Source of the DNA: Runella slithyformis DSM 19594
Lineage (GTDB): Bacteria > Bacteroidota > Bacteroidia > Cytophagales > Spirosomataceae
NCBI RefSeq assembly: GCF_000218895.1
Contig: NC_015703.1
Coordinates: 3,795,001 to 3,859,000 of the forward strand
DNA length: 64,000 bases
Direction: 5' to 3'
The translations under genes and the position numbers were made by a program. Below the pieces are notes generated by a model. The model searched no databases. It saw only the letters and a list, made by a program, of their open reading frames with translations, and was not told the origin of the DNA. Positions 1 through 64,000 of the stretch are shown here, one piece after another (position 1 is the first letter of the stretch; every line of letters begins with the position of its first letter).

Positions 1-503
1 ATAACGGCTGCTTTTTGGGCTTGACGTCTTACAAAATAATTACGCAGAAATAATCCCGTCAGAATCAAAACATCACTCTGAGGAGAGGGGTCCAAGAGCG
101 TAAGTTCACCTTCTTTTTTAAAAAAAGTACGCACCGTGGTGTAGTGAATCATCTCGGGGTCCTGCTCAGTATCGGGAAGATCGTGAATGAGTGACCACTC
201 GCGCGACAGAAAACCGTTCTTTTTGAAAATGTACGTTTCACCGTTCAGATGCAGCGTTGCCTTTCGGCCCATGTGCAATTCAATGACAGCGATAACGGTG
301 TTGTTTCGGTCATAAATATCGACCTGTTTTTTCAGAAAACCGCTAACATCAAACCGCAACTCGGTGTCATTGAGGCGTGCCGTTACATCGGCGCTGAAAA
401 GCTCGCGTTTCAATTCACCAATCACTTTTTCGCCCTCAAGCAGCTGTGTAGTACGGCTGAATGCGGCATTGACCCATTGAAGTCTGCTCGGTAAAGTTGT
501 CAT
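1..503 (-). CDS. Hypothetical protein, truncated by the window edge
   Basis: This reading frame opens with ATG at 503 (MTTLPSRLQWVNAAFS) and stays open to the left edge, giving about 167 residues of the N-terminal part. It starts one base after the stop of the serine hydrolase gene at 505, so the two are probably co-transcribed. The visible part is soluble, with alternating hydrophobic stretches suggestive of a beta-rich fold and no signal peptide. I do not recognise the family. A tubby/LURP-like fold was considered because of repeated short strands, but that is only an impression. Confidence 0.7.
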   Translation of the reverse strand, partial: MTTLPSRLQWVNAAFSRTTQLLEGEKVIGELKRELFSADVTARLNDTELRFDVSGFLKKQVDIYDRNNTVIAVIELHMGRKATLHLNGETYIFKKNGFLSREWSLIHDLPDTEQDPEMIHYTTVRTFFKKEGELTLLDPSPQSDVLILTGLFLRNYFVRRQAQKAAV

Positions 504-504
504 A

Positions 505-1593
505 TCAGTTTAGTTTTTTCAGAATCGCCGGAATCGCTTTATTCTCCTGATTATTTGTTAATATTTTTTGGATAAAAACTTGAAATTCAGCCTGTAAAAG
601 GGTTTGTTCAAATACACCGAGGTTATTGGTAAAGATGACCATTTCTGTTTTATTTCCCTGTTTGTCGGTGGCATACAGCGCATAGTTCAGTACAAATGCG
701 GTCGAGCCTCCTTTGGCTCCAAAGTGTTTAAATTGCTTTCGGTTATCGGGGTTAAATCGCATGGGCCATTCCATCAATTCATCCAAAACTGCTTGGGCCT
801 TTGGGTCAAAATACGTGCGACTGTTTATTTTTTTCATCAACCCGGCATATTCACGAACGGTCGAGGCGGGCAATCGGTCTGACCAAATCCGCTGCACGGG
901 AAGCGGTACATTGGCTATATTAAAGGTTGCTTTGGCGGTCGTGTCCATTTTTAACAGTTCAAAGTATTTATTGGCCCGCTGAATATACAGTGACATGGGC
1001 ATTTTTTTCAGCCCCGTGGCCGAGTGCTCATCCGAGCATACATAGAGTGCTGATACAAACGGATACAATGGCTGATGCTTCACCAACCCAAGTTTGGGAA
1101 GGTTGGCGTTGATATTATGGAGTCCCAGCTTCCACATCAGGAACTCGGTATTGGCATTACTGCTGAACTGCAACATGCCTTTGGCTACCTCTCGCAGGGA
1201 AGCAGTATTGTTGTCGAGCAATTTTTGCTTATTCAGGCTTTCAATCCAGGCAGGGTGCGCACCGCCGTCGGTATTGGGAATGTAAAAGCGCGACAGTTCG
1301 GTTAGCGGAACGCGCTCTTCAGGGTTGATCTTTCCCATTGCCGCCTGTTGGGCAAACTCTACAGCAACAATGATCTTGACAGTGCTGGCCAATGGCATCA
1401 GCGTATCAGCACGATGTTCGACCAGTAAAGAATCATTGCGAACCCAATACACTGCGCATTTTTTAGGGTTTTTAAGTAAGTATTCAGCTACAAAGTCCTG
1501 TTCATAACGCAAATATTTAAAATAAAAGTAAGCAAATACACAACTGAATAATACAGCTAAGATTCCTAAGCCGGTGGCCGGTACTTTCCACAT
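505..1593 (-). CDS. Beta-lactamase-fold serine hydrolase (class A-like)
   Basis: The 362-residue protein has one N-terminal membrane segment (about residues 5-27) and then a periplasmic penicillin-binding/beta-lactamase fold. The catalytic motifs are visible in order: S70-T-V-K73 (SxxK nucleophile), S144-S-N146 (SxN) and K294-G-G-S-T (the KTG-like motif). Family knowledge says such membrane-anchored proteins may be D,D-peptidases, esterases or beta-lactamases. The KGG variant and the SSN in place of SDN argue against confident assignment as a drug-resistance enzyme. It lies between the TPR membrane protein (70 bp upstream) and the truncated gene at 503, in an apparent operon. Confidence 0.85.
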   Translation of the reverse strand: MWKVPATGLGILAVLFSCVFAYFYFKYLRYEQDFVAEYLLKNPKKCAVYWVRNDSLLVEHRADTLMPLASTVKIIVAVEFAQQAAMGKINPEERVPLTELSRFYIPNTDGGAHPAWIESLNKQKLLDNNTASLREVAKGMLQFSSNANTEFLMWKLGLHNINANLPKLGLVKHQPLYPFVSALYVCSDEHSATGLKKMPMSLYIQRANKYFELLKMDTTAKATFNIANVPLPVQRIWSDRLPASTVREYAGLMKKINSRTYFDPKAQAVLDELMEWPMRFNPDNRKQFKHFGAKGGSTAFVLNYALYATDKQGNKTEMVIFTNNLGVFEQTLLQAEFQVFIQKILTNNQENKAIPAILKKLN

Positions 1594-1662
1594 AAATAGT
1601 GGTTATTTTTTATGAAATTGAAAGAATTTTTAGGGCAAAATGAATGAGTAAAAATACAATTT

Positions 1663-4269
1663 TCATTGAAAACTTTCACGTTCTTTTTCGATGAGTGCGC
1701 GCTGTGCCTGATAGGTTTTCAAAAATGCTTGATAGTCGGTAGGAGTGGTAAGGGAAAATAAGTCCCGAAGTCCGTCTTCCGCAAATTCTGTCAGGTGTAA
1801 GTGAAGGCATTGAAGGATATACATTTTTTGCAATTCGGGCGAATCGCGCCGGAAACGAAGCGCATTCAAAAGGTACCGGTAGGCAATCTTCGGTTGGTTG
1901 CGTTGGTTGAAGAAATTCGTTGCCTTCTGTAAAATCGCTGCATTTAAAGGAGCCCGGCGCAGGGCGGTTACAACGTCAGCTTCTGATGTGATGGCGGTCT
2001 TCCATGCGGCGTTACCTTCCTGAATTCCTTCTTTCAATAACCAAAACTGCAACGTCTGACGTGCCAACGCCACTTTTTGTGAGGTATCAGCCACGGTTTG
2101 CGACGCTAAAATGTCAAAGGCCGCGATCTTATCGCGAGGGTATTCGGCAGCTGCATGTGCAAGCTGAAGTTCATGGTAAAAATTTCCGTTTTTACCCGTC
2201 GCGATCAACTGTCGGAACAAAGGCGCAAGGGTCGTATCCTGTGTATATTGACCTGCATTATATAAGTAACCGAAATTATTAACACTCAGGGCCGAATCGC
2301 CCGACAGCGAAAGGTCTATTTTTTCAACCGCTGTTTTTTCTCCGGTAAGCTGTGCCAAGGCGATTCGATTGGCTTCGTGTGATAGGGATGAGCGGCTGCT
2401 TTGCATCAGCTTCGTTTCTTTAAAGTCCGCTTTTGTCAGTCCCAGACCGGATAGGGCATTGGATGAATCAAGCGCCGTAAGTGATTTGCCCCAAAAAGCC
2501 AGCAGGTTGGTTTCCGGTACAGCGGCGTCGACCGCATGTTGACGGGACAGCTCAAAGTAGTAGTACGCCGAATCGGCAATGGTCGTACGGGTATAGAGAT
2601 AGCCAAGGTTGTTTTGCAGTTCGCCGTTGTTGGAAAATACGTTGAGGCCTTTACGTAAATTAAAAACGGCATCAAAAAATAAGTTCTCATTCAGCAACAC
2701 CTGACTTAGTCCGGCATAGGCTTGGGGAGTAGGGTCTTTGTGAAGTGCCTGCTGAAAATAAGCGCCTGCACTGAGTCGATCGCCCTGCTGCAAGGCCAGC
2801 GAGGCCAGCGAAAAGCCTGATTTATGGTTCTGAAAATCCAAGTCAAGGGCCAATTGATAGTATTGCTCGGCGAGTACATATTCACGCGTGACCATGTGCA
2901 GGTCGCCTAAAGCATTGTAATGGCCTGCCCGCGCCTGATCCAAGCTGTGAAAACGATTGAGCGATACCAACGTCACGACGCCCATGCCTCCGATCAGCCA
3001 TACCTGCGATTGCAAAATGCGGATGGGCTTGTACATAACCTTGTAGACGGCTTTTCCCTGTTTGAACAATGGCCAAAAGTTGAGCCCAATGTACCCCGAG
3101 AATACCGTTCCGACGGCCAACTGCGAATAGATAATGGCATCTTCAAACACCTCGATCAACGGATTGTTGTCGGTATACAGCGCAAAAGCCATGACGCCCG
3201 TGGTGACTAAGCCTAACCCGACATACAGCCATACGGCGGCTTCCCGGAAGGGTAAACTTGTTTCGGTGCGTTTGGCCAAACTCCAAATGCCGAGAATGAC
3301 ACTGATCGTATACAGGACAAAAGGGCTCAGGTACAGAAAGTTGCTTTCGGTTTGACGGGTGATCTTGAGGTACAGCAGCAACACACTGAAGAGATACAGC
3401 CCGGTAATAAACAAAAAATTCAGTAAACTGTTTTTGCCAAAGCCCGTGCGGGGGTGGGTGGTCACGTATACAAAGCCGGCAATGATCTCAATGGATAACC
3501 AACCGATAAAACCAATGGAAACAAGCAGTGCGGGCATCAACGAATAGGAGGCAAGAGGGAGTCCGACAAACAGTGTTTTGGAAAAAAAAGGAAAAGCTAC
3601 GGTCAACAGTACAACCTGCAGGGTAAAGATAAAGATACGTCGCTCGATGGTGACATCGTCCCGAAAGGCGTGAAGATAGTAGCTGATACCGCCGAGCAAC
3701 GCCGCTGCAATGCCGAAACCGATGGCTTTATCGGAGCCGAAAAGTTGTAGTATTTCTAAATGAGCGGTTGCCAGCAAGCCGATAAAAGCCATCATACTGC
3801 CGATGTACCACCAACGGGACAGCACCGTCACGGCACTCAACAGCAACACCAGCCCGGAAAGCACCAAGGCCCAATATCCCCATGCCAGCCACTCGGGCGT
3901 ATCTGCCCGGACAGGCACAAACTGTTCTTTGACTAAATAGGCCTTTCCGGGCAGAAGAATGGTAGATTTTGGATTTTTGATTTTGGATTGCTGACGGTTT
4001 GCTGCGCGATTGGTGTCAGGCTGAACACTGCCTGCTGAGGACTGTAAACCGTTAAGCGGAACGCCGCCCGCTGCCAACTGTAAAGTATCCAACGCTACCG
4101 GCACTTCGTCCAATTCGCTGAGCACTTCCCAGCGAACGGTATTCTCAATGCCCCTGACATGAAAAAACAACAAAGCGACAAGGCCCAACGCAAGCAGACC
4201 AAGGGAGGTAATGTATAAAAAACGTTGGCCGGGATTCCAGGTCTTCCAAAAAATAAGTGACGACATCAA
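1663..4269 (-). CDS. Multi-pass membrane protein with C-terminal TPR repeats
   Basis: The protein has 868 residues. One transmembrane helix follows the N-terminus (about 15-38) and a soluble loop comes next. A cluster of about ten hydrophobic helices occupies roughly residues 130-440, and the remainder is helical with TPR-like pairs (for example LGDLHMVTREYVLAEQYYQL and YAGLSQVLLNENLFFDAVFN). Such proteins usually act as scaffolds at the inner membrane; no enzymatic motif is seen. The first loop contains a low-complexity stretch with QQSKIKNPKST, encoded by tandem GATTTTGGATT units (3962-3990). This looks like an intergenic repeat captured in frame. The function is not known. Confidence 0.8.
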   Translation of the reverse strand: MMSSLIFWKTWNPGQRFLYITSLGLLALGLVALLFFHVRGIENTVRWEVLSELDEVPVALDTLQLAAGGVPLNGLQSSAGSVQPDTNRAANRQQSKIKNPKSTILLPGKAYLVKEQFVPVRADTPEWLAWGYWALVLSGLVLLLSAVTVLSRWWYIGSMMAFIGLLATAHLEILQLFGSDKAIGFGIAAALLGGISYYLHAFRDDVTIERRIFIFTLQVVLLTVAFPFFSKTLFVGLPLASYSLMPALLVSIGFIGWLSIEIIAGFVYVTTHPRTGFGKNSLLNFLFITGLYLFSVLLLYLKITRQTESNFLYLSPFVLYTISVILGIWSLAKRTETSLPFREAAVWLYVGLGLVTTGVMAFALYTDNNPLIEVFEDAIIYSQLAVGTVFSGYIGLNFWPLFKQGKAVYKVMYKPIRILQSQVWLIGGMGVVTLVSLNRFHSLDQARAGHYNALGDLHMVTREYVLAEQYYQLALDLDFQNHKSGFSLASLALQQGDRLSAGAYFQQALHKDPTPQAYAGLSQVLLNENLFFDAVFNLRKGLNVFSNNGELQNNLGYLYTRTTIADSAYYYFELSRQHAVDAAVPETNLLAFWGKSLTALDSSNALSGLGLTKADFKETKLMQSSRSSLSHEANRIALAQLTGEKTAVEKIDLSLSGDSALSVNNFGYLYNAGQYTQDTTLAPLFRQLIATGKNGNFYHELQLAHAAAEYPRDKIAAFDILASQTVADTSQKVALARQTLQFWLLKEGIQEGNAAWKTAITSEADVVTALRRAPLNAAILQKATNFFNQRNQPKIAYRYLLNALRFRRDSPELQKMYILQCLHLHLTEFAEDGLRDLFSLTTPTDYQAFLKTYQAQRALIEKERESFQ
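3962..4050. repeat. Intergenic-type repeat captured inside the TPR gene
   Basis: The plus strand reads as tandem GATTTTGGATT/TTGATTTTGGATT units (3962-3990), followed by a segment with the look of the wandering CTGCC...ACTGTAAACCG repeat (about 4025-4050). Translated from the minus strand this gives a polar Asn/Gln/Lys-rich linker in the first periplasmic loop. It has no hydrophobic pattern and differs from the flanking protein, consistent with a selfish repeat tolerated in a loop. Confidence 0.55.
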
Positions 4270-4402
4270 AGAATGAGAACAGAAAAATAATGAACTGAAA
4301 AATGTTAAATGTAAAGGTTGTGGGCGAATCTACATTAATTGAACGGTTATGGATGAATGGAATGTATCCATCGAATTCTTCAACCGTATTTCTTTCGCCC
4401 AT

Positions 4403-5980
4403 TCAAAAACGCTTTTCTCCGTACGTTATTTTTTCGATGCGTTGGAAATCAAAAAGCGTTAAGCGCCGCAAGGTATAAAAGGAAGTCCAATAGGTTTTTA
4501 AAACATTGACAAAATTCTGCCGCGCCTGTACCGTTTCGTTGAGGGCAATGTTGAGATCTGTGGTTGATATTTTGCCTAAAAGATAGCGTTGCTTCGTGAT
4601 CTCTAAACGACGATGCGCAATGGTATCGGCTTTTTGGGCTACCGCCAATTGGCTGTTTTGCTGATTGAACCGCAGGGCCTGTAAATAAATTTCCTGTTCA
4701 AAGGTAATTTCTTCCTGTTTTACGGTCACTTCCACCAATTCACGATTGGCTTTGGCCAATTTGATCTGCGATTTGCGATAGCCCCAATCCTGAATCGGCA
4801 CATCAATGTTGACCCCTATGTATTGACGATTTTGAAGGTTGCTGTAGGCATCCGAAAAACGTTGCCCGGTCTGTTGGGTACCCACATTGGCCAATACGCT
4901 GAAATTGATGCTGTTGGAGCCTTTGGCTTCGGCAATCAGTCGGTCGGCTTCGAGCCGTTGGCTTTTAAAGTCAATCAAGGCTTTGCGGTTGTTTCTTGCT
5001 TCGCTCAATGCCAATTCAGGCGAAATGCTCAATGCTGGAATTTGGGGCGGAATCGTATAAACCAGTTGTTCGGTTAAAGGCAATCCCAGAATCCGTTTCA
5101 AATTTTGGGACGCGATCTCCAGATTGACTTTGGCTTCGTTGACCTGATTTTGGGCATTGAGCGTATTGAGTTCCAATTGAAGCAATTCGTTCTCCGTTAT
5201 TTTGCCAATGCCAAATCGTTCTTTGGAAATTTTGTACAGTGTATCTGTATTGGCCTGATTGGTTTGCGAAATTTCGACGGCCACCTGCGCCGTTAATCCT
5301 TCAAAAAACAAACTCACCGCCTGCAATCCCGCTTCTTCCATATCTTCGGCGTAGCCTCGGTAGGCCGTTTCGTAGGTGAGGGGCTCAATGAGTTTGCGCC
5401 ATTTGAGCTCGTTATAGAGTAGGGCGTTTTGGTCATACGAAAGGGTAAAGGGAGAAGAGAGAAAAAAGCTTTCCTGCCCGGCCAAAAAATTATCGGTGCG
5501 TTGCAGGGCGGTTCCGAATCGAAGTTGGCCTCCTGTGAGCCCAATGTTTTGTACAACATTCAAACCGATGGAATTATTGGCCTGATTGACCCGTCGAAAT
5601 TCAATCGAGCCGTCGGGTTGGGTGACGGGGTTGATGGAGCGAAAAAAAGTAGGGGCGGTGGCATTGAGACGAATCTGGGGCTTAAATCGCGCCTTAAAAT
5701 TCTGATACCGCCAATAACTGCGTTCGTACGTATTCTTTGCCCGATAATAATACGGCGAATTGGCCTTGCCCAGTTCGACAGCTTCCTGAAGCGTAAGCAC
5801 ACGCGGTTGGGCAGAAAGTAAAAAGGAGGGGAAAAGAGGAAGAATGAAAATGATTTTTAAGAACCGAAAAATGTAAACCGCACGGGCGGCCCCGTGAAAA
5901 ATGTAAAACGTAAAAGTAAAACCAAACCGCAGAACGGCGGGGAAAGGTGGTGGCATCGGAGTTTCTGAAAAAGGAATCAT
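4403..5980 (-). CDS. TolC-family outer membrane efflux protein
   Basis: The protein has 525 residues and the alternating long helices and strands of the OEP (TolC) family. Typical elements are TLQEAVELGKANSP at the mature N-terminus, LQLELNTLNAQNQVNEAKVN and QIKLAKANRELVEV. It would form the outer-membrane duct of a tripartite RND pump, and it lies 187 bp downstream of an RND permease on the same strand. The plausible signal peptide is FLKIIFILPLFPSFLLSAQ at about residues 39-57. The preceding residues come partly from a GC palindrome and a 12-bp duplication, so the true start is uncertain and the N-terminus may be abnormal. Confidence 0.9.
   Translation of the reverse strand: MIPFSETPMPPPFPAVLRFGFTFTFYIFHGAARAVYIFRFLKIIFILPLFPSFLLSAQPRVLTLQEAVELGKANSPYYYRAKNTYERSYWRYQNFKARFKPQIRLNATAPTFFRSINPVTQPDGSIEFRRVNQANNSIGLNVVQNIGLTGGQLRFGTALQRTDNFLAGQESFFLSSPFTLSYDQNALLYNELKWRKLIEPLTYETAYRGYAEDMEEAGLQAVSLFFEGLTAQVAVEISQTNQANTDTLYKISKERFGIGKITENELLQLELNTLNAQNQVNEAKVNLEIASQNLKRILGLPLTEQLVYTIPPQIPALSISPELALSEARNNRKALIDFKSQRLEADRLIAEAKGSNSINFSVLANVGTQQTGQRFSDAYSNLQNRQYIGVNIDVPIQDWGYRKSQIKLAKANRELVEVTVKQEEITFEQEIYLQALRFNQQNSQLAVAQKADTIAHRRLEITKQRYLLGKISTTDLNIALNETVQARQNFVNVLKTYWTSFYTLRRLTLFDFQRIEKITYGEKRF
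5866..5907. repeat. GC palindrome between 12-bp direct repeats in the TolC 5' end
   Basis: CACGGGCGGCCCCGTG (5881-5896) lies between two copies of GAAAAATGTAAA (5866-5877 and 5896-5907). The repeat unit is 30 bp, which is ten codons, so the tolC frame is kept. A closely related GC palindrome interrupts the IS1-type transposase at 52808-52823, suggesting a dispersed mini-element. Confidence 0.6.
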
Positions 5981-6167
5981 GGCGTCAAAGAATACAGTTT
6001 GCAGAGGTTGAAATCTTGAACGTAAAGGGTGAAATTTATTAAACGTATATATGTAATCGTTAGGATTAGGACTGGTTGCTTTTTTTGCTGCTTTTTTAGT
6101 CGATTCTAGATGAACGTATATTTTGTACCGTTAGAAATAACCCCAAAAATCGGTTGTTTTTGGTTTT

Positions 6168-9100
6168 TTACGTATATAGATAGTCGTTAGTAATAAATTC
6201 TCGTTTATTCATCAGAAAAACGGGCAGAAAAAACACTAAAATAAGCAGCGACATGAGCAGCCCGCCAATGGTACCGACACCCAAAGCAAACCAGAAAGGT
6301 TCATTTTCATACAGCAGAAAAGGTACCAAGCCAACAACCGTCGAAAGCACTGTAAGCAAAATCGGGCGTATTTTATGTTGAAAAGCGCGCAGATACAGCG
6401 CAAAAGGCGGGCTCTTCGGGTCGGTTTTCCGCAAAATATTCCATTCGGCAATGATAAATATCCCCGCACAGACCACATTGCCCGCCAACAGCACAAAAGA
6501 CGCGTAGCCGCCTTGATCGAAGTTGTAATCGAACCAATAAAAAGCTAAAAACACCCCTACGTACGACAGCGGAATCATCCCGATCAAGGCCAATGGTTGA
6601 ACCAAACTCTCAAAAATGACCGCACAAACGATGTAAATTAAGACCATTACGAGGCCGATCAGTTCGTATTGGGTGCGGGTTTCTTCGCTGAACCAATTGT
6701 ATTCCGATTTTTTAGCTGTATAACCCACGGGCAGCGTAGGGCGAAATTCATCCAGCGTTTTGGTCAAAAATTTATCGCCGAAATGCCCGCTGCCAAAATA
6801 CTCAAAACTCACCATCCGAACGTATTGCTGGTCTTCTTTGAAAATCTCGGGAATGACTTTCTCTTTGGTGATTTTTGCCAACGAATTGAGTTTGTAAGTA
6901 ACCAAGTCCGATTGCAACGGCTGATTATTAAGCTGATACACGTCAAAATGCTGCGATTGCGTCGGTAGCACCTGGATGGATTCGTATTGACCGGTCATAA
7001 ACGTATATATATCAGCGTTTGATCGCTTGCTGCGTTGATGAAGCCCTTCGTATATCCCTGACAGTGTAGTGTTTCGCAGTGCTAAAGCACCGGTTTGGGT
7101 TTGGAGCGCGTATTCGTACAGATTTTTATTGCTGAACATCCCCATTCCCCGGTTGATATTCACCTCCTGAATGCGGGGATGCGCTTCCAAAAGCGTTTTG
7201 AGGCGGGTGGCTTGATCTTCCAATTGTTGGTAGTTATAGCCCAACATTCGCACGTTAAAACTCGGCGTTTGGTTTTCTTCCAACGACTGACTGAAACCCT
7301 GCCCCACGCCGTAAATATTCCAACTAATACCGCTCATTTCGGTAGAAAGGGCAATGGTGCGGTTTTTGAGTTGGTACGGAAACGAGCCGTCTTCGTGGCT
7401 TTTCTTAAAATAAACCACCATGCTGCCCTGCTGCCCGTTGTAGATCTGCGTCATAAAACGGTCTATTTCGGGGTAGGAACTCATCTCTTTTTCCAGCCGT
7501 TCAAACACCAAATTCATCTGCGCTATCGTACTGTTGTTGGGCAGTTCGGCTACTACGTATAAGGCTGTCCGTTCAGGCTTGCCAAAGTATGCGCCTTCAT
7601 AGACATAATTGACAAAAAGTCGCAGGGTTCCGCCCAACCATTTGTTCAAAACGGGACGTAGTTCGTCGTTAAACCATTCATTGCCAAAGAGGGGATTATA
7701 ATAAGCCGCCAACGGATTTTCTTTTTCTAACTGATTGGGCAACAGAAAGATAGGGGTGCCAAAAAGTAAAACCCCTGCCAAAATAACCGTTTTGCGGAAA
7801 CGTACCAAAAGGTGTAAAATAGCCCTGTAGAAAGCCTCACCAAACGGCGTACTGCCCCAGCACCCTTTCCGGAAAGAAGAGGCGGGTACTATCAACTTTT
7901 GCTCGTCCGGATTTGTAATCCGGACACTATCTGAAGCCGATTTGTAATCGGTCTTGTAAAACATGTCAACCCGCTTGTTTGGAGTAGCTTTCTGAGCTTT
8001 ACTACGTAGGGTAATACCCATCAGCGCAGGCACAAACCCCACTGCTACCGCCAACGAAACCCCCAACGTAATCACCATCACTACTGCAAAATCAAGCAAG
8101 TCAACACGGGCTTCGTCGGGCAAAAACCAGATCACGGCCAAGCCCGCGCAAGTGGTGAGCGTAGCGCCCAACAGGGCCGAAAATACCCTCAAATTTCGGT
8201 AGCGGCGGTAGTGCTCTATCATCACAATGACGTTGTCAATAATAATGCCTAACGAGGTAGTAAGCGCCGCCAACGAATACAGATGAATCTCCACCTTAAA
8301 AACATAAAACAGAATGACCGACAACAACAGACACACCGCCATACTCACGCCGATCAGGGCCATGTATCGCCAACTGCGGGTAGTAAGCAGCACAAACAAA
8401 AAAAGTATCAACACTGCAAAACCTGACTGAATACCAATGCGTTGCAGGTTTTCTTCGATGTATTGAGTCGCATCATACTCGGTGCGGAGTTGGTAGCCGG
8501 CGGGCAGTTGTTGTTGGAGGGTAGTGATGCGTTTCCGCACTTCCTGCGCTACCTTCAATTGATTCGCTCCCGCCGCCGCCGACAGGGTCATATTCAACGC
8601 ATTTTGGCCGTTAACGCGGTAAAAAGTGGTGGCGGGCTGCTCTTGGCGAGTGATGGTGGCTATCTCACCCAGACGGACGATGCGACCCGATAGGTTGGCG
8701 ATGGGGATGGCTGCAAGCACCTCACCCCCCGCTCCCCGCTCCATTTGGAGAGGGGGAGTTTTGACCTCACCCCTTGCACCTTTCCATGCAGAAAAGGGAG
8801 TGTTCAAACTTACTAAAAGGCGTTGGCCGTTGGGTTGGGTGAGGCTGCCGAGGGCTTCTTGGCGAAAATGCTGTTGAATGGTAGTAATAATTTGATTTTC
8901 TGACAGTTGTAGGTTTTTTAGGGCATCAATATCGTAAGCAATGACCCACTCTTGGCGGTTGCCGCCGCTCACTTCTACCTGATACACGCCCCGTACTTGG
9001 GCGAGTGCGGGCTTGAGTTGCTCCTCGGCGTAGCGGAGGAGCGCAGCGGCCGCAGCGGGGCCGTCGAGTTGGAGCGTGAGCAGGGGCTTTTGGCGCTCCT

Positions 9101-9506
9101 GTTGGTTGGGGGTGTTGAGGGCCACTTGGGGGTAGCTCATCTCGGTCGGCAGCCGCTTATAGACCTGCCGCACCAACGACGCCACCTCAAGCCGCAGGGC
9201 ATCGGCATCGGCATTTTTGTCCAGTTCCAATGACACATAGCCGTAGCCATACCCTGACACCGACGATACTTTTTTGACCCCCTGTACCGTGCTGAACGTA
9301 CCCTCCAGCAGGGCAGTGACCTGCGCCTCCAGCATCAGCGGCGAGGCGCCCGCCCAGGCATAGCTGACGGTGATGTTTTGCCCCCCGCCCGACGGCGCCA
9401 ACTGCACCGACAGCCTCGGCACCAGCAATAGCCCCACCAAACTCAGCACCGCAAAACCCAATAATAAAGGATATATACCTTTCATAAAACCTTTATATTT
9501 TCTCAC
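6168..9506 (-). CDS. RND efflux permease (first copy)
   Basis: The 1112-residue protein has the two-fold repeated RND plan: TM1, porter loop, TM2-6, a second periplasmic loop and a C-terminal helix bundle. TM4 has the single acid of the relay (GIIIDNVIVMIE). In the TM10 region, where AcrB has an essential Lys, the aligned segment reads GNVVCAGIFIIAE without a basic residue. Two segments derive from repeats: one in the porter/docking loop (8720-8802) and one in the central cytoplasmic linker (7905-7951). TolC follows downstream, but no adaptor gene is adjacent; the nearest is at 12786. Substrate unknown. By family it is a proton-driven exporter, but its relay looks atypical. Confidence 0.92.
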   Translation of the reverse strand: MRKYKGFMKGIYPLLLGFAVLSLVGLLLVPRLSVQLAPSGGGQNITVSYAWAGASPLMLEAQVTALLEGTFSTVQGVKKVSSVSGYGYGYVSLELDKNADADALRLEVASLVRQVYKRLPTEMSYPQVALNTPNQQERQKPLLTLQLDGPAAAAALLRYAEEQLKPALAQVRGVYQVEVSGGNRQEWVIAYDIDALKNLQLSENQIITTIQQHFRQEALGSLTQPNGQRLLVSLNTPFSAWKGARGEVKTPPLQMERGAGGEVLAAIPIANLSGRIVRLGEIATITRQEQPATTFYRVNGQNALNMTLSAAAGANQLKVAQEVRKRITTLQQQLPAGYQLRTEYDATQYIEENLQRIGIQSGFAVLILFLFVLLTTRSWRYMALIGVSMAVCLLLSVILFYVFKVEIHLYSLAALTTSLGIIIDNVIVMIEHYRRYRNLRVFSALLGATLTTCAGLAVIWFLPDEARVDLLDFAVVMVITLGVSLAVAVGFVPALMGITLRSKAQKATPNKRVDMFYKTDYKSASDSVRITNPDEQKLIVPASSFRKGCWGSTPFGEAFYRAILHLLVRFRKTVILAGVLLFGTPIFLLPNQLEKENPLAAYYNPLFGNEWFNDELRPVLNKWLGGTLRLFVNYVYEGAYFGKPERTALYVVAELPNNSTIAQMNLVFERLEKEMSSYPEIDRFMTQIYNGQQGSMVVYFKKSHEDGSFPYQLKNRTIALSTEMSGISWNIYGVGQGFSQSLEENQTPSFNVRMLGYNYQQLEDQATRLKTLLEAHPRIQEVNINRGMGMFSNKNLYEYALQTQTGALALRNTTLSGIYEGLHQRSKRSNADIYTFMTGQYESIQVLPTQSQHFDVYQLNNQPLQSDLVTYKLNSLAKITKEKVIPEIFKEDQQYVRMVSFEYFGSGHFGDKFLTKTLDEFRPTLPVGYTAKKSEYNWFSEETRTQYELIGLVMVLIYIVCAVIFESLVQPLALIGMIPLSYVGVFLAFYWFDYNFDQGGYASFVLLAGNVVCAGIFIIAEWNILRKTDPKSPPFALYLRAFQHKIRPILLTVLSTVVGLVPFLLYENEPFWFALGVGTIGGLLMSLLILVFFLPVFLMNKREFITNDYLYT
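7905..7951. repeat. Paired palindromic repeats inside the RND permease gene
   Basis: Two hairpin-forming units share the core GATTTGTAATC. The first spans 7905-7925, with arms GTCCGGATT and AATCCGGAC; the second spans 7937-7951, with arms CCGATT and AATCGG. On the coding strand they are read as KTDYKSASDSVRITNPDE. They lie in the cytoplasmic linker between the two halves of the pump, where an extra 30-60 residues would be tolerated. Confidence 0.7.
8720..8802. repeat. Repeat-derived in-frame insertion in the porter-domain loop
   Basis: Two related units begin CTCACCCC (about 8722 and 8765) and end in GGAG/GGGAG, with a CTCC...GGAG palindromic core. They resemble a CTCACCCC...GGAGAGG repeat common in intergenic DNA. 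The coding strand reads them as KGARGEVKTPPLQMERGAGG between LLVSLNTPF and IANLSGRIVRLGEIA. In AcrB this site corresponds to the short hairpin before the GSRVLLRDVA strand. Confidence 0.7.
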
Positions 9507-10007
9507 CCAATAAGGGTCTATTCACCCTCTTTGTCACCCTGTAAGGGTCTAAACTACCGTTTGGGCATATTGAATTTACCGTTGGATAAATATTCATTTT
9601 TTTTCTTGTAATCTTTTTGCTTTTTTATTTTGTTTACAACGCACAAGCATTTGTTTTTTGCTTTTACCCTGCATTAAAAATTATATACTCGTTACATCGC
9701 AACGGCGAACCGTTTTAACTGCCGCGCCATGGTAAGGTGATCTGTGGCCAGGTAGACGGAGATAATTTTTTGTTTAAAAAACAGCGTAAACCAAAAACAA
9801 AACAGTATGCAAAGTATTGATTATCAATTTATTAACCCCCCCCCCTTCCCACACACAGCAGTACTTGTTGCCTGCAACGGTGGTATGTATCTCCCCGGAT
9901 GCCAGTCACTCATCGCTTGGTTGAGCGGAAGGCAAAGCCCTGTTGCTTACTTTATGCCCTTTTCCCATGCCTTGAAAACAAATCTTAACCTTTAACAAAA
10001 TACAGCT
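9507..10007. other. Divergent intergenic region, about 500 bp, with short repeats
   Basis: No gene is supported here. Two direct copies of TAAGGGTCTA (9511-9520 and 9542-9551) lie 31 bp apart just upstream of the RND permease start, each next to a TTCACCC/GTCACCC motif; they may be an operator. A run of ten C residues (9836-9845) lies about 165 bp upstream of the LuxR-type gene. The tract AACGG-CGAA-CCGTT near 9700 is a small hairpin. Open frames in this stretch look accidental. Confidence 0.5.
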
Positions 10008-10253
10008 ATGACCCCACATGACAAATTTTTTGAATACGACGGCCAACGAATCTCTTACCGCGAAGGCGAAGTGCTTTTGGCTTGCGCTCAGGGATTGACC
10101 ATTGAGCAAACCGCAAAAAAACTATTTATTAGTCAACATACCGTAAAGACTCACCGCGAGAAACTTCGCCTGCGTTTTTCATTGCAAGGATACACGAAAC
10201 TGGTGTGGTTTGCTACAAAATTGCAGCCGGAACTCGAAAAATGGATAAAGTAG
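10008..10253 (+). CDS. Stand-alone LuxR/GerE helix-turn-helix regulator
   Basis: This 81-residue protein is almost entirely one GerE-type DNA-binding domain. YREGEVLLACAQGLTIEQTA is the first two helices, and KKLFISQHTVKTHREKLRLR is the turn and recognition helix. There is no receiver or sensor domain. It lies between the divergent RND permease and the peptide/propeller block, so either may be its target. A perfect 10-bp hairpin overlaps its stop codon. Confidence 0.85.
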   Translation: MTPHDKFFEYDGQRISYREGEVLLACAQGLTIEQTAKKLFISQHTVKTHREKLRLRFSLQGYTKLVWFATKLQPELEKWIK

Positions 10254-10273
10254 CTGACTAAAATCAGCTACTT
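10248..10273 (+). terminator. Hairpin overlapping the LuxR-type gene stop codon
   Basis: AAGTAGCTGA (10248-10257) and TCAGCTACTT (10264-10273) form a perfect 10-bp stem with a CTAAAA loop. No U-tract follows, so it could equally be an RNA-stability element. Confidence 0.5.
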
Positions 10274-10376
10274 ACCCGATTGACTATGTAGTAGTAAGCC
10301 CCCACCTTTGCATTAACCAAACCTAACGCGCGGTGGGGGTGGGAAAAAAAGTTAACACATTTAAACAAAACGGAAC

Positions 10377-10553
10377 ATGAAAAAGACTATGAAGATTTTA
10401 GCAGTATCTACATTTATAATCTCTTGTTTAGGCGGGGCTTTATTTTTCACAGCAGGGGAAGCTTGGGCTTCTGGACAAAATTGCAAGCTAGATAGTAGCG
10501 GCAAGGAATGGAAATGTCCTAAAAGTACTTTAGGAAATTGTGCATGTCTTTAA
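10377..10553 (+). CDS. Small exported cysteine-containing peptide (first copy)
   Basis: This 58-residue gene starts with ATG at 10377. Residues 1-31 are a clear signal peptide (basic start, hydrophobic core, cleavage expected after GEAWA). That leaves a mature peptide of about 27 residues with four cysteines at 36, 47, 55 and 57, the last two as CAC. The layout resembles the NVEALA-type peptides that precede propeller lipoproteins in Bacteroides, although the NVEALA motif itself is absent. It stands 148 bp before a propeller lipoprotein gene, and a switch-like RNA structure fills the gap. The mature function is unknown. Confidence 0.75.
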   Translation: MKKTMKILAVSTFIISCLGGALFFTAGEAWASGQNCKLDSSGKEWKCPKSTLGNCACL

Positions 10554-10615
10554 AACATTAAAAGTCTTGCTCTAACAAAGGTGTAAAACTTTTGAATCCA
10601 ATTTAAAAGTCCTAT

Positions 10616-10699
10616 AAATTCTATTGTTGCTTTTGAGTCTTTTATCAACCATACAAGCTTAATAGTAACAATAGAATTTTAATGTATTAAAATTCTATT
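10616..10699 (+). promoter_or_regulatory. Two mutually exclusive hairpins before the propeller start
   Basis: AAATTCTATTGTT (10616-10628) pairs perfectly with 10667-10679. AATAGAATTTTAAT (10670-10683) pairs perfectly with ATTAAAATTCTATT (10686-10699). The two stems share 10670-10679 and cannot coexist. The second stem ends two bases before the ATG at 10702 and would block ribosome entry, which is the layout of an attenuator or riboswitch expression platform. Confidence 0.6.
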
Positions 10700-10701
10700 A
10701 A

Positions 10702-11868
10702 ATGAAAAATTTAAGTTATATAAATACTTTATTATATTGTTACCTTGTAGCTCTGGCAATATCATGTTCTAGTAAAGAAGATAATAAAGATAAAAAAAAT
10801 ATATCGGCAACTTTAAAAACAATAAAAGAAATCAAAATACCCATTGATAAAAGTGTTGCTATTTACAGTAGTACAGTAGATTATATAGAAGAAGGTGGTA
10901 GAAGTTACATTTTCAAAACAAACTATAATGATCTATTATTTATAGATATTAAAGATAAAAAAATAGCAAAAAGACTTAGCTTTCCCGAGCAAGGACCAAA
11001 CGGGGTTGGCAATATATCTCAGGCCTATTATCACGCTAATGACTCTGTTTTTCTTTTAACAGATCCCTATCATATAATCCATGTTAATTCAAAATTAGAG
11101 AAAGTAAACAATTACCGATTAGATGCCAATACCGAAGCTGGGCAACGAGGCATCTATCCTCAAAACAACAATAAAATTATATTTTATAACAATTCAATTA
11201 TTGGATTTATGCACCCTAAAGTGCATCCCAATAAAAAAGCAATGTTATTGAATACTGAGGCATTTGTATCTTTAAATTGCAATACAAAAGATGCTATACC
11301 TTTGCCATTAAAATTTCCAGAATTATTACAAGACCCTAATGATACCTGGGATTTTATACATTTTCGACCGACAACTATTTTGGTTGGCAAACAATTAATT
11401 GTATCATTTCCTGCAAGTGACAGTATTTATCTTTTTTCTTTGGAAACAAATAAAGTTAAAAGATTCAGTGGCAAAAGTCGCCATTATTCTGGTAAAATTT
11501 TACCATTATCAAGTAATTCATTTAAAGCTTCGATTGATGCATATAAATCTACCCATGCTTATTTCTTACTTAAATATGATAAATTTAGGAAGCTATTTTA
11601 CAGATTTGTGCTTTTTCCAACAGAAGAAAAAACTAACAATTATTCTTTAGAAAATCTGGTATTGATGAAACCTTTTAGTGTTCAAATTTTCAATGAAAAA
11701 TTTGAATTGATAGGGGAAACGGAAATCTTTAAAGCAAATACCTTTAATTTTGTCGATTGCTTTGTTTCAAGAGAAGGTCTTTTGATATCAAATAATCACC
11801 CTAAAAATCCAAAGACAAATGAAGATTTTTTATCTTATAGTTTATTTGCTATTTCTAAGTTGCAATAA
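10702..11868 (+). CDS. Propeller lipoprotein, DUF4221/6-bladed type (first copy)
   Basis: The 388-residue protein has a lipoprotein signal ending at Cys22 (LVALAISC) and then repeating four-stranded blades. The family hallmark near blade 1 is FPEQGPNGVGNI, followed by NDSVFLLTDPYHIIHVN. By family this is a surface or periplasmic six-bladed beta-propeller lipoprotein of unknown ligand. It follows the small peptide gene, and its last 50 bases encode the signal peptide of the next gene in the +1 frame. A/T-rich codon use differs from the flanking RND genes, suggesting separate acquisition. Confidence 0.75.
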   Translation: MKNLSYINTLLYCYLVALAISCSSKEDNKDKKNISATLKTIKEIKIPIDKSVAIYSSTVDYIEEGGRSYIFKTNYNDLLFIDIKDKKIAKRLSFPEQGPNGVGNISQAYYHANDSVFLLTDPYHIIHVNSKLEKVNNYRLDANTEAGQRGIYPQNNNKIIFYNNSIIGFMHPKVHPNKKAMLLNTEAFVSLNCNTKDAIPLPLKFPELLQDPNDTWDFIHFRPTTILVGKQLIVSFPASDSIYLFSLETNKVKRFSGKSRHYSGKILPLSSNSFKASIDAYKSTHAYFLLKYDKFRKLFYRFVLFPTEEKTNNYSLENLVLMKPFSVQIFNEKFELIGETEIFKANTFNFVDCFVSREGLLISNNHPKNPKTNEDFLSYSLFAISKLQ

Positions 11869-12271
11869 TCAATCAAAAGAGCTTATTAAAGTAAATACAA
11901 CCTTTAAAGAGGTTTCTTTAAAAGAAAACTTTAATGGGTTTTCGTTAGTTATTCCTATCGACGGATGTGGTCCTTGCGTTGAAAAAGGCATATCTTTTTC
12001 TAAAAAAAATTTAAAAAATCCTAAAATATTATTTTTCATTTCGAGCCAATTAAACTTGAAACCTATATATCAATACTATACAGAAGGCGAACTTTCTAAT
12101 AAATCGCTACTGCTTGATAAAAGTAGCTTGTTTTTCAAAAATGGTTTAATAAATCAAGGTCATTTGTTATTGTTAGAGATACATCAAGGTCATGTAGATA
12201 AAATGACTGATATTGAACCTAATGAAGTAGATGATATTTTGAGTAAATTAGAGAAAAGTATAAATAATTGA
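11819..12271 (+). CDS. Thioredoxin-like CGPC lipoprotein
   Basis: This 150-residue protein begins MKIFYLIVYLLFLSC, a lipoprotein signal with Cys15. Its only clear functional motif is C50-G-P-C53 in VIPIDGCGPCVEKG, after a beta strand, as in thioredoxin-fold oxidoreductases. The rest is shorter and more divergent than TlpA/ResA. It overlaps the propeller gene by 50 bases, so translation is probably coupled. A role in reducing or oxidising the cysteines of the neighbouring peptide is inference from proximity. Confidence 0.7.
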   Translation: MKIFYLIVYLLFLSCNNQSKELIKVNTTFKEVSLKENFNGFSLVIPIDGCGPCVEKGISFSKKNLKNPKILFFISSQLNLKPIYQYYTEGELSNKSLLLDKSSLFFKNGLINQGHLLLLEIHQGHVDKMTDIEPNEVDDILSKLEKSINN

Positions 12272-12277
12272 GCCATT

Positions 12278-12370
12278 TTATGACGTTGGTGGTATTATTA
12301 TTGTGAACCTATTCTTGTTAGATATTTCATGCTCAATAAAATCGTTTTTCAATTATTGCGGCAAGTTTTC
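12278..12370 (-). pseudogene. Remnant of a DUF5615-type (PIN-like) toxin gene
   Basis: Just after the DUF433 stop, one frame reads ENLPQ, a stop, then LKNDFIEHEISNKNRFTI. This matches the start of DUF5615 proteins (typically DENLP..LK..F..HEV). The first codons are missing, an in-frame TAA interrupts it, and the rest of the domain is gone. DUF433/DUF5615 is a common antitoxin/toxin pair, so the position fits a decayed partner. The identification rests on a short match. Confidence 0.45.
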
Positions 12371-12371
12371 A

Positions 12372-12614
12372 TTAAGCACCCATTTCATGAATCCATTGAA
12401 GAAATTTTGGTGAGACAACTGTTTTTTGGGCCATTTCCAATAAACCAACGGCCTGCTCTCTTTTTACAGATGGAAAATCCTGCAAAAAGTCATCTAATGA
12501 AATTCCGTCTTCTAAATGCCAAAACAAGGTTTCAATCGGTACACGAGTTCCCGTAAAAACGGAGGTACCCGAGAGAATCTCTGAGTTGATCGAAATAATG
12601 TGTTGAATGTCCAT
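12372..12614 (-). CDS. DUF433 antitoxin-like protein
   Basis: This 80-residue protein has the full DUF433 pattern: ISINSEILSGTSVFTGTRVP, then IETLFWHLEDGISLDDFLQDFP and REQAVGLLEMA. DUF433 proteins contain a winged-helix-like DNA-binding fold and are usually the antitoxin of a PIN-like DUF5615 toxin. Here only a broken toxin fragment follows (12278-12370), so this is probably an orphan antitoxin. It lies opposite to its neighbours, between the peptide block and the RND adaptor gene. Confidence 0.8.
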   Translation of the reverse strand: MDIQHIISINSEILSGTSVFTGTRVPIETLFWHLEDGISLDDFLQDFPSVKREQAVGLLEMAQKTVVSPKFLQWIHEMGA

Positions 12615-12785
12615 GTTTTACAAATCGGTTTATACAAAAATACCGAAAATTTGTCAACGGCTGTAGATTCTTCAAATAAAACAGGTCACATTCAGTGGTT
12701 TGATACCGGTGAAATATTCAAAATAAGCAGTTGTTTCATTGCCGAATCTGTCGTATTTTGCTCCCTGCCTTTACAAAGTTCCTGT

Positions 12786-13859
12786 ATGAAATACCTGCTT
12801 ATCGCTTTAGTATTTACGTTAACACAATGCACGCCCTCCAAATCGACCGAGGAAGCAGAAGCCGCCAAACCTTCTGTCAACACCACACCCGCAGTAGCCA
12901 CCCAAGCCGCCCAACGCAAAGCGTTTCAGTGGTTGTTGCTGTCTAACGGGCGGGTGAGCAATCAGAGTGCTTCTAAAATTGGCTTTAAAACCAACGGGGT
13001 TATCGCTCAAATCAACGTACAAAACGGCTCGGTCGTGCGGGCAGGGCAAGTGCTGGCGCAACTTGAAAACCGCGAGCAACTCCTGGCCCTGCGCCAAGCC
13101 GAGCTGCAACTTGCTGAGGCTCGGGTTGAGATCAACGATCTGCTCATCTCACAGGGAGGCCGTAAGGGAGATACCACTTCCGTCAAGGCCGATGTGTGGG
13201 CGTATATCAAGCTCCGCAGCGGCTACGAGCGGGGGCTGTTGGCGTTGCAAAAAGCCCGCAACGACGTGGATAATACCTATTTGCGCGCGCCTTTTGGCGG
13301 CGTGGTGGCCAATCTCAACGCTAAACCCTTCAGTGCTGCTTCGGTTGAGTTTTGTACGCTGCTGAGTCAGGCCGCGCCGTTGGTGGAGTTTGCGGTGCTG
13401 GAAACCGAGCTGATGGCGGTGCAGTTGGGGCAATCGGTGGCGGTGCAGCCGGTGGCATTTGGCGAGCGCCGCTACAAGGGGCAGGTGGTAGAAATCAACC
13501 CCTATGTGAGCGAGCAGGGATTGGTTTTGGTAAAGGCTCGCATCAACGGGGCCGATAAGTACCTCTTTGAGGGCATGAACGTGCGGGTGCAGGTAGAGAA
13601 AAACATTCCCAACCAAATCGTAGTGCCCAAAGCAGCCGTAGTAGAGCGGAGCGGCCGCAAGGTGGTGTTTATCTACGCCGCCGAAACCGACACGAGCGGC
13701 CTCGCCAAATGGAACTACGTAACCGTCGCCCACGAAAACGACACTGAAACAGCCCTCAGCGAAGGCATCAAAGCGGGCGATGCGGTGATTGTGGAAGGCA
13801 ACCTGAATCTGGGGCATGATGCGCGGGTGAAATTGAAGAAAAAAGAAAACCCTGATTGA
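12786..13859 (+). CDS. RND pump periplasmic adaptor (HlyD/MFP) lipoprotein
   Basis: The start at 12786 is chosen over an upstream ATG at 12600 because MKYLLIALVFTLTQC gives a proper lipoprotein signal. The 357-residue protein has the adaptor order: lipoyl half (GFKTNGVIAQINVQNGSVVR), helical hairpin (LALRQAELQLAEARVEINDL), second lipoyl half (LRAPFGGVVANLNAKPF) and beta-barrel/membrane-proximal domain (VVEINPYVSEQGLVLVKARI). It should bridge an RND permease and TolC. The likely permeases are at 19890 and 6168. The helical hairpin is short. Confidence 0.9.
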   Translation: MKYLLIALVFTLTQCTPSKSTEEAEAAKPSVNTTPAVATQAAQRKAFQWLLLSNGRVSNQSASKIGFKTNGVIAQINVQNGSVVRAGQVLAQLENREQLLALRQAELQLAEARVEINDLLISQGGRKGDTTSVKADVWAYIKLRSGYERGLLALQKARNDVDNTYLRAPFGGVVANLNAKPFSAASVEFCTLLSQAAPLVEFAVLETELMAVQLGQSVAVQPVAFGERRYKGQVVEINPYVSEQGLVLVKARINGADKYLFEGMNVRVQVEKNIPNQIVVPKAAVVERSGRKVVFIYAAETDTSGLAKWNYVTVAHENDTETALSEGIKAGDAVIVEGNLNLGHDARVKLKKKENPD

Positions 13860-13866
13860 ATCGCTC

Positions 13867-14517
13867 ATGCTTAAAGATAAAAAAATACTGCTAATCAACG
13901 TTGAGGGCGCTATGCGCTTGAGGGATTATTTCAGGGCATTGCAGGCCGAGGCCACAATGTATGAATCATGTACGGTTGGGGAGATAGTGCCCATCCCTGT
14001 GAGGGAGCAGGCGGATTTTGTCATCATCGAAGTGACCCATGAAAATAGTCTGGAGATTGCTCGATTATTTGCTAAAAATGCGCCGTTGACCCGAATCATT
14101 GTATTGACGGCCTCATCGCAGGCTGAGGCGGTTGTGGCTGCCAATGTACAAATGCACGCATTGTTGTTGTCGGGATGCGTCTTTGATGAATACCTGACCT
14201 GTTTGTGGCAAATAAGTGAGGGGTATTTTTATTTTAGCGAAGGTTTGCAGCTGCAAATGGCACGTACGCAGGTTAAACCGACCGCCAACTTGGTCTTCTT
14301 TGACGTATTGAGCGGTAGAGAAAGGGAGGTGTTATCGCTGCTGTGTGAAGGCTTTACCAATGCACAAATTGGTTCGAGTTTGTTTATCAGTGCCGAAACG
14401 GTCAAAAACCACAAGATAAACATCATGGAAAAACTACATTTAAAGACCAATAACGATCTGCTGCTTTGGGTAGGCGAAATAAGAAAAGAATGGCGAGAGC
14501 ACTTTGGCATAAAATAG
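13867..14517 (+). CDS. NarL-type regulator with degenerate receiver
   Basis: The 216-residue protein has a receiver-like N-terminal domain (about 1-125) and a LuxR HTH (about 148-210, LSGREREVLSLLCEGFTNAQ then ISAETVKNHKINIMEKL). The receiver lacks the chemistry of a phospho-switch. The site that is normally Asp is Glu55 (FVIIEVTH), and the acidic pair after strand 1 is replaced (LLINVEG). Glu at this site can mimic phosphorylation, so the protein may be constitutively active. It starts 7 bp after the adaptor gene, so it is probably in the pump operon. Confidence 0.85.
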   Translation: MLKDKKILLINVEGAMRLRDYFRALQAEATMYESCTVGEIVPIPVREQADFVIIEVTHENSLEIARLFAKNAPLTRIIVLTASSQAEAVVAANVQMHALLLSGCVFDEYLTCLWQISEGYFYFSEGLQLQMARTQVKPTANLVFFDVLSGREREVLSLLCEGFTNAQIGSSLFISAETVKNHKINIMEKLHLKTNNDLLLWVGEIRKEWREHFGIK

Positions 14518-14536
14518 TAAAATAGACTATGCCAAA
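14503..14536 (+). terminator. Inverted repeat after the response regulator gene
   Basis: TTTGGCATA (14503-14511) and TATGCCAAA (14528-14536) form a 9-bp stem that spans the stop codon. It has a 16-nt loop and no strong U-run. Confidence 0.4.
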
Positions 14537-14648
14537 ATGTACTTTTAGGGGATTGATGCAGAAGTGGACGGCAATTATTTTTGTATTGTAAATCGCTTAT
14601 AGATTTGTTAGTAAGAAAATAATTGTTTCACCAAAATCTATCTTTAGT

Positions 14649-14849
14649 ATGAAAATGAGTCGTTTTTTGGCTTTCTTAACCCTAATGTTAATTGGCTACG
14701 CATTTTCTCTTCCATCCTATGCGATGTTTGGTAAAGGAAAATGGATGAATGTCTATAATGGGCATTCAACTCCCCAATACAAAGAGTGTGTTTCTGCTAT
14801 TGCAAGTAAGTGTGTTGTTGGTGATAGTCGAGGAGTGGCTCAACTATAG
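14649..14849 (+). CDS. Small exported cysteine-containing peptide (second copy)
   Basis: The 66-residue protein has a signal peptide ending near SYA25. It leaves a mature peptide of about 41 residues (AMFGKGKWMNVYNG at its start) with two cysteines, Cys47 and Cys55. It does not align with the first peptide (10377), but the gene order is the same: peptide, hairpin, propeller lipoprotein. TATCTTTAG just before the start resembles the Bacteroidetes -7 box (TAnnTTTG) imperfectly. Function unknown. Confidence 0.65.
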   Translation: MKMSRFLAFLTLMLIGYAFSLPSYAMFGKGKWMNVYNGHSTPQYKECVSAIASKCVVGDSRGVAQL

Positions 14850-14884
14850 CAAACATGAAGAAATTGGGTAATTTCTTTACTACT

Positions 14885-14907
14885 GAGCAGGGAAATAGTC
14901 CCTGCTC
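14885..14907 (+). terminator. Attenuator-like hairpin between peptide and propeller genes
   Basis: GAGCAGGGA (14885-14893), loop AATAG, and TCCCTGCTC (14899-14907) form a perfect 9-bp stem followed by TTGTTTCTG. It lies between the second peptide gene and the lipoprotein ATG at 14928, so it could cut down read-through and make the peptide the main product. Confidence 0.6.
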
Positions 14908-14927
14908 TTGTTTCTGTTCGTACTATC

Positions 14928-16073
14928 ATGAAAATATATCACATATTTGTTGTTCTCTCAGTAGTATTTTTGCTTGCACAATGTGCATTAAAACAAAATA
15001 AAGACAGCATTTATACTACAGAATCAGTTTCTTTAATGAATTTTAAGAAGCTAAACATTTCAGTACCTGAAGGTGCATATAATAGCTATATGCACCTTCA
15101 GGTCTATAAGGATTCACTTTTATACGGCATCAACCCCGCTTCTCCTTACACAATTGCTGTTTTCAATTTAAAACTTCAAAGATTTGAAAGGAATATACCC
15201 TTAGAATCTCACCTTTTCAAAGAAAAACCCGGGGCTTTTTACGTTCATCAACCTGATAGTATTTTTATTACAGGTACAAATTATCCTACGGTTCAGATAG
15301 TTTCAGGACAAGGGAACATCATTAATAAATTCAATCTCAGAGATTTGGGGTTAAATAAAGAATGTGTTCTTCCTGCATTGTTTCATTATACCTCTCCCTA
15401 TTATGATCCTGCTCATAAACAATTATTTTTGACGATGCTGCCATTAGACTGGGATCAATTAGGAGCAAACAGTAGAAATTTCACACAAGCAGTTTTCGAT
15501 TTATCAACGAAGAAAATGATTGCTGAGTTTGCGCCTATTCAGGGAACAAACAGGGGAGTATTACCTTATGACTTAAATATCCCTTATCGACTGGTAGAAG
15601 GTGAAACTATTTACATCTCTTACCCTACAAAAGAGGTCATTGAAATATATGACAGGAATACATTTGTAAAAAAAAGTGAGAAGCGACTGATTTCTGATGA
15701 TGACATTGCGCTTATTGAACCTTTATCTGCCAATAAAGCACAGGATGAACAGGAACTATGGAATTATAGAATCACAGTCCCTTTCTATGAACCCATCTTT
15801 TATCATTCTGATTCACGATGTTTTTCCAGAATTTGGCATCATCCGCAAGAGTTGAAGCCTGATGGAAGAACGCTCAATGATGGTTCAGATAGAGTAGCTA
15901 CCCTATTCATTTACGATAGTAATTTTAATATTTTAAAAAAACAAAAATTCACAAATGGTCTTTATGGAGTTCGCAGAGCTGTTCCGTTATCGGAAGGAGT
16001 ACTGTTTGCTCCACATGAAAAATACTGGATCAGTGAAGATTCACTATCGCTTAGATTCATATTTCATCTCTAA
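14928..16073 (+). CDS. Propeller lipoprotein, DUF4221/6-bladed type (second copy)
   Basis: The 381-residue protein has a lipoprotein signal with Cys19 (VFLLAQC) and blade-like repeats such as YTIAVFNLKLQRFERNIPL and PDSIFITGTNYPTVQIVSGQ. It shares fold and context with the lipoprotein at 10702 but little sequence. Its codons 47-58 contain a 17-bp perfect inverted repeat. It is followed by secreted CARDB-like and CxxC proteins. Ligand and role are unknown. Confidence 0.72.
   Translation: MKIYHIFVVLSVVFLLAQCALKQNKDSIYTTESVSLMNFKKLNISVPEGAYNSYMHLQVYKDSLLYGINPASPYTIAVFNLKLQRFERNIPLESHLFKEKPGAFYVHQPDSIFITGTNYPTVQIVSGQGNIINKFNLRDLGLNKECVLPALFHYTSPYYDPAHKQLFLTMLPLDWDQLGANSRNFTQAVFDLSTKKMIAEFAPIQGTNRGVLPYDLNIPYRLVEGETIYISYPTKEVIEIYDRNTFVKKSEKRLISDDDIALIEPLSANKAQDEQELWNYRITVPFYEPIFYHSDSRCFSRIWHHPQELKPDGRTLNDGSDRVATLFIYDSNFNILKKQKFTNGLYGVRRAVPLSEGVLFAPHEKYWISEDSLSLRFIFHL
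15065..15103. repeat. 17-bp perfect inverted repeat inside the propeller gene
   Basis: The left arm (15065-15081) starts ACCTGAAGGTGCATATA. The right arm (15087-15103) is its exact reverse complement. The loop is ATAGC. The hairpin lies 138 bp into the coding sequence and is encoded as VPEGAYNSYMHLQV. A stem this long in coding DNA is unusual and would be very stable in the mRNA. Confidence 0.85.
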
Positions 16074-16089
16074 CTCTTTTAAATTTACT

Positions 16090-16500
16090 ATGAAACGATG
16101 TATGTTTGGATCGGTTTTTTTTATACTTTTCAATCTATGTACATGGGGGCAGTCTAAGGTAGATTTGGCGATTGAAAACATTACACTAAAGCCATCATTA
16201 CCCAAAATAGGCGATGGGGTAATAATCAGCTATGATGTTAAAAATATCGGTACAGCTATTGTACCTCCTGAGGCATACACAGCAACATTATCGATAAATG
16301 GAAAAGTAGTTTCTTTTGACGATGAAAGCCCCAAACTATTGCTGCAACAGCATGTAACATATAGTAAAGCAGCGGGTTCCTATCATTTTTTGGTTGAATC
16401 CAAAAAGAAATATAACTGGCAAATCAGTGTTAGACTCAAAAAAATAAAAGATGATAACTCAAAAAATAATAGCTATCAAGGATCTTTCGTTGCTAAGTAA
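16090..16500 (+). CDS. Secreted CARDB-like beta-sandwich protein
   Basis: The start at 16090 (MKRCMFGSVFFILFNLC) gives a signal peptide, whereas the longer open frame upstream overlaps the propeller gene. The mature part of about 115 residues reads SKVDLAIENITLKPSLPKIG then IISYDVKNIGTAIVPP, the pattern of CARDB/immunoglobulin-like domains in cell-surface adhesion proteins. It starts 16 bp after the propeller stop and overlaps the next gene by 50 bases. Confidence 0.7.
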   Translation: MKRCMFGSVFFILFNLCTWGQSKVDLAIENITLKPSLPKIGDGVIISYDVKNIGTAIVPPEAYTATLSINGKVVSFDDESPKLLLQQHVTYSKAAGSYHFLVESKKKYNWQISVRLKKIKDDNSKNNSYQGSFVAK

Positions 16501-16927
16501 ATTCTTTATACTTGGCACTTTCATCGCCTGTACAAATACACAGTCGTCCCCATTTAAGTACGAAAAAGAATTTAAGAATTATTTATTGGATGTATTTAAA
16601 ATAGGAGCTGTTTCAGATGCGATTTTTTATATTTTTCCTATGTCTTCATGCAATTTCTGTACCGAAGAAAGCTTAAAAACATTGGAAACCTGTAAGTCAA
16701 AAAATATAATTTTAGTTTTGGTGGGTGATGTAAAAAATCAAAATGAAGAAAGAATGCTGAAACTGCCAATGCCAAAATTACTTGACCCAAGCCAAAAAGC
16801 CTATTCCTACGCTTTTGGCTTGACAAAACCATTGCTGATTCACATCAAAGGAAAGGAATGCATTCGTTTTTTTGAAATCAATGATACGGACTTACAGAAA
16901 ATACGGTCATATTTATCCGTTAATTAG
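16451..16927 (+). CDS. Thioredoxin-like CNFC lipoprotein
   Basis: The 158-residue protein has a lipobox ending at Cys27 (LGTFIAC) and C67-N-F-C70 after a beta strand (FYIFPMSSCNFCTEES). This CxxC at the start of a helix is the thioredoxin-fold active site arrangement. A later cis-Pro-like segment reads FGLTKPLLIHIKG. It overlaps the CARDB-like gene by 50 bases in the +1 frame, as the CGPC lipoprotein does with the first propeller gene. It is probably periplasmic; its substrate is unknown. Confidence 0.7.
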   Translation: MITQKIIAIKDLSLLSKFFILGTFIACTNTQSSPFKYEKEFKNYLLDVFKIGAVSDAIFYIFPMSSCNFCTEESLKTLETCKSKNIILVLVGDVKNQNEERMLKLPMPKLLDPSQKAYSYAFGLTKPLLIHIKGKECIRFFEINDTDLQKIRSYLSVN

Positions 16928-17036
16928 CGAATTGTATCTGTGTGTTGCATGGGCCGATCAATTGAATGCCCAACATAAAAGGTTTAATCCTGCAAAGAAA
17001 ATAGCCCAAAACCTGAATCCGTAGAATGATAAATGG

Positions 17037-17065
17037 CAAGGGAAGGGAATTTTTCTCTTCCCTTG
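17037..17065 (+). terminator. Hairpin upstream of the third propeller gene
   Basis: CAAGGGAA (17037-17044) pairs with TTCCCTTG (17058-17065) across a T-rich loop. Its position after the CNFC lipoprotein and 17 bp before the next ATG suggests a terminator or leader hairpin. The 16928-17081 gap holds no convincing gene. Confidence 0.45.
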
Positions 17066-17081
17066 ATTATACATCACTTTT

Positions 17082-18214
17082 ATGAAAAAATATATTTTAT
17101 TTATCTTTCTTCTATATTCATGCAATAAGAAGTCAGAGGTCGGTAATACAGCTTTGATAGAAATTGATAATAGCAAGGTGTTGAAAACCATTGATTTGAA
17201 TGGTTTTTTAATCATTTTGATTATATAGAGTTAAAACCTAAAATGTATCATTATGTTAAAAAAATAGATAAATTAGAAAATAAAGAAGAGCATTGGTATG
17301 CTTTGGCGCGCCCTTCAATCAACTCAAAACTGAACCGAATCAGTGTATTTAATAAAATCGGTGACGAGATATTTTCTTTCTCGGCAGAGGACGCGCAGGA
17401 ACTCTTCAAAAAAGAATGTACGATTGATGATTTTGAACTTACCGGAAACAAGCTTTATTTACTGTTAGGAAAATTACAAAAAATTTTAGTTTTTGATAAA
17501 TCCCTGAAAATGTTGACTGATTTTAATATTCCATTTGTAGCCGCTAGGTTTGAAAGAATCAATACAGGGTGGATTTTTTATAAAACACTAAATCCTAACA
17601 ATTCAGAGGAGCAAAAGTATTTTTACCATCTTATTAAAACCAATGAAGACTTTGACTTTATAAAAGGTTTTTGGGCGTTTCAAATTCAAGTAGGAGAGCG
17701 GGTCTATTTTGATATGAATGAGCCTTTTGGAAGTTTAAAAAATTCTGTTTCCTTTACGGCATGTTTTAACGATACAATATATTCCGTGCAGGAAAACGGA
17801 CTTCAATTTGAGAAGTTGCTGAAGTTTAAGTCAGACATGATTCGCCTAAGTGAGTACAAAGATATACACCAAGTTTCAAAAATACTCTTTGATAAAGAGA
17901 ACCCCAAACCTTTTGGAGTGAGTGGTTTTTGCGAAACAGACAATGATGTATTTTTTCAGGTAGGTCAAAATGCCTCGACAGTTACTTATCTTGAAAATAA
18001 AACTAAAAACAAAAAAAGCTATTTTAAGTTTGTAAAGAGCCAACTTGGAATACTTCCTGCTCCCTTAGATCTCACATCTGATGGTTTGTATGGAGTCATT
18101 GACGAAGAAAGCTTAGGTAAGCTCCCTGAAGAGCTAATTTCGGTTTTAAATAATAACATTTATGAAAAAGTGGTTGAAGCTAATTCTGTTTTTGTTTATT
18201 ACTATTATCATTGA
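17082..18214 (+). pseudogene. Propeller-type lipoprotein gene split by a frameshift (third copy)
   Basis: ATG at 17082 opens a lipoprotein signal (MKKYILFIFLLYSC, Cys14) that ends at a TAG (17226-17228). The rest of the protein continues in another frame: FDYIELKPKMYHYVKKIDKL and onward to 18214. The frames join smoothly if the run of six T at 17204-17209 had seven. It may be a recent mutation, a phase-variable tract or a sequencing error. The downstream part (323 residues from 17243) has propeller-like strands and lacks its own signal peptide. Confidence 0.7.
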
Positions 18215-18860
18215 CAATTGGACTCTTCTTGCCCAAAGTACACTGTCGAAAAAAGTACTTGAAAATACTCAATATCGTGTGACTTTAGAAGAACTGCCAA
18301 ATGATTTTGTAGGACAGGGGAAATCAAGCGGGCCTAATTTTATTCAGTTTACAGGGTATAATGCAAATGATATTTTGGTACAGATGGGCTCGGGGAGTAT
18401 CACACCTGTAAGTGGGGGGGCGTCACGCAGGAGATACAACTGTAAAATTGAGAATAAACTAAACAGCTCAATTAAGGCAGATGATTCTCTGATGGGGCTT
18501 TTGTCAAAACCCTTTAATTTTCGGTTCGAAAAAAAGCAAAAGAAAATAGAAGGATGTAGCTTTGTTGTAGCTGATAAGAAACGGTTGGACTCTGCACGAA
18601 TCAATCTTGGTAAAGGTGAAATTGGGATAAAATATAAAGTAGAAAATGGTCGATTTTATTGTTACGAATGTACGTTCGACGAGCTAAAATCAGAGTTGCA
18701 AAAGTATTTGACGTGTACTGTTGACGCGCAATCAAATAACAATAAGATTTCGTTGTCTGTAAATTTAAACCAAGTGGAGGATGATTTAAAAAATAATGGT
18801 ATTTTGATAGTCCGATACCCCAAAACGATGTTACACTACGAGATTTCCTTCTTGAAATAG
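18162..18860 (+). CDS. Secreted protein of unknown function
   Basis: The 232-residue protein has a signal peptide (KLILFLFITIIIDNW, cleavage near LLAQ). Its first 53 bases overlap the third propeller gene in the +1 frame. The C-terminal part (VENGRFYCYECTFDELKSEL and onward) vaguely recalls the DUF3738/TIGR03435-type repeat found in soil bacteria. I would not assign it. Its cysteines (YNCKIEN, EGCSFV, FYCYEC, YLTCTV) could form disulphides, in keeping with the CxxC neighbours. Confidence 0.65.
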   Translation: MKKWLKLILFLFITIIIDNWTLLAQSTLSKKVLENTQYRVTLEELPNDFVGQGKSSGPNFIQFTGYNANDILVQMGSGSITPVSGGASRRRYNCKIENKLNSSIKADDSLMGLLSKPFNFRFEKKQKKIEGCSFVVADKKRLDSARINLGKGEIGIKYKVENGRFYCYECTFDELKSELQKYLTCTVDAQSNNNKISLSVNLNQVEDDLKNNGILIVRYPKTMLHYEISFLK

Positions 18861-18905
18861 CGAAGTATTTTGTTTCGTCAAAATTTGAATACCTCATCTT
18901 GCCCA

Positions 18906-19787
18906 ATGAAACTATTATCACTTTTGCTCTTCATGGGTTCTTTTTTGGCAGGGAATGCTCAAACGCCGGTGGTAAGGGGTAAAGTACTCAATGCCAAAGG
19001 GGAGGGTATTCCCTACGCCACTCTTTTGAGCATGACGGATGCAAAAGTGGGGGCTATTGCCAATGAAGCAGGGGCCTTCGCCCTAACCGTTGGCACCCTT
19101 GCCGTCGGTCAGAAAATGATAGTGTCGGCCTTGGGGTACGCCGACACTACCTTCACGTTGAAGAAAGATGCACCAGCCCAGCCTTTGATAATCCGGCTCC
19201 GGGAACGCCCTGTGGTATTGCCGGAAATAACGGTGCGGAAATCCTCCGGTAAAACATTTCTTTTTGGCAACCCCCAAGGGGAGATGTTGAAACATTCGCC
19301 GACCGACTACTATTTTGTGAAGGCCAGCCAATCGGGCGCGGGAGTAGGAACGGTTTTTTCGACCCAAAAACGCAAGGGAACGATTGAAACGATTTCGGTT
19401 TTTATCAGTGAATCCCGGCCGAGCAACTATGTATTGACCGTATTTTCACTTGATGAAATAGGTACTGACTACAAATTGTATCCTAAGCATCAGCTTATCC
19501 CTTTGATCTCCCGTCCGATTTCCTTCACTGCTTCCAAGACAGGCTGGATAGATATAGAAAATCTTGCGATAATGGTTCCCGCCAAGTATTTGGCGGTGTT
19601 GGTCACTAAAGTAAATGAGGCATCTGATGCCGGCAGTACTTTACCTCAAACTTCGTATGAGTATCGTATTGGACGTCAGTTTTCTAAGGGTGGCGCGGCC
19701 CGTCATATCTATCTTTTTGGAGACCGTTATGCTGTTTTAGCAAAAAATGATGATATTTCCGCTATCTATGTTACGTGCCGCGAGTAG
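18906..19787 (+). CDS. Secreted protein with carboxypeptidase-like regulatory domain
   Basis: The start at 18906 (MKLLSLLLFMGSFLAGNAQ) gives a clean signal peptide; an in-frame ATG at 18870 adds a hydrophilic tail. Residues of about 22-105 form a CarboxypepD_reg-like beta-sandwich: VVRGKVLNAKGEGIPYATLL, then ALGYADTTFTL and PLIIRLRERPVVLPEITVR. In TonB-dependent receptors this domain precedes the plug, but here the protein ends after about 190 more residues, so it is a stand-alone form. It lies 103 bp upstream of the second RND permease. Confidence 0.78.
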   Translation: MKLLSLLLFMGSFLAGNAQTPVVRGKVLNAKGEGIPYATLLSMTDAKVGAIANEAGAFALTVGTLAVGQKMIVSALGYADTTFTLKKDAPAQPLIIRLRERPVVLPEITVRKSSGKTFLFGNPQGEMLKHSPTDYYFVKASQSGAGVGTVFSTQKRKGTIETISVFISESRPSNYVLTVFSLDEIGTDYKLYPKHQLIPLISRPISFTASKTGWIDIENLAIMVPAKYLAVLVTKVNEASDAGSTLPQTSYEYRIGRQFSKGGAARHIYLFGDRYAVLAKNDDISAIYVTCRE

Positions 19788-19889
19788 TTCGGCAAAACGA
19801 TAAAAACCAATGAATTGAATGCCCGAATTACTGAAGCACTCTTGGCGAAATAGGATTAAAATGATTAATCGGAAAGGAGAAAACAACCA

Positions 19890-22800
19890 ATGACGCGCTT
19901 TCTCCTGCATCGGCCTGTGGCTGTTCTTATTACTGCCTTAGCGCTGTCGGTGCTGGGCGTGGTGGTCTTTCGGCTGCTGCCGGTGTCGCTGTTGCCCGAT
20001 ATTCCCGTGCCCGAGATCACGGTGCAGGTCAGCTACCCCAACGCCGCCGCCCGCGAATTGCAGCAGGCCGTGGTGCTTCCCCTCAAAAACCAACTCCTCC
20101 AAGTCAATCATTTAGAGGACATAGAAGCCACCACGCAAGACGGCTTTTCGGTGCTGAAACTCCGCTTTGACTTCGGTACCGACGTGCGGCTCGCGTATTT
20201 GGAAACTAATGAGAAAATTGACGGCATCCTTTCGCAGTTTCCGCGCGATATGGAGCGCCCCAAGGTCATCAAAGCAGGTGCCGGCGATATTGCCGTGTTT
20301 CAGTTGAACGTGTCCCCAAAACGTAATCAAACCCTGCGCGGTGAGGTTGAACTCTCTGATTTCTGCCAAAATGTGCTCAAACGACGCATCGAGCAGCTTC
20401 CCGAAGTGGCGTTAGTGGACGCGACGGGTTTGGCATTGCCCGAAGTGGTGGTCAGTGCTGACCGCAACAAAATGCAAAGTTTGGGAATTTCGGAAAACCA
20501 AATCGCGGAGTTGCTGCGTCAAAACAACGTAAACTTGGGTAACGTAGTGGTAAAAGACGGGCAATATCAGTACAATATTCGTTTTTCGTCGGTATTACGT
20601 ACTCCGCAGGATATTGAGAGTATTACGTTTTGGGTGGGTGGCTCGGGGAGGTCGGTGGGGACACAGAACTCGGAGGGAGAAAGGGCTGTGCGGACACAGC
20701 CCTTGGCGGGGATACAGAACTCGGCAGCAAATGAGAGACCAACCTTGGCAACGGGGCGATTGATGCGCTTGGGTGAGTTGGTGAAGGTGTCGATTCAGGA
20801 ACAGCAGCAACGCGGCTTGTACACTTTCAACGGCCAACGAGCGGTGGGTTTGGCCATTATCAAACAATCCGACGCTCAACTGCTGCAAATGCGGACGCAG
20901 TTGGACCAACTCCTTACCCAATTTCGGAACGACTACCCCGAGCTGGCCTTTACCCTTTCGCAGGACCAAACCGAATTGCTGGACGTTTCTATCAATAACC
21001 TCGTCAGCAATATCCTCACGGGGGCTTTGCTGACGTTTGTGATGATTTTCTTTTTTCTGCCCAATCCGCGCGTACCCGTTTTGATCGGAATTGTCATTCC
21101 CGTTTCGTTGAGCATTACGTTTTTGGGGTTTTATCTGTTGGGGTTGAGCATCAACATTGTGTCGTTGGCGGGCTTGGTGCTGGGTATTGGTGAAATCATC
21201 GACAGTGCCATTATCCTGATTGAAAACATTGAAGAAAAACGCGAAAAAGGCTTGTCGCTCGACGAGGCGTGCGTGGAAGGAACCGAAGAGGTCATTCGGC
21301 CTTTGTTTACGTCGGTACTGACCAATTCGGCCGTTTTCCTACCGTTGGTATTTTTGAGCGGTTTGGCCGGGGCGCTGTTTTTCGATCAGGCGGTATCAGT
21401 GTCGCTGGCCTTGGCGGTGTCGTTGCTGACTTCCTATACGCTGATTCCCGTTTTGTATCGGTTAGCCTTTTTGAAATCAAAAAAAGAAGGCCCTCAAATG
21501 GCGAAAGAAACGTGGCTCATGCGCCGCATTGAAAAGGTATACAACCGCACGTTCGATGTCGCCTTTCGCTTCCGAAAAGGGGCGTGGGTGCTTGTGGTTG
21601 CGTTGCTGGGAAGTGCCGTTTGGGCGGTACAGGGATTGGAAAAGCGTGGTATGCCGGCCATCAGTCGCAGTGAGTTGGAAGTAAAGATCGACTGGAACGA
21701 GCCGCTGAGTGTGAGCCAAAATGAACAGCGTATTGCGCAACTCCTCAAAACGCTTTCTCCTGCTCCTTTGTATGTGAGCGCGTACGTGGGGCAACAGCAG
21801 TTTGTGCTCAATCAGCAGTTGCAGCAATCGTTCAGTCAGGCAACGCTCAGCCTCAAAGTGGCGGATCATCCAAGTTATCAGCGGCTGTCGTCTCAATTTT
21901 CTACAAAAATTCGACAAGCCTATCCCAATGCCGTGGTGGAAGTGCGACCGGCGCGGAATGTGTTTGAACAGCTCTTTGGTACTCAGCAGCCTCCGCTGCA
22001 AATTCGCCTTTTCAGCACCCAAAATCAGGACGTTCCCACTCCCCAACAGGCTACCGAAACCCTTCGGCGTTTGGAAGAGAAAGGATTTAAAACCAACCCA
22101 ATAGGTTACCAAAAGCGCTTGGCGGTGAGCCTGCGTGAAGAGCAATTGCTGTTGTATGGCGTCACGGCAGAACAGACCTATCAAAGCCTCAAAACACTAT
22201 TTAATGAAAATCAGATCGGGCAACTGCAATCAGAACAGAAGTTTGTCCCTATCGTATTGGCTACTCAACACCCAACGGGCGTGCAGAGTGTTCTGCAAAC
22301 GGCTTTTGTTCCCAACCGTCAAAATCAATTGATTCCATTGCGGGAATTGGTAGAAATGCACTCGATAGACGATTACCGGCTTTTTCATACAGGTAAGGAT
22401 GGGGCTTACTTGCCGGTTGATTTGGAAGTGGAAAATAAACAAACGGCGGCCTTTTTGCCTGAAATTGAAAAAATACTTAAACAGGATGCAACCCTGAATT
22501 ATCGGCTGGTGGGAGACTATTTCCGCAATATTGGGTATTTGGAAGAATTGGCTTGGGTGTTGCTGATTGCCGTGGCGCTGTTGTTTTGTATTCTGACGGC
22601 TCAGTTTGAGTCATTACTTCAACCCCTGATCGTGATGCTGACGGCGCTGCTGGGCATTGCGGGGGCGCTGCTCACCTTGGTGTTATTCGGCGAAAGTCTT
22701 AATGCCCTGTCGGTGATCGGGTTGGTGGTGTTGATCGGGTTAATTGATAATGATTCTATTTTGAAAATAGACACCATGAACCGCGAACGCGAACGTTTAG

Positions 22801-23033
22801 GAATCATTGAAGCCATTCGACTGTCGGGCAAGCGTCGTTTGAAATCACAATTGATGACCTACCTGACCACCATCTTAGGATTACTGCCCGTGCTGTTTTC
22901 GGGAGGGTTGGGCGCTGAACTCCAGCGTCCGCTGGCCTTCACCGTAATCGGCGGTATGACGGTGGGCGTCATTGCGTCCTGGACGCTGATTCCGCTTTTG
23001 TATTATTGGATAGCCCGCCCCAAAAGGCAGTAG
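19890..23033 (+). CDS. RND efflux permease (second copy)
   Basis: The 1047-residue protein has the full RND architecture (MTRFLLHRPVAVLITALALS at TM1, two large periplasmic loops, 12 helices). The TM4 relay reads LGIGEIIDSAIILIENIEE with one Asp. In TM10, where AcrB has a Lys, it reads VLIGLIDNDSILKID, with Asp at the aligned position. A repeat-derived insertion (20640-20745) occupies the same porter-domain loop as in the permease at 6168. Adaptor (12786) and TolC (4403) genes are nearby. Two unlike permeases sharing one adaptor and one TolC suggest a heteromeric pump, by analogy with MdtBC, but this is inference. Confidence 0.92.
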   Translation: MTRFLLHRPVAVLITALALSVLGVVVFRLLPVSLLPDIPVPEITVQVSYPNAAARELQQAVVLPLKNQLLQVNHLEDIEATTQDGFSVLKLRFDFGTDVRLAYLETNEKIDGILSQFPRDMERPKVIKAGAGDIAVFQLNVSPKRNQTLRGEVELSDFCQNVLKRRIEQLPEVALVDATGLALPEVVVSADRNKMQSLGISENQIAELLRQNNVNLGNVVVKDGQYQYNIRFSSVLRTPQDIESITFWVGGSGRSVGTQNSEGERAVRTQPLAGIQNSAANERPTLATGRLMRLGELVKVSIQEQQQRGLYTFNGQRAVGLAIIKQSDAQLLQMRTQLDQLLTQFRNDYPELAFTLSQDQTELLDVSINNLVSNILTGALLTFVMIFFFLPNPRVPVLIGIVIPVSLSITFLGFYLLGLSINIVSLAGLVLGIGEIIDSAIILIENIEEKREKGLSLDEACVEGTEEVIRPLFTSVLTNSAVFLPLVFLSGLAGALFFDQAVSVSLALAVSLLTSYTLIPVLYRLAFLKSKKEGPQMAKETWLMRRIEKVYNRTFDVAFRFRKGAWVLVVALLGSAVWAVQGLEKRGMPAISRSELEVKIDWNEPLSVSQNEQRIAQLLKTLSPAPLYVSAYVGQQQFVLNQQLQQSFSQATLSLKVADHPSYQRLSSQFSTKIRQAYPNAVVEVRPARNVFEQLFGTQQPPLQIRLFSTQNQDVPTPQQATETLRRLEEKGFKTNPIGYQKRLAVSLREEQLLLYGVTAEQTYQSLKTLFNENQIGQLQSEQKFVPIVLATQHPTGVQSVLQTAFVPNRQNQLIPLRELVEMHSIDDYRLFHTGKDGAYLPVDLEVENKQTAAFLPEIEKILKQDATLNYRLVGDYFRNIGYLEELAWVLLIAVALLFCILTAQFESLLQPLIVMLTALLGIAGALLTLVLFGESLNALSVIGLVVLIGLIDNDSILKIDTMNRERERLGIIEAIRLSGKRRLKSQLMTYLTTILGLLPVLFSGGLGAELQRPLAFTVIGGMTVGVIASWTLIPLLYYWIARPKRQ
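20657..20724. repeat. Repeat-derived insertion in the second RND permease
   Basis: Two direct copies of GGGGAYACAGAACTCGG (20657-20673 and 20708-20724, one mismatch) flank a perfect 10-bp hairpin, AAGGGCTGTG-CGGA-CACAGCCCTT (20681-20704). Translation gives a polar linker (SVGTQNSEGERAVRTQP, then LAGIQNSAANE). The insertion lies between FWVGGS and ATGRLMRLGELVK. Confidence 0.75.
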
Positions 23034-23108
23034 GCAGTCCGCAGTTTATAGTAGGTAGTAAGAGTAGTGGTCCGGACAATTAAGAATTTTTGATTTTTTA
23101 TAGCTTTA

Positions 23109-23336
23109 TGCCTTCGAATTAGGTTAAACGCACTTGGAATTGTATTGTTTCATGTAACCCTGCTCTTTAGGGCGGAGTAAAAGAACATAAGCGCTGATTG
23201 GCTTCCGCCTTGATTGACCACGACCAAGTCAGGGCTAAAGCCCCGGCAGGTAGGCTTTTCGTAAATCTACGCCTTAAAAAGCGTAGTTAAAACAGCTGAA
23301 TTGAACCTTTTTAAGTGCGTTTTACCTGCCTTCGAA
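23109..23336. mobile_element. MITE-like element with terminal inverted and direct repeats
   Basis: AGGTTAAACGCACTT (23121-23135) is the inverted counterpart, with one mismatch, of AAGTGCGTTTTACCT (23313-23327). TGCCTTCGAA occurs as a direct repeat just outside (23109-23118 and 23327-23336), as a target-site duplication would. The interior, about 205 bp, has hairpins (GGGCTAAAGCCCC near 23232; CTACGCCTTAAAAAGCGTAG near 23270) and no coding capacity. The left duplication is separated from the terminal repeat by two or three bases, so the exact end is uncertain. Confidence 0.65.
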
Positions 23337-23384
23337 CTGACAATCTGATATTGTTGAATTTTACTGATGATAAGCAGTTGATAA

Positions 23385-23445
23385 ACAGATGCCACTGTCA
23401 TTGCCCACTGTGAACTGCCTACGGTTTACTGTTTACTGAATTACG
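23385..23445. repeat. CAGTAAAC-type tandem repeat forming the end of tamB
   Basis: The minus strand contains CAGTAAACAGTAAACCGTAG followed by GCAGTTCACAGTGGGC. The last tamB residues (NSVNSKP) and its stop codon lie in this repeat. A related string (GGCAGTAGGCAGTCCGCAG, 23025-23043) supplies the stop of the RND gene on the other side of the MITE. Confidence 0.55.
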
Positions 23446-26400
23446 GTAGGTCGTCAAACGCCCCGAATTGGTTTTGGGTGCGGGCGGTGGAGGAACTTCC
23501 GGACGGGAGGCTTTGGGACCGAAGAACCGGAAGTTATTGAAACTGCGCGTAAACAGATAGCTGGCCCCGTAAGAAATGGCATTGGGCGTGCCGGCGGTGG
23601 AGGTGATCTGGTTTTGAATATTACGATTATACATGCGCAGACGTTGGCTGCCATCGTCGGTAAGCCAATATTCCAGCGTCCAATCCAACAATAAACTCGT
23701 GGCGTCGTATTGGTTTTGCCCGTACGAAAGTCGCCCATCGCGGGTAATGCGGAAGCGGTCGTTCAAAAACCGGTACGAAAACCGTAATTGGAGGTTATTG
23801 ATGTTGTTGGGATTGGTTTCGTTAAAATTGAGATTCAGGCCCGAAACGCCCAGCTCCAGATTCTCATTGATGGAAGAGCCCCATTTGCTCAACTGACTCG
23901 TCACCATTTCGCTCAGGCTGTTGGTCAGGCCGGAGGCTGATTGCAACAGAATGTTGTTTTGGTCTGAGATCAATTGACCAAACAACAGCATACTGCTCAC
24001 CTGCTGCGATAAGAACTGCTCATCGCGCTTAAGGCGCTCTTCTACTGCCGTAATGGCGTATGACTTATCGGAAGGGTATTCCTTAAATTTGAGATTATAA
24101 GAAATCTGCGGAGAAAGCATTTTTTCACTCAAAGCGATCGTCACCTCTACGGGGTAGCGTCGGGAATTCAGCTCGTTGCCCGTGCTTGAGGTGCCCGTCT
24201 GCAGCAGCGGAGCCAACAGCACGTTGGAGGTATAGCTGGCTTTTACGTCAAGTACGGCTCCGTAGGGGTCGCCGGTCCAGGAGATACGGCTGCCTTTTTG
24301 GATCTGAAATTTTTTGTTGATGACGTTTTGGAGGGTAAAGAGATAATCTCCGTTTTGGATCTCATAGGCACCGCTCATGTTGAAATCGCCGCGCGTGTCT
24401 ATTTTGAGATTGATCAGACCGCGTCCGTAGGCTTTGATGGCATCGCCCGTTTGGCGGTCAAACTGAATTTCGCAGTAGGCGTCGGGGGTCATGTTCAATC
24501 GAAAATCCATTTTAATGAGACTTTCTTCGGCCGGGATGATCTTCTCTTTGCCGGTGGCTTGTTTATTGGCTGTATCGGGCAGAGCAGAGACAAACTGTAC
24601 AAAATCTTCAGACGCCACTTCGGCGGCACCGTCGAGCGGAATGTAGATCTTTGTGCCTCGGTTACTGGTCAGATCGGCGTTAATCTTGAGATTATTGATG
24701 GGGCCGAATACCTCCATTTTTCCCGTGGCGTAGGCGCTGCCGTAAAACAGTTCATTGTCCCGAATATTGGTATTGAGGATTTTGAAATTGCGCATATCTG
24801 CATCAAAGCCCAGCGAAAATTTATTGAAACTGTCGTGATACACGCCGCCCCGCACCGTGGCCGTATTGCCTTCGGGGTCGGTCAGGCGCAGGTTCCGAAC
24901 CCGAATGTCACTTTCGCCGAAATACACTTTATCTTCAAAGGAAAATACGGATTTGAGGTAATCAAATGTCAGGCGACCCTGTTTAACATCCACTGTTCCG
25001 TTCAGTACGGGTGAGGTAGCAGGTCCGGTAATGGAAACCGTTCCCAAGGCGCGTCCGCTCAGGTCAGAGATCAGACCTCGGGCAAACGGCTCCAACAGTT
25101 GAAGGTTGGTTTCGTTAAAATGGGCCTTTAAATCCAACGCATCGGCCTGATCGGGGGTATATGTGCCCGTGATGGACAGTTCGCGTTTGGCCTTCGAATC
25201 CAGGTGAATATCTACGTGTAGGTGTTTGTCGACGGGGTCCCATTCGCCGGTACCGGTAAGATTGCCCATCAGGAAGTTATTATACGTCAGTTTCTGCACG
25301 TCGGCTTTGCTGTCGAAGATCAGCGTACGGTACAGATCCCGCATCGTCACGCTCCCGTTGGCGGTCCCGGCCAGGTTGACGTTGATAAGCGGGGTCAGGG
25401 TGGCCAGTTCAAAATTACGGGTTTCAAAGGTAAGAGTTTTGACAGAGTCGGTCGAAATTTCACCGTTCAGTGCAATGAGCTGATCTTTGCCGTTGGGTTT
25501 CAGGTTTACATTGCTGAACGTAACCAGAGGGCCGATGATGGTAATGAGGTTGTCGGCATCAATGTTCCAATCTTCTTCCAGCAAACGAAGTTTGGATTTC
25601 CTGAATTGCAGATAAAGGTAGTCGCCCACAAATCGAAGTTCGCCGTTGAGCGTGGCGCGATTCGACGTTTTTTGTTGGCGCAGCGTACTCCTGAAATTGA
25701 TATGGTCCGTTTCCCAGGCCGCTTCGATGGAAAGTCTTTCAGTTGGGGCAATTCCCACTAACTGTTGTTTTTTTGAACTGATGATCGCCGACGCAAGTAC
25801 TTCCGGACTAAGGGTAAATTTGGAGGTATTAAGGTCAATTTCTGACGAATAAAACGAGTTGTTACCGATTTTGAGCGTATCAAACTGACCCGCCATGGAG
25901 AAAATAGACGTATTGTCGATGGTCAATACGCCTTCGGCCACCGCCCCTTCCGATACATACCCGTCCGGATACAGGAAGGCCAGCAGTTGATCCATTTTTT
26001 TGGTTTTAAGGCGATAATTAACGCTGTATCGCTGCCAAAAAGGCTTCTTTGCTTTTTTGTCTTCGTAGTATTGAACACGCTTTCCTTCGTCGCCGAAGAA
26101 ATACATTTCGTATTCGTTAAACAACCGGGCGAGGTCTTTTACCGCTTGGGTGGGTTGAAAGATACCCTCGGCCCCGAAATTAAAAAATTCGGAAGTAATG
26201 GAAAGCCGCCGAAGGCCGTTGTCTAAGCGGGAGTCGATCAGCAGCGTATCCACCACGATGTTACGTTTTTTGAGGGTAGCGTAGCTGTTCAAAAAGTTGG
26301 CTTTCCCTACAAGCTCATCCATGGTATTTCCTTCCAGATCAACGTTCAGTTCGGTATGGATCAGCAGCGAATCGGCCACGAATTTGAGGGCGCGGAGGTC

Positions 26401-28008
26401 GGCGCGCTGAATGAATCCTTCTGCGTGGTAGACATATCTGTCTTTGGAAAAATCAAAAGCGCCGTCTACATCGGCAATGAGATTGGAGTCTTTGACGATG
26501 ACCGAGCCTTTGAAAAACTTATTTTTAAGCGTACCGTTCAGGTACACGTTACGGTACTCATAGTCATTGTAGCGGAGGCGCGGAACGCGGCTGTCGAGAG
26601 TAAGCGCAGCGGTTTTGACGGAAAAGCCTTTGCCGCTTATTTTTCCGTTAAGTTCAATTTGGGAGAAGGCATCATCATCGATCAACTTGCCCAAGTCAAA
26701 ATTCTGTGTGTTGAGGTCAGCGGTGTAGGTGGGGATTTTGGCCGTCAGATTCATGTCCAGTTCTTTGACATTGACGCGTCCCAACGCACTCCTAAAGTCA
26801 CCATTGAGTTTGAAGCGATCAATGGTACCGTTGTATTTTCCCGAAAAATCAACTACGCCGAATTTCTGAACCAGATCATTAAATGACTTTTCCGGATAAT
26901 ACTGCCGAAGATCAGCGGCATCAACGCGGGTATTTTTAAGGTCAAAAGACATGACCGACGTGGCAAATTCAGTAACACCACGGAAAGCAATATTGCCGCG
27001 TATCACGCTGTTTTTGCCAAAACGTAAATTGGTCTCTGACAATTTGAAATCATTGACCGTGCCGACAAAGTTGCCGTTGGCATGCCAGGTTTCATCCAAT
27101 GTGAAAAGATAATCGGCAAACCACCCCAAGTCTTCGGACCGAACGTGCGTGCTGTCCAGGTGCGCCCGCATCAGGACTTTTTCGTTAAAATCGCCGAAAG
27201 CGGCGGGTGAGTCGTAGTTGAACGAAATGTAATTGCCGATGACCGAATTGCCGATGCGTGCGTTCAGGGCGGCCAGCTCCAATTTGGTGCGACAATAGAG
27301 TACCTTACTATCCAACCCTTTGACAGTAAGGTTGGTGCGCTTGTCGAATGTGCGTAAGTTCCGGACATTGAGCGCGATCGTATCCCCCAGGATCAGAAAG
27401 TTTTTGGCCTCACCGTTGATGCTTTTAAGTGTAAAGTGGTTGTAATCAAAGGTTTTGCCGGGCATTTGTTTTTCGCGCGGGTCGTCCCATCGAAAAGACC
27501 CGTCAATCAGGTGGACCTTTTTGATGACAAAGGGTACGTTTTGGTCTTTCACGCCCGGGGCGTTGGGGTTGGCAGTCAGTTCTTCGATCCGGGCAATGAA
27601 GGCATCCAGGTTCAGTTCCCCCGTTTTGGGATTTTTTACCAGCCAGACCGAAGGTTTGTAAAGTGTGGCTTCATCGAGGGTGGTGCCAAAAGTCTTCTTA
27701 CCTTTGCTGAAAATAAGTGACCAGAAATCGTGATTAATATCAATACGCGCTACATCGATCATCGGCCGACCATTGCGGTCAAGGATAGTGACACTCTCAA
27801 GCGAAACGGCGTCAAACCATTGCACGTTTACGCGTCCTACGGAGGTGGGATGTTGGAGTTCTTTGGAGAGCCATTTGGCCACGCGGTCTACCACTTCAGT
27901 TTGTATCGCCGGAAACTGAATACCCAATACCACCACCTCCGTCAGCAGCATAACCGCAACGAGCAGGATGAAAAGGGCATTGCCTATGTACCAGAGAAAA
28001 CGTTTCAT
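23419..28008 (-). CDS. tamB: TamB-family translocation/assembly protein
   Basis: The 1529-residue protein has one N-terminal membrane helix (about 4-28). A very long run of AsmA/TamB-like amphipathic beta repeats follows, ending in the conserved TamB C-terminal domain (about 1080-1460; VTIALSEKMLSPQISYNLKF, then EQFLSQQVSSMLLFGQLI). In the known family TamB spans the periplasm and works with a BamA-type partner in outer-membrane protein or lipid delivery. No tamA is adjacent. It is divergent from tsaD, a pairing common in Bacteroidetes. Its last residues come from a dispersed repeat. Confidence 0.93.
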   Translation of the reverse strand: MKRFLWYIGNALFILLVAVMLLTEVVVLGIQFPAIQTEVVDRVAKWLSKELQHPTSVGRVNVQWFDAVSLESVTILDRNGRPMIDVARIDINHDFWSLIFSKGKKTFGTTLDEATLYKPSVWLVKNPKTGELNLDAFIARIEELTANPNAPGVKDQNVPFVIKKVHLIDGSFRWDDPREKQMPGKTFDYNHFTLKSINGEAKNFLILGDTIALNVRNLRTFDKRTNLTVKGLDSKVLYCRTKLELAALNARIGNSVIGNYISFNYDSPAAFGDFNEKVLMRAHLDSTHVRSEDLGWFADYLFTLDETWHANGNFVGTVNDFKLSETNLRFGKNSVIRGNIAFRGVTEFATSVMSFDLKNTRVDAADLRQYYPEKSFNDLVQKFGVVDFSGKYNGTIDRFKLNGDFRSALGRVNVKELDMNLTAKIPTYTADLNTQNFDLGKLIDDDAFSQIELNGKISGKGFSVKTAALTLDSRVPRLRYNDYEYRNVYLNGTLKNKFFKGSVIVKDSNLIADVDGAFDFSKDRYVYHAEGFIQRADLRALKFVADSLLIHTELNVDLEGNTMDELVGKANFLNSYATLKKRNIVVDTLLIDSRLDNGLRRLSITSEFFNFGAEGIFQPTQAVKDLARLFNEYEMYFFGDEGKRVQYYEDKKAKKPFWQRYSVNYRLKTKKMDQLLAFLYPDGYVSEGAVAEGVLTIDNTSIFSMAGQFDTLKIGNNSFYSSEIDLNTSKFTLSPEVLASAIISSKKQQLVGIAPTERLSIEAAWETDHINFRSTLRQQKTSNRATLNGELRFVGDYLYLQFRKSKLRLLEEDWNIDADNLITIIGPLVTFSNVNLKPNGKDQLIALNGEISTDSVKTLTFETRNFELATLTPLINVNLAGTANGSVTMRDLYRTLIFDSKADVQKLTYNNFLMGNLTGTGEWDPVDKHLHVDIHLDSKAKRELSITGTYTPDQADALDLKAHFNETNLQLLEPFARGLISDLSGRALGTVSITGPATSPVLNGTVDVKQGRLTFDYLKSVFSFEDKVYFGESDIRVRNLRLTDPEGNTATVRGGVYHDSFNKFSLGFDADMRNFKILNTNIRDNELFYGSAYATGKMEVFGPINNLKINADLTSNRGTKIYIPLDGAAEVASEDFVQFVSALPDTANKQATGKEKIIPAEESLIKMDFRLNMTPDAYCEIQFDRQTGDAIKAYGRGLINLKIDTRGDFNMSGAYEIQNGDYLFTLQNVINKKFQIQKGSRISWTGDPYGAVLDVKASYTSNVLLAPLLQTGTSSTGNELNSRRYPVEVTIALSEKMLSPQISYNLKFKEYPSDKSYAITAVEERLKRDEQFLSQQVSSMLLFGQLISDQNNILLQSASGLTNSLSEMVTSQLSKWGSSINENLELGVSGLNLNFNETNPNNINNLQLRFSYRFLNDRFRITRDGRLSYGQNQYDATSLLLDWTLEYWLTDDGSQRLRMYNRNIQNQITSTAGTPNAISYGASYLFTRSFNNFRFFGPKASRPEVPPPPAPKTNSGRLTTYRNSVNSKP

Positions 28009-28103
28009 GGCTGCACAGCGGATAGTCAGTTAAAAGCTTTAGGTGAATGATCCATTCACAGGTAATTCGGTAACAGATAACAATTTAGAAATTTCCAACA
28101 GAA

Positions 28104-29105
28104 ATGACAACAATATTAGCCATAGAATCTTCGTGTGATGAAACCTCGGCAGCTGTAATTTCAAACGGTCAACTGCGCTCCAACATTGTAGCCACGCAGC
28201 TGATTCATCAAAAATACGGGGGTGTTGTTCCGGAACTTGCCTCGCGCGCGCACCAGCAGCACATTCTGCCGGTGGTCGAAAAAGCACTTAAAGACGCAAA
28301 AGTAAGCAAAAAAGACCTGAATGCCATCGCTTTTACGCGTGGACCCGGTTTGCTGGGGGCCTTATTGGTGGGGGCTTCCTTTGCCAAGGCGCTGGCCTTG
28401 GGGCTGGATATTCCCCTGATCGAGGTCAATCACATGCAGGCGCATGTACTGGCGCACTTCATTGAAGAGCCTCGTCCGGCGTTTCCTTTTTTGTGTTTGA
28501 CCGTGAGCGGAGGTCATACCCAGATTGTATTGGTCCGCGGTCCGCTGGAGATGGAGGTCATCGGCGAGACCCAGGACGATGCCGTAGGGGAAGCCTTTGA
28601 CAAGACCGCCAAGTTGCTCAATCTCCCCTACCCGGGTGGCCCGCTGGTCGATCAATATGCCCAAAAGGGCAATCCGTCGGCGTTTCCGTTTCCCATTTCC
28701 GAAATGCCCGGCCTCCATTTTTCCTTCAGCGGTATCAAAACTTCCGTTCTGTATTTTTTACAAAGCCGAACCAAAGAAGACCCCCGGTTTGTGGAAGAAA
28801 ACATCGCAGATATCTGCGCCGGTGTGCAGCATACGCTGATCAAAATGTTATTGCAAAAACTGCGAAAAGCCGCCAAACAAACGGGTATTTCTGATATTGC
28901 CATTGCGGGCGGTGTATCGGCCAATTCCGGTTTGAGAAAGTCGTTGCGGGAAATGGGCGAAAAAGACGGATGGAACGTATATATTCCTCGGTTTGAATAT
29001 TGTACCGACAATGCCGGCATGATCGCCATGGCGGCTCACTTTAAATTTCAGCAGAAACAGTTTGCTGAACAAACCATCAGTCCTATGCCAAGAATGGCCA
29101 TTTAA
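28104..29105 (+). CDS. tsaD: tRNA N6-adenosine threonylcarbamoyltransferase
   Basis: The 333-residue protein is full length for TsaD (YgjD/Kae1). It opens ILAIESSCDETSAAVI, contains the metal-binding HMQAHVLAH (H110, H114), the SGGHTQIVLV strand and the nucleotide motif AIAGGVSANSGLR. It transfers the threonylcarbamoyl group from threonylcarbamoyl-AMP to A37 of ANN-reading tRNAs together with TsaB/TsaE. Tight divergent spacing with tamB (95 bp). A rho-independent terminator lies about 120 bp downstream. Confidence 0.98.
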   Translation: MTTILAIESSCDETSAAVISNGQLRSNIVATQLIHQKYGGVVPELASRAHQQHILPVVEKALKDAKVSKKDLNAIAFTRGPGLLGALLVGASFAKALALGLDIPLIEVNHMQAHVLAHFIEEPRPAFPFLCLTVSGGHTQIVLVRGPLEMEVIGETQDDAVGEAFDKTAKLLNLPYPGGPLVDQYAQKGNPSAFPFPISEMPGLHFSFSGIKTSVLYFLQSRTKEDPRFVEENIADICAGVQHTLIKMLLQKLRKAAKQTGISDIAIAGGVSANSGLRKSLREMGEKDGWNVYIPRFEYCTDNAGMIAMAAHFKFQQKQFAEQTISPMPRMAI

Positions 29106-29224
29106 CGCATTAAATTTCAAGCAGAAAGGTCAATTTAATGTCTTTCAGGCAAGAAAGCAAACGATACAGCGTTAATACCGCAAGACTTGAGTTTACTTCT
29201 TGTCTATGTACAATTAGTTGAAAA

Positions 29225-29256
29225 CCCCGCAGTTTTTAATCACTGTGGGGTTTTTT
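29225..29256 (+). terminator. Rho-independent terminator after tsaD
   Basis: CCCCGCAGT (29225-29233) pairs with ACTGTGGGG (29242-29250) with one wobble pair, followed by TTTTTT. A-residues on the left make it potentially bidirectional. Confidence 0.85.
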
Positions 29257-29258
29257 GT

Positions 29259-29771
29259 TTCACCGGCACAATTGAGAATACAGACATGTTCTCCCAAAAA
29301 TCTAAAGAAACGGTCTCCCGCGCGCTTAAATACACCGTAAAGTAAAGCTTTTTCCCTGTGCGGACTTTTTTGAAAAAATATACATTTCAGGTAACGTATA
29401 TAGTATATAGTTAGAGGTGTTTTCTTCCGAATGACTGAGTGGGGTATCGTGCTTTGCCGGGAAGGGGCAAATTTGTTCGGCATCACTGACCGAACGAATT
29501 TGGGTTATGCCGGGAGTATAGGTTTGAACAAAAGTGTCCGGTAAAAAGTTAGTGCTTCGAGTTGTTATGATTCTATTGTATACCTTTAAATAAAAAGCTG
29601 CGGACGGTCATTCAGACTAATGCCCTTTTATTCAGGCAGTTTGAATACCGTAAAAAATCTTTAGATTTTTTACATCTAAACAAGTGTTGCAAAATCACTA
29701 AATTTAGTAAATAATCAGTGCCTTTTAACAATCTATCCCGATAGACTTCTAATTACTGTAATTAATTCGTT
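29259..29771. other. Intergenic region with no supported gene
   Basis: About 510 bp of A/T-rich sequence. It contains a CGGCAT...ATGCCG inverted repeat (29478-29508). The open frame on the minus strand (29214-29486) runs through the tsaD terminator and has no domain, so it is not accepted. Confidence 0.4.
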
Positions 29772-30038
29772 ATGAAAAATGACTTTATGTGCATTCCTGT
29801 CTCAGAGTTGTTGAAAAGCAATTTCTGTTCTGCCACACGTGATGTCTTTAATGAAAAAGACGTTTGGATATTGAAAGATAAACAACAAAAAGTAGTTGCC
29901 TATCAAGTGACCAATGAGGGAAGGCCTCCCTTTGAAGGAGTGTATTGCTTATTGGAAATGCAAGGTCTACCGCTTGATTTGGGACAGGATTTGCCGATAA
30001 GAGCTTTTTTGACGGGAGCTTTGAAACTAAACCAATAG
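29772..30038 (+). CDS. Small hypothetical protein
   Basis: This 88-residue soluble protein (MKNDFMCIPVSELLKSNFCS) has no signal peptide. It has a plausible small alpha/beta pattern (DVWILKDKQQKVVAYQVTNE) and a C-terminal helix. It stands alone between two non-coding stretches. I do not recognise the family. Codon use and the coherent protein-like composition support a real gene. Confidence 0.55.
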   Translation: MKNDFMCIPVSELLKSNFCSATRDVFNEKDVWILKDKQQKVVAYQVTNEGRPPFEGVYCLLEMQGLPLDLGQDLPIRAFLTGALKLNQ

Positions 30039-30823
30039 CTAATGAACGTTTTCTGCGCTGCCGGTGAAAACGGTGCTGTACTATAGCCGATCTTGACGGA
30101 AAAATGGTTCTTAAACATCGGCATCATTTCCTGAAACAATAGGTAATATGAGCCTGTTCCATTGCATACCTGCCTGCGTCATTAGGGTTAATCGGAAAGG
30201 ATGGTACACGATGCAGGCTCATTAAACCAATCATAACAACCGATAGACCTGAGGCTGTGACTTGGGTCGTTTCTTAGCCGGGAGCAGCTATGATTGGGTG
30301 CAGGTATGAAGGATTGGCGAAATTGTTCTCTATCAGAAAAACGGTATTTTTCATTGAACCCATCTTTCTCAGGCTAAGAAAGAGCCGGTAAATGGCCACA
30401 AGTCATGCGTTTAAAAAAGGCGGTTAAAATTGCGCCGTACGGTTCAATTACAACTATAATTTGCCCTATTAATTTATACCTTACAGACAAAGGGAGTGGT
30501 TTGTTATAAATTTTTTTATTTCAAGCCAAACTGTGGGATTTTCAGTACTGCAATGAAGATAACCGGATAATCTCTCCTGTAAATATAGTTTTATAAAGTT
30601 TTCTTCAATTATTCTCAAATATGTATTATGTTGTCATTACTTTTGCCTAAGCCGTTTGGGTTTTAGACACAAGTTGCCTTTTTATGTCTTTCATGAAGCA
30701 CCTGAATAGATTCCTTTTCAGTTAATACTGTTTCTGAGAATATTGCCAAACTATTCATCAGGCGCTCTCGTTTTTTTACGGTACTATTACAGTTAACGTT
30801 TTGAGAACCTACATAACCATTAG
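30039..30823. promoter_or_regulatory. Long upstream region of the hybrid kinase with a -7 box
   Basis: No coding sequence is supported in this 785-bp stretch. TACTTTTG at 30638-30645 matches the Bacteroidetes -7 element TAnnTTTG and lies about 180 bp before the hybrid kinase start. No convincing -33 element is seen. ATGAGCCTG (30148-30156) and CAGGCTCAT (30213-30221) form an inverted pair. The 69-residue minus frame at 30663-30872 overlaps the kinase start and is rejected. Confidence 0.4.
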
Positions 30824-33800
30824 ATGGAAAAAATACCCATACCACCCAATGAGAAAGAACGACTGAAAGCACTGTTGAACTATCAAATCATTGATACACC
30901 GGCTGAGGCCGAGTTTGATCGGCTGACAGAGCTGGCGACCCTAATTTGCGGCACTCCCATCTCCTTGGTTTCATTGCTTGATGAAAATAGGCAGTGGTTT
31001 AAATCCAAAGTAGGGCTGAACATACCCGAAACCGATAGGAATCATGCTTTTTGCGGGTATGCCATTATGGACAGCGACATTCTGGAGGTGGAAGATGCCG
31101 CTAAAGATGAACGCTTTAAAAATAACTTACTGGTAGTATCCGAGCCGTTTATTCGTTTTTATGCCGGGTATCCGCTGGTAGACCCCAATGGATACGCGTT
31201 GGGTACGCTGTGTGTCATTGACAACAAGCCCAGTAAACTTAACGACCAACAGCAACGTGCCTTAAAATTGCTGGGAGAAGTTGCAATATCAATGATCGTA
31301 GAGCGTCGTCAGCGAGAAGAGCAGAGGCATTTTGAAAAGCTCTTCGATTCTTCCAATGATCTCATCTGTGTAGCAAATGCGGCCGGCTACTTTCAAAGAA
31401 TCAATCCTGCCTTTAAAGAAGTGCTCGGTTGGGATGAAAATACCCTTTTATCGACCTCTTTCCTTGAATTCATTCACCCTCATGAGCTAGAAAGCGGTCG
31501 ACTGCAGTTGGAAGATTTGTTGAAAGGTGACCCTACCGGAACGTTTACGTATCGTTTCAGATGCAGCAACGGTACATATAAAAACCTGCAGTGGGTAGCC
31601 ACGCTCGAAAAAGCAACGGGCAATATCTTCGCTATTGCCAGAGATGTTTCTGCGGAAAAGGAGAAAGAACATCAACTTAAGCTCAGCGAGGACCGGTTCC
31701 GGGCATTTTTTGAAAATTCGCAGGGCTTGATGTGTACGCACGACCTACAGGGGAATTTTCTTTCGGTCAATGAAGCCGGGGCAGGTATCTTAGGATATAC
31801 GGTAAAGGAACTTGTGGGCATGAGCCTGTACGATATCGTGCCCTCAAATCATCATCTCGAGCTGACCGGCTACCTGAACATGATTCAAAATGAAGGGAAG
31901 GCCAGTGGATTGATGCATACATTGGATAAAAATGGCTCGCGAAGAATATGGATATTTAATAATATTTGTGAAAAAAGTCCCTCCGGTTCGAATTATGTCA
32001 TCGGAAATGCACTTGATATTACTAAAAGACACCAACTGGAAAATGACCTGAAGAAAACGAAAGAAATGCTTGAGCAAACCAACCGGATTGCCTGTGTGGG
32101 AGGTTGGGAGTTGGACTTGGTCAAGGAAAGGTTGTTTTGGACGGAGGTGACCAAAGAGATCCACGAAGTAACCCCTGATTTTATCCCCAATTTGGCCAAA
32201 GCCATTGCGTTTTACAAAGAAGGCGACAGCCGGACGAAAATCACCCATGCGGTCAGGGAGGCCATTCAAAACGGAACTTCTTTTGACCTGGAATTGCAGA
32301 TCGTGACGGCCAAAGGTCGGGAGCGTTGGGTGCGGGTTTTGGGCAATGTAGAATATGAGAATGGAAAAAGCCGCCGACTATACGGCGCGTGTCAAAATAT
32401 ACACGTTCAGAAAAAAGCCCACATCGAAGCCAATCGTTCCCGAAAACTCCTCAACGATGTGCTTCAGTCGGCGTCGGAAGTAGCCATTATTGCTACGGAT
32501 GCTGACGGAATCATTATGCTTTTTAACAGTGGAGCCGAACGAATGCTGGGCTACCGGGCAGAGGAGGTGATCGGCACACGTAGCCCTTCCATCATTCACG
32601 CCCCGGAAGAGATTCAACAACGTAGTGAAGAGCTCAGTCGAGAATACGGACGAACAATTGCAGGATTCCGGACCTTTGTGCACAAGGCCGAGTTGGAAGG
32701 CTCAGAGCAGCGGGAATGGACGTTTATCAGAAAAGACGGCTCGCGCTTTATGGTTTCGTTGGTGGTGCATCCTATTCGGGATAACGAGGGGACCGTCATC
32801 GGCTATTTGGGCGTAGCCATTGATATCTCTGAACGTAAAAAGACCGAACAGGCATTGGTCATTGAAAAAGCCCGACTCGTGGCCTTTGTAGAGCACGCAC
32901 CTGCTGCTGTGGCAATGTTAGATCGAGATTTTAAATACATTGCTATAAGTAACCGTTGGGTGGAAGAATATCAATTAAAAGGCAGAAATGTGCTTGGCCT
33001 GAGTCATTATGAGGTATTTCCAAATGTATCACAGGAATGGAAAGATATTCATGCGCGGTGTCTCCTGGGAGCGGTTGAAAAAAAGGAGGAGGATAAATGG
33101 CGTCCGGAAGGCTGGGAGCATGACCAGTTTTTAAAGTGGGAAGTGCGCCCTTGGTTTCAATTTGACGGTTCAGTGGGTGGTATCATGATGTTCACTCAGG
33201 ATATTACGGATGTTTGTCTGCAACGGGAAGAACTGAAAAAGGCCAAAGTACAGGCCGAGCAGGCAAGCGTGGCAAAATCGGAGTTTTTGGCCAATATGAG
33301 TCATGAAATACGGACCCCCCTCAATGGAGTGATCGGTTTTACGGACCTGCTCTTAAAAACCGCCCTCAATGAAACCCAGCAGCAGTACCTCTCGATCGTG
33401 AATCAATCGGCAAATTCGCTGTTGTCTATTATCAACGATATTCTTGATTTTTCAAAAATAGAGGCCGGTAAACTGGAATTGGACATTGATCGATGTGACA
33501 TCTTTGAGCTGGGAAGCCAAACCGCCGATATTATTACTTATCAGGCGCAAAGCAAAGGGCTGGAAATGTTGTTGAATATCTCGTTGAACCTGCCCCGATT
33601 CATTTGGACGGATGAAGTAAGGTTGAAACAGGTATTGGTCAACCTTTTAAGCAATGCCGTGAAGTTTACGAAGGAAGGGGAGATAGAATTGAAGATTGAA
33701 CCGCTGACCGATACCTCGCAGGAAATCATCACCCTGCGCTTTGAAGTGAGGGATACGGGTATCGGCATTAAGCCCGATAAGCAGGAGAAAATATTTGATG

Positions 33801-35197
33801 CGTTTTCACAGGAAGATGCTTCCACCACCAAAAAATACGGTGGAACGGGGCTCGGACTGGCTATTTCCAACAAGTTGCTGGGATTGATGGGCAGTAGACT
33901 GCAATTGAGAAGTGAGCCCGGACAGGGAAGTACGTTCTATTTTGACCTGACCCTAAAAACCGAACCCGGCGAATCTATCACTTGGGAAAATATCGACCTG
34001 ATCAAAAATGTTCTCATTGTTGACGATAACGACAATAATCGGGTGATACTGAGGCAGATGCTCTTGCTGAAGCAGATTGTTTCCGAAGAAGCCAAAAACG
34101 GATTTGAGGCGCTGCAATTGCTGGCCCAAGGCAAACGATACGACGCCATCATGATGGATTACCACATGCCGTACATGGATGGATTGGAAACCATTCGGAA
34201 AATAAGGAGCAGTTTTCAGAAGTTACCGGAAGAGCAGCCGGTCATTCTGCTGCACAGCTCTTCTGACGACGGCACCATCATCAAAGGCTGTGAAGAGTTG
34301 ATGGTCAATCAGCGATTGGTCAAACCCATCAAAATGCAGGAAATGTACGATGCACTTTCCCGAATGTATCGAAAAACGGAGAAAGTTTCTGCGCAGTCGT
34401 TGGCCGTAGAAAATAAAAAGGAATCCGGCAATATACGGGTATTGATCGCTGAAGATAACCCCGTTAATATGCTGTTGGCCAAGACCATTATTCGGCGTGC
34501 AGCACCCAATGCGGTGATCATCGAATCCCTCAACGGCCGTGAAGCGCTCAGGGCCTGCCAAGCGCAACTGCCCGATATTATTTTTATGGATGTACAGATG
34601 CCCGAAATGAATGGCTATGAAGCAACGCAGATGATCAGAAACTTACAGGCTGATGTACATGTTCCGATCATTGCCCTAACGGCCGGAAACCTGAAAGGAG
34701 AGAAAGATAAATGCCTGGAAGCGGGAATGGACGATTTTATTGCTAAGCCGTTTGTGGAAGAAGCCATTATCAGTCTGTTTGAGAAATGGGTGGGAGAAAA
34801 GCAAAAAAACGACCGGAATAATGCAGCCCGAAACTTCAATGATATCAACACTCATTTTAACATTGAGACCATGAAAGCGTACGTGGGCGACGATGAAGGG
34901 GTGCTTGGTGAGTTTTTATTGCTGACAATCATTGAGTTGGAAAAAGCCTATTATGCCCTGTTGGAGAAGGCCGAGGGAAAAGATTTTGCCGGGCTGAAGG
35001 CAGTGGGCCATAAGCTGTATGGCACTGCCGTAACGGCGGGTACGATGGAATTGGCTGCGTTTGCCAGAAAGATTGAAATGTTACACGAATTCAACCCAAC
35101 AACTATTGCCGGATTATTGCTGCAGACACAGGAAGAGATTCTGTTGGTCAAAAAGCTCATCCGCGAGATTATACCTGCCGGGAAGGTGTCCGGTTAA
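30824..35197 (+). CDS. Hybrid sensor histidine kinase with GAF, PAS array, two receivers and Hpt
   Basis: The 1457-residue cytoplasmic phosphorelay protein has no membrane segment. Domains in order: GAF (about 1-155), five PAS-like domains (about 165-800), HisKA with His827 (SHEIRTPLNG), HATPase (N box VNLLSNAVKFT, G1 DTGIGI, G2 GGTGLGLAI), receiver 1 with Asp1112 (IMMDYHMPYMDG), receiver 2 with Asp1256 (IFMDVQMPEMNG) and Hpt with His1396 (VGHKLYGTA). All phosphorelay residues are present, so the full His-Asp-His-Asp chain could run within one protein. The output partner is not in the neighbourhood. Its signals are probably small molecules sensed by the GAF/PAS array. Confidence 0.95.
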   Translation: MEKIPIPPNEKERLKALLNYQIIDTPAEAEFDRLTELATLICGTPISLVSLLDENRQWFKSKVGLNIPETDRNHAFCGYAIMDSDILEVEDAAKDERFKNNLLVVSEPFIRFYAGYPLVDPNGYALGTLCVIDNKPSKLNDQQQRALKLLGEVAISMIVERRQREEQRHFEKLFDSSNDLICVANAAGYFQRINPAFKEVLGWDENTLLSTSFLEFIHPHELESGRLQLEDLLKGDPTGTFTYRFRCSNGTYKNLQWVATLEKATGNIFAIARDVSAEKEKEHQLKLSEDRFRAFFENSQGLMCTHDLQGNFLSVNEAGAGILGYTVKELVGMSLYDIVPSNHHLELTGYLNMIQNEGKASGLMHTLDKNGSRRIWIFNNICEKSPSGSNYVIGNALDITKRHQLENDLKKTKEMLEQTNRIACVGGWELDLVKERLFWTEVTKEIHEVTPDFIPNLAKAIAFYKEGDSRTKITHAVREAIQNGTSFDLELQIVTAKGRERWVRVLGNVEYENGKSRRLYGACQNIHVQKKAHIEANRSRKLLNDVLQSASEVAIIATDADGIIMLFNSGAERMLGYRAEEVIGTRSPSIIHAPEEIQQRSEELSREYGRTIAGFRTFVHKAELEGSEQREWTFIRKDGSRFMVSLVVHPIRDNEGTVIGYLGVAIDISERKKTEQALVIEKARLVAFVEHAPAAVAMLDRDFKYIAISNRWVEEYQLKGRNVLGLSHYEVFPNVSQEWKDIHARCLLGAVEKKEEDKWRPEGWEHDQFLKWEVRPWFQFDGSVGGIMMFTQDITDVCLQREELKKAKVQAEQASVAKSEFLANMSHEIRTPLNGVIGFTDLLLKTALNETQQQYLSIVNQSANSLLSIINDILDFSKIEAGKLELDIDRCDIFELGSQTADIITYQAQSKGLEMLLNISLNLPRFIWTDEVRLKQVLVNLLSNAVKFTKEGEIELKIEPLTDTSQEIITLRFEVRDTGIGIKPDKQEKIFDAFSQEDASTTKKYGGTGLGLAISNKLLGLMGSRLQLRSEPGQGSTFYFDLTLKTEPGESITWENIDLIKNVLIVDDNDNNRVILRQMLLLKQIVSEEAKNGFEALQLLAQGKRYDAIMMDYHMPYMDGLETIRKIRSSFQKLPEEQPVILLHSSSDDGTIIKGCEELMVNQRLVKPIKMQEMYDALSRMYRKTEKVSAQSLAVENKKESGNIRVLIAEDNPVNMLLAKTIIRRAAPNAVIIESLNGREALRACQAQLPDIIFMDVQMPEMNGYEATQMIRNLQADVHVPIIALTAGNLKGEKDKCLEAGMDDFIAKPFVEEAIISLFEKWVGEKQKNDRNNAARNFNDINTHFNIETMKAYVGDDEGVLGEFLLLTIIELEKAYYALLEKAEGKDFAGLKAVGHKLYGTAVTAGTMELAAFARKIEMLHEFNPTTIAGLLLQTQEEILLVKKLIREIIPAGKVSG

Positions 35198-35201
35198 ATG
35201 G

Positions 35202-35228
35202 TTTCCCCGCAGAGCAGCTGCGGGGAAA
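35202..35228. terminator. Bidirectional terminator between convergent genes
   Basis: TTTCCCCGCAG (35202-35212), loop AGCAG, CTGCGGGGAAA (35218-35228) is a perfect 11-bp stem with A/T tails on both sides. It lies between the stops of the kinase (35197) and the oxidoreductase (35235). Confidence 0.85.
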
Positions 35229-35234
35229 ATTCAT

Positions 35235-36602
35235 TTATACCTTCGCCGGGTCCGGATGTTTGTACGGTTGGCGATAGGGTCGTTGCAGCAGCGCGGTTGC
35301 CTCGCGGTCACCTACCACTTCACGCTTCTTGGGATCATATACTACGGGACGGCCGAGCTTCATGGAAATATTGGCCAAAATACAGCTTGCCGTTGAAATA
35401 TGCCCTTCTTCAATGTCGGCTACCGGGCGGCCGCCGTTTTCGATGGCCGCGATAAAGTCCAGCATGTGCAGGCGCGTAGCGGGGGCAGCGTTGAGCTCGA
35501 TGCGCTCTTCGGTGTTATCTTCAGGGTATTTTTCTTTTTCATAGACCACATCTTTATGGATCTTTTCGCCTTTACCCTGCGGAATAAAATCATACGCCAT
35601 GGTGCTCGCCCAGAGGGTGCCTTTATCGCCGTAAAGGGTCAACGACCAGGGATAGGCGGGATTGTTGGGCGTACCCCAGGTGCGGTGCTGCCATACGCAG
35701 TTTAGCTCGGGATACTCAAAAACCGCCGATTGGGTATCCGAAATATTGGATTTCCCGTCTTTCTGCACGAAGATACCGCCCTGTGAAGAGATTCGCGTGG
35801 GCCAGCCCAGTTTCAGCATCCAGCGAACGGTATCAAACATGTGAACGCACATATCGCCCGTGATGCCGTTGCCGTATTCCATGAACGTACGCCACCAGCG
35901 GATGTGCGGCAGGCCGTCGTAGGGGCGCAGGGGCGCAGGGCCGGTCCAGGTTTCATAATCCAGAAAAGCGGGAACCGGTTCGGTGGGCGGGTTTCCGTTG
36001 TTGCGCATGTGAAAGTAGCAGCACATCTCCACGTGCGATATTTTTCCCAACAGCCCGGCATCGACAATGTTCTTTTTGGCGTCAATGAGGTGGGGGGTAC
36101 TTTTACGCTGCGTGCCTACCTGCACCACCTTGCCGTACTTGCGGGCGGCGGCCACCATGGCTTCTCCTTCGATGACGTCGACACTGATGGGTTTTTGTAC
36201 ATACACGTGCGCGCCGGCTTTGACGGCGTCGATGGCCTGGAGCGCATGCCAATGGTCGGGGGTGCCGATGAGCACAATGTCGAGTTGGTTTTCGGCAAGC
36301 ATCTTTTTATAATCGCCGTACAGCTTGGGTACCTTGCCCGACTTCTGACGCTGGCTTACCAGCTTGCCGGCGGCTTCCAACATGTTTTTGTCGACATCGC
36401 AGAGGGCAACTACCTCAACGGAAGCTACCTGAATGAGGCGAAACAGATCGCTTTTGCCGTACCAGCCCGTACCGATCAGCGCGACCCGGTAGGTTTTTGC
36501 CAACTTGAGATTCTTCATCCCTTTGGCACTGAACGCCGTAAGGGCCAGAGACGCCGACGTTCCGAGCAGGAAATGACGGCGGTTGAGTTGAAAATTATCC
36601 AT
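35235..36602 (-). CDS. Gfo/Idh/MocA-family oxidoreductase with Tat signal
   Basis: The 455-residue protein begins with a twin-arginine signal (LNRRHFLLGTSASLALTAFS), so it is probably exported folded with its cofactor. The Rossmann fold follows (VALIGTGWYGKSDLFRLI). The family motif DIVLIGTPDHWHALQAIDAV and the EKP-like VYVQKPISVD come next, then the C-terminal beta-sheet substrate domain (about 190-400). Family members act on sugars or their derivatives using NAD(P). Exported Bacteroidetes paralogues are numerous and mostly of unknown substrate. The stop is 7 bp from a bidirectional terminator. Confidence 0.9.
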   Translation of the reverse strand: MDNFQLNRRHFLLGTSASLALTAFSAKGMKNLKLAKTYRVALIGTGWYGKSDLFRLIQVASVEVVALCDVDKNMLEAAGKLVSQRQKSGKVPKLYGDYKKMLAENQLDIVLIGTPDHWHALQAIDAVKAGAHVYVQKPISVDVIEGEAMVAAARKYGKVVQVGTQRKSTPHLIDAKKNIVDAGLLGKISHVEMCCYFHMRNNGNPPTEPVPAFLDYETWTGPAPLRPYDGLPHIRWWRTFMEYGNGITGDMCVHMFDTVRWMLKLGWPTRISSQGGIFVQKDGKSNISDTQSAVFEYPELNCVWQHRTWGTPNNPAYPWSLTLYGDKGTLWASTMAYDFIPQGKGEKIHKDVVYEKEKYPEDNTEERIELNAAPATRLHMLDFIAAIENGGRPVADIEEGHISTASCILANISMKLGRPVVYDPKKREVVGDREATALLQRPYRQPYKHPDPAKV

Positions 36603-36741
36603 TAGAAAAGAAAGGTTGATTGAGCGACATACGTCGCGGTTTTGCAGTCGTACTCTTCTTAAAGTTGGGATGGCGCGGCAAATACTTTTCTCAGTATCGG
36701 GCAGTAAGAATTAAGTAATGGCCCGGGCTGTACTGTGGCAG

Positions 36742-37650
36742 TTATTCCACACCTTTTACCTGCATTTGCAGCGTAAAAACCGATTTGGAAGCGGTGATGA
36801 ATAAGAGGTCACGATTTTTACCGCCAAAACACAGATTCGCCGTCCAGCCCACCGGAACGGCGATCGTCTCTATTTTTTTGCCTGTAGGATCATAGACGGT
36901 GACGCCTTTTCCGGTAATGTAGAGATTGCCCCGGCTGTCGAGCGTCATGCCGTCCGAGCCTTGCGAAACAAACAGTTGGCGGTCGGTCAGCGTGCCGTCG
37001 TCGTTGATTTGGTATTTGTAGGTTTTACTCGCGCGAATGTCGGCCACGTAGAGGTATTTTCCATCGGGCGTACCTACAATGCCGTTGGGTTGCGTCAGCG
37101 TACCGTCTACAATAAACGCTTCCTTTTTCCCTTTGGGTAAATAATACACCTTTTGCCCTTCGATCTCGGGTTTTTTGCGTTCCCAATAATCACGTTGGTA
37201 ATAGGGGTCGGTAAAATAAATGCCGCCTTTGGCGTCAATCCACAAGTCATTGGGCCCGTTGAATTTAAAGCCCTGATAGCCATCCAACAACACCTTGACC
37301 TTGCCCTTGGGGCTGATGGACCAAAGTTGGTTCTTTTCGTCAGCGCAGGAGATCAGATTGCCTTTTTTATCAAAAAATAAGCCGTTGGAGCGGCCCGTTT
37401 TTTCCATGAAAAGGGTGAGCTTTCCATCGGTGTCGTATTTCCATATCTTATCATTGGGTTGATCGGTAAAAAAGATATTTCCTTTTTTATCGACGGTGGG
37501 CCCTTCCGTAAATGAGAATTGGTCGGACACCAACTGTAGCGTCGCTCCCTCTCCGATCAGTTTGGGGGCATCGGCCGATTGGCTGTTGGCAGGTGAAAAA
37601 GACATGACAAGAACGAAGGATAGAAAGGTGGTAATGTAAAAACGGTTCAT
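36742..37650 (-). CDS. SMP-30/gluconolactonase-like secreted beta-propeller
   Basis: The 302-residue protein has a signal peptide (FLSFVLVMSFSPANSQ) and a six-bladed SGL propeller. Characteristic segments are FSFTEGPTVDKKGNIFFTDQ, FNGPNDLWIDAKGGIYFTDP and TQPNGIVGTPDGKYLYVADI, which supply the metal-binding Glu, Asn and Asp positions of the family. Likely a periplasmic lactonase-type hydrolase. It is co-oriented with the Gfo/Idh/MocA gene 139 bp downstream, which suggests joint use in sugar or sugar-acid metabolism, though the substrate cannot be read from the sequence. Confidence 0.9.
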   Translation of the reverse strand: MNRFYITTFLSFVLVMSFSPANSQSADAPKLIGEGATLQLVSDQFSFTEGPTVDKKGNIFFTDQPNDKIWKYDTDGKLTLFMEKTGRSNGLFFDKKGNLISCADEKNQLWSISPKGKVKVLLDGYQGFKFNGPNDLWIDAKGGIYFTDPYYQRDYWERKKPEIEGQKVYYLPKGKKEAFIVDGTLTQPNGIVGTPDGKYLYVADIRASKTYKYQINDDGTLTDRQLFVSQGSDGMTLDSRGNLYITGKGVTVYDPTGKKIETIAVPVGWTANLCFGGKNRDLLFITASKSVFTLQMQVKGVE

Positions 37651-37740
37651 CGCGTTGGAGGTTACTTAACGTAATTATAAATGCCGTTGGTATGCGTTTC
37701 TACTGCCTTTTCCGATGTTGTGATGCCGAGAGCGTTGAAA

Positions 37741-38247
37741 TTATTCCAAAAAATCTGCCGGTAATTGTGCTAAAAGCAGGGCCGCCGTTTGGGTGGGAAG
37801 TCGTTTGCCTGTGTCCAAACTGATCGAGATGGACATCCCCGAAATGGGCCGCCACGGTCGGTCGGAGGGGGCTTCATAGAGCGGCGGCTGTCGGTAGTCG
37901 CTCCAGCGGCGCTGCTCTTCGCGTTGACGTCGTATGCGGAGCGTTGCTTTCAGGGCCACGGTGATGATATTGGTGCCCGGTGCCCGCCATAATCGGTCCA
38001 GGATCATGCCCAGATTGAGGGAAGTGCCGGTGCTTTCAATGAGGCAGTAGTCCGATTTGAGCGCCTCCAGCCACAGTTGATTCCAAGCGGTATTTTCCCG
38101 TTCAGGTGTTGTTTCCTCCTGCTGCCGACGGAAATCATCAATGGACAGTACGTCATAGAAGGGGAGCAGGAGTTTCAATTCCCGGATGACGGTGCTTTTC
38201 CCCGCAGCAGGAGGCCCAATCAGATTGATGATGTGTCGCATCCCCAA
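37741..38247 (-). CDS. P-loop kinase-like ATPase
   Basis: The 168-residue protein starts MGMRHIINLIGPPAAGKSTV with Walker A GPPAAGKST at residues 11-19. DDFRRQQEE is a likely substrate/metal-binding segment, and YCLIESTGTS is the Walker B-like strand. Size and motifs fit a small AAA_33-type nucleoside/nucleotide or cofactor kinase. The internal Met3 is an equally good start. The gene lies between the SMP-30 gene and a LytTR regulator on the same strand, 14 bp from the latter. Confidence 0.75.
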   Translation of the reverse strand: MGMRHIINLIGPPAAGKSTVIRELKLLLPFYDVLSIDDFRRQQEETTPERENTAWNQLWLEALKSDYCLIESTGTSLNLGMILDRLWRAPGTNIITVALKATLRIRRQREEQRRWSDYRQPPLYEAPSDRPWRPISGMSISISLDTGKRLPTQTAALLLAQLPADFLE

Positions 38248-38261
38248 AGGTACGCTGATTT

Positions 38262-38627
38262 TTACAGCGCCGCCATCGTTTTTTTGAGCTTCGCCCTTCT
38301 TCTTCTTGCTATTTCGAGGGTTTGGCGATCAGGCAGCACCAGCCACTGTGATCGTTGAATGCGGCAATGCCTGAGAAACTCCAGGTTGAGTAGGTGCGAT
38401 TTGTGCACGCGTACAAAGCCGTGCTTTTCCAGCAGGCGGGCGTAAATGCTGAGCGAATGCGAGGTGATGACCTGTTCGCCGTCATCCAGGTGAAAACGGG
38501 TGTAATTTCCCTGCGCGCTGAGGTAAAGAATACGGCGGAGGTCAATGGTCTGCTCACCGTTTTTGGTTTGAAAGCGCGGCAACTGCACCGCGCTTTCAAA
38601 AGGAATGGATTGCAAAAAAGAAGACAT
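38262..38627 (-). CDS. Stand-alone LytTR DNA-binding regulator
   Basis: The 121-residue protein is a single LytTR domain with no receiver: DLRRILYLSAQGNYTRFHLD, SHSLSIYARLLEKHGFVRVH, KSHLLNLEFLRHC and LPDRQTLEIARRRRAKL. LytTR domains bind direct-repeat sites through a beta fold. The gene follows the giant surface protein gene by 8 bp on the same strand, so it may be co-transcribed and tune that gene or a neighbouring kinase operon. Confidence 0.9.
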   Translation of the reverse strand: MSSFLQSIPFESAVQLPRFQTKNGEQTIDLRRILYLSAQGNYTRFHLDDGEQVITSHSLSIYARLLEKHGFVRVHKSHLLNLEFLRHCRIQRSQWLVLPDRQTLEIARRRRAKLKKTMAAL

Positions 38628-38635
38628 TTCAAGAA

Positions 38636-41600
38636 TTATTTTTGCGCCTCACTTACTGTCACGGCGCTTGTGCCGCAATTGCCGATGATGGCCTGAAAGG
38701 TAGTTCTATTGGCAGAGAAGCCCGGCAGCAGCGTCACGGATTGACTGCCCTGATAGACGATGGTCGCGCCTGAGACCTGATTGGTGGCGGTGATTCTGCC
38801 GGCGGTTTTCAGCACCGTTCCCGAGGTGATGGGGTCGGTGAGGGTGAGCGTAGCGGGTCCTGAGCCGGCCGTACCTGAGCTTTCATACGCTCCCATATCG
38901 ACAATGCCGGCAGCCGAGGGAAACGGTCGGGGATTGCCGTCGAGGTCGATGGGTGGTAAAGCGTCGGCGTTATTGGCGGCATCAATGGCGGGTGAGCAGG
39001 GCTGCAAATGATAATCACCCAAAGCGGTTAGCGGGGCTAGGTTGCTCGGGGTAGGACTCATAAAGAGGGGGTTTTTGCTGAGGTTGCCCGTACCCGTAGA
39101 TCCACCTTCGACGATGCTGTAAGTGGCAGTGCTTCCGTTGGTGGATTGGGGGGCGGAGTTGCCCCAAACGATGGAGTTTTTGAGGGTCGTGACGGCGTTG
39201 GTGTTGAAGATGCCGCCGGCAGTTCCGTTGGTTCCGAGGTTGGAGGCGACGGTACAGTGAATGAGCGTGGGCTGACTTGCGTTGACGTACAGCCCGCCGC
39301 CAAGTCCTTTGTTGGAAACAATGAGTACGTTTTCAAAACGGGGTTTGCTGCCGCCCTGTATATAAACTCCACCACCAAATGTGGCTTCATTGCCCCAAAT
39401 GATGGTTTGGGCAATGAGCAGATGACTGCTGTCGCGCAAAAACATACCCCCGCCGAAGGTAGCCTTATTGTCGGTGATAATGCAGTTACTGACTGTACCT
39501 TTGCTTTTAGCGGTAACCAGAATTCCACCCCCCGACTGTTGAATGTCCGGATTGTTGAGGTTGGTGGATTGATTGCCGGTAAAGAAATCGCCGAAGGCTT
39601 TTTCAATGTGGAAACCGTCGAGCCGGGTTTGGTCGTTGGTGCCGCTGAAAAAGACGACGTGGTAGGTATTATCGCTGCGCTGGGCGGTTCCGATCTCTCC
39701 GCTGAGGAGGGTTTTACGGGCTTTCCAATCACGGGAAGTGAGTTGGTCTTCGTTTCCGACAAAGCCGCCGTATATTTTTACGCCGGAAGGAATGGTGAAC
39801 ACATCTTTGCGCAGGGTGCCGGGGGTGTAGGTGCCTTGGGCAACCCATACTTCAAGCGGCGTGTAAGAAGAAGCCTTTGCGGCGCTGAGTCCTGCCTGTA
39901 AAGAGGCGAAAGCCGTGGCCCATGCCGTTCCGTTTTGGGTGGAATTGGTGTTGGCCGTGTTGACAAAGATGCGCTGCCGAACCAAAACGGTGACACCGGC
40001 GGAAGGGGCGCTGAAACAGGTGGCACTGCCGAGGATCTGCCGGCATTTGGCGTAGTAGTTTGTAGTGACGGCGGGTGAAACGGGCATAGAGACGGGACTG
40101 TTGTCAGCAGCATTGAACCACAACAGGGTAAATCCTTCTCCGGTGCAACCGGCGGCGGTCAGGGTCTTGGCCTGCCCTGCATAAAGGGTATCTCCTTTGG
40201 GATTGGCAGGCACGGCGGGATCCAATACATCCACCGTGGCATTTCCAAGTTGGATTTGGGTGCAGTTGTTGGCATCGCTGACGCTGACGAGGGCGTAAGA
40301 GAATATTCCTCCCGACACGGTCGGAGCGGAGACGGAGACGCTGCTGCCTTCGGTGGTGGTGAGGGTTTGGTTACTGCCACTGTTGAGCGTATAGGTAAAG
40401 GTATACGGCGCTTTTCCGGCACTTCCCGTAAAGGTAACCGGAGGCGCAGGAGCGTCTTTGCAGACCTGAGCGGTGCCCGAGATCGCTGCGGTGGGCAGTG
40501 TGTTGATGGTGACGGCGACGCTGCCCGTCATGGTGATCGTGCAGTTGGCGGCTGGGACGGAAAGTGTGCCGTTTGCCCCACTGCCGGATACAGGCTTAGA
40601 GGCTTCAACGGTATAGTTTCCGGCGGCGGTTTGGTTGCCGAAGCTGATGGCTGCGCCCGTACCTGCCACGGGAGTTCCTGCGTTGACGTTATCTTTTTTA
40701 AGCTGATAACTGACGCCCGATTCAGAATTGGAAAGCCCAACGGCTACTCCCGAACCGCCGGCGCAGTACGCCCCGCCGCCGGTGACGGTGTAAGCCGTTG
40801 GTAAAGCTGTAATACTAATCGTCACGCTACCTGTCATGGTGGCAGTGCAGTTACCTGTGGTGCGAGTGGCAACAACTGTGTAAGTACCTACCACTGTTTT
40901 ATTACCAAAAGAAATGGCTGAACCTGTCCCATTCACAGGTGAACCATCATCTACATTGTCTTTTTTGAGTTGGTAGCTTACACCGCTTTCTGAGTTAGCA
41001 AGCTCAATGGCTACGCCGCTACCGCCTGCGCAGTAGCTACCACCACCCGTGATGTTGAAAGCCGTGGGTGGCGTACAGACCGCCATTGTTATCTCATTGC
41101 TCGTAGCCGTCGTAGGCGAAGCGCAGGCCGCATTACTCGTCATTTCGACCTTGATTTTATCGCCATGGGCCAGGGTCGTAGTGGTATAAGTAGCACCCAT
41201 TTCGCCAGAAATGGTGATGTTGTTCTTTTTCCAGACGTAAGTAGGCGTTGTGCCGCCGTTGGTGGGCGTAGCCGTGAAGGTTACACTTGTGCCAGCGGTA
41301 ATGCTGCCTGTGGGGTTGGCAGCGATGGATACGGAGGGGGTGCAGGTAGTGACTGTCCCACAAACTGACAAGCCCAGATTTGTACCCGCATATATTTTCG
41401 AACTCGTCACATAGACGGTTCTGACAAGATTTGATGCAAGACCTGTAGTATTGGAGGTGGTGTAGTTGGTAAAACTGTTGCCCCCATTCGTAGAAATGGA
41501 CAAGCCACCTCTTGTTGCTGCATAGACCGTTGTACCGATGACTTGAATACCATTCAAATCATTGCTTCCCAGACCGTCTGCGGTTGTTTTGTGCGTAATG

Positions 41601-43708
41601 GTTGCCCCATTATTGGTGATAATATCCACCCCACCTTGTATTATATTGAATTGTTGATAGCTTTCCCTCATTGCAACATACATTGTTCCGCCTACAATAG
41701 CCACGCTATTAACCCTATTTGACTTCAAGCCATCTGCCATCGTTTTTTGTATAAAACTGCTGCCACCATTCGTAGAAATATAGATACCGTTGTTGCTACC
41801 TGCCAATACCGTAGTGCCCGATACGGCGATACACATAATACTACTGCTTAGGCTTGTTGTGGTGAAATTAACCCCACCGTCTGTGGAGATAGCCACGCCG
41901 CTTTGAGTGCCGACGTACACATTTGAACCCGATACGGCGATACAATTAGCAATAACATTACCGAGTGAGATATTGGTCGTAAAAGTGGCACCTCCATTGG
42001 TGGATTGGGAAAGCCCTTCTCTGGTAGCGGCAAAGACCTTTGAGCCAGAAGCATAAACGCCATTTACTTCAATACTTGCTAAGCCACTGTTCTCGGGCAC
42101 TTTTTGGGTAAAAGATGTGCCGCCATTGGTTGAAATATCCAAAGAATTGGCGAGACAGGCATAGATATTCGACCCATCCACAAAAATACTATTTATCCTG
42201 CCAAAAAAGTCACTGCTCAACCCGTTGGCAGTGGTGTACGTCGTGTAAGCAGTACAGACGGGGCCGTTGGTGCTGGGCGTGTTCACAGTCATAGTTATCT
42301 CATTGCTCGTCGCCGTAGCAGGCGAAGCACAAGCATCGCTGCTGGTCAGTACACAGGTAATCTTATCGCCATTGGCCAAAGCCGCATCGGTGTAGGTGGC
42401 ACTGTTGCTGCCTACATTAGTATTGTTTTTCTTCCATTGATAAGTGGGTGCCGTACCGCCGTTCACTGGTGTTGCCGTGAAGGTCACGCTTGTGCCGGTG
42501 GTGATGGAGTTGCCGGGGTTGGCGGTGATGCTCACGGAGGGGGTGACGGGGTTGCAAGCACTACACGCTCCCGTAGTAATAGTAAGAGTAGGAGTGCCGT
42601 TAGTTGCAACCCAACCCGTGAGTGGAATAGCCAAATCAGTGGAAGGATTTGAAAAAATTATATTACTCTCTTCATCGAAGATATACCATTTTCTTGGTAG
42701 TGGATGATCTGGCGGAACTAATGCTAATAGGGCATTTAGATCAGTATTTTGCAGCGCACGAGTATAAGCCGGAAGCGTCGTTTCTTCAAACGTCCCACTA
42801 ATGTTAGGAGCACTGGATGATATGCAAACAACTGCCTTAGGATCTCCCCAGCTAATGGTTATACTGCCGTCGCCATTATTATTGCCTTGCGTATGCACTA
42901 CATTCGTACAAAGGGTAGGGTCAGTATATGAGCTGCCACCGCCGCCACCAAACTCAGGAGATTGATTATCATCAAGATCGAAATCTCCAGCGCCACCACC
43001 ATAATAGCCACCACCACCACCACCTGAACTGCTGGCCCAAGCGTCGCCGCCAATACCTAATGAACCACTTTTATTACCTGCACCACCTTCACTTTGTGTA
43101 GCACCTTGACCTGCTCGTGTACCACCTTGAGCTGCTCCTCCTGTGGTTCCGCCACCTGCACCACCTGCTCGGTTGGAAAATGGAACGCCACCACCGCCGC
43201 CCCCTGCCACTAAAACACGGTTAGAAAGGGAATTACCACCGATGCGGATATCGGTAGCACCACCGCCACCGCCACTACCTGTACCATCGCCATTGTAACT
43301 ATCAGTCAAACCGCCTCCATTGAAAGCTCTTGCCGCACCGGCAAAAGAAGAAGCCAATTGCCCTGCTTTTCCTTGACCGCCAACATAAAGATAGAGGGCT
43401 GTGCCTGGTGTCACGGCAAGCGTTGCGTTCACTGTACCGCCTTGACCACCCAGACTATTGGGTATAGTAGTAGAATTCCCATCGCCGCCTTTTGCACCTT
43501 TAGCGGTAACTTGAATACTTGTTACCCCGGTGGGTACGACCCATTGTTGCTCGCTGCCTGTTAAATTGAAGGTAACAGTGGTTTGGGCATTCGATGCCCC
43601 TGGCGTAAGCCAAGCCAGCACACCTGCCCACAGCAGCAGTGCAAAAAAAAGACGAAGGTTATGAGTTGGCCCTTGGTCTGCCATTAAAAATGAGTGTCGG
43701 GTGTTCAT
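38636..43708 (-). CDS. Giant secreted surface protein (glycine-rich, beta-propeller, beta-helix)
   Basis: The start at 43708 (MNTRHSFLMADQG) is preferred over ATG 43807 because the signal peptide FFALLLWAGVLAWL...SNAQ follows it. The 1690-residue protein has, in order: a glycine-rich domain with many GGGGG runs (about 50-300); Ig/PKD-like modules (TSVTFTATPVNGGTAPTYQW, occurring twice); sialidase-type propeller repeats with STNGG tags; two near-identical GGG.YCAGGSGVA modules; a right-handed beta-helix; and a C-terminal module (SVTLLPGFSANRTTFQAIIG) like the 3-coathanger stack domain. It probably acts in adhesion or matrix. No PorSS C-terminal signal was identified. Confidence 0.85.
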   Translation of the reverse strand: MNTRHSFLMADQGPTHNLRLFFALLLWAGVLAWLTPGASNAQTTVTFNLTGSEQQWVVPTGVTSIQVTAKGAKGGDGNSTTIPNSLGGQGGTVNATLAVTPGTALYLYVGGQGKAGQLASSFAGAARAFNGGGLTDSYNGDGTGSGGGGGATDIRIGGNSLSNRVLVAGGGGGGVPFSNRAGGAGGGTTGGAAQGGTRAGQGATQSEGGAGNKSGSLGIGGDAWASSSGGGGGGYYGGGAGDFDLDDNQSPEFGGGGGSSYTDPTLCTNVVHTQGNNNGDGSITISWGDPKAVVCISSSAPNISGTFEETTLPAYTRALQNTDLNALLALVPPDHPLPRKWYIFDEESNIIFSNPSTDLAIPLTGWVATNGTPTLTITTGACSACNPVTPSVSITANPGNSITTGTSVTFTATPVNGGTAPTYQWKKNNTNVGSNSATYTDAALANGDKITCVLTSSDACASPATATSNEITMTVNTPSTNGPVCTAYTTYTTANGLSSDFFGRINSIFVDGSNIYACLANSLDISTNGGTSFTQKVPENSGLASIEVNGVYASGSKVFAATREGLSQSTNGGATFTTNISLGNVIANCIAVSGSNVYVGTQSGVAISTDGGVNFTTTSLSSSIMCIAVSGTTVLAGSNNGIYISTNGGSSFIQKTMADGLKSNRVNSVAIVGGTMYVAMRESYQQFNIIQGGVDIITNNGATITHKTTADGLGSNDLNGIQVIGTTVYAATRGGLSISTNGGNSFTNYTTSNTTGLASNLVRTVYVTSSKIYAGTNLGLSVCGTVTTCTPSVSIAANPTGSITAGTSVTFTATPTNGGTTPTYVWKKNNITISGEMGATYTTTTLAHGDKIKVEMTSNAACASPTTATSNEITMAVCTPPTAFNITGGGSYCAGGSGVAIELANSESGVSYQLKKDNVDDGSPVNGTGSAISFGNKTVVGTYTVVATRTTGNCTATMTGSVTISITALPTAYTVTGGGAYCAGGSGVAVGLSNSESGVSYQLKKDNVNAGTPVAGTGAAISFGNQTAAGNYTVEASKPVSGSGANGTLSVPAANCTITMTGSVAVTINTLPTAAISGTAQVCKDAPAPPVTFTGSAGKAPYTFTYTLNSGSNQTLTTTEGSSVSVSAPTVSGGIFSYALVSVSDANNCTQIQLGNATVDVLDPAVPANPKGDTLYAGQAKTLTAAGCTGEGFTLLWFNAADNSPVSMPVSPAVTTNYYAKCRQILGSATCFSAPSAGVTVLVRQRIFVNTANTNSTQNGTAWATAFASLQAGLSAAKASSYTPLEVWVAQGTYTPGTLRKDVFTIPSGVKIYGGFVGNEDQLTSRDWKARKTLLSGEIGTAQRSDNTYHVVFFSGTNDQTRLDGFHIEKAFGDFFTGNQSTNLNNPDIQQSGGGILVTAKSKGTVSNCIITDNKATFGGGMFLRDSSHLLIAQTIIWGNEATFGGGVYIQGGSKPRFENVLIVSNKGLGGGLYVNASQPTLIHCTVASNLGTNGTAGGIFNTNAVTTLKNSIVWGNSAPQSTNGSTATYSIVEGGSTGTGNLSKNPLFMSPTPSNLAPLTALGDYHLQPCSPAIDAANNADALPPIDLDGNPRPFPSAAGIVDMGAYESSGTAGSGPATLTLTDPITSGTVLKTAGRITATNQVSGATIVYQGSQSVTLLPGFSANRTTFQAIIGNCGTSAVTVSEAQK

Positions 43709-43868
43709 AAATTTGGGATTGGTTGATTTAGAAGGGCTCCTTTCGGGCCTGTAAGCCCCCCGATCGGGAAGAGAAAAAGGAGGTAATGGAAAAAATAGGT
43801 GGGTCAATTGATGGATTGTTGACTGAATGGTTTATTTTTGCCAAATGTCTCAAGGGATTTATAAATAT

Positions 43869-43888
43869 CTTATAATGAATATTATAAG
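43869..43888. promoter_or_regulatory. Palindrome in the divergent surface-protein/LytTR promoter region
   Basis: CTTATAAT (43869-43876) and ATTATAAG (43881-43888) flank GAAT. The site is central in the 314-bp gap between the surface protein gene and the response regulator gene at 44023. It could be an operator; LytTR proteins usually prefer direct repeats, so the binder is not inferred. Confidence 0.4.
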
Positions 43889-44022
43889 GGTAAAATAAGG
43901 AAGAGGTAAATTAAAAAACTAACCCAAAAAAGGTTAATTCCTGAACGCCGCCTTACTGTACCTGAACTCCCCTTTTCAGTGCATTAAAATTTTTTACTTC
44001 GGTTGCAAAACCCACTCGTCTG

Positions 44023-44736
44023 ATGAAAATAAACACTCTTGTTGTAGATGATAACCCCAATTGGCGCAACACCCTGAGTAAATTGGTGGCACTCAACCCG
44101 GTTTTACACTTGGTAGCCGCCTGCGAATCGGCCCTGGAAGCCTACGGCAACATGGCCGAGGAAGACATCGACCTGATCATCTGCGACATTGAGATGCCGG
44201 AGCTGTCGGGTCTGGGCCTGGCCCGCAGCCTCAAAAACGGCCCGCTGTTCGTTTTTGTCACGTCGCACCGGCACTACGCGCTGGACTGTTATGAGGTATC
44301 GCCGGTTGATTTTTTACTGAAGCCCATAGAGGTAGAGCGCTTTATGAAGAGCATCGAAAAAGTAAGGGTTCGCCTTTCCAATGCCCCGGAAGTGCTTCAG
44401 ATCCCTCCCTACTTTTTTGTCAGAGAAGGGCACAGTTATGTGCAGATCGCCTACCACGACGTGCTGTACATGAAAGCGCAGGAGCATTACCTGCAAATCG
44501 TGACCAAAGAAGCCACCTACACCTCCCTGCTCTCGCTGGCCAAGATCGAAGAGCAACTCAAAGGCGAGGTATTTTTGCGGGTGCATCGGTCTTTTTTGGT
44601 CCACCGCTCGGCCATTGCGGTCATTCATAAAAACGACCTGGTACTGGTCAACGGCGAAAGCATTCCTCTGGGCGATCAATACCGCAGCAAGATCAGCCGG
44701 GTCCACCTCAACCCTCATCTGTTGAGCCGGAACTGA
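44023..44736 (+). CDS. LytTR-type response regulator
   Basis: The 237-residue protein has a receiver (about 1-120) with the acidic pair Asp9-Asp10 and phospho-acceptor Asp55 (LIICDIEMPELSG). A LytTR domain follows (about 135-232; YVQIAYHDVLYMKAQEHYLQ, VHRSFLVHRSAI, SIPLGDQYRSKI). It is 45 bp upstream of a TPR histidine kinase, its probable partner. A shortened paralogue lies just after that kinase (46715). Confidence 0.95.
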   Translation: MKINTLVVDDNPNWRNTLSKLVALNPVLHLVAACESALEAYGNMAEEDIDLIICDIEMPELSGLGLARSLKNGPLFVFVTSHRHYALDCYEVSPVDFLLKPIEVERFMKSIEKVRVRLSNAPEVLQIPPYFFVREGHSYVQIAYHDVLYMKAQEHYLQIVTKEATYTSLLSLAKIEEQLKGEVFLRVHRSFLVHRSAIAVIHKNDLVLVNGESIPLGDQYRSKISRVHLNPHLLSRN

Positions 44737-44781
44737 TCGGTGCAGGCAGGCAATAGGGCCGTGCGTTTTTAAAAAATACCA

Positions 44782-46638
44782 ATGAAGAAAAGTCTTAGTA
44801 CACTAAGTTTTGTTGCTTTTCTTTTTCTCTCGGCATGGGGGCAACATGCTATCCCTGCTCTCAAAAAGCAATCGGTACAGGCTACAACCGACACTGCTCG
44901 CAGCCGTCTGCTGTATGAGTTGGGCGTTCAATACGAACAAACCCACCCTGACTCATGCCTTCTTTTTCTGACTCGATCCTTGCAGGCCGCCCAACGCAGC
45001 CGCAACGCCTACGCCACTGCCCGGACCATGTACCGCCTGGGCTACACGCATTTGTACCTCACCAAAGATGAAAGCAAAGCCCTTGAGTGGGTCAAAAAGG
45101 GCATTGCTGTGGCCAAACCGACCAAAGATTACGTGCATTTGGCCAAATGCTTTCATTTATTGGCCGTTATTTCAGAACACCAGCGAACGGGTAATTTTGA
45201 AGACGTATCAAAACAGGCTCTGCAATATGCCCGGAGGTCGAACGATTGGCAAACGTTAGCCGATTCTTATACCATCTACGGCGATTTATTGGTAAAAGCA
45301 AAAAAATATAAACAAGCCGAGCCGTTGTACAAACAGGGCATGGCTATTTTGGAAAAACATGATTTTGATTTATGGTTTTCGCGAAGTATAGATGTCGCAG
45401 AGTCAATGAAAAATAATGGGAAGCCTGAGCAGGCAAGATTGATCTTCCGAAAGCTGGCTTCCATGAAAGGTAAGCTGACTGAATCAACAAGGCAGCAATG
45501 GTTTTACCTGAATGATGAAGCAAAACTGGAAAGAGCCTTAAAAAATTATGCCGAGGCTGAACGTTTGTTGATGGAAGGAATAGGGCTGGAGCAGCAAAAA
45601 GCCAAGGTGGACACCTTCCATTTGATTTTTTTCTACCAAAGTTTAGTTGAGCTTTATTTGGAGAAACAGGACTACCGAAAAGCTTACGAGTCGGAGAAGA
45701 CGTTACAAAAGATAGCTAAATGGCTCAATGAAAAACGCCAAACCCAAGACAGCAAAGTGAAAATGACGCAGTTCAAAGCAGCTTTGGACTTGGAGAAGAA
45801 AGAAGCGGAAATTGCACTTCTGGCTGAAAAACAAAAAGAGCAACAATTCCTGCTGATAGGCTTGGGAGTGATTGCGGCCCTATTGATTGGCTTTTTGGTG
45901 ATTCTCCAGCGGAACCGCCGCCGAATTGAACGCCAAAAAGCCGAGCTGACCGCATTGAACGCCACTAAAGATAAGCTGTTTGCGATCCTGTCGCACGATC
46001 TGCGCTCGCCGGTCGGTAATCTTGAAAACAACGTGATGTTGACCGATTGGGGTGCACTGAGTCAGGAAGAATTTGCCGAATCTACGCAAAGTCTGGGCCG
46101 GGAGATCAGTCAGGTAAGAACCATGCTCGACAACGTACTGCACTGGTCGTTGACGCAAATGGGGGGCCTGCGTCCGAAAGTGGAGCCCACAGCGGCAGCG
46201 CCCATCGCAGAAGAGGAGTGTGTGCTGCTGGCACCGATGCTGAAAACCAAGAACATACAGCTTATCAACGAAATTGAGCCGGATACCATCGTTTTGGCGG
46301 ATCGCCACCACCTGTCGGTCATTGTACGTAACCTGTTGCAAAATGCCGTAAAATTCACTCCTGCGGGCGGCAGCGTGACCGTTCGAAGCGAAAAGCAGTC
46401 AGAGTATATTCGGCTGACCGTAGCGGATACAGGCATAGGGATGACGCCCCAACAGCTTGAAAACCTGTTTTCGCTGAACAAAAGTACTTCCCGACGAGGT
46501 ACCGCAAACGAACAGGGTACAGGCCTGGGGTTGGTGTTGGTCAAAGAATTGGCGGAAGCCAACGGGGCAAAGGTGCAGGCTTTGGGCCGAGAGGGGGGAG
46601 GAACGATGGTTTACGTCGATTTTAAGGCGGTAGTGTAA
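44782..46638 (+). CDS. Sensor histidine kinase with N-terminal TPR repeats
   Basis: The 618-residue protein has a signal peptide (FVAFLFLSAWG), TPR-like helical repeats (about 35-300), a coiled coil, one membrane helix (about 355-377; LLIGLGVIAALLIGFLVIL) and a cytoplasmic kinase. His405 is in SHDLRSPVGNL. The ATPase has NLLQNAVKFTPAGG, VADTGIGMTP and GTGLGLVLVKELAEANGA. The periplasmic TPR plus LytTR partner is a frequent Bacteroidetes arrangement. Signal unknown. Confidence 0.95.
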   Translation: MKKSLSTLSFVAFLFLSAWGQHAIPALKKQSVQATTDTARSRLLYELGVQYEQTHPDSCLLFLTRSLQAAQRSRNAYATARTMYRLGYTHLYLTKDESKALEWVKKGIAVAKPTKDYVHLAKCFHLLAVISEHQRTGNFEDVSKQALQYARRSNDWQTLADSYTIYGDLLVKAKKYKQAEPLYKQGMAILEKHDFDLWFSRSIDVAESMKNNGKPEQARLIFRKLASMKGKLTESTRQQWFYLNDEAKLERALKNYAEAERLLMEGIGLEQQKAKVDTFHLIFFYQSLVELYLEKQDYRKAYESEKTLQKIAKWLNEKRQTQDSKVKMTQFKAALDLEKKEAEIALLAEKQKEQQFLLIGLGVIAALLIGFLVILQRNRRRIERQKAELTALNATKDKLFAILSHDLRSPVGNLENNVMLTDWGALSQEEFAESTQSLGREISQVRTMLDNVLHWSLTQMGGLRPKVEPTAAAPIAEEECVLLAPMLKTKNIQLINEIEPDTIVLADRHHLSVIVRNLLQNAVKFTPAGGSVTVRSEKQSEYIRLTVADTGIGMTPQQLENLFSLNKSTSRRGTANEQGTGLGLVLVKELAEANGAKVQALGREGGGTMVYVDFKAVV

Positions 46639-46714
46639 AAAAGCGATGATGTCGCCGTGGCCGTCTTTGTTAGCTTTGTATATCCTTTAACCGCCAATAA
46701 TCAAGCGTTAGCCA

Positions 46715-46891
46715 ATGAAGATCAATACGTTAATTATTGATGATGCTATCAATTGGCAAAAGATCCTGAGCAAATTTGTGCAGATGAATCCGTTGCCGGA
46801 GGTGGTAAGCATTACGGGAGAAACTATCCCGATCAGTGACCGATACCGCTCACAAATCAATCGTAAACACATCGAGGGAACGTTGAAGTAG
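46715..46891 (+). pseudogene. Internally deleted LytTR response regulator (58 residues)
   Basis: The gene starts MKINTLIIDDAINWQKILSK, close to the start of the regulator at 44023. After about 33 residues it jumps to TGETIPISDRYRSQINRKHI, the end of the LytTR domain. About 180 codons of the paralogue are missing, yet the frame is kept. It retains the acidic pair but has no phospho-acceptor or DNA-binding core. It is most likely a deletion remnant of a duplicated regulator. Confidence 0.85.
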
Positions 46892-46917
46892 AAGCTAAGG
46901 GGGAAAGTAATGGATTT

Positions 46918-47193
46918 TTATCCCTTTAATTCTTCAATGAACAGCTTTGAGGGCTTAAACGACGGGTATTCGTGCGCTTCCACTATGACCGTGGTATTGT
47001 GCTTAATGTTACGCGCCGTTCGTCGGGCGCGTTTTTTGTTTTGAAAGTTGCCGAAGCCCCTTAAGTAAATGATTTTGCCGTTAGCAAGCGATTTTTTGAT
47101 GACATCAAATAATGCCTCAACGGTGACTTCAACATCGGGTTTTTCAAGGCCGGTTTTCCGGGAAATGGCGAAAACTAATTCTGCTTTTGTCAT
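46918..47193 (-). CDS. HU/IHF-type DNA-binding protein
   Basis: The 91-residue protein has the classic histone-like pattern: MTKAELVFAISRKTGLEKPD, VEALFDVIKKSLANGKIIYL, RGFGNFQNKKRARRTARNI and a C-terminal SFKPSKLFIEELKG. It bends and packages DNA as a dimer. The flexible arm has RARRTARN where HU has a conserved Pro-containing loop. Its 5' end overlaps the out-of-frame tail of a broken transposase gene. Confidence 0.93.
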   Translation of the reverse strand: MTKAELVFAISRKTGLEKPDVEVTVEALFDVIKKSLANGKIIYLRGFGNFQNKKRARRTARNIKHNTTVIVEAHEYPSFKPSKLFIEELKG

Positions 47194-47602
47194 TTTTTTT
47201 ATTGTTCAAAATGCGTTGTTTTTTATACCTCGAAAGTGCTCCCGGATGGGTTGTAATGACGTGCATCAGAAGGGTACGTAGAAATTTCAGGTATTTACTT
47301 ACTTTGGGTTGATCGATGCCGAATAACGTTGCCAATTGCTCCTGACGAACCCTGCCGTTTAAATATGTCAATACAAAAAGAAGGGCGTCTTCTGTTGCAG
47401 TAAAAATAGTATTGTTGCGACTAAAAGGTTTTCGGTCCCGGGGGGTACCTTCGAGGGTATATTGGGCGAAATAATCGGTTAGCTCTGTTTTGAAAAACCC
47501 GTGGAGTGTTTCAAACTCTTTTCCCTTCAATCCGGTAAGGCGATGCAGTTCTGACTCATCGTCCTGTATGTTTTTGTAACGCCACTGTGATACTACGGTC
47601 AT
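47144..47602 (-). pseudogene. Truncated transposase (HTH_Tnp_4-type N-terminal part)
   Basis: The 152-residue frame holds a transposase N-terminal HTH: ATEDALLFVLTYLNGRVRQE then LATLFGIDQPKVSKYLKFLR, typical of IS5-group transposases with a DDE_Tnp_4 catalytic part. The DDE domain is missing. After about residue 130 the reading frame runs into the HU leader and start, so the last 20-25 residues are unrelated. No insertion-sequence ends were identified. Confidence 0.75.
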
Positions 47603-47629
47603 GCTGAACTATGTAAGGTTTGTGTAATT

Positions 47630-48199
47630 TTATAAGAAAAAAAGCGTTTCGCACAGAATTCGAAGCAGCCTTTTGTGCGGGATTTGCAGATAAACGGCAA
47701 TATCTTCGGTTGAAAGCGCAAAGGCCTGATCCGGTTGAGTTCTAATAAAATCTTCATATCGTTGCTTTGGATCCGTGATGCGTTTGTAAGGATTAACTTC
47801 AGCAGCCTGCAACTCTTCACGGATGCTGTTCCAAAGGGTACTCCAAGAGTGCAGTTTTTCTTCCAATCGTTGAAATGCGGGTAACGTAATGGTCAATAAT
47901 TGACAGTTTGTAATGGCATATACCGAGTAAGGAGAGGGCTTTTGGCTGATAAAACTCTCGCGGTGACCTATCCATTGCTGCTTTTGGCTAAAATAACGGA
48001 TGATTTCTCCATCAGAGTCAGTGAAGCCTGTTTTGAGGACTCCTTCGGTGACAAAGGCCAATTTGGCACATATATTGTTTTGGCGTACAAAACAATCGCC
48101 TTCCTGCAGAATTTCTTCCCGAAAAAAAGAAGAAATAAAGGCAATATCATCCATCGAAATCTGTGGATAGCGCAGAAGGTATTGATGAAATAAGATCAC
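47630..48199 (-). CDS. Crp/Fnr-family transcriptional regulator
   Basis: The 189-residue protein has a cyclic nucleotide-binding-like beta-roll (about 25-115; EEILQEGDCFVRQNNICAKL, FVTEGVLKTGFTDSDGEIIR) and a C-terminal winged helix (ALSTEDIAVYLQIPHKRLLR). Bacteroidetes members of this class often lack the cAMP-binding Arg/Ser pair, and I see none here. The ligand is unknown. The length is normal for the family although the last residues (ILCETLFFL) are atypical. Confidence 0.9.
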   Translation of the reverse strand: MILFHQYLLRYPQISMDDIAFISSFFREEILQEGDCFVRQNNICAKLAFVTEGVLKTGFTDSDGEIIRYFSQKQQWIGHRESFISQKPSPYSVYAITNCQLLTITLPAFQRLEEKLHSWSTLWNSIREELQAAEVNPYKRITDPKQRYEDFIRTQPDQAFALSTEDIAVYLQIPHKRLLRILCETLFFL

Positions 48200-48853
48200 G
48201 TAGGGTAAATGTTACAGGTCAAAAAACATACTTTTCTGAAAGCGAATCAACGATATTTATCCATCTCGTATATAGGTAATGATGCCTTTTTTTACAAAAA
48301 AAAGCATATTTCTGCATACACTGAAACATAAAAAAGGAGAAGTTTATGAAATGGCCTTTTGCGTATATGAACTTTCCGTTTAAGTGCATATAAAATTGAA
48401 GGACCCGAGTGGTATTTTGGGTGATCCTCTCAAAAATTACCTGAATAGGGGTTTACCCAAAGGGAGCCGATGGTTATTATTTGTGGTAAATCCTGTTTTG
48501 AGTCCTGTCCCCAATCAACCTTTTTCGCGCCGAAAAAATGCCTGACAGCCGCTACGTGCACTCCCGGGTGTATCAATTTAAGCATACCCTCCCGGCTGCC
48601 TGCCCTGTTAACAATAGTGATTTTCGTGAATCTTCTTACTTGATCGCTGCGTATAACGAAAAAAGCGCCGTAAAAACACCACTAAAGACAGAACGGCAGC
48701 GGCAATCGGGGCGGGGAAATTTGCAGTCTTTTTTGAGTAAAAGTGTTTTTGAGTGGAGACGCGACAATCGGCTGTCAATTAGATGATTACAAAGTCTGTA
48801 GTTTTCTGTTATTCTGAAAAAGAAGGAATTGTTTTGTTTGATTTCGACATTTT
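48200..48853. other. Intergenic region with no supported gene
   Basis: About 650 bp upstream of both the Crp-type and the PLP-enzyme genes. Contains A-runs and no clear operator or RNA fold. The 82-residue plus frame at 48538 lacks domain-like composition and is not accepted. Confidence 0.4.
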
Positions 48854-48883
48854 ATGCCATATTCGCTCCCAAAATTCGGCAAA

Positions 48884-49825
48884 ATGATCCCAACGCTATC
48901 CGTCATTACTGCGGCTCACGACCGTATTCGCCCTCATATTCACCATACCCCTACGTTGACCTGTCAAACCCTGAACCGTATCAGCGGGGCAGATATTTAT
49001 TTCAAATGTGAAAATTTTCAGAAAATAGGGGCTTTTAAAGCCCGTGGCGGTGTCAATGCGGTATTGTCGCTGACGCCCGAAGAGCTGCAAAACGGCGTGA
49101 CCACCCATTCCTCCGGCAACCATGCCCAAGCCCTTGCCTATGCCGCCGGCTTGGTTGGTATCAAAGCCTATATCGTGATGCCCCGCACCGCGCCCCAAGT
49201 CAAAAAAGATGCCGTACGCGGCTACGGGGCCGAAGTGATCGAATGTGAGCCTACCCTCGAAGCCCGCGAGAGCACCGTAGAGCAGGTCATTGCCGAGCAC
49301 GGAGCCACCATGATTCACCCGTTCAATGATTATAACGTAATTGCCGGTCAGGCCACCGCTACCAAAGAGCTCATCGAAGACCACGGTCTTTTCGATATCA
49401 TCATGGCCCCCGTGGGAGGCGGAGGGCTGCTGAGCGGCACGGCCCTGAGTGCCCATTATCTCTCGCCCAAGACGGATATCATTGCGGCAGAGCCGGAAGG
49501 AGCGGCCGATGCCGTGCTGTCGTTCAAGACCGGCCACATCGAAAAAGCGCCCTATATTGATACCATTGCCGATGGCTTATTGACTAACTTGGGTCTTAAG
49601 ACCTTAGAAATCATTCGTTTGCACGTTAAAGATATTTTGTTGGTCAGCGACCCCGAGATCATTGAGGCCATGCGCCTGATCTGGGAGCGCATGAAGATCA
49701 TCATCGAACCTTCCTGCGCTGTGCCGTTTGCAGCCCTGCTTCGCAATAAGGAGCGTTTTGCAGGAAAAAAAGTAGGCATTATCCTCACCGGCGGCAATGT
49801 CGACCTGGGAAAATTGCCGTTCTGA
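48884..49825 (+). CDS. PLP-dependent threonine dehydratase/serine racemase-type enzyme
   Basis: The 314-residue protein, counted from Met at 48884 (an in-frame ATG at 48854 adds ten residues), is a fold-type II PLP enzyme. FKARGG contains the Schiff-base Lys52. THSSGNHAQALAYAA is the substrate loop, and VGGGGLLSG binds the PLP phosphate. There is no C-terminal ACT domain, so it matches the catabolic threonine ammonia-lyase/serine racemase group rather than biosynthetic IlvA. It deaminates Thr/Ser or racemises Ser; the two cannot be separated from sequence alone. Next gene is miaE, 115 bp on. Confidence 0.88.
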   Translation: MIPTLSVITAAHDRIRPHIHHTPTLTCQTLNRISGADIYFKCENFQKIGAFKARGGVNAVLSLTPEELQNGVTTHSSGNHAQALAYAAGLVGIKAYIVMPRTAPQVKKDAVRGYGAEVIECEPTLEARESTVEQVIAEHGATMIHPFNDYNVIAGQATATKELIEDHGLFDIIMAPVGGGGLLSGTALSAHYLSPKTDIIAAEPEGAADAVLSFKTGHIEKAPYIDTIADGLLTNLGLKTLEIIRLHVKDILLVSDPEIIEAMRLIWERMKIIIEPSCAVPFAALLRNKERFAGKKVGIILTGGNVDLGKLPF

Positions 49826-49940
49826 AAGATAGGTATGATTGGAACATAAACTCTGTGTTTCTCCGTGGTTTAAGAGATACACAGAGGCCGCATCAACCCT
49901 CAGCACTAATAAATGTTGAATGATAATTGTTAACTGTTAA

Positions 49941-50531
49941 ATGATCACCACGCTCGGACTCGCACTTCCCACCGACCCGCGTTGGGTCAATATCGCTGAA
50001 ATGCAGCTGGAAGATATTCTCATCGACCATGCGTATTGCGAACAAAAAGCCGCTTCGGCCTGTATCTCGATGATCGTGCATTTTCCCGAAAAAGAAAAAC
50101 TGGTTGAGGTCATGACGCCTGTGGTGGCGGAAGAATGGGCGCATTTCCGAATGGTGCTCAAAGAACTCCACAAACGCGGCTACAAGCTGGGCCGTGCCCG
50201 CAAAGATGAATACGTGAACCGGTTGCAGGAAATCGTAAAGAAAAAAGGCGACCGCGACGAAGTCTTTTTGGACCGTCTGCTGGTCTGTGCGCTCATCGAA
50301 GCCCGGAGCTGTGAACGTTTCAAACTCCTTTCGCAACACTTAGCTGACGAAAGCCTGCGGACTTTTTACCACGAACTCATGATCTCGGAAGCGGGACATT
50401 ATCGCAATTTTATCGAACTCGCCGAGGAATACCTGCCCGCTGAAATGGTACGCGCGCGCTGGAAAGAACTGCTCGTCGCCGAAGCCCATATCATGAAAAC
50501 CCTCGACCTGCGCGGCGACCGAATGCACTGA
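49941..50531 (+). CDS. miaE: tRNA 2-methylthio-N6-isopentenyl adenosine hydroxylase
   Basis: The 196-residue protein matches MiaE throughout. The helical bundle carries the two-iron carboxylate/His ligands in AYCEQKAASACISMI, VAEEWAHFRMVL, IEARSCERFKLL and SEAGHYRNFIELAEEY. It hydroxylates ms2i6A37 of tRNAs reading UNN codons using O2. A rho-independent terminator follows 18 bp after the stop. Confidence 0.95.
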   Translation: MITTLGLALPTDPRWVNIAEMQLEDILIDHAYCEQKAASACISMIVHFPEKEKLVEVMTPVVAEEWAHFRMVLKELHKRGYKLGRARKDEYVNRLQEIVKKKGDRDEVFLDRLLVCALIEARSCERFKLLSQHLADESLRTFYHELMISEAGHYRNFIELAEEYLPAEMVRARWKELLVAEAHIMKTLDLRGDRMH

Positions 50532-50548
50532 GAAATACTATAACTAAA

Positions 50549-50577
50549 AAAGCACCCGAGCAAAACTCAGGTGCTTT
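50549..50577 (+). terminator. Terminator after miaE
   Basis: AAAGCACC (50549-50556) pairs with GGTGCTTT (50570-50577), with an inner GAG/CTC pair, then CCGTTTTC. The rest of 50578-50929 has no gene; CTATTGAT-T-ATCAATAG (50684-50700) is a perfect palindrome in it. Confidence 0.8.
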
Positions 50578-50929
50578 CCGTTTTCTTAACCTAAACTAAA
50601 ATTCCAATTTCCTTTTTCAATGACTGAATAGATAGCAACCGGAACCGCACAATAATCCCCAAACCTCGTGCCGGTACGTGAAGCTATTGATTATCAATAG
50701 ATTGAAATATGGTTGTTGTCCGTATGCGGACAATGATTGGTTGTTTGCGGACACGCGGAGCGTCAGGCGGGGGGTGGGTAAAATTTGGGACAATTCGGGA
50801 AAGGACGCCCCGTTTAAAGCCAAAACGAAGAAAATAGCCCTCGCTTTTTCAACCTATTGCCTGCCAAAGCGGCCTGTTGGGGTTGGCGCGCTTATTTAGA
50901 GAAAAGCAGCATCAGAACTTAAAAAGGCG

Positions 50930-52288
50930 TTGACGCCTCCTTTGTCTATGCTCGACTTACAGGAACTTTCGCTCAATATCCCCGATACTGCTAAGCCCCG
51001 GGTCGTCATTGTGGGCGGCGGATTTGGCGGCACCAATCTGGCCAAAAAACTCTCCGACAAGTACTTTCAAGTGGTACTCTTTGACCGACAAAACTACCAC
51101 GGTTTTTGGCCGCTGCTGTATCAGGTGGCTACAGCGGGCTTAGAGCCGGACGCCATCGCGGAGCCACTCCGTAAGATGTTTGACGAAGACTACAAAGACT
51201 TTCATTTTCGCCCCGTACGCGTAACGCACGTTGACCCCGCCACCAAAATGATTTCCACGCTCGTGGGCGATCTTTCGTACGACTACCTCATCATTGCGAC
51301 GGGTACCAAAACGAATTATTTCGGCAACGAACAGATCAAACACTTTTCCTTTCCGCTCAAACGCCTTCCCGACGCGCTCAACCTGCGCAGTCAGTTGTTT
51401 CAGTCGTTTGAGCAGGCCAATATGACCAAAAGTGAGTCGGTTCGGCAAAGTTTGCTCAATATTGTTATCGTCGGGGCGGGGCCTACGGGCGTGGAGTTGG
51501 CGGGGTCATTGGCCGAAATGCGCAAACATGTGCTGCCGGGCGATTATCCGGGCATGGATTTCAGCAGGATGAACATTTATTTAGTTGAAGGGTTGGAGCG
51601 AGTCCTGCCGCCAATGTCGCCCAAAGCGAGCCGCAAAACGCAGGAGAATTTAGAGAAATTGGGCATCATCATCAAGCTCAAGACCTTCGTAGAAACGTAC
51701 GACGGCGAGGTGGTTACCTTCAAGGGCGGTGAGCAGATCCAAACCCGTACGCTGATTTGGGCGGCCGGGGTCATGGGGGCCACCATTGAAGGATTGCCGG
51801 AAACAACCGTGGAAAAAGGACGCTACCTCGTCAATGAATACAATCAGATACAGGGCTTTGCCGACATTTTTGCCATCGGTGACATTGCCCTCATGAAAAC
51901 CGAAAAGTACCCCAAAGGCCATCCGGGCGTAGCGCAGCCGGCCATTCAGCAGGGTATCCATCTGGCCAAAAACCTGAAACGCATCCAAAAGGGCGAAGTC
52001 CTGAAACCCTTCGAGTACTTTGACAAAGGCTCTCTGGCCATCGTAGGGCGCAGCAAGGCCGTGGCCGACCTGCCCGGCAACCTGCATTTGAGCGGATTTG
52101 TGGCGTGGGTGGCGTGGCTGTTTGTGCATATTTACTACCTGATCGGTTTCCGCAACAAGCTCGTAGTGCTCAGCAATTGGATCTATCGCTTCTTCACCTA
52201 CGAAAGCGGTACGCGCATCATCATTCGCCCATTTTACCGCAAGGAAGACAAAGTCGCGGAGGAGTTCATGCGAAAACAGGCGGAGTAG
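50930..52288 (+). CDS. Type II NADH dehydrogenase (NAD(P)/FAD oxidoreductase)
   Basis: The 452-residue protein has an FAD-binding Rossmann motif (RVVIVGGGFGGTNLAKKL), QNYHGFWPLLYQVATAGLEP typical of NDH-2, and a second NAD-binding motif (IVIVGAGPTGVELAGSLAEM). FAIGDIALMK sits near the FAD ribityl site, and the C-terminal hydrophobic anchor contains FVAWVAWLFVHIYYLIGFRN. It oxidises NADH and reduces quinone without pumping protons. ATG 50948 (MLDLQELSLN) is an equally plausible start. Confidence 0.93.
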   Translation: MTPPLSMLDLQELSLNIPDTAKPRVVIVGGGFGGTNLAKKLSDKYFQVVLFDRQNYHGFWPLLYQVATAGLEPDAIAEPLRKMFDEDYKDFHFRPVRVTHVDPATKMISTLVGDLSYDYLIIATGTKTNYFGNEQIKHFSFPLKRLPDALNLRSQLFQSFEQANMTKSESVRQSLLNIVIVGAGPTGVELAGSLAEMRKHVLPGDYPGMDFSRMNIYLVEGLERVLPPMSPKASRKTQENLEKLGIIIKLKTFVETYDGEVVTFKGGEQIQTRTLIWAAGVMGATIEGLPETTVEKGRYLVNEYNQIQGFADIFAIGDIALMKTEKYPKGHPGVAQPAIQQGIHLAKNLKRIQKGEVLKPFEYFDKGSLAIVGRSKAVADLPGNLHLSGFVAWVAWLFVHIYYLIGFRNKLVVLSNWIYRFFTYESGTRIIIRPFYRKEDKVAEEFMRKQAE

Positions 52289-52472
52289 GGGAGAAGTTGA
52301 TTGGTTTTGTTTTAAACCGAAAAATACTAAATGTAAAAGGGAATGTTAAAAAACAGAATTCTGCTTGGTGAAATATCCCTTTTACATGAAAAACATTTGG
52401 TAGTCCTGAAAAAGTAATGATGAAAGAAAATTAGCCGCAGTCAAGTGGTAATTTTGAGTTGCCAAACTTAAA

Positions 52473-52953
52473 TTGCCCATCATGTTGTATCAACATAACT
52501 GCCCTTCCTGCGGCTGCTCAAACACAGTTAAAAAGGGTCGTACTTACTACGGTAAAGCGCGCGCTAAATGTAAAAAATGCGGATGCCAATTTGTATTAAT
52601 TCGTCAATATCCACCTCTGTCAAGTGAACAAAAACAAAGAATTGAATTGCTTTTAGCAGAGCAAATCTCATTGGAGGGTATCTGTCGGGTACTGGAAATT
52701 AAAGCCCATCAACTTTATGCTGAAATACCAAGTGATTGGGCAGCCTCAGTACGACAAGCTGCTGATATAGAGTTGGTTTGTTTAAAATGCGAGGCGGATG
52801 AATTATGCGGGGCGGCCCGTGCCGAGCTTTGTTCTGTTCAAAGCTAATAAAAAATGGCTTTGGTTAGCTTTAGACAGAGCCTCTCGACAAGTGGTAGCTT
52901 TGCATGTGGGTGACCGAGCTTCAGCAAACGAAAAAAAGATACAAATCATGTAG
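52473..52953 (+). pseudogene. IS1-type transposase remnant interrupted by a 16-bp insertion
   Basis: The frame starts MPIMLYQHNCPSCGCSNTVK with the InsA-type Zn finger (CPSCG, CKKCGCQF). It reaches CEADEL and then meets 16 extra bases, CGGGGCGGCCCGTGCC (52808-52823). Removing them restores DELWSFVLFKANKKWLWLAL and then DRASRQVVALHVGDR, the expected InsB sequence. The restored frame stops at 52951-52953, well short of a full catalytic domain. The gene was therefore both interrupted and truncated. Confidence 0.85.
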
Positions 52954-53134
52954 AGCGTTTCTTTTGTACTTTGCTTCAACTTGCTTCGCGTTTAGTTCGC
53001 TTAGGGCTCTCTTTTTCTAAAAATATCGTTCGACATATAAACTTCATTCGATTTATTGTCACCCATTATAATCCTAGGACTACCTTCGTCAGATGGTAGG
53101 GGAAATTTATCAAGCGGAAAATTGCAGTAATGAA

Positions 53135-53162
53135 AAAGCCCCAAAGATACCTTTGGGGCTTT
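53135..53162. terminator. Strong terminator-like hairpin left of the integrated element
   Basis: AAAGCCCCAAAG (53135-53146), loop ATAC, CTTTGGGGCTTT (53151-53162) is a perfect 12-bp stem with A-rich and T-rich flanks. The stretch 52954-53282 has no gene; it holds this hairpin and the left attachment repeat. Confidence 0.8.
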
Positions 53163-53201
53163 TAATATTTTTTTGTAAGTCATTGACTTACATGACTTTT
53201 T

Positions 53202-53215
53202 GCAGAGAGGAAGAG
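53202..53215. repeat. Left attachment site (attL-type copy)
   Basis: GCAGAGAGGAAGAG, identical to 14 bases of the tRNA-Ser 3' end (62279-62292). It covers the 3' acceptor strand and part of the T-arm. Confidence 0.75.
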
Positions 53216-53282
53216 TCTGTTTAAATAATTGATAATCAATTGCTTATAATGTATTTTGTTGAAAATAAGAAGCTTGTGTAAG

Positions 53283-54794
53283 CTATAATACACGCTCAAT
53301 TTCCTTTAGTATCTCGATTACCTCATTTGCACTTTCTTTAAAAGCGACTTTTGCTGTACCTTGATTATTTAATATCCAATTTTTTACTTCATTTAATAAG
53401 TCTTTTTTAGCTTCTCTTTTTTGCTTTTTATCTACAATATGAAGCACATTTTCTACTTGCTTTTGAAATAGTTTTGGGTAATATTTTTCAAAATCATGTT
53501 CGGAGAACTGCATAAACCTATTTGCACTCCAACCACTTGGGGTATATTTGGATTTTAAACTATCAATAACTTTACATTCTTCATCACCTGAATCTATAAT
53601 CACCCAGACTCTGTTTTTATATGTTGGCTCCAAGTGAATATATACAAAGAGTTTATTGAAATCTTCAAATTTCGGTTCAACCTGTTTTAAAGAACCTGCC
53701 GAAAAAGTTCTAAGTTTACCTATCAAAGAAGGCGTATACCATTTAATAAACCATTCTCTAATTAGTACTTCAGCTGAAGATTCTTCTAAAAACAACCATC
53801 CTTTCCAAATTTCAAAATCAAATGTCTCATACCCTAAATCCTCTAATATTTGTAGTCTTTCTTGCGGGTCTTGTGAAACTTCTGTAACATTAGATACAAA
53901 TAAATTTTCTCTATAAGAGTCGCTTTTTTCGCTCGTTACATTAAATATTTTAGTGGATACATTTCCGCCTAAATATTTCATGACAATATTTGAATGTGTC
54001 GAAATGAAAAATTGATTTTTGTCAGAGTGTTCAATGATTAAATTTAGTAATGCCTTCAATGCTTTTGGGTGAATATCATTCTCTAGTTCTTCTATAAGAA
54101 AAATTTTATCCTTGGCAACGCACAAATCAGTTATTAATCCTATAATATTTGCAACTCCTTCTCCCATAGATGATAAAGGAATTTTTTCATCACCGTCAAT
54201 AAAATATACAGCTTCTTTTCCATCAATTGTAGCTAGAGTAGATACCTCAAAACCCAAAATACTATTGCATGCTTCTATATATTTTTTATTGTACTTGTAT
54301 TGGGGCGTAATTATTCTGTCAATCTTTGCGTATAAATTTTGAAAATTACCAATAACGGCATTTGTATTTTGAGAATTAATCTGTGTTGTATACTTAACTA
54401 CTTTGCGTTTTGATAAATAGGGATATATTAAATTGTCTGGCTCACTCTGAGGGATTTGAAAATTATATTTAGATACTCCCAATGTGGCTTTTAAGTCGTA
54501 TGTACCATGTCTTAATTCAATTCTTATAATTCTGTCTGAATCAGCCAAGTCATCTATAGGGAAATTAGGTGAAGTACCTAGGAATCTAAAGTAAACTAAG
54601 CCTGTGTTTTCCCCAATAGTAATATCTTCTTTTGAGAAAGTGTTAGGGTTTTGAATATGTAGTATACTGTTAAGGATTGTTGATTTTCCAGTATTGTTTG
54701 CTCCTATGAATAAGTTGATATTCGGTGATAAATTCTCAATAGTGTTATTTTTAAAACCTCGAATATTAGTTAATCCAATAAATGTAATTTTCAT
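53283..54794 (-). CDS. OLD-like ATPase with C-terminal Toprim-like nuclease region
   Basis: The 503-residue protein has an ABC/SMC-type ATPase (about 1-300): Walker A GANNTGKST (31-39), signature-like PLSSMGEG (206-213), Walker B FLIEELEND (232-240) and THSN switch (267-270). The C-terminal part has WLFLEESSAEVL (Glu338 region), VWVIIDSGDEE (Asp401/Asp404) and FSEHDFEKYYP, consistent with a Toprim-like catalytic core. OLD and related ATPase/Toprim proteins (GajA; PARIS-like fusions) act in anti-phage defence. The exact class cannot be fixed by eye. It occupies the left cargo slot of the element. Confidence 0.75.
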   Translation of the reverse strand: MKITFIGLTNIRGFKNNTIENLSPNINLFIGANNTGKSTILNSILHIQNPNTFSKEDITIGENTGLVYFRFLGTSPNFPIDDLADSDRIIRIELRHGTYDLKATLGVSKYNFQIPQSEPDNLIYPYLSKRKVVKYTTQINSQNTNAVIGNFQNLYAKIDRIITPQYKYNKKYIEACNSILGFEVSTLATIDGKEAVYFIDGDEKIPLSSMGEGVANIIGLITDLCVAKDKIFLIEELENDIHPKALKALLNLIIEHSDKNQFFISTHSNIVMKYLGGNVSTKIFNVTSEKSDSYRENLFVSNVTEVSQDPQERLQILEDLGYETFDFEIWKGWLFLEESSAEVLIREWFIKWYTPSLIGKLRTFSAGSLKQVEPKFEDFNKLFVYIHLEPTYKNRVWVIIDSGDEECKVIDSLKSKYTPSGWSANRFMQFSEHDFEKYYPKLFQKQVENVLHIVDKKQKREAKKDLLNEVKNWILNNQGTAKVAFKESANEVIEILKEIERVL

Positions 54795-54833
54795 ATATTA
54801 ACTTCTGAAAGTATCAATTAAATGTACTGAAAA

Positions 54834-55367
54834 TTATTTTTTTCTTTTTAATTCCCTCATTTGCTCATCAGCCCTTTTCTTCAAGTCCTCTTTCAGCTTT
54901 TCATTAAATACCTCATTAGGCATTGCACCTAATATGCCCATTGATAAACTAGTAATTGCCTCACTTGACACTGAGTCATTGGAAAGCATAGTCTCTAAAG
55001 AATCCTTGTTTTTTTCAGCGTATCCCTTTACGCCTTCAAACATTTGACTTATTATATTTAAACTATTTAGATGACCCTTGTTTTGTTCTTCTAAGTCCTT
55101 TACTTGCTTCCTGAGTAATTCATTCTCTTTTTCCAGTTCTATCTCCCTGTCTGAATGTCCGGCACTTTGGGGTTTACCCATCAAAATTTCAAAGATTGAT
55201 ACCCCTAAAGCTTCTGCTATATTTTCCAGTTGTTCAATAGTCAACTTTTTTCCCCTTGCTTCAAAACGGGCGTAGTTTGACCGCTCAATTTGCAGTTTAT
55301 CAGCTACTTCCTGTTGAGTCAGGTGCTTAGATTCTCTAAGCTTCCGTATAGAGTTTGATATATCCAT
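54834..55367 (-). CDS. XRE-family repressor with C-terminal coiled coil
   Basis: The start at 55367 (MDISNSIRKLRESKHLTQQE) is chosen because upstream in-frame codons run into the divergent gene. The 177-residue protein has an XRE HTH (about 5-65; QEVADKLQIERSNYARFEAR) then a coiled coil (REIELEKENELLRKQVKDLE) and a helical tail. This is the layout of phage C2/CI-like repressors in Bacteroidetes. It probably holds the switch with the small divergent gene at 55473. It lies 40 bp upstream of the OLD-like gene on the same strand, so it may also control that. Confidence 0.85.
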   Translation of the reverse strand: MDISNSIRKLRESKHLTQQEVADKLQIERSNYARFEARGKKLTIEQLENIAEALGVSIFEILMGKPQSAGHSDREIELEKENELLRKQVKDLEEQNKGHLNSLNIISQMFEGVKGYAEKNKDSLETMLSNDSVSSEAITSLSMGILGAMPNEVFNEKLKEDLKKRADEQMRELKRKK

Positions 55368-55486
55368 GTACAAAATTATATACATTATTCTTAAAAAATG
55401 GTACAAATAATTTGGAAGTTGAGTGTGATATTCTATACATTTGCATAAAATATTAATCATTAATGTATCAATATGTGTACAAAATT
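55368..55486. promoter_or_regulatory. Divergent operator region of the element switch
   Basis: GTACAAAATT occurs at 55368-55377, directly against the repressor start, and at 55477-55486, inside the start of the divergent gene. GTACAAATAATT lies midway (55401-55412). Repressor sites overlapping both starts would give a phage-like bistable switch. Confidence 0.5.
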
Positions 55487-55694
55487 GACATCCCAAACAC
55501 CTTTACAAACGGCTGTACAATCCTTTGAGGATAAGAACCTCACGAAATTTCAGCCTACCGCGAAGTTTTACCCGTATGTGGGTATCAATCGCATCCGATT
55601 TTGGCAACTGGTAGAAGGCAAAAAGCGCCCTACTTATGATGAGGCTCTAAGTTTGTCAAAGTATTTTGGCTTACCCTCAGAAGTACTTTTCTAA
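55473..55694 (+). CDS. Small HTH protein, possible Cro- or excisionase-like regulator
   Basis: The 73-residue protein ends in a helix-turn-helix-like stretch (VGINRIRFWQLVEGKKRPTY then DEALSLSKYFGLPSEVLF), reminiscent of minimal Cro/XRE regulators. It is divergent from the XRE repressor and sits 72 bp upstream of the integrase, with a terminator between. The likely role is control of excision or early genes. Confidence 0.7.
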   Translation: MCTKLTSQTPLQTAVQSFEDKNLTKFQPTAKFYPYVGINRIRFWQLVEGKKRPTYDEALSLSKYFGLPSEVLF

Positions 55695-55699
55695 TCAAA

Positions 55700-55732
55700 G
55701 AAGCCCTACACCGTTGCAGCGGTTGTAGGGCT
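55700..55732 (+). terminator. Terminator between the small HTH gene and the integrase
   Basis: AAGCCCTACACCG and CGGTTGTAGGGCTT form a long stem with one bulge, followed by an A/T tail. Confidence 0.75.
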
Positions 55733-55766
55733 TAACTGTTTCACCATCAATGTCTAAAAGTAAAAC

Positions 55767-57041
55767 ATGGCAAATCTACAACAAAAAAGATTGAATCAAC
55801 TGCTAAAGCAGTCAGAAAAGGGAAAAACGGGTAAACGCTCTAAATTCGGGATGTTTACCACTTCGTTTTCGGTCGCACCCAGCAAACGACATGGAGGCAC
55901 AATTTACGCTTTATTACGAAATCTAAACTGCGTTGAAAGATTCAGTACCGGGATAATTTGCAGTCCTGAAAACTTTGATTTTAAAACTCAAAGAATCAGT
56001 AACGACCCGACAAAAAATAAACTCCTTGACTATATTCAGAGTCAGGCCAATGAGCTATACGCTCAAATGGTATTGACTGACAGAGATATAAGCCTGAAAG
56101 TAATTAAAAATGCTGTTTTAGGTACTCAATCGTACTTAATTCCAAACCTGTTTGAATTGTTGGATGCCTATTTGGCCGATTGTGGGCAAAGGGTAGGGGT
56201 ATCTCATGCTCATCGTACCTACCAACGCTACAGACAGTCAAACGGGATTATTAAAGACTTTGTACGTCACCAATACAAAACCGAGAAATTACGCTTATCT
56301 GACTTAAAGCCGATTATTGCCCGACAACTTGAAACCTTTATGGTAGTTGAAAGAAGAAACCAATACAGCTATTTTGTAAAGGTAGGGGAATATTTCAGGC
56401 AGGTTTTGCACTACGCTTTACTCAACGAATACATTGATGTTAATCCTTTATCACTTCATAAATTCGTAAAACGTCGTAAACCTATTGAATACCTAACACC
56501 GGACGAATTAGTTACTATTGGTACTGCCAATGTTATTCCGGAAGTCTTGCAAAAGGTGAAGGATTGCTTTGTTTTTGGCTGTTTAACAGGTCTGGCCTAT
56601 CAGGATTTAAGGGATTTAAGTCCAGGTCAGATTAAGACATTGAACGACGGTCAAAAATTGATAATGTTGGATAGAGGAAAGACCAAAAATCAACAAGTTG
56701 CACCGTTGCGTCCCGAAGCGGTAAGACTGCTTGAAAAGTACAAAGATGACCCCTATTGCAAAGCTGTAAACGTATGTCTGCCAATATTGAGCAACCAACG
56801 ATTTAATACCCGGTTGAAGGAGTTAGCCCAAATAGCAGGGATAGAAAAGAAGGTTACAACTCACTATATGCGCAGGACATACGCTACGCATTTAAAACGA
56901 TTGGGCGTATCTGCCGAAATGATTTCCAAGTCTTTGGGAAACACTTCTGTAGCAATTACGGAGCATCACTACATTGATAATGATCCTGAAACTATTGTAC
57001 GGATTTTAAATGAAGCCTTTGACAAACAAAAGGCTGTTTGA
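55767..57041 (+). CDS. Tyrosine-type site-specific integrase
   Basis: The 424-residue protein has an N-terminal arm-binding region (about 20-110), a SAM-like core-binding domain (about 128-225) and a catalytic domain (about 240-410). Catalytic elements: H366-x-x-R369 in THYMRRTYATH, His400/His401 and Tyr402 in ITEHHYIDND, and Lys305/307 in the beta hairpin. The first Arg position reads TGLAYQD, a substitution frequent in Bacteroidetes mobile-element integrases. It should recombine the 14-bp core in tRNA-Ser. Confidence 0.93.
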   Translation: MANLQQKRLNQLLKQSEKGKTGKRSKFGMFTTSFSVAPSKRHGGTIYALLRNLNCVERFSTGIICSPENFDFKTQRISNDPTKNKLLDYIQSQANELYAQMVLTDRDISLKVIKNAVLGTQSYLIPNLFELLDAYLADCGQRVGVSHAHRTYQRYRQSNGIIKDFVRHQYKTEKLRLSDLKPIIARQLETFMVVERRNQYSYFVKVGEYFRQVLHYALLNEYIDVNPLSLHKFVKRRKPIEYLTPDELVTIGTANVIPEVLQKVKDCFVFGCLTGLAYQDLRDLSPGQIKTLNDGQKLIMLDRGKTKNQQVAPLRPEAVRLLEKYKDDPYCKAVNVCLPILSNQRFNTRLKELAQIAGIEKKVTTHYMRRTYATHLKRLGVSAEMISKSLGNTSVAITEHHYIDNDPETIVRILNEAFDKQKAV

Positions 57042-57060
57042 GTGCTGTGTAAAAACAAAA

Positions 57061-57084
57061 AAGCCTTACCGTTTGGTAGGGCTT
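57061..57084 (+). terminator. Terminator after the integrase gene
   Basis: AAGCCTTACC-GTTT-GGTAGGGCTT forms a 10-bp stem with one wobble pair, then TCTATTTC. Confidence 0.8.
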
Positions 57085-57153
57085 TCTATTTCAAAATGTA
57101 AATAAGTTACCGTTTTGGCGAACGGGTTTTCACTTTAATAACGACATAAATTT

Positions 57154-58335
57154 ATGGGAAATACCGGTAATAACAAAATCTATCGGATTGATGAAATTGA
57201 AAATTATCTTTCCAATAAGTACGAAATCCGTATCAATGTCATTACAAATACCATTGAAAAACGCTTAAAGAATACTAATGATTCTTTTGAGCCGGTCAAT
57301 GAGAATGATTTAAAATACGAACTTCTGAAAGCAGGACATACCAGATTTGACGGTGAGTTGAAAGCTTTACTCGGTTCATCGGTAATCTCAAAGTACGACC
57401 CATTGAGAGAGTATTTTGTGGGCTTGCCTCACTGGGATTCTTCGCAACCCGACTATATCCAACAATTATCGACTTACGTTAAAACGGACGACCAAAAATG
57501 GTTTGAATTAATGTTTAAAAAGATGTTGGTTAGAGTTGTTGCCCAATCATTGAATAAAATTCAATTTAATAAGCATTGCTTCACTTTTGTAGGGAATCAG
57601 CATGACGGTAAAACATCATTCTTTGATTTTCTCATTCCTGCCAAGCTAAAGCCGTATTCACGCAGTAATTATGATTTTCACGGAGGGCGTGAGGGCAAAA
57701 TATCCCTTAGTCAGAACTTTATCATTAACTTGGATGAATTAGGGCAGTACGAGAAAAAAGACCTCAATAATGAGTTTAAAGCTACTTTATCAGAAGGATA
57801 CGTAAAGCTTCGCCCCTTGTATTCCAATAATGAAGTATCAATTCCTAGGCGTGCGTCATTCGTGGCTACAACAAACAGCCGCGATTTTCTAACTGATGCT
57901 ACGGGTTCAGTCCGTTGGATAATTTTTAATGTGTTGAGTATTCAGCATGATAACGGAGAACAAAACGGATACAATAAAAACGTAGATATTGAAAAAGTGT
58001 GGGCGCAAGCTTATAGCCTGTTAAATGAAGGTTTTAAGTGTGAACTTACTCGTGATGAAATTAATCAAAACGAAATCCTGAACCGTCGCTTTTTAAGGGT
58101 AACGACTGAAATGGAGTTGGTAGCTTCCCACTTTGAGAAAGCCGAAAAAGGGCAGGAGGGAGCAAAGTTTTATACCCCTTCAATGATTGAAAAAATCCTG
58201 CGTGAAAAAGGATTTCCAAAACTGCTTCCTACCCAAATTGGGGCAGCTTTAAAAATGTTAGGATTCCCACAATCATCAAGTTGGAATGGTGTATTACGCT
58301 ACTCCGAAAAGGGCTATTTTCTCATTGAGAAGTAA
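57154..58335 (+). CDS. VapE-type replication ATPase
   Basis: The 393-residue protein matches the virulence-associated E superfamily 3-like ATPase. Walker A is GNQHDGKTS (147-155), Walker B is FIINLDELGQ (189-198), sensor-like segment SFVATTNSRDFL and arginine-finger region TGSVRWIIF. In PICIs and phages VapE works with a primase to start element replication at a dedicated origin. Here a Toprim primase lies 349 bp downstream, across a candidate origin. Confidence 0.88.
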   Translation: MGNTGNNKIYRIDEIENYLSNKYEIRINVITNTIEKRLKNTNDSFEPVNENDLKYELLKAGHTRFDGELKALLGSSVISKYDPLREYFVGLPHWDSSQPDYIQQLSTYVKTDDQKWFELMFKKMLVRVVAQSLNKIQFNKHCFTFVGNQHDGKTSFFDFLIPAKLKPYSRSNYDFHGGREGKISLSQNFIINLDELGQYEKKDLNNEFKATLSEGYVKLRPLYSNNEVSIPRRASFVATTNSRDFLTDATGSVRWIIFNVLSIQHDNGEQNGYNKNVDIEKVWAQAYSLLNEGFKCELTRDEINQNEILNRRFLRVTTEMELVASHFEKAEKGQEGAKFYTPSMIEKILREKGFPKLLPTQIGAALKMLGFPQSSSWNGVLRYSEKGYFLIEK

Positions 58336-58336
58336 A

Positions 58337-58586
58337 TTTTGCCTACTCGGTTACTCGTTATACTGTATTGTGCTGATAATCAATATATTAATATATAGAA
58401 AAGCGAGTAGATACTATCTTACTCGTTCCTACTCGTTACTCGGTTTTTAAGTGTTTTTGTAGTAAGAACCGAGTAGACAGTAATACCGAGTAAAGCCTTT
58501 ATCACTCGTTAGAATAATAAATAATTAGTTATTAGTCAGAGACTTATATTGTCAAGGGTACAGGACGAGTAACCGAGTAGGCAAAA
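58337..58586. repeat. Candidate replication origin: iterons within long inverted repeats
   Basis: A 22-bp perfect inverted repeat bounds the region. The left arm is 58337-58358 (contains GCCTACTCGGTTACTCG) and the right arm is 58565-58586. Between and within the arms, the pentamer ACTCG/CGAGT occurs about eleven times, on both strands, mostly as TACTCGG or TACTCGT. The centre is A/T-rich (near 58510-58550). The position between the VapE ATPase and primase genes is where satellites often carry an origin. Confidence 0.65.
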
Positions 58587-58684
58587 GCGAAAAATTCTAT
58601 AAACCATTTGTATAAAAATGCTGATTGGTAAAAAGAAAGAATTGAATTTAATCAAGTTTTAAGCCGCTAAAAAGAAAAGAAGAA

Positions 58685-59557
58685 ATGATACCAAACGAAG
58701 TAATACAACGTCTAAAGACTATCCCGATAACGGCCTATCTTTCGAGTATGGGCATTGAACCCGTAAAAGAGCAAAACGGGCAATTGCTTTATTATTCACC
58801 CTTCAAAGACGAACATTCACCGTCATTTTTTGTAAACCCTCACAGAAACGTTTTTAAAGACTTTACGACGAACGACAAAGGCGGTGATGTAATCACGTTG
58901 GTACGTCGCTTAAAAGCCTGTGATTTCGCTAAAGCCGTTCAATTACTGGAAGTATTCGACGGAATAACCAGTTCTTTTTCTTTTAACGGCCGAATAAAGC
59001 CCTACGTTGAAAAATCGCCCCTTGAAGTACTCAAAGTAAAGCCACTGGAAAATAAAGCCTTGATTGCCTATTTAAGCAATGTACGCGGCATTCCTTTTGC
59101 CATTGCTTCCAAGTACGTGAAGGAGTGTTATTTTAAAGTCAACGACAAATATCAATTTGCTGTTTGCTTTGAAAATGATTTGAAAGGCTTAGAACTGCGA
59201 AACGTTTACGTACAGCTATCAACCAACCCCAAATCAATAACTACCCTCAAAGGAACTGATAATTCAACAGCGTTGATTTTTGAAGGCTTTATGGACTTTC
59301 TGTCCTATATCGTTTGTCAGGGAAAAGAACCGGATTGTGATGTTATCGTTTGCAACTCAATTTCAAACATCAATAAAGCTTTACCGATTCTCAACAAATA
59401 CTCTACATTATTGGCGTATCTTGATAATGATGCAGGAGGAAAAACAGGAGTAACGACTATTCAAAACGCAGGTATAAAGCTAACGGATTGCAGCGGATTG
59501 TATGCACCCTACAAAGACCTTAATGAATATTTAACTAAGTGGTTTTTGCAGCGGTAG
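58685..59557 (+). CDS. Toprim primase-like protein
   Basis: The 290-residue protein has a degenerate CHC2-like N-terminal domain without cysteines (YYSPFKDEHSPSFFVNPHRN, KDFTTNDKGGDVITLVRRLK) and a Toprim domain with Glu200-Gly (LIFEGFMDFL) and the D247-N-D249 pair (LAYLDNDAGGKTG). This is the DnaG-like organisation found in Bacteroidetes mobile elements. It would prime replication of the element from the candidate origin upstream. Confidence 0.88.
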   Translation: MIPNEVIQRLKTIPITAYLSSMGIEPVKEQNGQLLYYSPFKDEHSPSFFVNPHRNVFKDFTTNDKGGDVITLVRRLKACDFAKAVQLLEVFDGITSSFSFNGRIKPYVEKSPLEVLKVKPLENKALIAYLSNVRGIPFAIASKYVKECYFKVNDKYQFAVCFENDLKGLELRNVYVQLSTNPKSITTLKGTDNSTALIFEGFMDFLSYIVCQGKEPDCDVIVCNSISNINKALPILNKYSTLLAYLDNDAGGKTGVTTIQNAGIKLTDCSGLYAPYKDLNEYLTKWFLQR

Positions 59558-59562
59558 CCGAC

Positions 59563-59600
59563 GTTCTACGCGCGGGCGCATTTTAGCCCGCGCGTAGAAC
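59563..59600 (+). terminator. 15-bp GC-rich hairpin after the primase gene
   Basis: GTTCTACGCGCGGGC (59563-59577), loop of eight, GCCCGCGCGTAGAAC (59586-59600) is a perfect stem six bases after the stop. It lacks a U-run. Its high GC stands out in an A/T-rich element, so a REP-like or origin-related role is also possible. Confidence 0.6.
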
Positions 59601-59728
59601 ACTGAAAAAACGATGAGAATATGCAGAAAATACCGCAGAAAAACCTACAGAAAACCGGTCAAAATGGCTGTTTAACCGGTCTTTATACCAACAATAAACC
59701 GTATATAAATCAGATATAACTCGGACAA

Positions 59729-59947
59729 ATGGAAAAAAAGAAAAGCAACCGCAACTACAATTTTATCAGCGTCAGTAAGGATAAGGTTCATTACGAATCT
59801 TACGGAAAAGTAACAGAGATAGGAATGTTTTACCGGAAAGAATGCCTTTACTGTAAGGTGAACTTTGAAGCCCGTAGGATTGATACTGCCTTTTGTACTC
59901 ATAATTGTCAAAAGGCGTATAGGCGTAGAGAAATGAGAGCCAATTAA
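59729..59947 (+). CDS. Small zinc-finger-like protein
   Basis: The 72-residue protein has a four-cysteine motif: CLYCKVNFEARRIDTAFC and then THNCQKAYRRREM. It is basic and ends in a positively charged helix, like small DNA-binding zinc ribbons of mobile elements. Convergent with the reverse transcriptase gene; 41 bp separate their stops. Confidence 0.65.
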   Translation: MEKKKSNRNYNFISVSKDKVHYESYGKVTEIGMFYRKECLYCKVNFEARRIDTAFCTHNCQKAYRRREMRAN

Positions 59948-59988
59948 TATAATAAATTATATATTACTGAAATAACTTCGATAATAAG

Positions 59989-61467
59989 CTACCTTTTGGG
60001 TAGCTTATATTTTTCCTCATAAAAAGTAATATAATTATTTAGGTTTCGCCAATGTCTTTTTAATTGACTTTTAATAGAGTTCCCGTTAATGATTTTTGAT
60101 GCCTTATAAGCATATGCGATAAAATTTAGGTTGCCTAAATGGCTATATCTTTTATATATCTTTTTTTTATGAATCTGGGTGTGAATCGTTGATTTCTTTT
60201 TCTGCAAGAAAGAAGACCGTAAGGCTTTAAATTTAATGAGGCTTTTCATTTTTCTGTAGTATTTGGCAATACTTGCAGATTTTATTCTTATTGTAAGTCC
60301 ATTAAATTCAAATCCTAAATACCTTAAAGGCATAGAATCTTTATCTAATACTAATTCTTTATTTAAATTCCTTTTGAAATATGATACCTCAGTTTTGTCT
60401 TTATTAATTATTAGTTTGTAATCTTCTATCGCATTAATTACAAAATTTTTTAGATGCGTTTCATCTTTTAATTTACAAACTATAACTATATCATCAGAGT
60501 AACGCCTATAAATTCCTTCAAAATTTGTTACTTCATTAAAAACTTTAGTGTCAAATTCAAGTAAGTATAAATTAGCTAAAAATGCACTAATAGCTGTGCC
60601 TTGTGGAATGCCTTTAAGGTGTCTTTTTTTATAGCTTTTTAGCTCTAAATAATCAATTTGATTTTTTTTGTACTCAAATGGGTGAGGTTTTACTAAAGAT
60701 TTGCATTTTTTGTTTTCTCTTCCACACACTTTTAACCTAAACTCTTTATTGTTCTTACAGTACGACTTTATATTTTTATTTTTAATAATTCTTTTGATTT
60801 CAAACCTATTACCAATATTAAGTAAACCTAATTCATTAAGTAATTCCGACTCCTCAACAAATGAAAAATTTGTTAAAGATTTATATATATTGTAGTGGTC
60901 GTCAGGTAATTTATTGCTGTTTAGTAGGTTACACCATGCTTTTTTTAAGTGTTGATGGTTAAGGCTATCAAAGAATTTCTCAATATCAAATGTTAAAACT
61001 GCACATTCATCATATTGTTTAATGCAATTAAAAACATCATTTGCAAAGTGAATATTTGATTTTCCTGATTTTGTATTTGGATGAACCTTTATAGTCCTAT
61101 ATGCTGATATACAATTTGATAATCCATCTATTTCCTTTATTTTGCCTTCATACTTTGGTTCTAATTTAACCTTTGTATAATATGCATAGATTAATGTATC
61201 TAAATGATTAGCATAGTATATCTGTCTTTCTTTTGCTGTTGATTCCTTTTTGGTAGAGTCAAAATGTGAGCGCTTCCCATCAGTTAGTTTTTTATACCTT
61301 CTTTGTATTATTACCCGATGAATTAATGGATAAAATGAGTATGTTTTAATTTTTTTTTCAGAAGAAACAAATTCTTTTGCCCAATCAAAATCTTGTTTTG
61401 TTATTTTTGGTGAAAAATGAAGATAGCTTTTTAGCTGAAACCAATCATTTTCTTTTTCTGACTCCAT
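59989..61467 (-). CDS. DRT2-like defence-associated reverse transcriptase
   Basis: The 492-residue protein is a retron-unrelated, group II-intron-like RT palm without maturase or endonuclease domains. Catalytic motifs: LTFDIEKFFDSL (Asp161), KGIPQGTAISAFLANLYLLE (285-304), and the YSDD box at 323-326 (YRRYSDDIVIVCK). The N-terminal block WFQLKSYLHFSP, YYANHLDTLIYAYYTKV and LPDDHYNIYKSLTNFSFV resembles DRT2 (UG2) anti-phage RTs as I recall them. DRT2 needs an upstream ncRNA, and such a region is present (61548-61892). Very A/T-rich. The DRT2 label is by recall, not by a search. Confidence 0.75.
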   Translation of the reverse strand: MESEKENDWFQLKSYLHFSPKITKQDFDWAKEFVSSEKKIKTYSFYPLIHRVIIQRRYKKLTDGKRSHFDSTKKESTAKERQIYYANHLDTLIYAYYTKVKLEPKYEGKIKEIDGLSNCISAYRTIKVHPNTKSGKSNIHFANDVFNCIKQYDECAVLTFDIEKFFDSLNHQHLKKAWCNLLNSNKLPDDHYNIYKSLTNFSFVEESELLNELGLLNIGNRFEIKRIIKNKNIKSYCKNNKEFRLKVCGRENKKCKSLVKPHPFEYKKNQIDYLELKSYKKRHLKGIPQGTAISAFLANLYLLEFDTKVFNEVTNFEGIYRRYSDDIVIVCKLKDETHLKNFVINAIEDYKLIINKDKTEVSYFKRNLNKELVLDKDSMPLRYLGFEFNGLTIRIKSASIAKYYRKMKSLIKFKALRSSFLQKKKSTIHTQIHKKKIYKRYSHLGNLNFIAYAYKASKIINGNSIKSQLKRHWRNLNNYITFYEEKYKLPKR

Positions 61468-61547
61468 TATATGTTTAATATTATAACTTCTGATTTTTAA
61501 TCCTTTGCCTATAAAAAGTTCGCTTTTAAATTGATTTTGAGATAGAA

Positions 61548-61892
61548 TATAAAATATCGTAGGTTGTACTTAGTGGCTTCAGTTTTCAAAATACTTGGCT
61601 GACTTACACACAATACATTGATGTATTGTGCTACCCATTTTATCACTTATAGCCACACCCGAAATGGTAGATTTGTGCTTATCTTTGTATCACAATATAA
61701 ACTTGGAAGTCTAAATTATGTCAAACACAGCTTTTGGATTATTCGTTACATACAAACCACTATCAAACTCTTGTAGAAATTTCTATTTGCGAAATACCAA
61801 GCCTAATTGCCTATGCAATTAGCACCGTATTTAACGGCTATGGGTAGGACAAATGCACAAGTAAAGATCATACAACACTACGATATTTTATA
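61548..61892 (-). ncRNA. Candidate template RNA of the DRT system
   Basis: The transcript, read on the minus strand, begins and ends with complementary arms. TATAAAATATCGTAG plus GTTGTA (61548-61568) pairs with 61871-61892 through 21 base pairs and one bulged base. Inside are further stems: CTAATTGC-CTAT-GCAATTAG (61803-61822), CCGT-ATTTA-ACGG (61825-61837), CACAATACAT-TG-ATGTATTGTG (61609-61630), and CTACCCATTT with AAATGGTAG (61631-61670). It ends 80 nt before the RT start. No protein gene fits here. Stop-free stretches of 171 nt (plus strand, 61603-61773) and 135 nt (minus strand, 61512-61646) overlap its 3' half. Confidence 0.65.
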
Positions 61893-61970
61893 CTCAGAAT
61901 AGTTAATTTTAAACGATAAGGTGCTTAAATAGTGACTATTATGCTGCAATATCAATAGAAATTAGGTATA

Positions 61971-62018
61971 AAAACAAGCATAAGCACTGTTATTTTTTAT
62001 GATTTTTATGCTTGTTTT
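61971..62018. repeat. 13-bp inverted repeat upstream of the candidate ncRNA
   Basis: AAAACAAGCATAA (61971-61983) is the exact inverse of TTATGCTTGTTTT (62006-62018), with a 22-base spacer. It may be a terminator or regulator binding site. Confidence 0.5.
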
Positions 62019-62090
62019 AAATAATTAAATATTTAACCTACAATTTTGAATAAACCAAAGTTAGAGATTAAACCAGTCAATGGAGAGTCC

Positions 62091-62148
62091 ATTATTAATT
62101 ACAAAAGGGTTAAACAATCAAATGTTTAACCCTTTTGTAATTAATAAT
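62091..62148. terminator. 26-bp perfect hairpin near the right end of the element
   Basis: 62091-62116 and 62123-62148 are exact inverse complements with a six-base loop (ATCAAA). The inner part contains AAAAGGGTTAAACA and TGTTTAACCCTTTT. A/T-rich ends make it suitable as a bidirectional terminator that insulates the reverse transcriptase locus from the tRNA. Confidence 0.75.
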
Positions 62149-62211
62149 AAAGGAAAGAATGATTTTAATAGATTGAATTTGAGTGAGTTATAAACTTGAA
62201 CGTGCTTTGGT

Positions 62212-62271
62212 GCTCATAATCAATTAGTGATGAAAATTAATATATTTTTCTGTAACTAATTGATTATGAGC
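62212..62271 (-). terminator. 17-bp inverted repeat next to the tRNA 3' end
   Basis: GCTCATAATCAATTAGT (62212-62228) and ACTAATTGATTATGAGC (62255-62271) enclose 26 bases. The right arm is eight bases from the att core, so it may be an integrase/excisionase arm site as well as a tRNA terminator. Confidence 0.5.
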
Positions 62272-62278
62272 GAATTGG

Positions 62279-62292
62279 GCAGAGAGGAAGAG
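62279..62292. repeat. Right attachment site inside tRNA-Ser
   Basis: GCAGAGAGGAAGAG lies at the tRNA 3' end and is repeated exactly at 53202-53215. The tRNA stays complete, as expected when the element restores the 3' end. Confidence 0.75.
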
Positions 62293-62366
62293 ATTCGAAC
62301 TCTCGATACGGTTACCCGTATACACACTTTCCAGGCGTGCTCCTTCAACCACTCGGACACCTCTCT
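62280..62366 (-). tRNA. tRNA-Ser(GGA)
   Basis: The 87-nt gene reads 5' AGAGAGG (acceptor) on the minus strand. The D arm contains TGTCCGAGTGGTTGAAGGAG. The anticodon arm is CACGC-CTGGAAA-GTGTG with anticodon GGA. A long variable arm (TATACGGGTAACCGTATC) is the class II hallmark of serine tRNAs, and the T loop is TTCGAAT. The 3' strand is CCTCTCT with discriminator G. The integrated element lies directly 3' of it. Confidence 0.97.
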
Positions 62367-62682
62367 GTTTATTTCAGGGTGCAAAACTAACCCAAAGTCC
62401 GGTGCCACACAACTATTCGAGGCAGAATTTAAGCGCTTCCCCCAAAAGAATCCCGCATTAGTCCGTTTATTGGATTGAAGAACTAAAATGATGCCTTTTC
62501 ATCAGGCAAATCAAAGCCTGTATCGGATAAAGAAGATATAAAATATGATTGATTTTTCCAAAATATGGATTTTTTTCCAATTGATGGAAATTGTTCGTTT
62601 GCAATGAATTGATAATGAGGAGTATAGGAGAGGGCACGCTTTTGGCGGAACGCTCTATACCTAATTTGAACAGTGCCGCCCA
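62367..62682. other. Intergenic region upstream of the acyltransferase
   Basis: 316 bp with no supported gene or recognisable RNA. It must hold the tRNA promoter (minus strand) and that of the acyltransferase (plus strand); neither could be pinned to a clear consensus. Confidence 0.4.
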
Positions 62683-63843
62683 ATGATAGATTCAGAAAGT
62701 CAGATTAAAGATAACGTTACCCCTTTTTTTTCGGAAAGTTCATTTAGACATTTCCCTTCTATAACCCTTACGTGGCCCGGGGAAGACAGTGTTATTAGTT
62801 TGAAAGAACGCTATAACCGCAAAATGAACGTCATGCGCTTTTTGGCCATGGGGTCGATCGTTTGGGGACATTGTCAGTTTATTGATTCCCCCGGCGTTGT
62901 TCTTTCGCCAAGTACTGATTTAATCCAAGCTGTGCTCCGGCAATTGGGGCGAGTGGGTACCGTCAACTTTTTCATATTGACGGGTTTCTTTTTGGGTGAT
63001 AAAGTGATGAAATATACCGCAGCGAGCTACCTGAAGCGTAGATTCCAAACCATTATTGTGCCCTGGCTGTACTTTCTGGGTATTTTCACCATTGCGGAAC
63101 TGATTTACAGGAATGCGTTTAAACAGTCGCCCGGAGAGATACTGATTATCGGAACGCAATTGTTCAGGGGACTTATATTTCATGCGGCGTATTGGTTTAT
63201 TCCGGTATCGGTTGTTTCGGGCGTTATACTGGTTCTTTTCAAAAAGCAGCAGGAGAAGCTCGGGTTTGGTTTAGTGTTGTTGAGTATTACCCTTTTTTAC
63301 AACGCCAACTTGTATTTCCAATGGATGGATTCCAATCATACCAAAGCCATTCCGGCGTATGCGTTCTTTGTGTGGCTGGGAGGAAAATTCAAAACCCACC
63401 TCGTGATGGTTGATGCGCTGATACGCCGTGTCTCGTGGCCGGTGCTTCTGACAGTAGCGGCCGCTGCTTTTTTGCTGGCCACGCTTGAAGGCGCTTACCT
63501 GCAAAAGCTTGAGACCCCGGACGCATACGCTTCCCTCCGGCTGTCCAATTCTGCCCTTTCCCTGTTTCTATTTCTCATTGTCATGAAGACCGATAGACTT
63601 TTATTTATTAATGCCTTACAACCCCAAAAATACATTTTTGGGGTATACCTGCTGCATACCATCACGATCTGCGTCTTCTCCAATGTTTTGGATGAATTAT
63701 TATTTCGCTTACCGGACTTTACGAATGGAATCGGCGAGTATATACTTCTGCAATGTGTATACTTTGCTTTTATTTTCACCCTTAGTTATACCATTGCGGT
63801 ACTGCTGAAAAATTCAGCGTTGAGATTTTTGTTTGGTAAATAA
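62683..63843 (+). CDS. Acyltransferase-3 family membrane protein
   Basis: The 386-residue protein has about ten membrane helices. The family motif appears in TM1 (RFLAMGSIVWGH, with the conserved His) and is followed by GRVGTVNFFILTGFFLG and YLKRRFQTIIVPWLYFLG, matching the R-R region of OafA-like O-acyltransferases. They transfer acetyl or other acyl groups to surface glycans. The first 45 residues are soluble and not conserved in the family. No glycan genes lie nearby, so the substrate is open. Confidence 0.88.
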   Translation: MIDSESQIKDNVTPFFSESSFRHFPSITLTWPGEDSVISLKERYNRKMNVMRFLAMGSIVWGHCQFIDSPGVVLSPSTDLIQAVLRQLGRVGTVNFFILTGFFLGDKVMKYTAASYLKRRFQTIIVPWLYFLGIFTIAELIYRNAFKQSPGEILIIGTQLFRGLIFHAAYWFIPVSVVSGVILVLFKKQQEKLGFGLVLLSITLFYNANLYFQWMDSNHTKAIPAYAFFVWLGGKFKTHLVMVDALIRRVSWPVLLTVAAAAFLLATLEGAYLQKLETPDAYASLRLSNSALSLFLFLIVMKTDRLLFINALQPQKYIFGVYLLHTITICVFSNVLDELLFRLPDFTNGIGEYILLQCVYFAFIFTLSYTIAVLLKNSALRFLFGK

Positions 63844-63854
63844 GTCGTTATTTC

Positions 63855-64000
63855 TCAATGGTTATATTGTGTTTTTTGCAGTTGCACACACACTTTATGC
63901 AATACTCCTTCCACTAAGTGAACAAGGATGCCGATCTGCGGTGAGTCGGGTTGCTCTGCGGCCAGGTATTCCAACACCTGTATCGGCTCTTTCAGCAGGT
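63855..64000 (-). CDS. C-terminal end of an unknown protein, cut by the window edge
   Basis: The minus-strand frame enters at the right edge and stops at 63855-63857. About 48 codons are seen (LLKEPIQVLEYLAAEQPDSP, then QIGILVHLVEGVLHKVCVQL). The composition is protein-like and helical. Too short to identify; convergent with the acyltransferase gene. Confidence 0.55.
   Translation of the reverse strand, partial: LLKEPIQVLEYLAAEQPDSPQIGILVHLVEGVLHKVCVQLQKTQYNH

Follow-up and report, generated by a model that had tools for sequence, protein, structure and literature searches.

In the KpnDRT2 system, whose reverse transcriptase (RT) has the active site YCDD, a template of 120 nt is described as being copied by jumps between ACA motifs, with a sigma-70 promoter arising at the junction of the repeats and the gene neo running antisense to the non-coding RNA (ncRNA) (PMC12039810). 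For 42 close homologs of KpnDRT2 the same paper reports that all repeat units are divisible by three and without stop codons, and a unit not divisible by three is expected there to break neo. RNAs were predicted in the first DRT2 preprint, which states that the annotation of Neo is harder in divergent clades and suggests other mechanisms for these (PMC11100668). By title or start of abstract, nothing on neo in Bacteroidota was found among the DRT2 papers listed, for which subscription journals lay largely outside the scope, and the term "Bacteroid" is absent from the main texts of PMC12039810, PMC11100668 and PMC12596737. The Bacteroidota promoter is given as TTTG/TANNTTTG and was refined to TAHHTTTG, with a -33 element that is much less evident, and an A at -3 is listed as a positive start signal (PMC6847099); the -7 box agrees with the one in PMC9723704.

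The window analysed here is a stretch of 64,000 nt from Runella slithyformis DSM 19594 (GCF_000218895.1, NC_015703.1, positions 3,795,001-3,859,000), and all coordinates refer to it (Table 1). Its RT was assigned by PADLOC to Drt2 with an E value of 3.5e-139 (best other family: 1.1e-23), DRT2 chains in the PDB were matched at E values of about 3e-62, and the active site, YSDD, is intact, as belongs to a DRT2 (UG2) RT, so that the DRT2-like RT proposed in a first-pass annotation of the sequence was borne out. That annotation gave no strand for the RNA upstream of the RT; since the RT is encoded on the minus strand, the RNA has to be read from the minus strand and the antisense (neo) strand is the plus strand. 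Judged by sequence, the locus is a predicted DRT2 anti-phage system of a Bacteroidota bacterium.

Relatives were sought in 1982 genome searches, in which many genomes were covered more than once. A single close partner of the RT was obtained from them, at the locus L021 (49% in the match, 48% identity over the alignment), and the two RTs form a clade with a support of 0.999 in the tree. The RT with the next-best score, L101, was not retained as a clade member, its membership being not firm (support 0.014). In viral contigs no further members of the clade were found with the window RT, the L021 RT or their alignment as queries; one viral contig matched a DNA pattern derived from the template, which was taken as chance because there was no RT on the contig stretch examined.

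The DRT2 system seems to lie in a satellite-like island (53283-62366) adjoining a tRNA gene. A genome search that allowed up to 2 mismatches did not return a duplicate of the tRNA end, which would mark the other end of the island. Two perfect inverted repeats (62091-62148 and 62212-62271, with arms of 26 and 17 nt) lie in the interval from the DRT2 RNA to the tRNA gene. Elsewhere in the window, a direct repeat of 28 nt occurs in three copies (41470-42136) inside a long minus-strand ORF (38636-43807, 1723 aa).

Table 1. Features of the island and of the predicted DRT2 locus (window coordinates)
Feature	Position	Strand	Basis
AAA protein matching AriA/GajA-type defence models	53283-54794	-	model matches
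HTH regulator	54834-55496	-	model matches
Integrase	55767-57041		
VapE-like protein	57154-58335		
Primase-like protein	58685-59557		
DRT2 (UG2) RT, 492 aa, YSDD active site	59989..61467	-	PADLOC, PDB sequence comparison, motif
Predicted DRT2 template ncRNA, including both arms of the closing stem	61545..61895	-	fold, stem, shuffles
Closing stem, 3' arm	61545..61569	-	fold
Closing stem, 5' arm	61870..61895	-	fold
Hairpin of 8 pairs immediately 5' (RNA sense) of the 5' jump word	61803..61822	-	fold
171-nt stop-free stretch in the 3' half of the RNA, frame of lap two	61603..61773	+	frame scan
Predicted cDNA repeat unit of 130 nt (neo strand)	61666..61795	+	join search, comparison with L021
CGAAAT jump word bounding the unit	61790..61795 and 61660..61665	+	join search
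-7 element TATCTTTG	61680..61687	+	sequence; consensus TAHHTTTG (PMC6847099)
-33 element TTTG, brought to 20 nt from the -7 element only by the jump	61786..61789	+	junction comparison
Putative neo ORF, first lap, ATG to junction, 26 codons	61718..61795	+	ORF search of the concatemer
Putative neo ORF, second lap, from the junction to the stop codon TAG (61774-61776), 36 codons plus stop	61666..61776	+	ORF search of the concatemer
tRNA gene	62280-62366		Rfam

A structured ncRNA directly upstream of the RT and on the same strand, as is characteristic for DRT2 (UG2) systems, is predicted in the window. The closing stem of 21 bp noticed in the first-pass annotation is real and slightly longer, comprising 25 pairs with small bulges and ending 78 nt from the RT start; the repeat search returned its core of 18 nt with 94% complementarity and 315 nt between the arms. 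The minus-strand fold of 61468-61910 has an energy of -108.8 kcal/mol (z -4.8) that was reached by 0 of 100 shuffles, and the plus strand (61540-61900) folds well too (z -5.3). For comparison, 16 loci with the anchor motif were folded, the seventeenth, L101, being without the anchor. Their longest enclosing helices range from 8 to 29 pairs, while the 192 pooled shuffles (12 per locus) averaged 7.8 pairs and never exceeded 22; as 8 pairs were reached by 96 and 17 pairs by 15 of these shuffles, the 8 pairs of L055 and the 17 pairs of L021 are not rare alone. RNAalifold applied to six close relatives of another subclade gave 83 pairs, of which 14 show a two-sided change at least once. Two of these 14 pairs belong to the closing stem (columns 8/343 and 12/339, in one sequence each), and 6 of the 9 pairs of that stem are disrupted or gapped in one or two sequences. 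This result bears on the family and not on the stem of the window itself. By eye only, a hairpin at a place like that of the window hairpin was seen in L021, and the 3' domain of the window RNA may contain a GUGGC/GCCAC helix; in systems of the KpnDRT2 type a 3' pseudoknot as well as tower and buttress hairpins are bound to the RT thumb. A plasmid search with the ncRNA found nothing.

In many relatives, TATCTTTG-like -7 motifs are present in antisense orientation close to the 3' end of the probable template. Joins of template ends through a common word of 5 nt or longer that place TTTG upstream of the -7 motif were searched in 97 loci, 47 of which have a -7-like motif in range. Excluded from this set were L001, L007-L015, L020, L034-L039, L069, L070, L076, L077, L097-L100 and L124 (the locus itself, partial or weak loci and second pieces of one gene) as well as L081 (contig end). 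The spacing between TTTG and the -7 motif peaks at 20, with 10 loci compared to 0-5 at any other spacing from 10 to 30, although the rows are not independent, several loci being related. In 8 of these 10 loci (L016, L019, L022, L026, L047, L055, L085 and L089; 141-156 nt) the unit length is a multiple of three and a stop-free frame is present in every case; the remaining two loci are the window, with a unit of 130 nt, and L105, with one of 77 nt. When the 5' part was shuffled in 40 rounds, spacing 20 occurred in a mean of 1.65 loci (maximum 5) and with an open frame in 0.05 (maximum 1). The jump word is GGTAT or GGTATA in 7 of the 8 endless loci and a different one in L047. The relatives thus point to a Bacteroidota promoter of the type TTTG-N20-TAHHTTTG that would be built by the join of template ends at a short shared word. 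The rule accounts only for those 8 loci, and most of the 97, with other or no -7 motifs, are left unsolved.

As an illustration and not as a count, 15 rows with spacing 20, a word of at least 4 nt and TTTG or TTG were picked by hand. Left out of these were L046 (129 nt, open, TTTG-N20), comparable candidates in L042, L056, L067, L105 and L110, second candidates in L002 (114), L016 (229), L021 (147) and L055 (141), and candidates with other spacings such as those of L006, L018, L023, L060 and L073. Spacing-20 joins in L105, L110, L042 and L056 give units that are not divisible by three (77, 100, 125 and 148 nt). In group A the jump AATTTC (141 nt) was rejected, which is open in L022, L026 and L055 but makes the promoter only in L055; the GGTAT join (153 nt) makes it in all three, so that L055 has both joins. 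A large DRT2 group (L003, L004, L005, L023, L024, L025, L043, L057 and similar) shares a TGACTCA that is conserved close to the template 3' end, and in these eight loci antisense open stretches of 162-345 nt are found; no consistent jump word was found in this group, and the jump ACTCA, tried in L003-like loci, gave no consistent unit. A positive control was performed with sigma-70 elements and words of at least 3 nt in three loci. L079 (Photobacterium, annotated drt2) yielded TTGACA-N17-TATAAT with a 111-nt unit and an endless frame, L017 a unit of 104 nt, and L080 (Psychrobacter plasmid pP62BP1, annotated drt2) a unit of 121 nt (1 mod 3) in which an ORF of 36 codons closes at the junction, a case that is perhaps another stop-terminated neo or chance and was not used as evidence. 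Versions of this control with TGT pairs gave no convincing unit.

Only one join of the window sets TTTG at a spacing of 19-21 with a word of at least 4 nt, namely the one at CGAAAT, which has a unit of 130 nt and a spacing of 20; on the chromosome the -33 place is occupied by CACC. Spacing-20 TTTG joins with words of at least 5 nt occurred in 0.85% of 2000 shuffles of the window. L021 likewise has one such join, at AAAT (4 nt), with a unit of 124 nt and a spacing of 20. The spacer of 20 nt is cut into 6+14 in the window and 12+8 in L021, and that a difference of 6 nt on one side is offset on the other is the best single evidence that the junction is right. In the alignment of both RNAs the 5' jump words are nearly co-located, each following a hairpin (that of L021 by eye). 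Across the junction a promoter of the sequence TTTG-N20-TATCTTTG is thus reconstituted at the level of sequence, as a sigma-70 promoter is in KpnDRT2, and the CGAAAT junction with its promoter is considered likely for the window. The first-pass annotation had proposed to check whether the repeat unit is a multiple of three and stop-free; the 130-nt unit is 1 mod 3, as is the 124-nt unit of L021, and neither contains an endless frame.

Because the units of both loci are 1 mod 3, there is a single cyclic reading of the concatemer. In both loci the longest ORF in this reading is 62 codons long from ATG to stop, with the ATG at the same place and Ile-Met directly following TAA, and positions 61718-61773 of the window are read twice, in two frames. 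The residues at the junction are Arg-Asn|Gly in both, 27 of the 62 residues are shared by the two peptides, the gaps between the two units measure 6, 3 and 3 nt, and an A stands at -3 before both ATGs. The window peptide of 62 residues contains neither D nor E. The stop-free stretch of 171 nt in the first-pass annotation exists and holds the second-lap frame of the 130-nt unit, and it is probably not one endless repeat frame as had been speculated there; in L021 the antisense open stretch is also 171 nt long, at a nearly equal distance from the RT. ORFs of such length are reached by 7.9% of the shuffled window units and 4.1% of the shuffled L021 units, and a unit longer by one base would give an ORF of 68 codons in the window and 43 in L021. 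Since protein similarity between the loci is also present in the unused third frame (z 4.7 versus 6.7 and 5.4), the similarity is no proof of coding. The pattern elsewhere runs counter to a stop, as all published units and 8 of the 10 spacing-20 loci are divisible by three. A stop-terminated neo of two laps, which would take about one and a half turns of the repeat and in which the same template DNA would code twice in two frames, is regarded as plausible from these two loci, with the balance about even and leaning slightly in its favour; the RNA family and the promoter are well supported.

The following course of events is proposed. The minus-strand RNA would be bound by the RT, which after infection would copy the template into cDNA and jump repeatedly from CGAAAT at one template end to CGAAAT at the other, so that a tandem concatemer of 130-nt units would result, of which the second strand would then be made. 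Each junction sets TTTG 20 nt from TATCTTTG and may thereby act as a Bacteroidota housekeeping promoter, the transcript of which would be antisense to the template RNA. A ribosome starting at the ATG at 61718 would cross the junction and, as the unit is one above a multiple of three, read the same DNA again in a second frame until the TAG. The product would be a discrete protein of 62 residues and not the endless Neo of KpnDRT2, and by analogy with Neo it would arrest the growth of the infected cell. In neo systems of the KpnDRT2 type, concatemeric cDNA is triggered by phage and growth is arrested. Taken as a whole, this combination of DRT2 template RNA, CGAAAT jumping, junction promoter and two-lap neo is the best explanation and is given a modest preference.

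The same system could also make an endless neo as in KpnDRT2 via another join, which is considered rather unlikely. ACA-1/ACA-2 jump motifs of the KpnDRT2 type were not found in the window: on the neo strand, TGT occurs in 18 pairs at distances of 36-260 nt, and no pair of Kpn size (111-129 nt) has a length that is a multiple of three. Two others give open units divisible by three, namely 61674/61719 (45 nt), which makes TTG-N19-TATCTTTG, and 61622/61772 (150 nt), which takes most of the 171-nt stretch but makes no promoter. An endless product would conform to all published units, and words of at least 3 nt allow 22 endless joins in the window and 19 in L021. However, the jump word would have just 3 nt, the 45-nt unit would leave the hairpins and most of the RNA unused, all endless joins of the window other than the 45-nt one are without promoter, and in none of the best 15 of the 19 endless joins of L021 does TTG stand at the -33 place. 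The 45-nt unit, which was the first idea, was set aside because by eye no counterpart was found in L021, as none was for the 150-nt pair either. Also rejected were the window jumps CATTT (189 nt) and ATTTG (114 nt), which are divisible by three yet closed in all frames. With TTG instead of TTTG, spacing 20 is obtained by ATTTG (114 nt) in the window and by CAACC (147 nt) in L021, both closed in all frames, and a 115-nt join of the window also arises.

Alternatively, the cDNA of a DRT2 template RNA could act untranslated, or the protein could be a short one-unit ORF (ATG 61718 to TAG 61820-61822 on the chromosome, 34 codons), and the two-lap ORF would then be due to chance, as the 4-8% of shuffled units with ORFs of such length would allow. 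Other DRT families are described to act without translation of their cDNA (PMC12483538, PMC13174585), but a junction promoter would be purposeless without a transcript, and the two loci concur in ATG, stop and ORF length despite their different unit lengths; this reading is judged unlikely. Very unlikely is that the stem is an ordinary structure (a leader, a regulatory RNA or a decayed locus) and the RNA no template. It would fit that at the gathering score Rfam gave nothing but the tRNA (one weak match at the RNA has an E value of 0.49), that by eye no clear Bacteroidota promoter is present upstream of the RNA, and that about 25 inverted pairs of at least 17 nt occur in the two stretches searched (6 + 19, this stem included), so that stems as such are not rare in the window. 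Against it stand the intact DRT2 RT, the exceptionally long enclosing helix and the junction promoter with its compensating spacer parts in L021. That the window RNA is a DRT2 template RNA is regarded as highly probable, and the divergent Bacteroidota template RNA suggested in the first-pass annotation is the best-supported reading, given the DRT2 RT, the structured RNA at the expected place and strand, and the junction-made promoter in relatives and window.

With jump words of at least 5 nt, the rule that a short word places TTTG at a distance of 20 nt from TAHHTTTG yields testable predictions of neo units for 8 loci. The gene would be built by copying round and round, and the chromosome probably does not hold it as such. 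If the two-lap reading is true, gene synthesis by reverse transcription is not confined to endless repeat proteins.

Among the described systems, the working mode proposed here is most like that of KpnDRT2 (PMC12039810, PMC11100668), with which the window shares a DRT2 RT, an ncRNA directly upstream of it, an antisense neo and a template in the middle of the RNA (both predicted in the window), and a promoter made only at the repeat junction. In KpnDRT2 the jump word is ACA and the promoter of the sigma-70 type, whereas they are CGAAAT and of the Bacteroidota type in the window; its unit of 130 nt is not divisible by three and its putative ORF is terminated by a stop, and the closing stem is longer and the RNA larger (about 350 nt compared to 280 nt). 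As the RT is a DRT2 RT but ACA words, divisibility by three and a stop-free frame are not found, the system is filed as a variant. With L016, L019, L022, L026, L055, L085 and L089 the window shares the junction TTTG-N20-TATCTTT(G/A) and the closing stem, but these loci jump at GGTAT(A) and have stop-free units of 141-156 nt that are divisible by three. L021, of the same family and with an RT 48% identical, resembles the window in the unit of 1 mod 3, the spacing of 20, the place of the ATG and the 62-codon two-lap ORF, and differs from it in the 124-nt unit, the jump word AAAT and the sequence of the closing stem.
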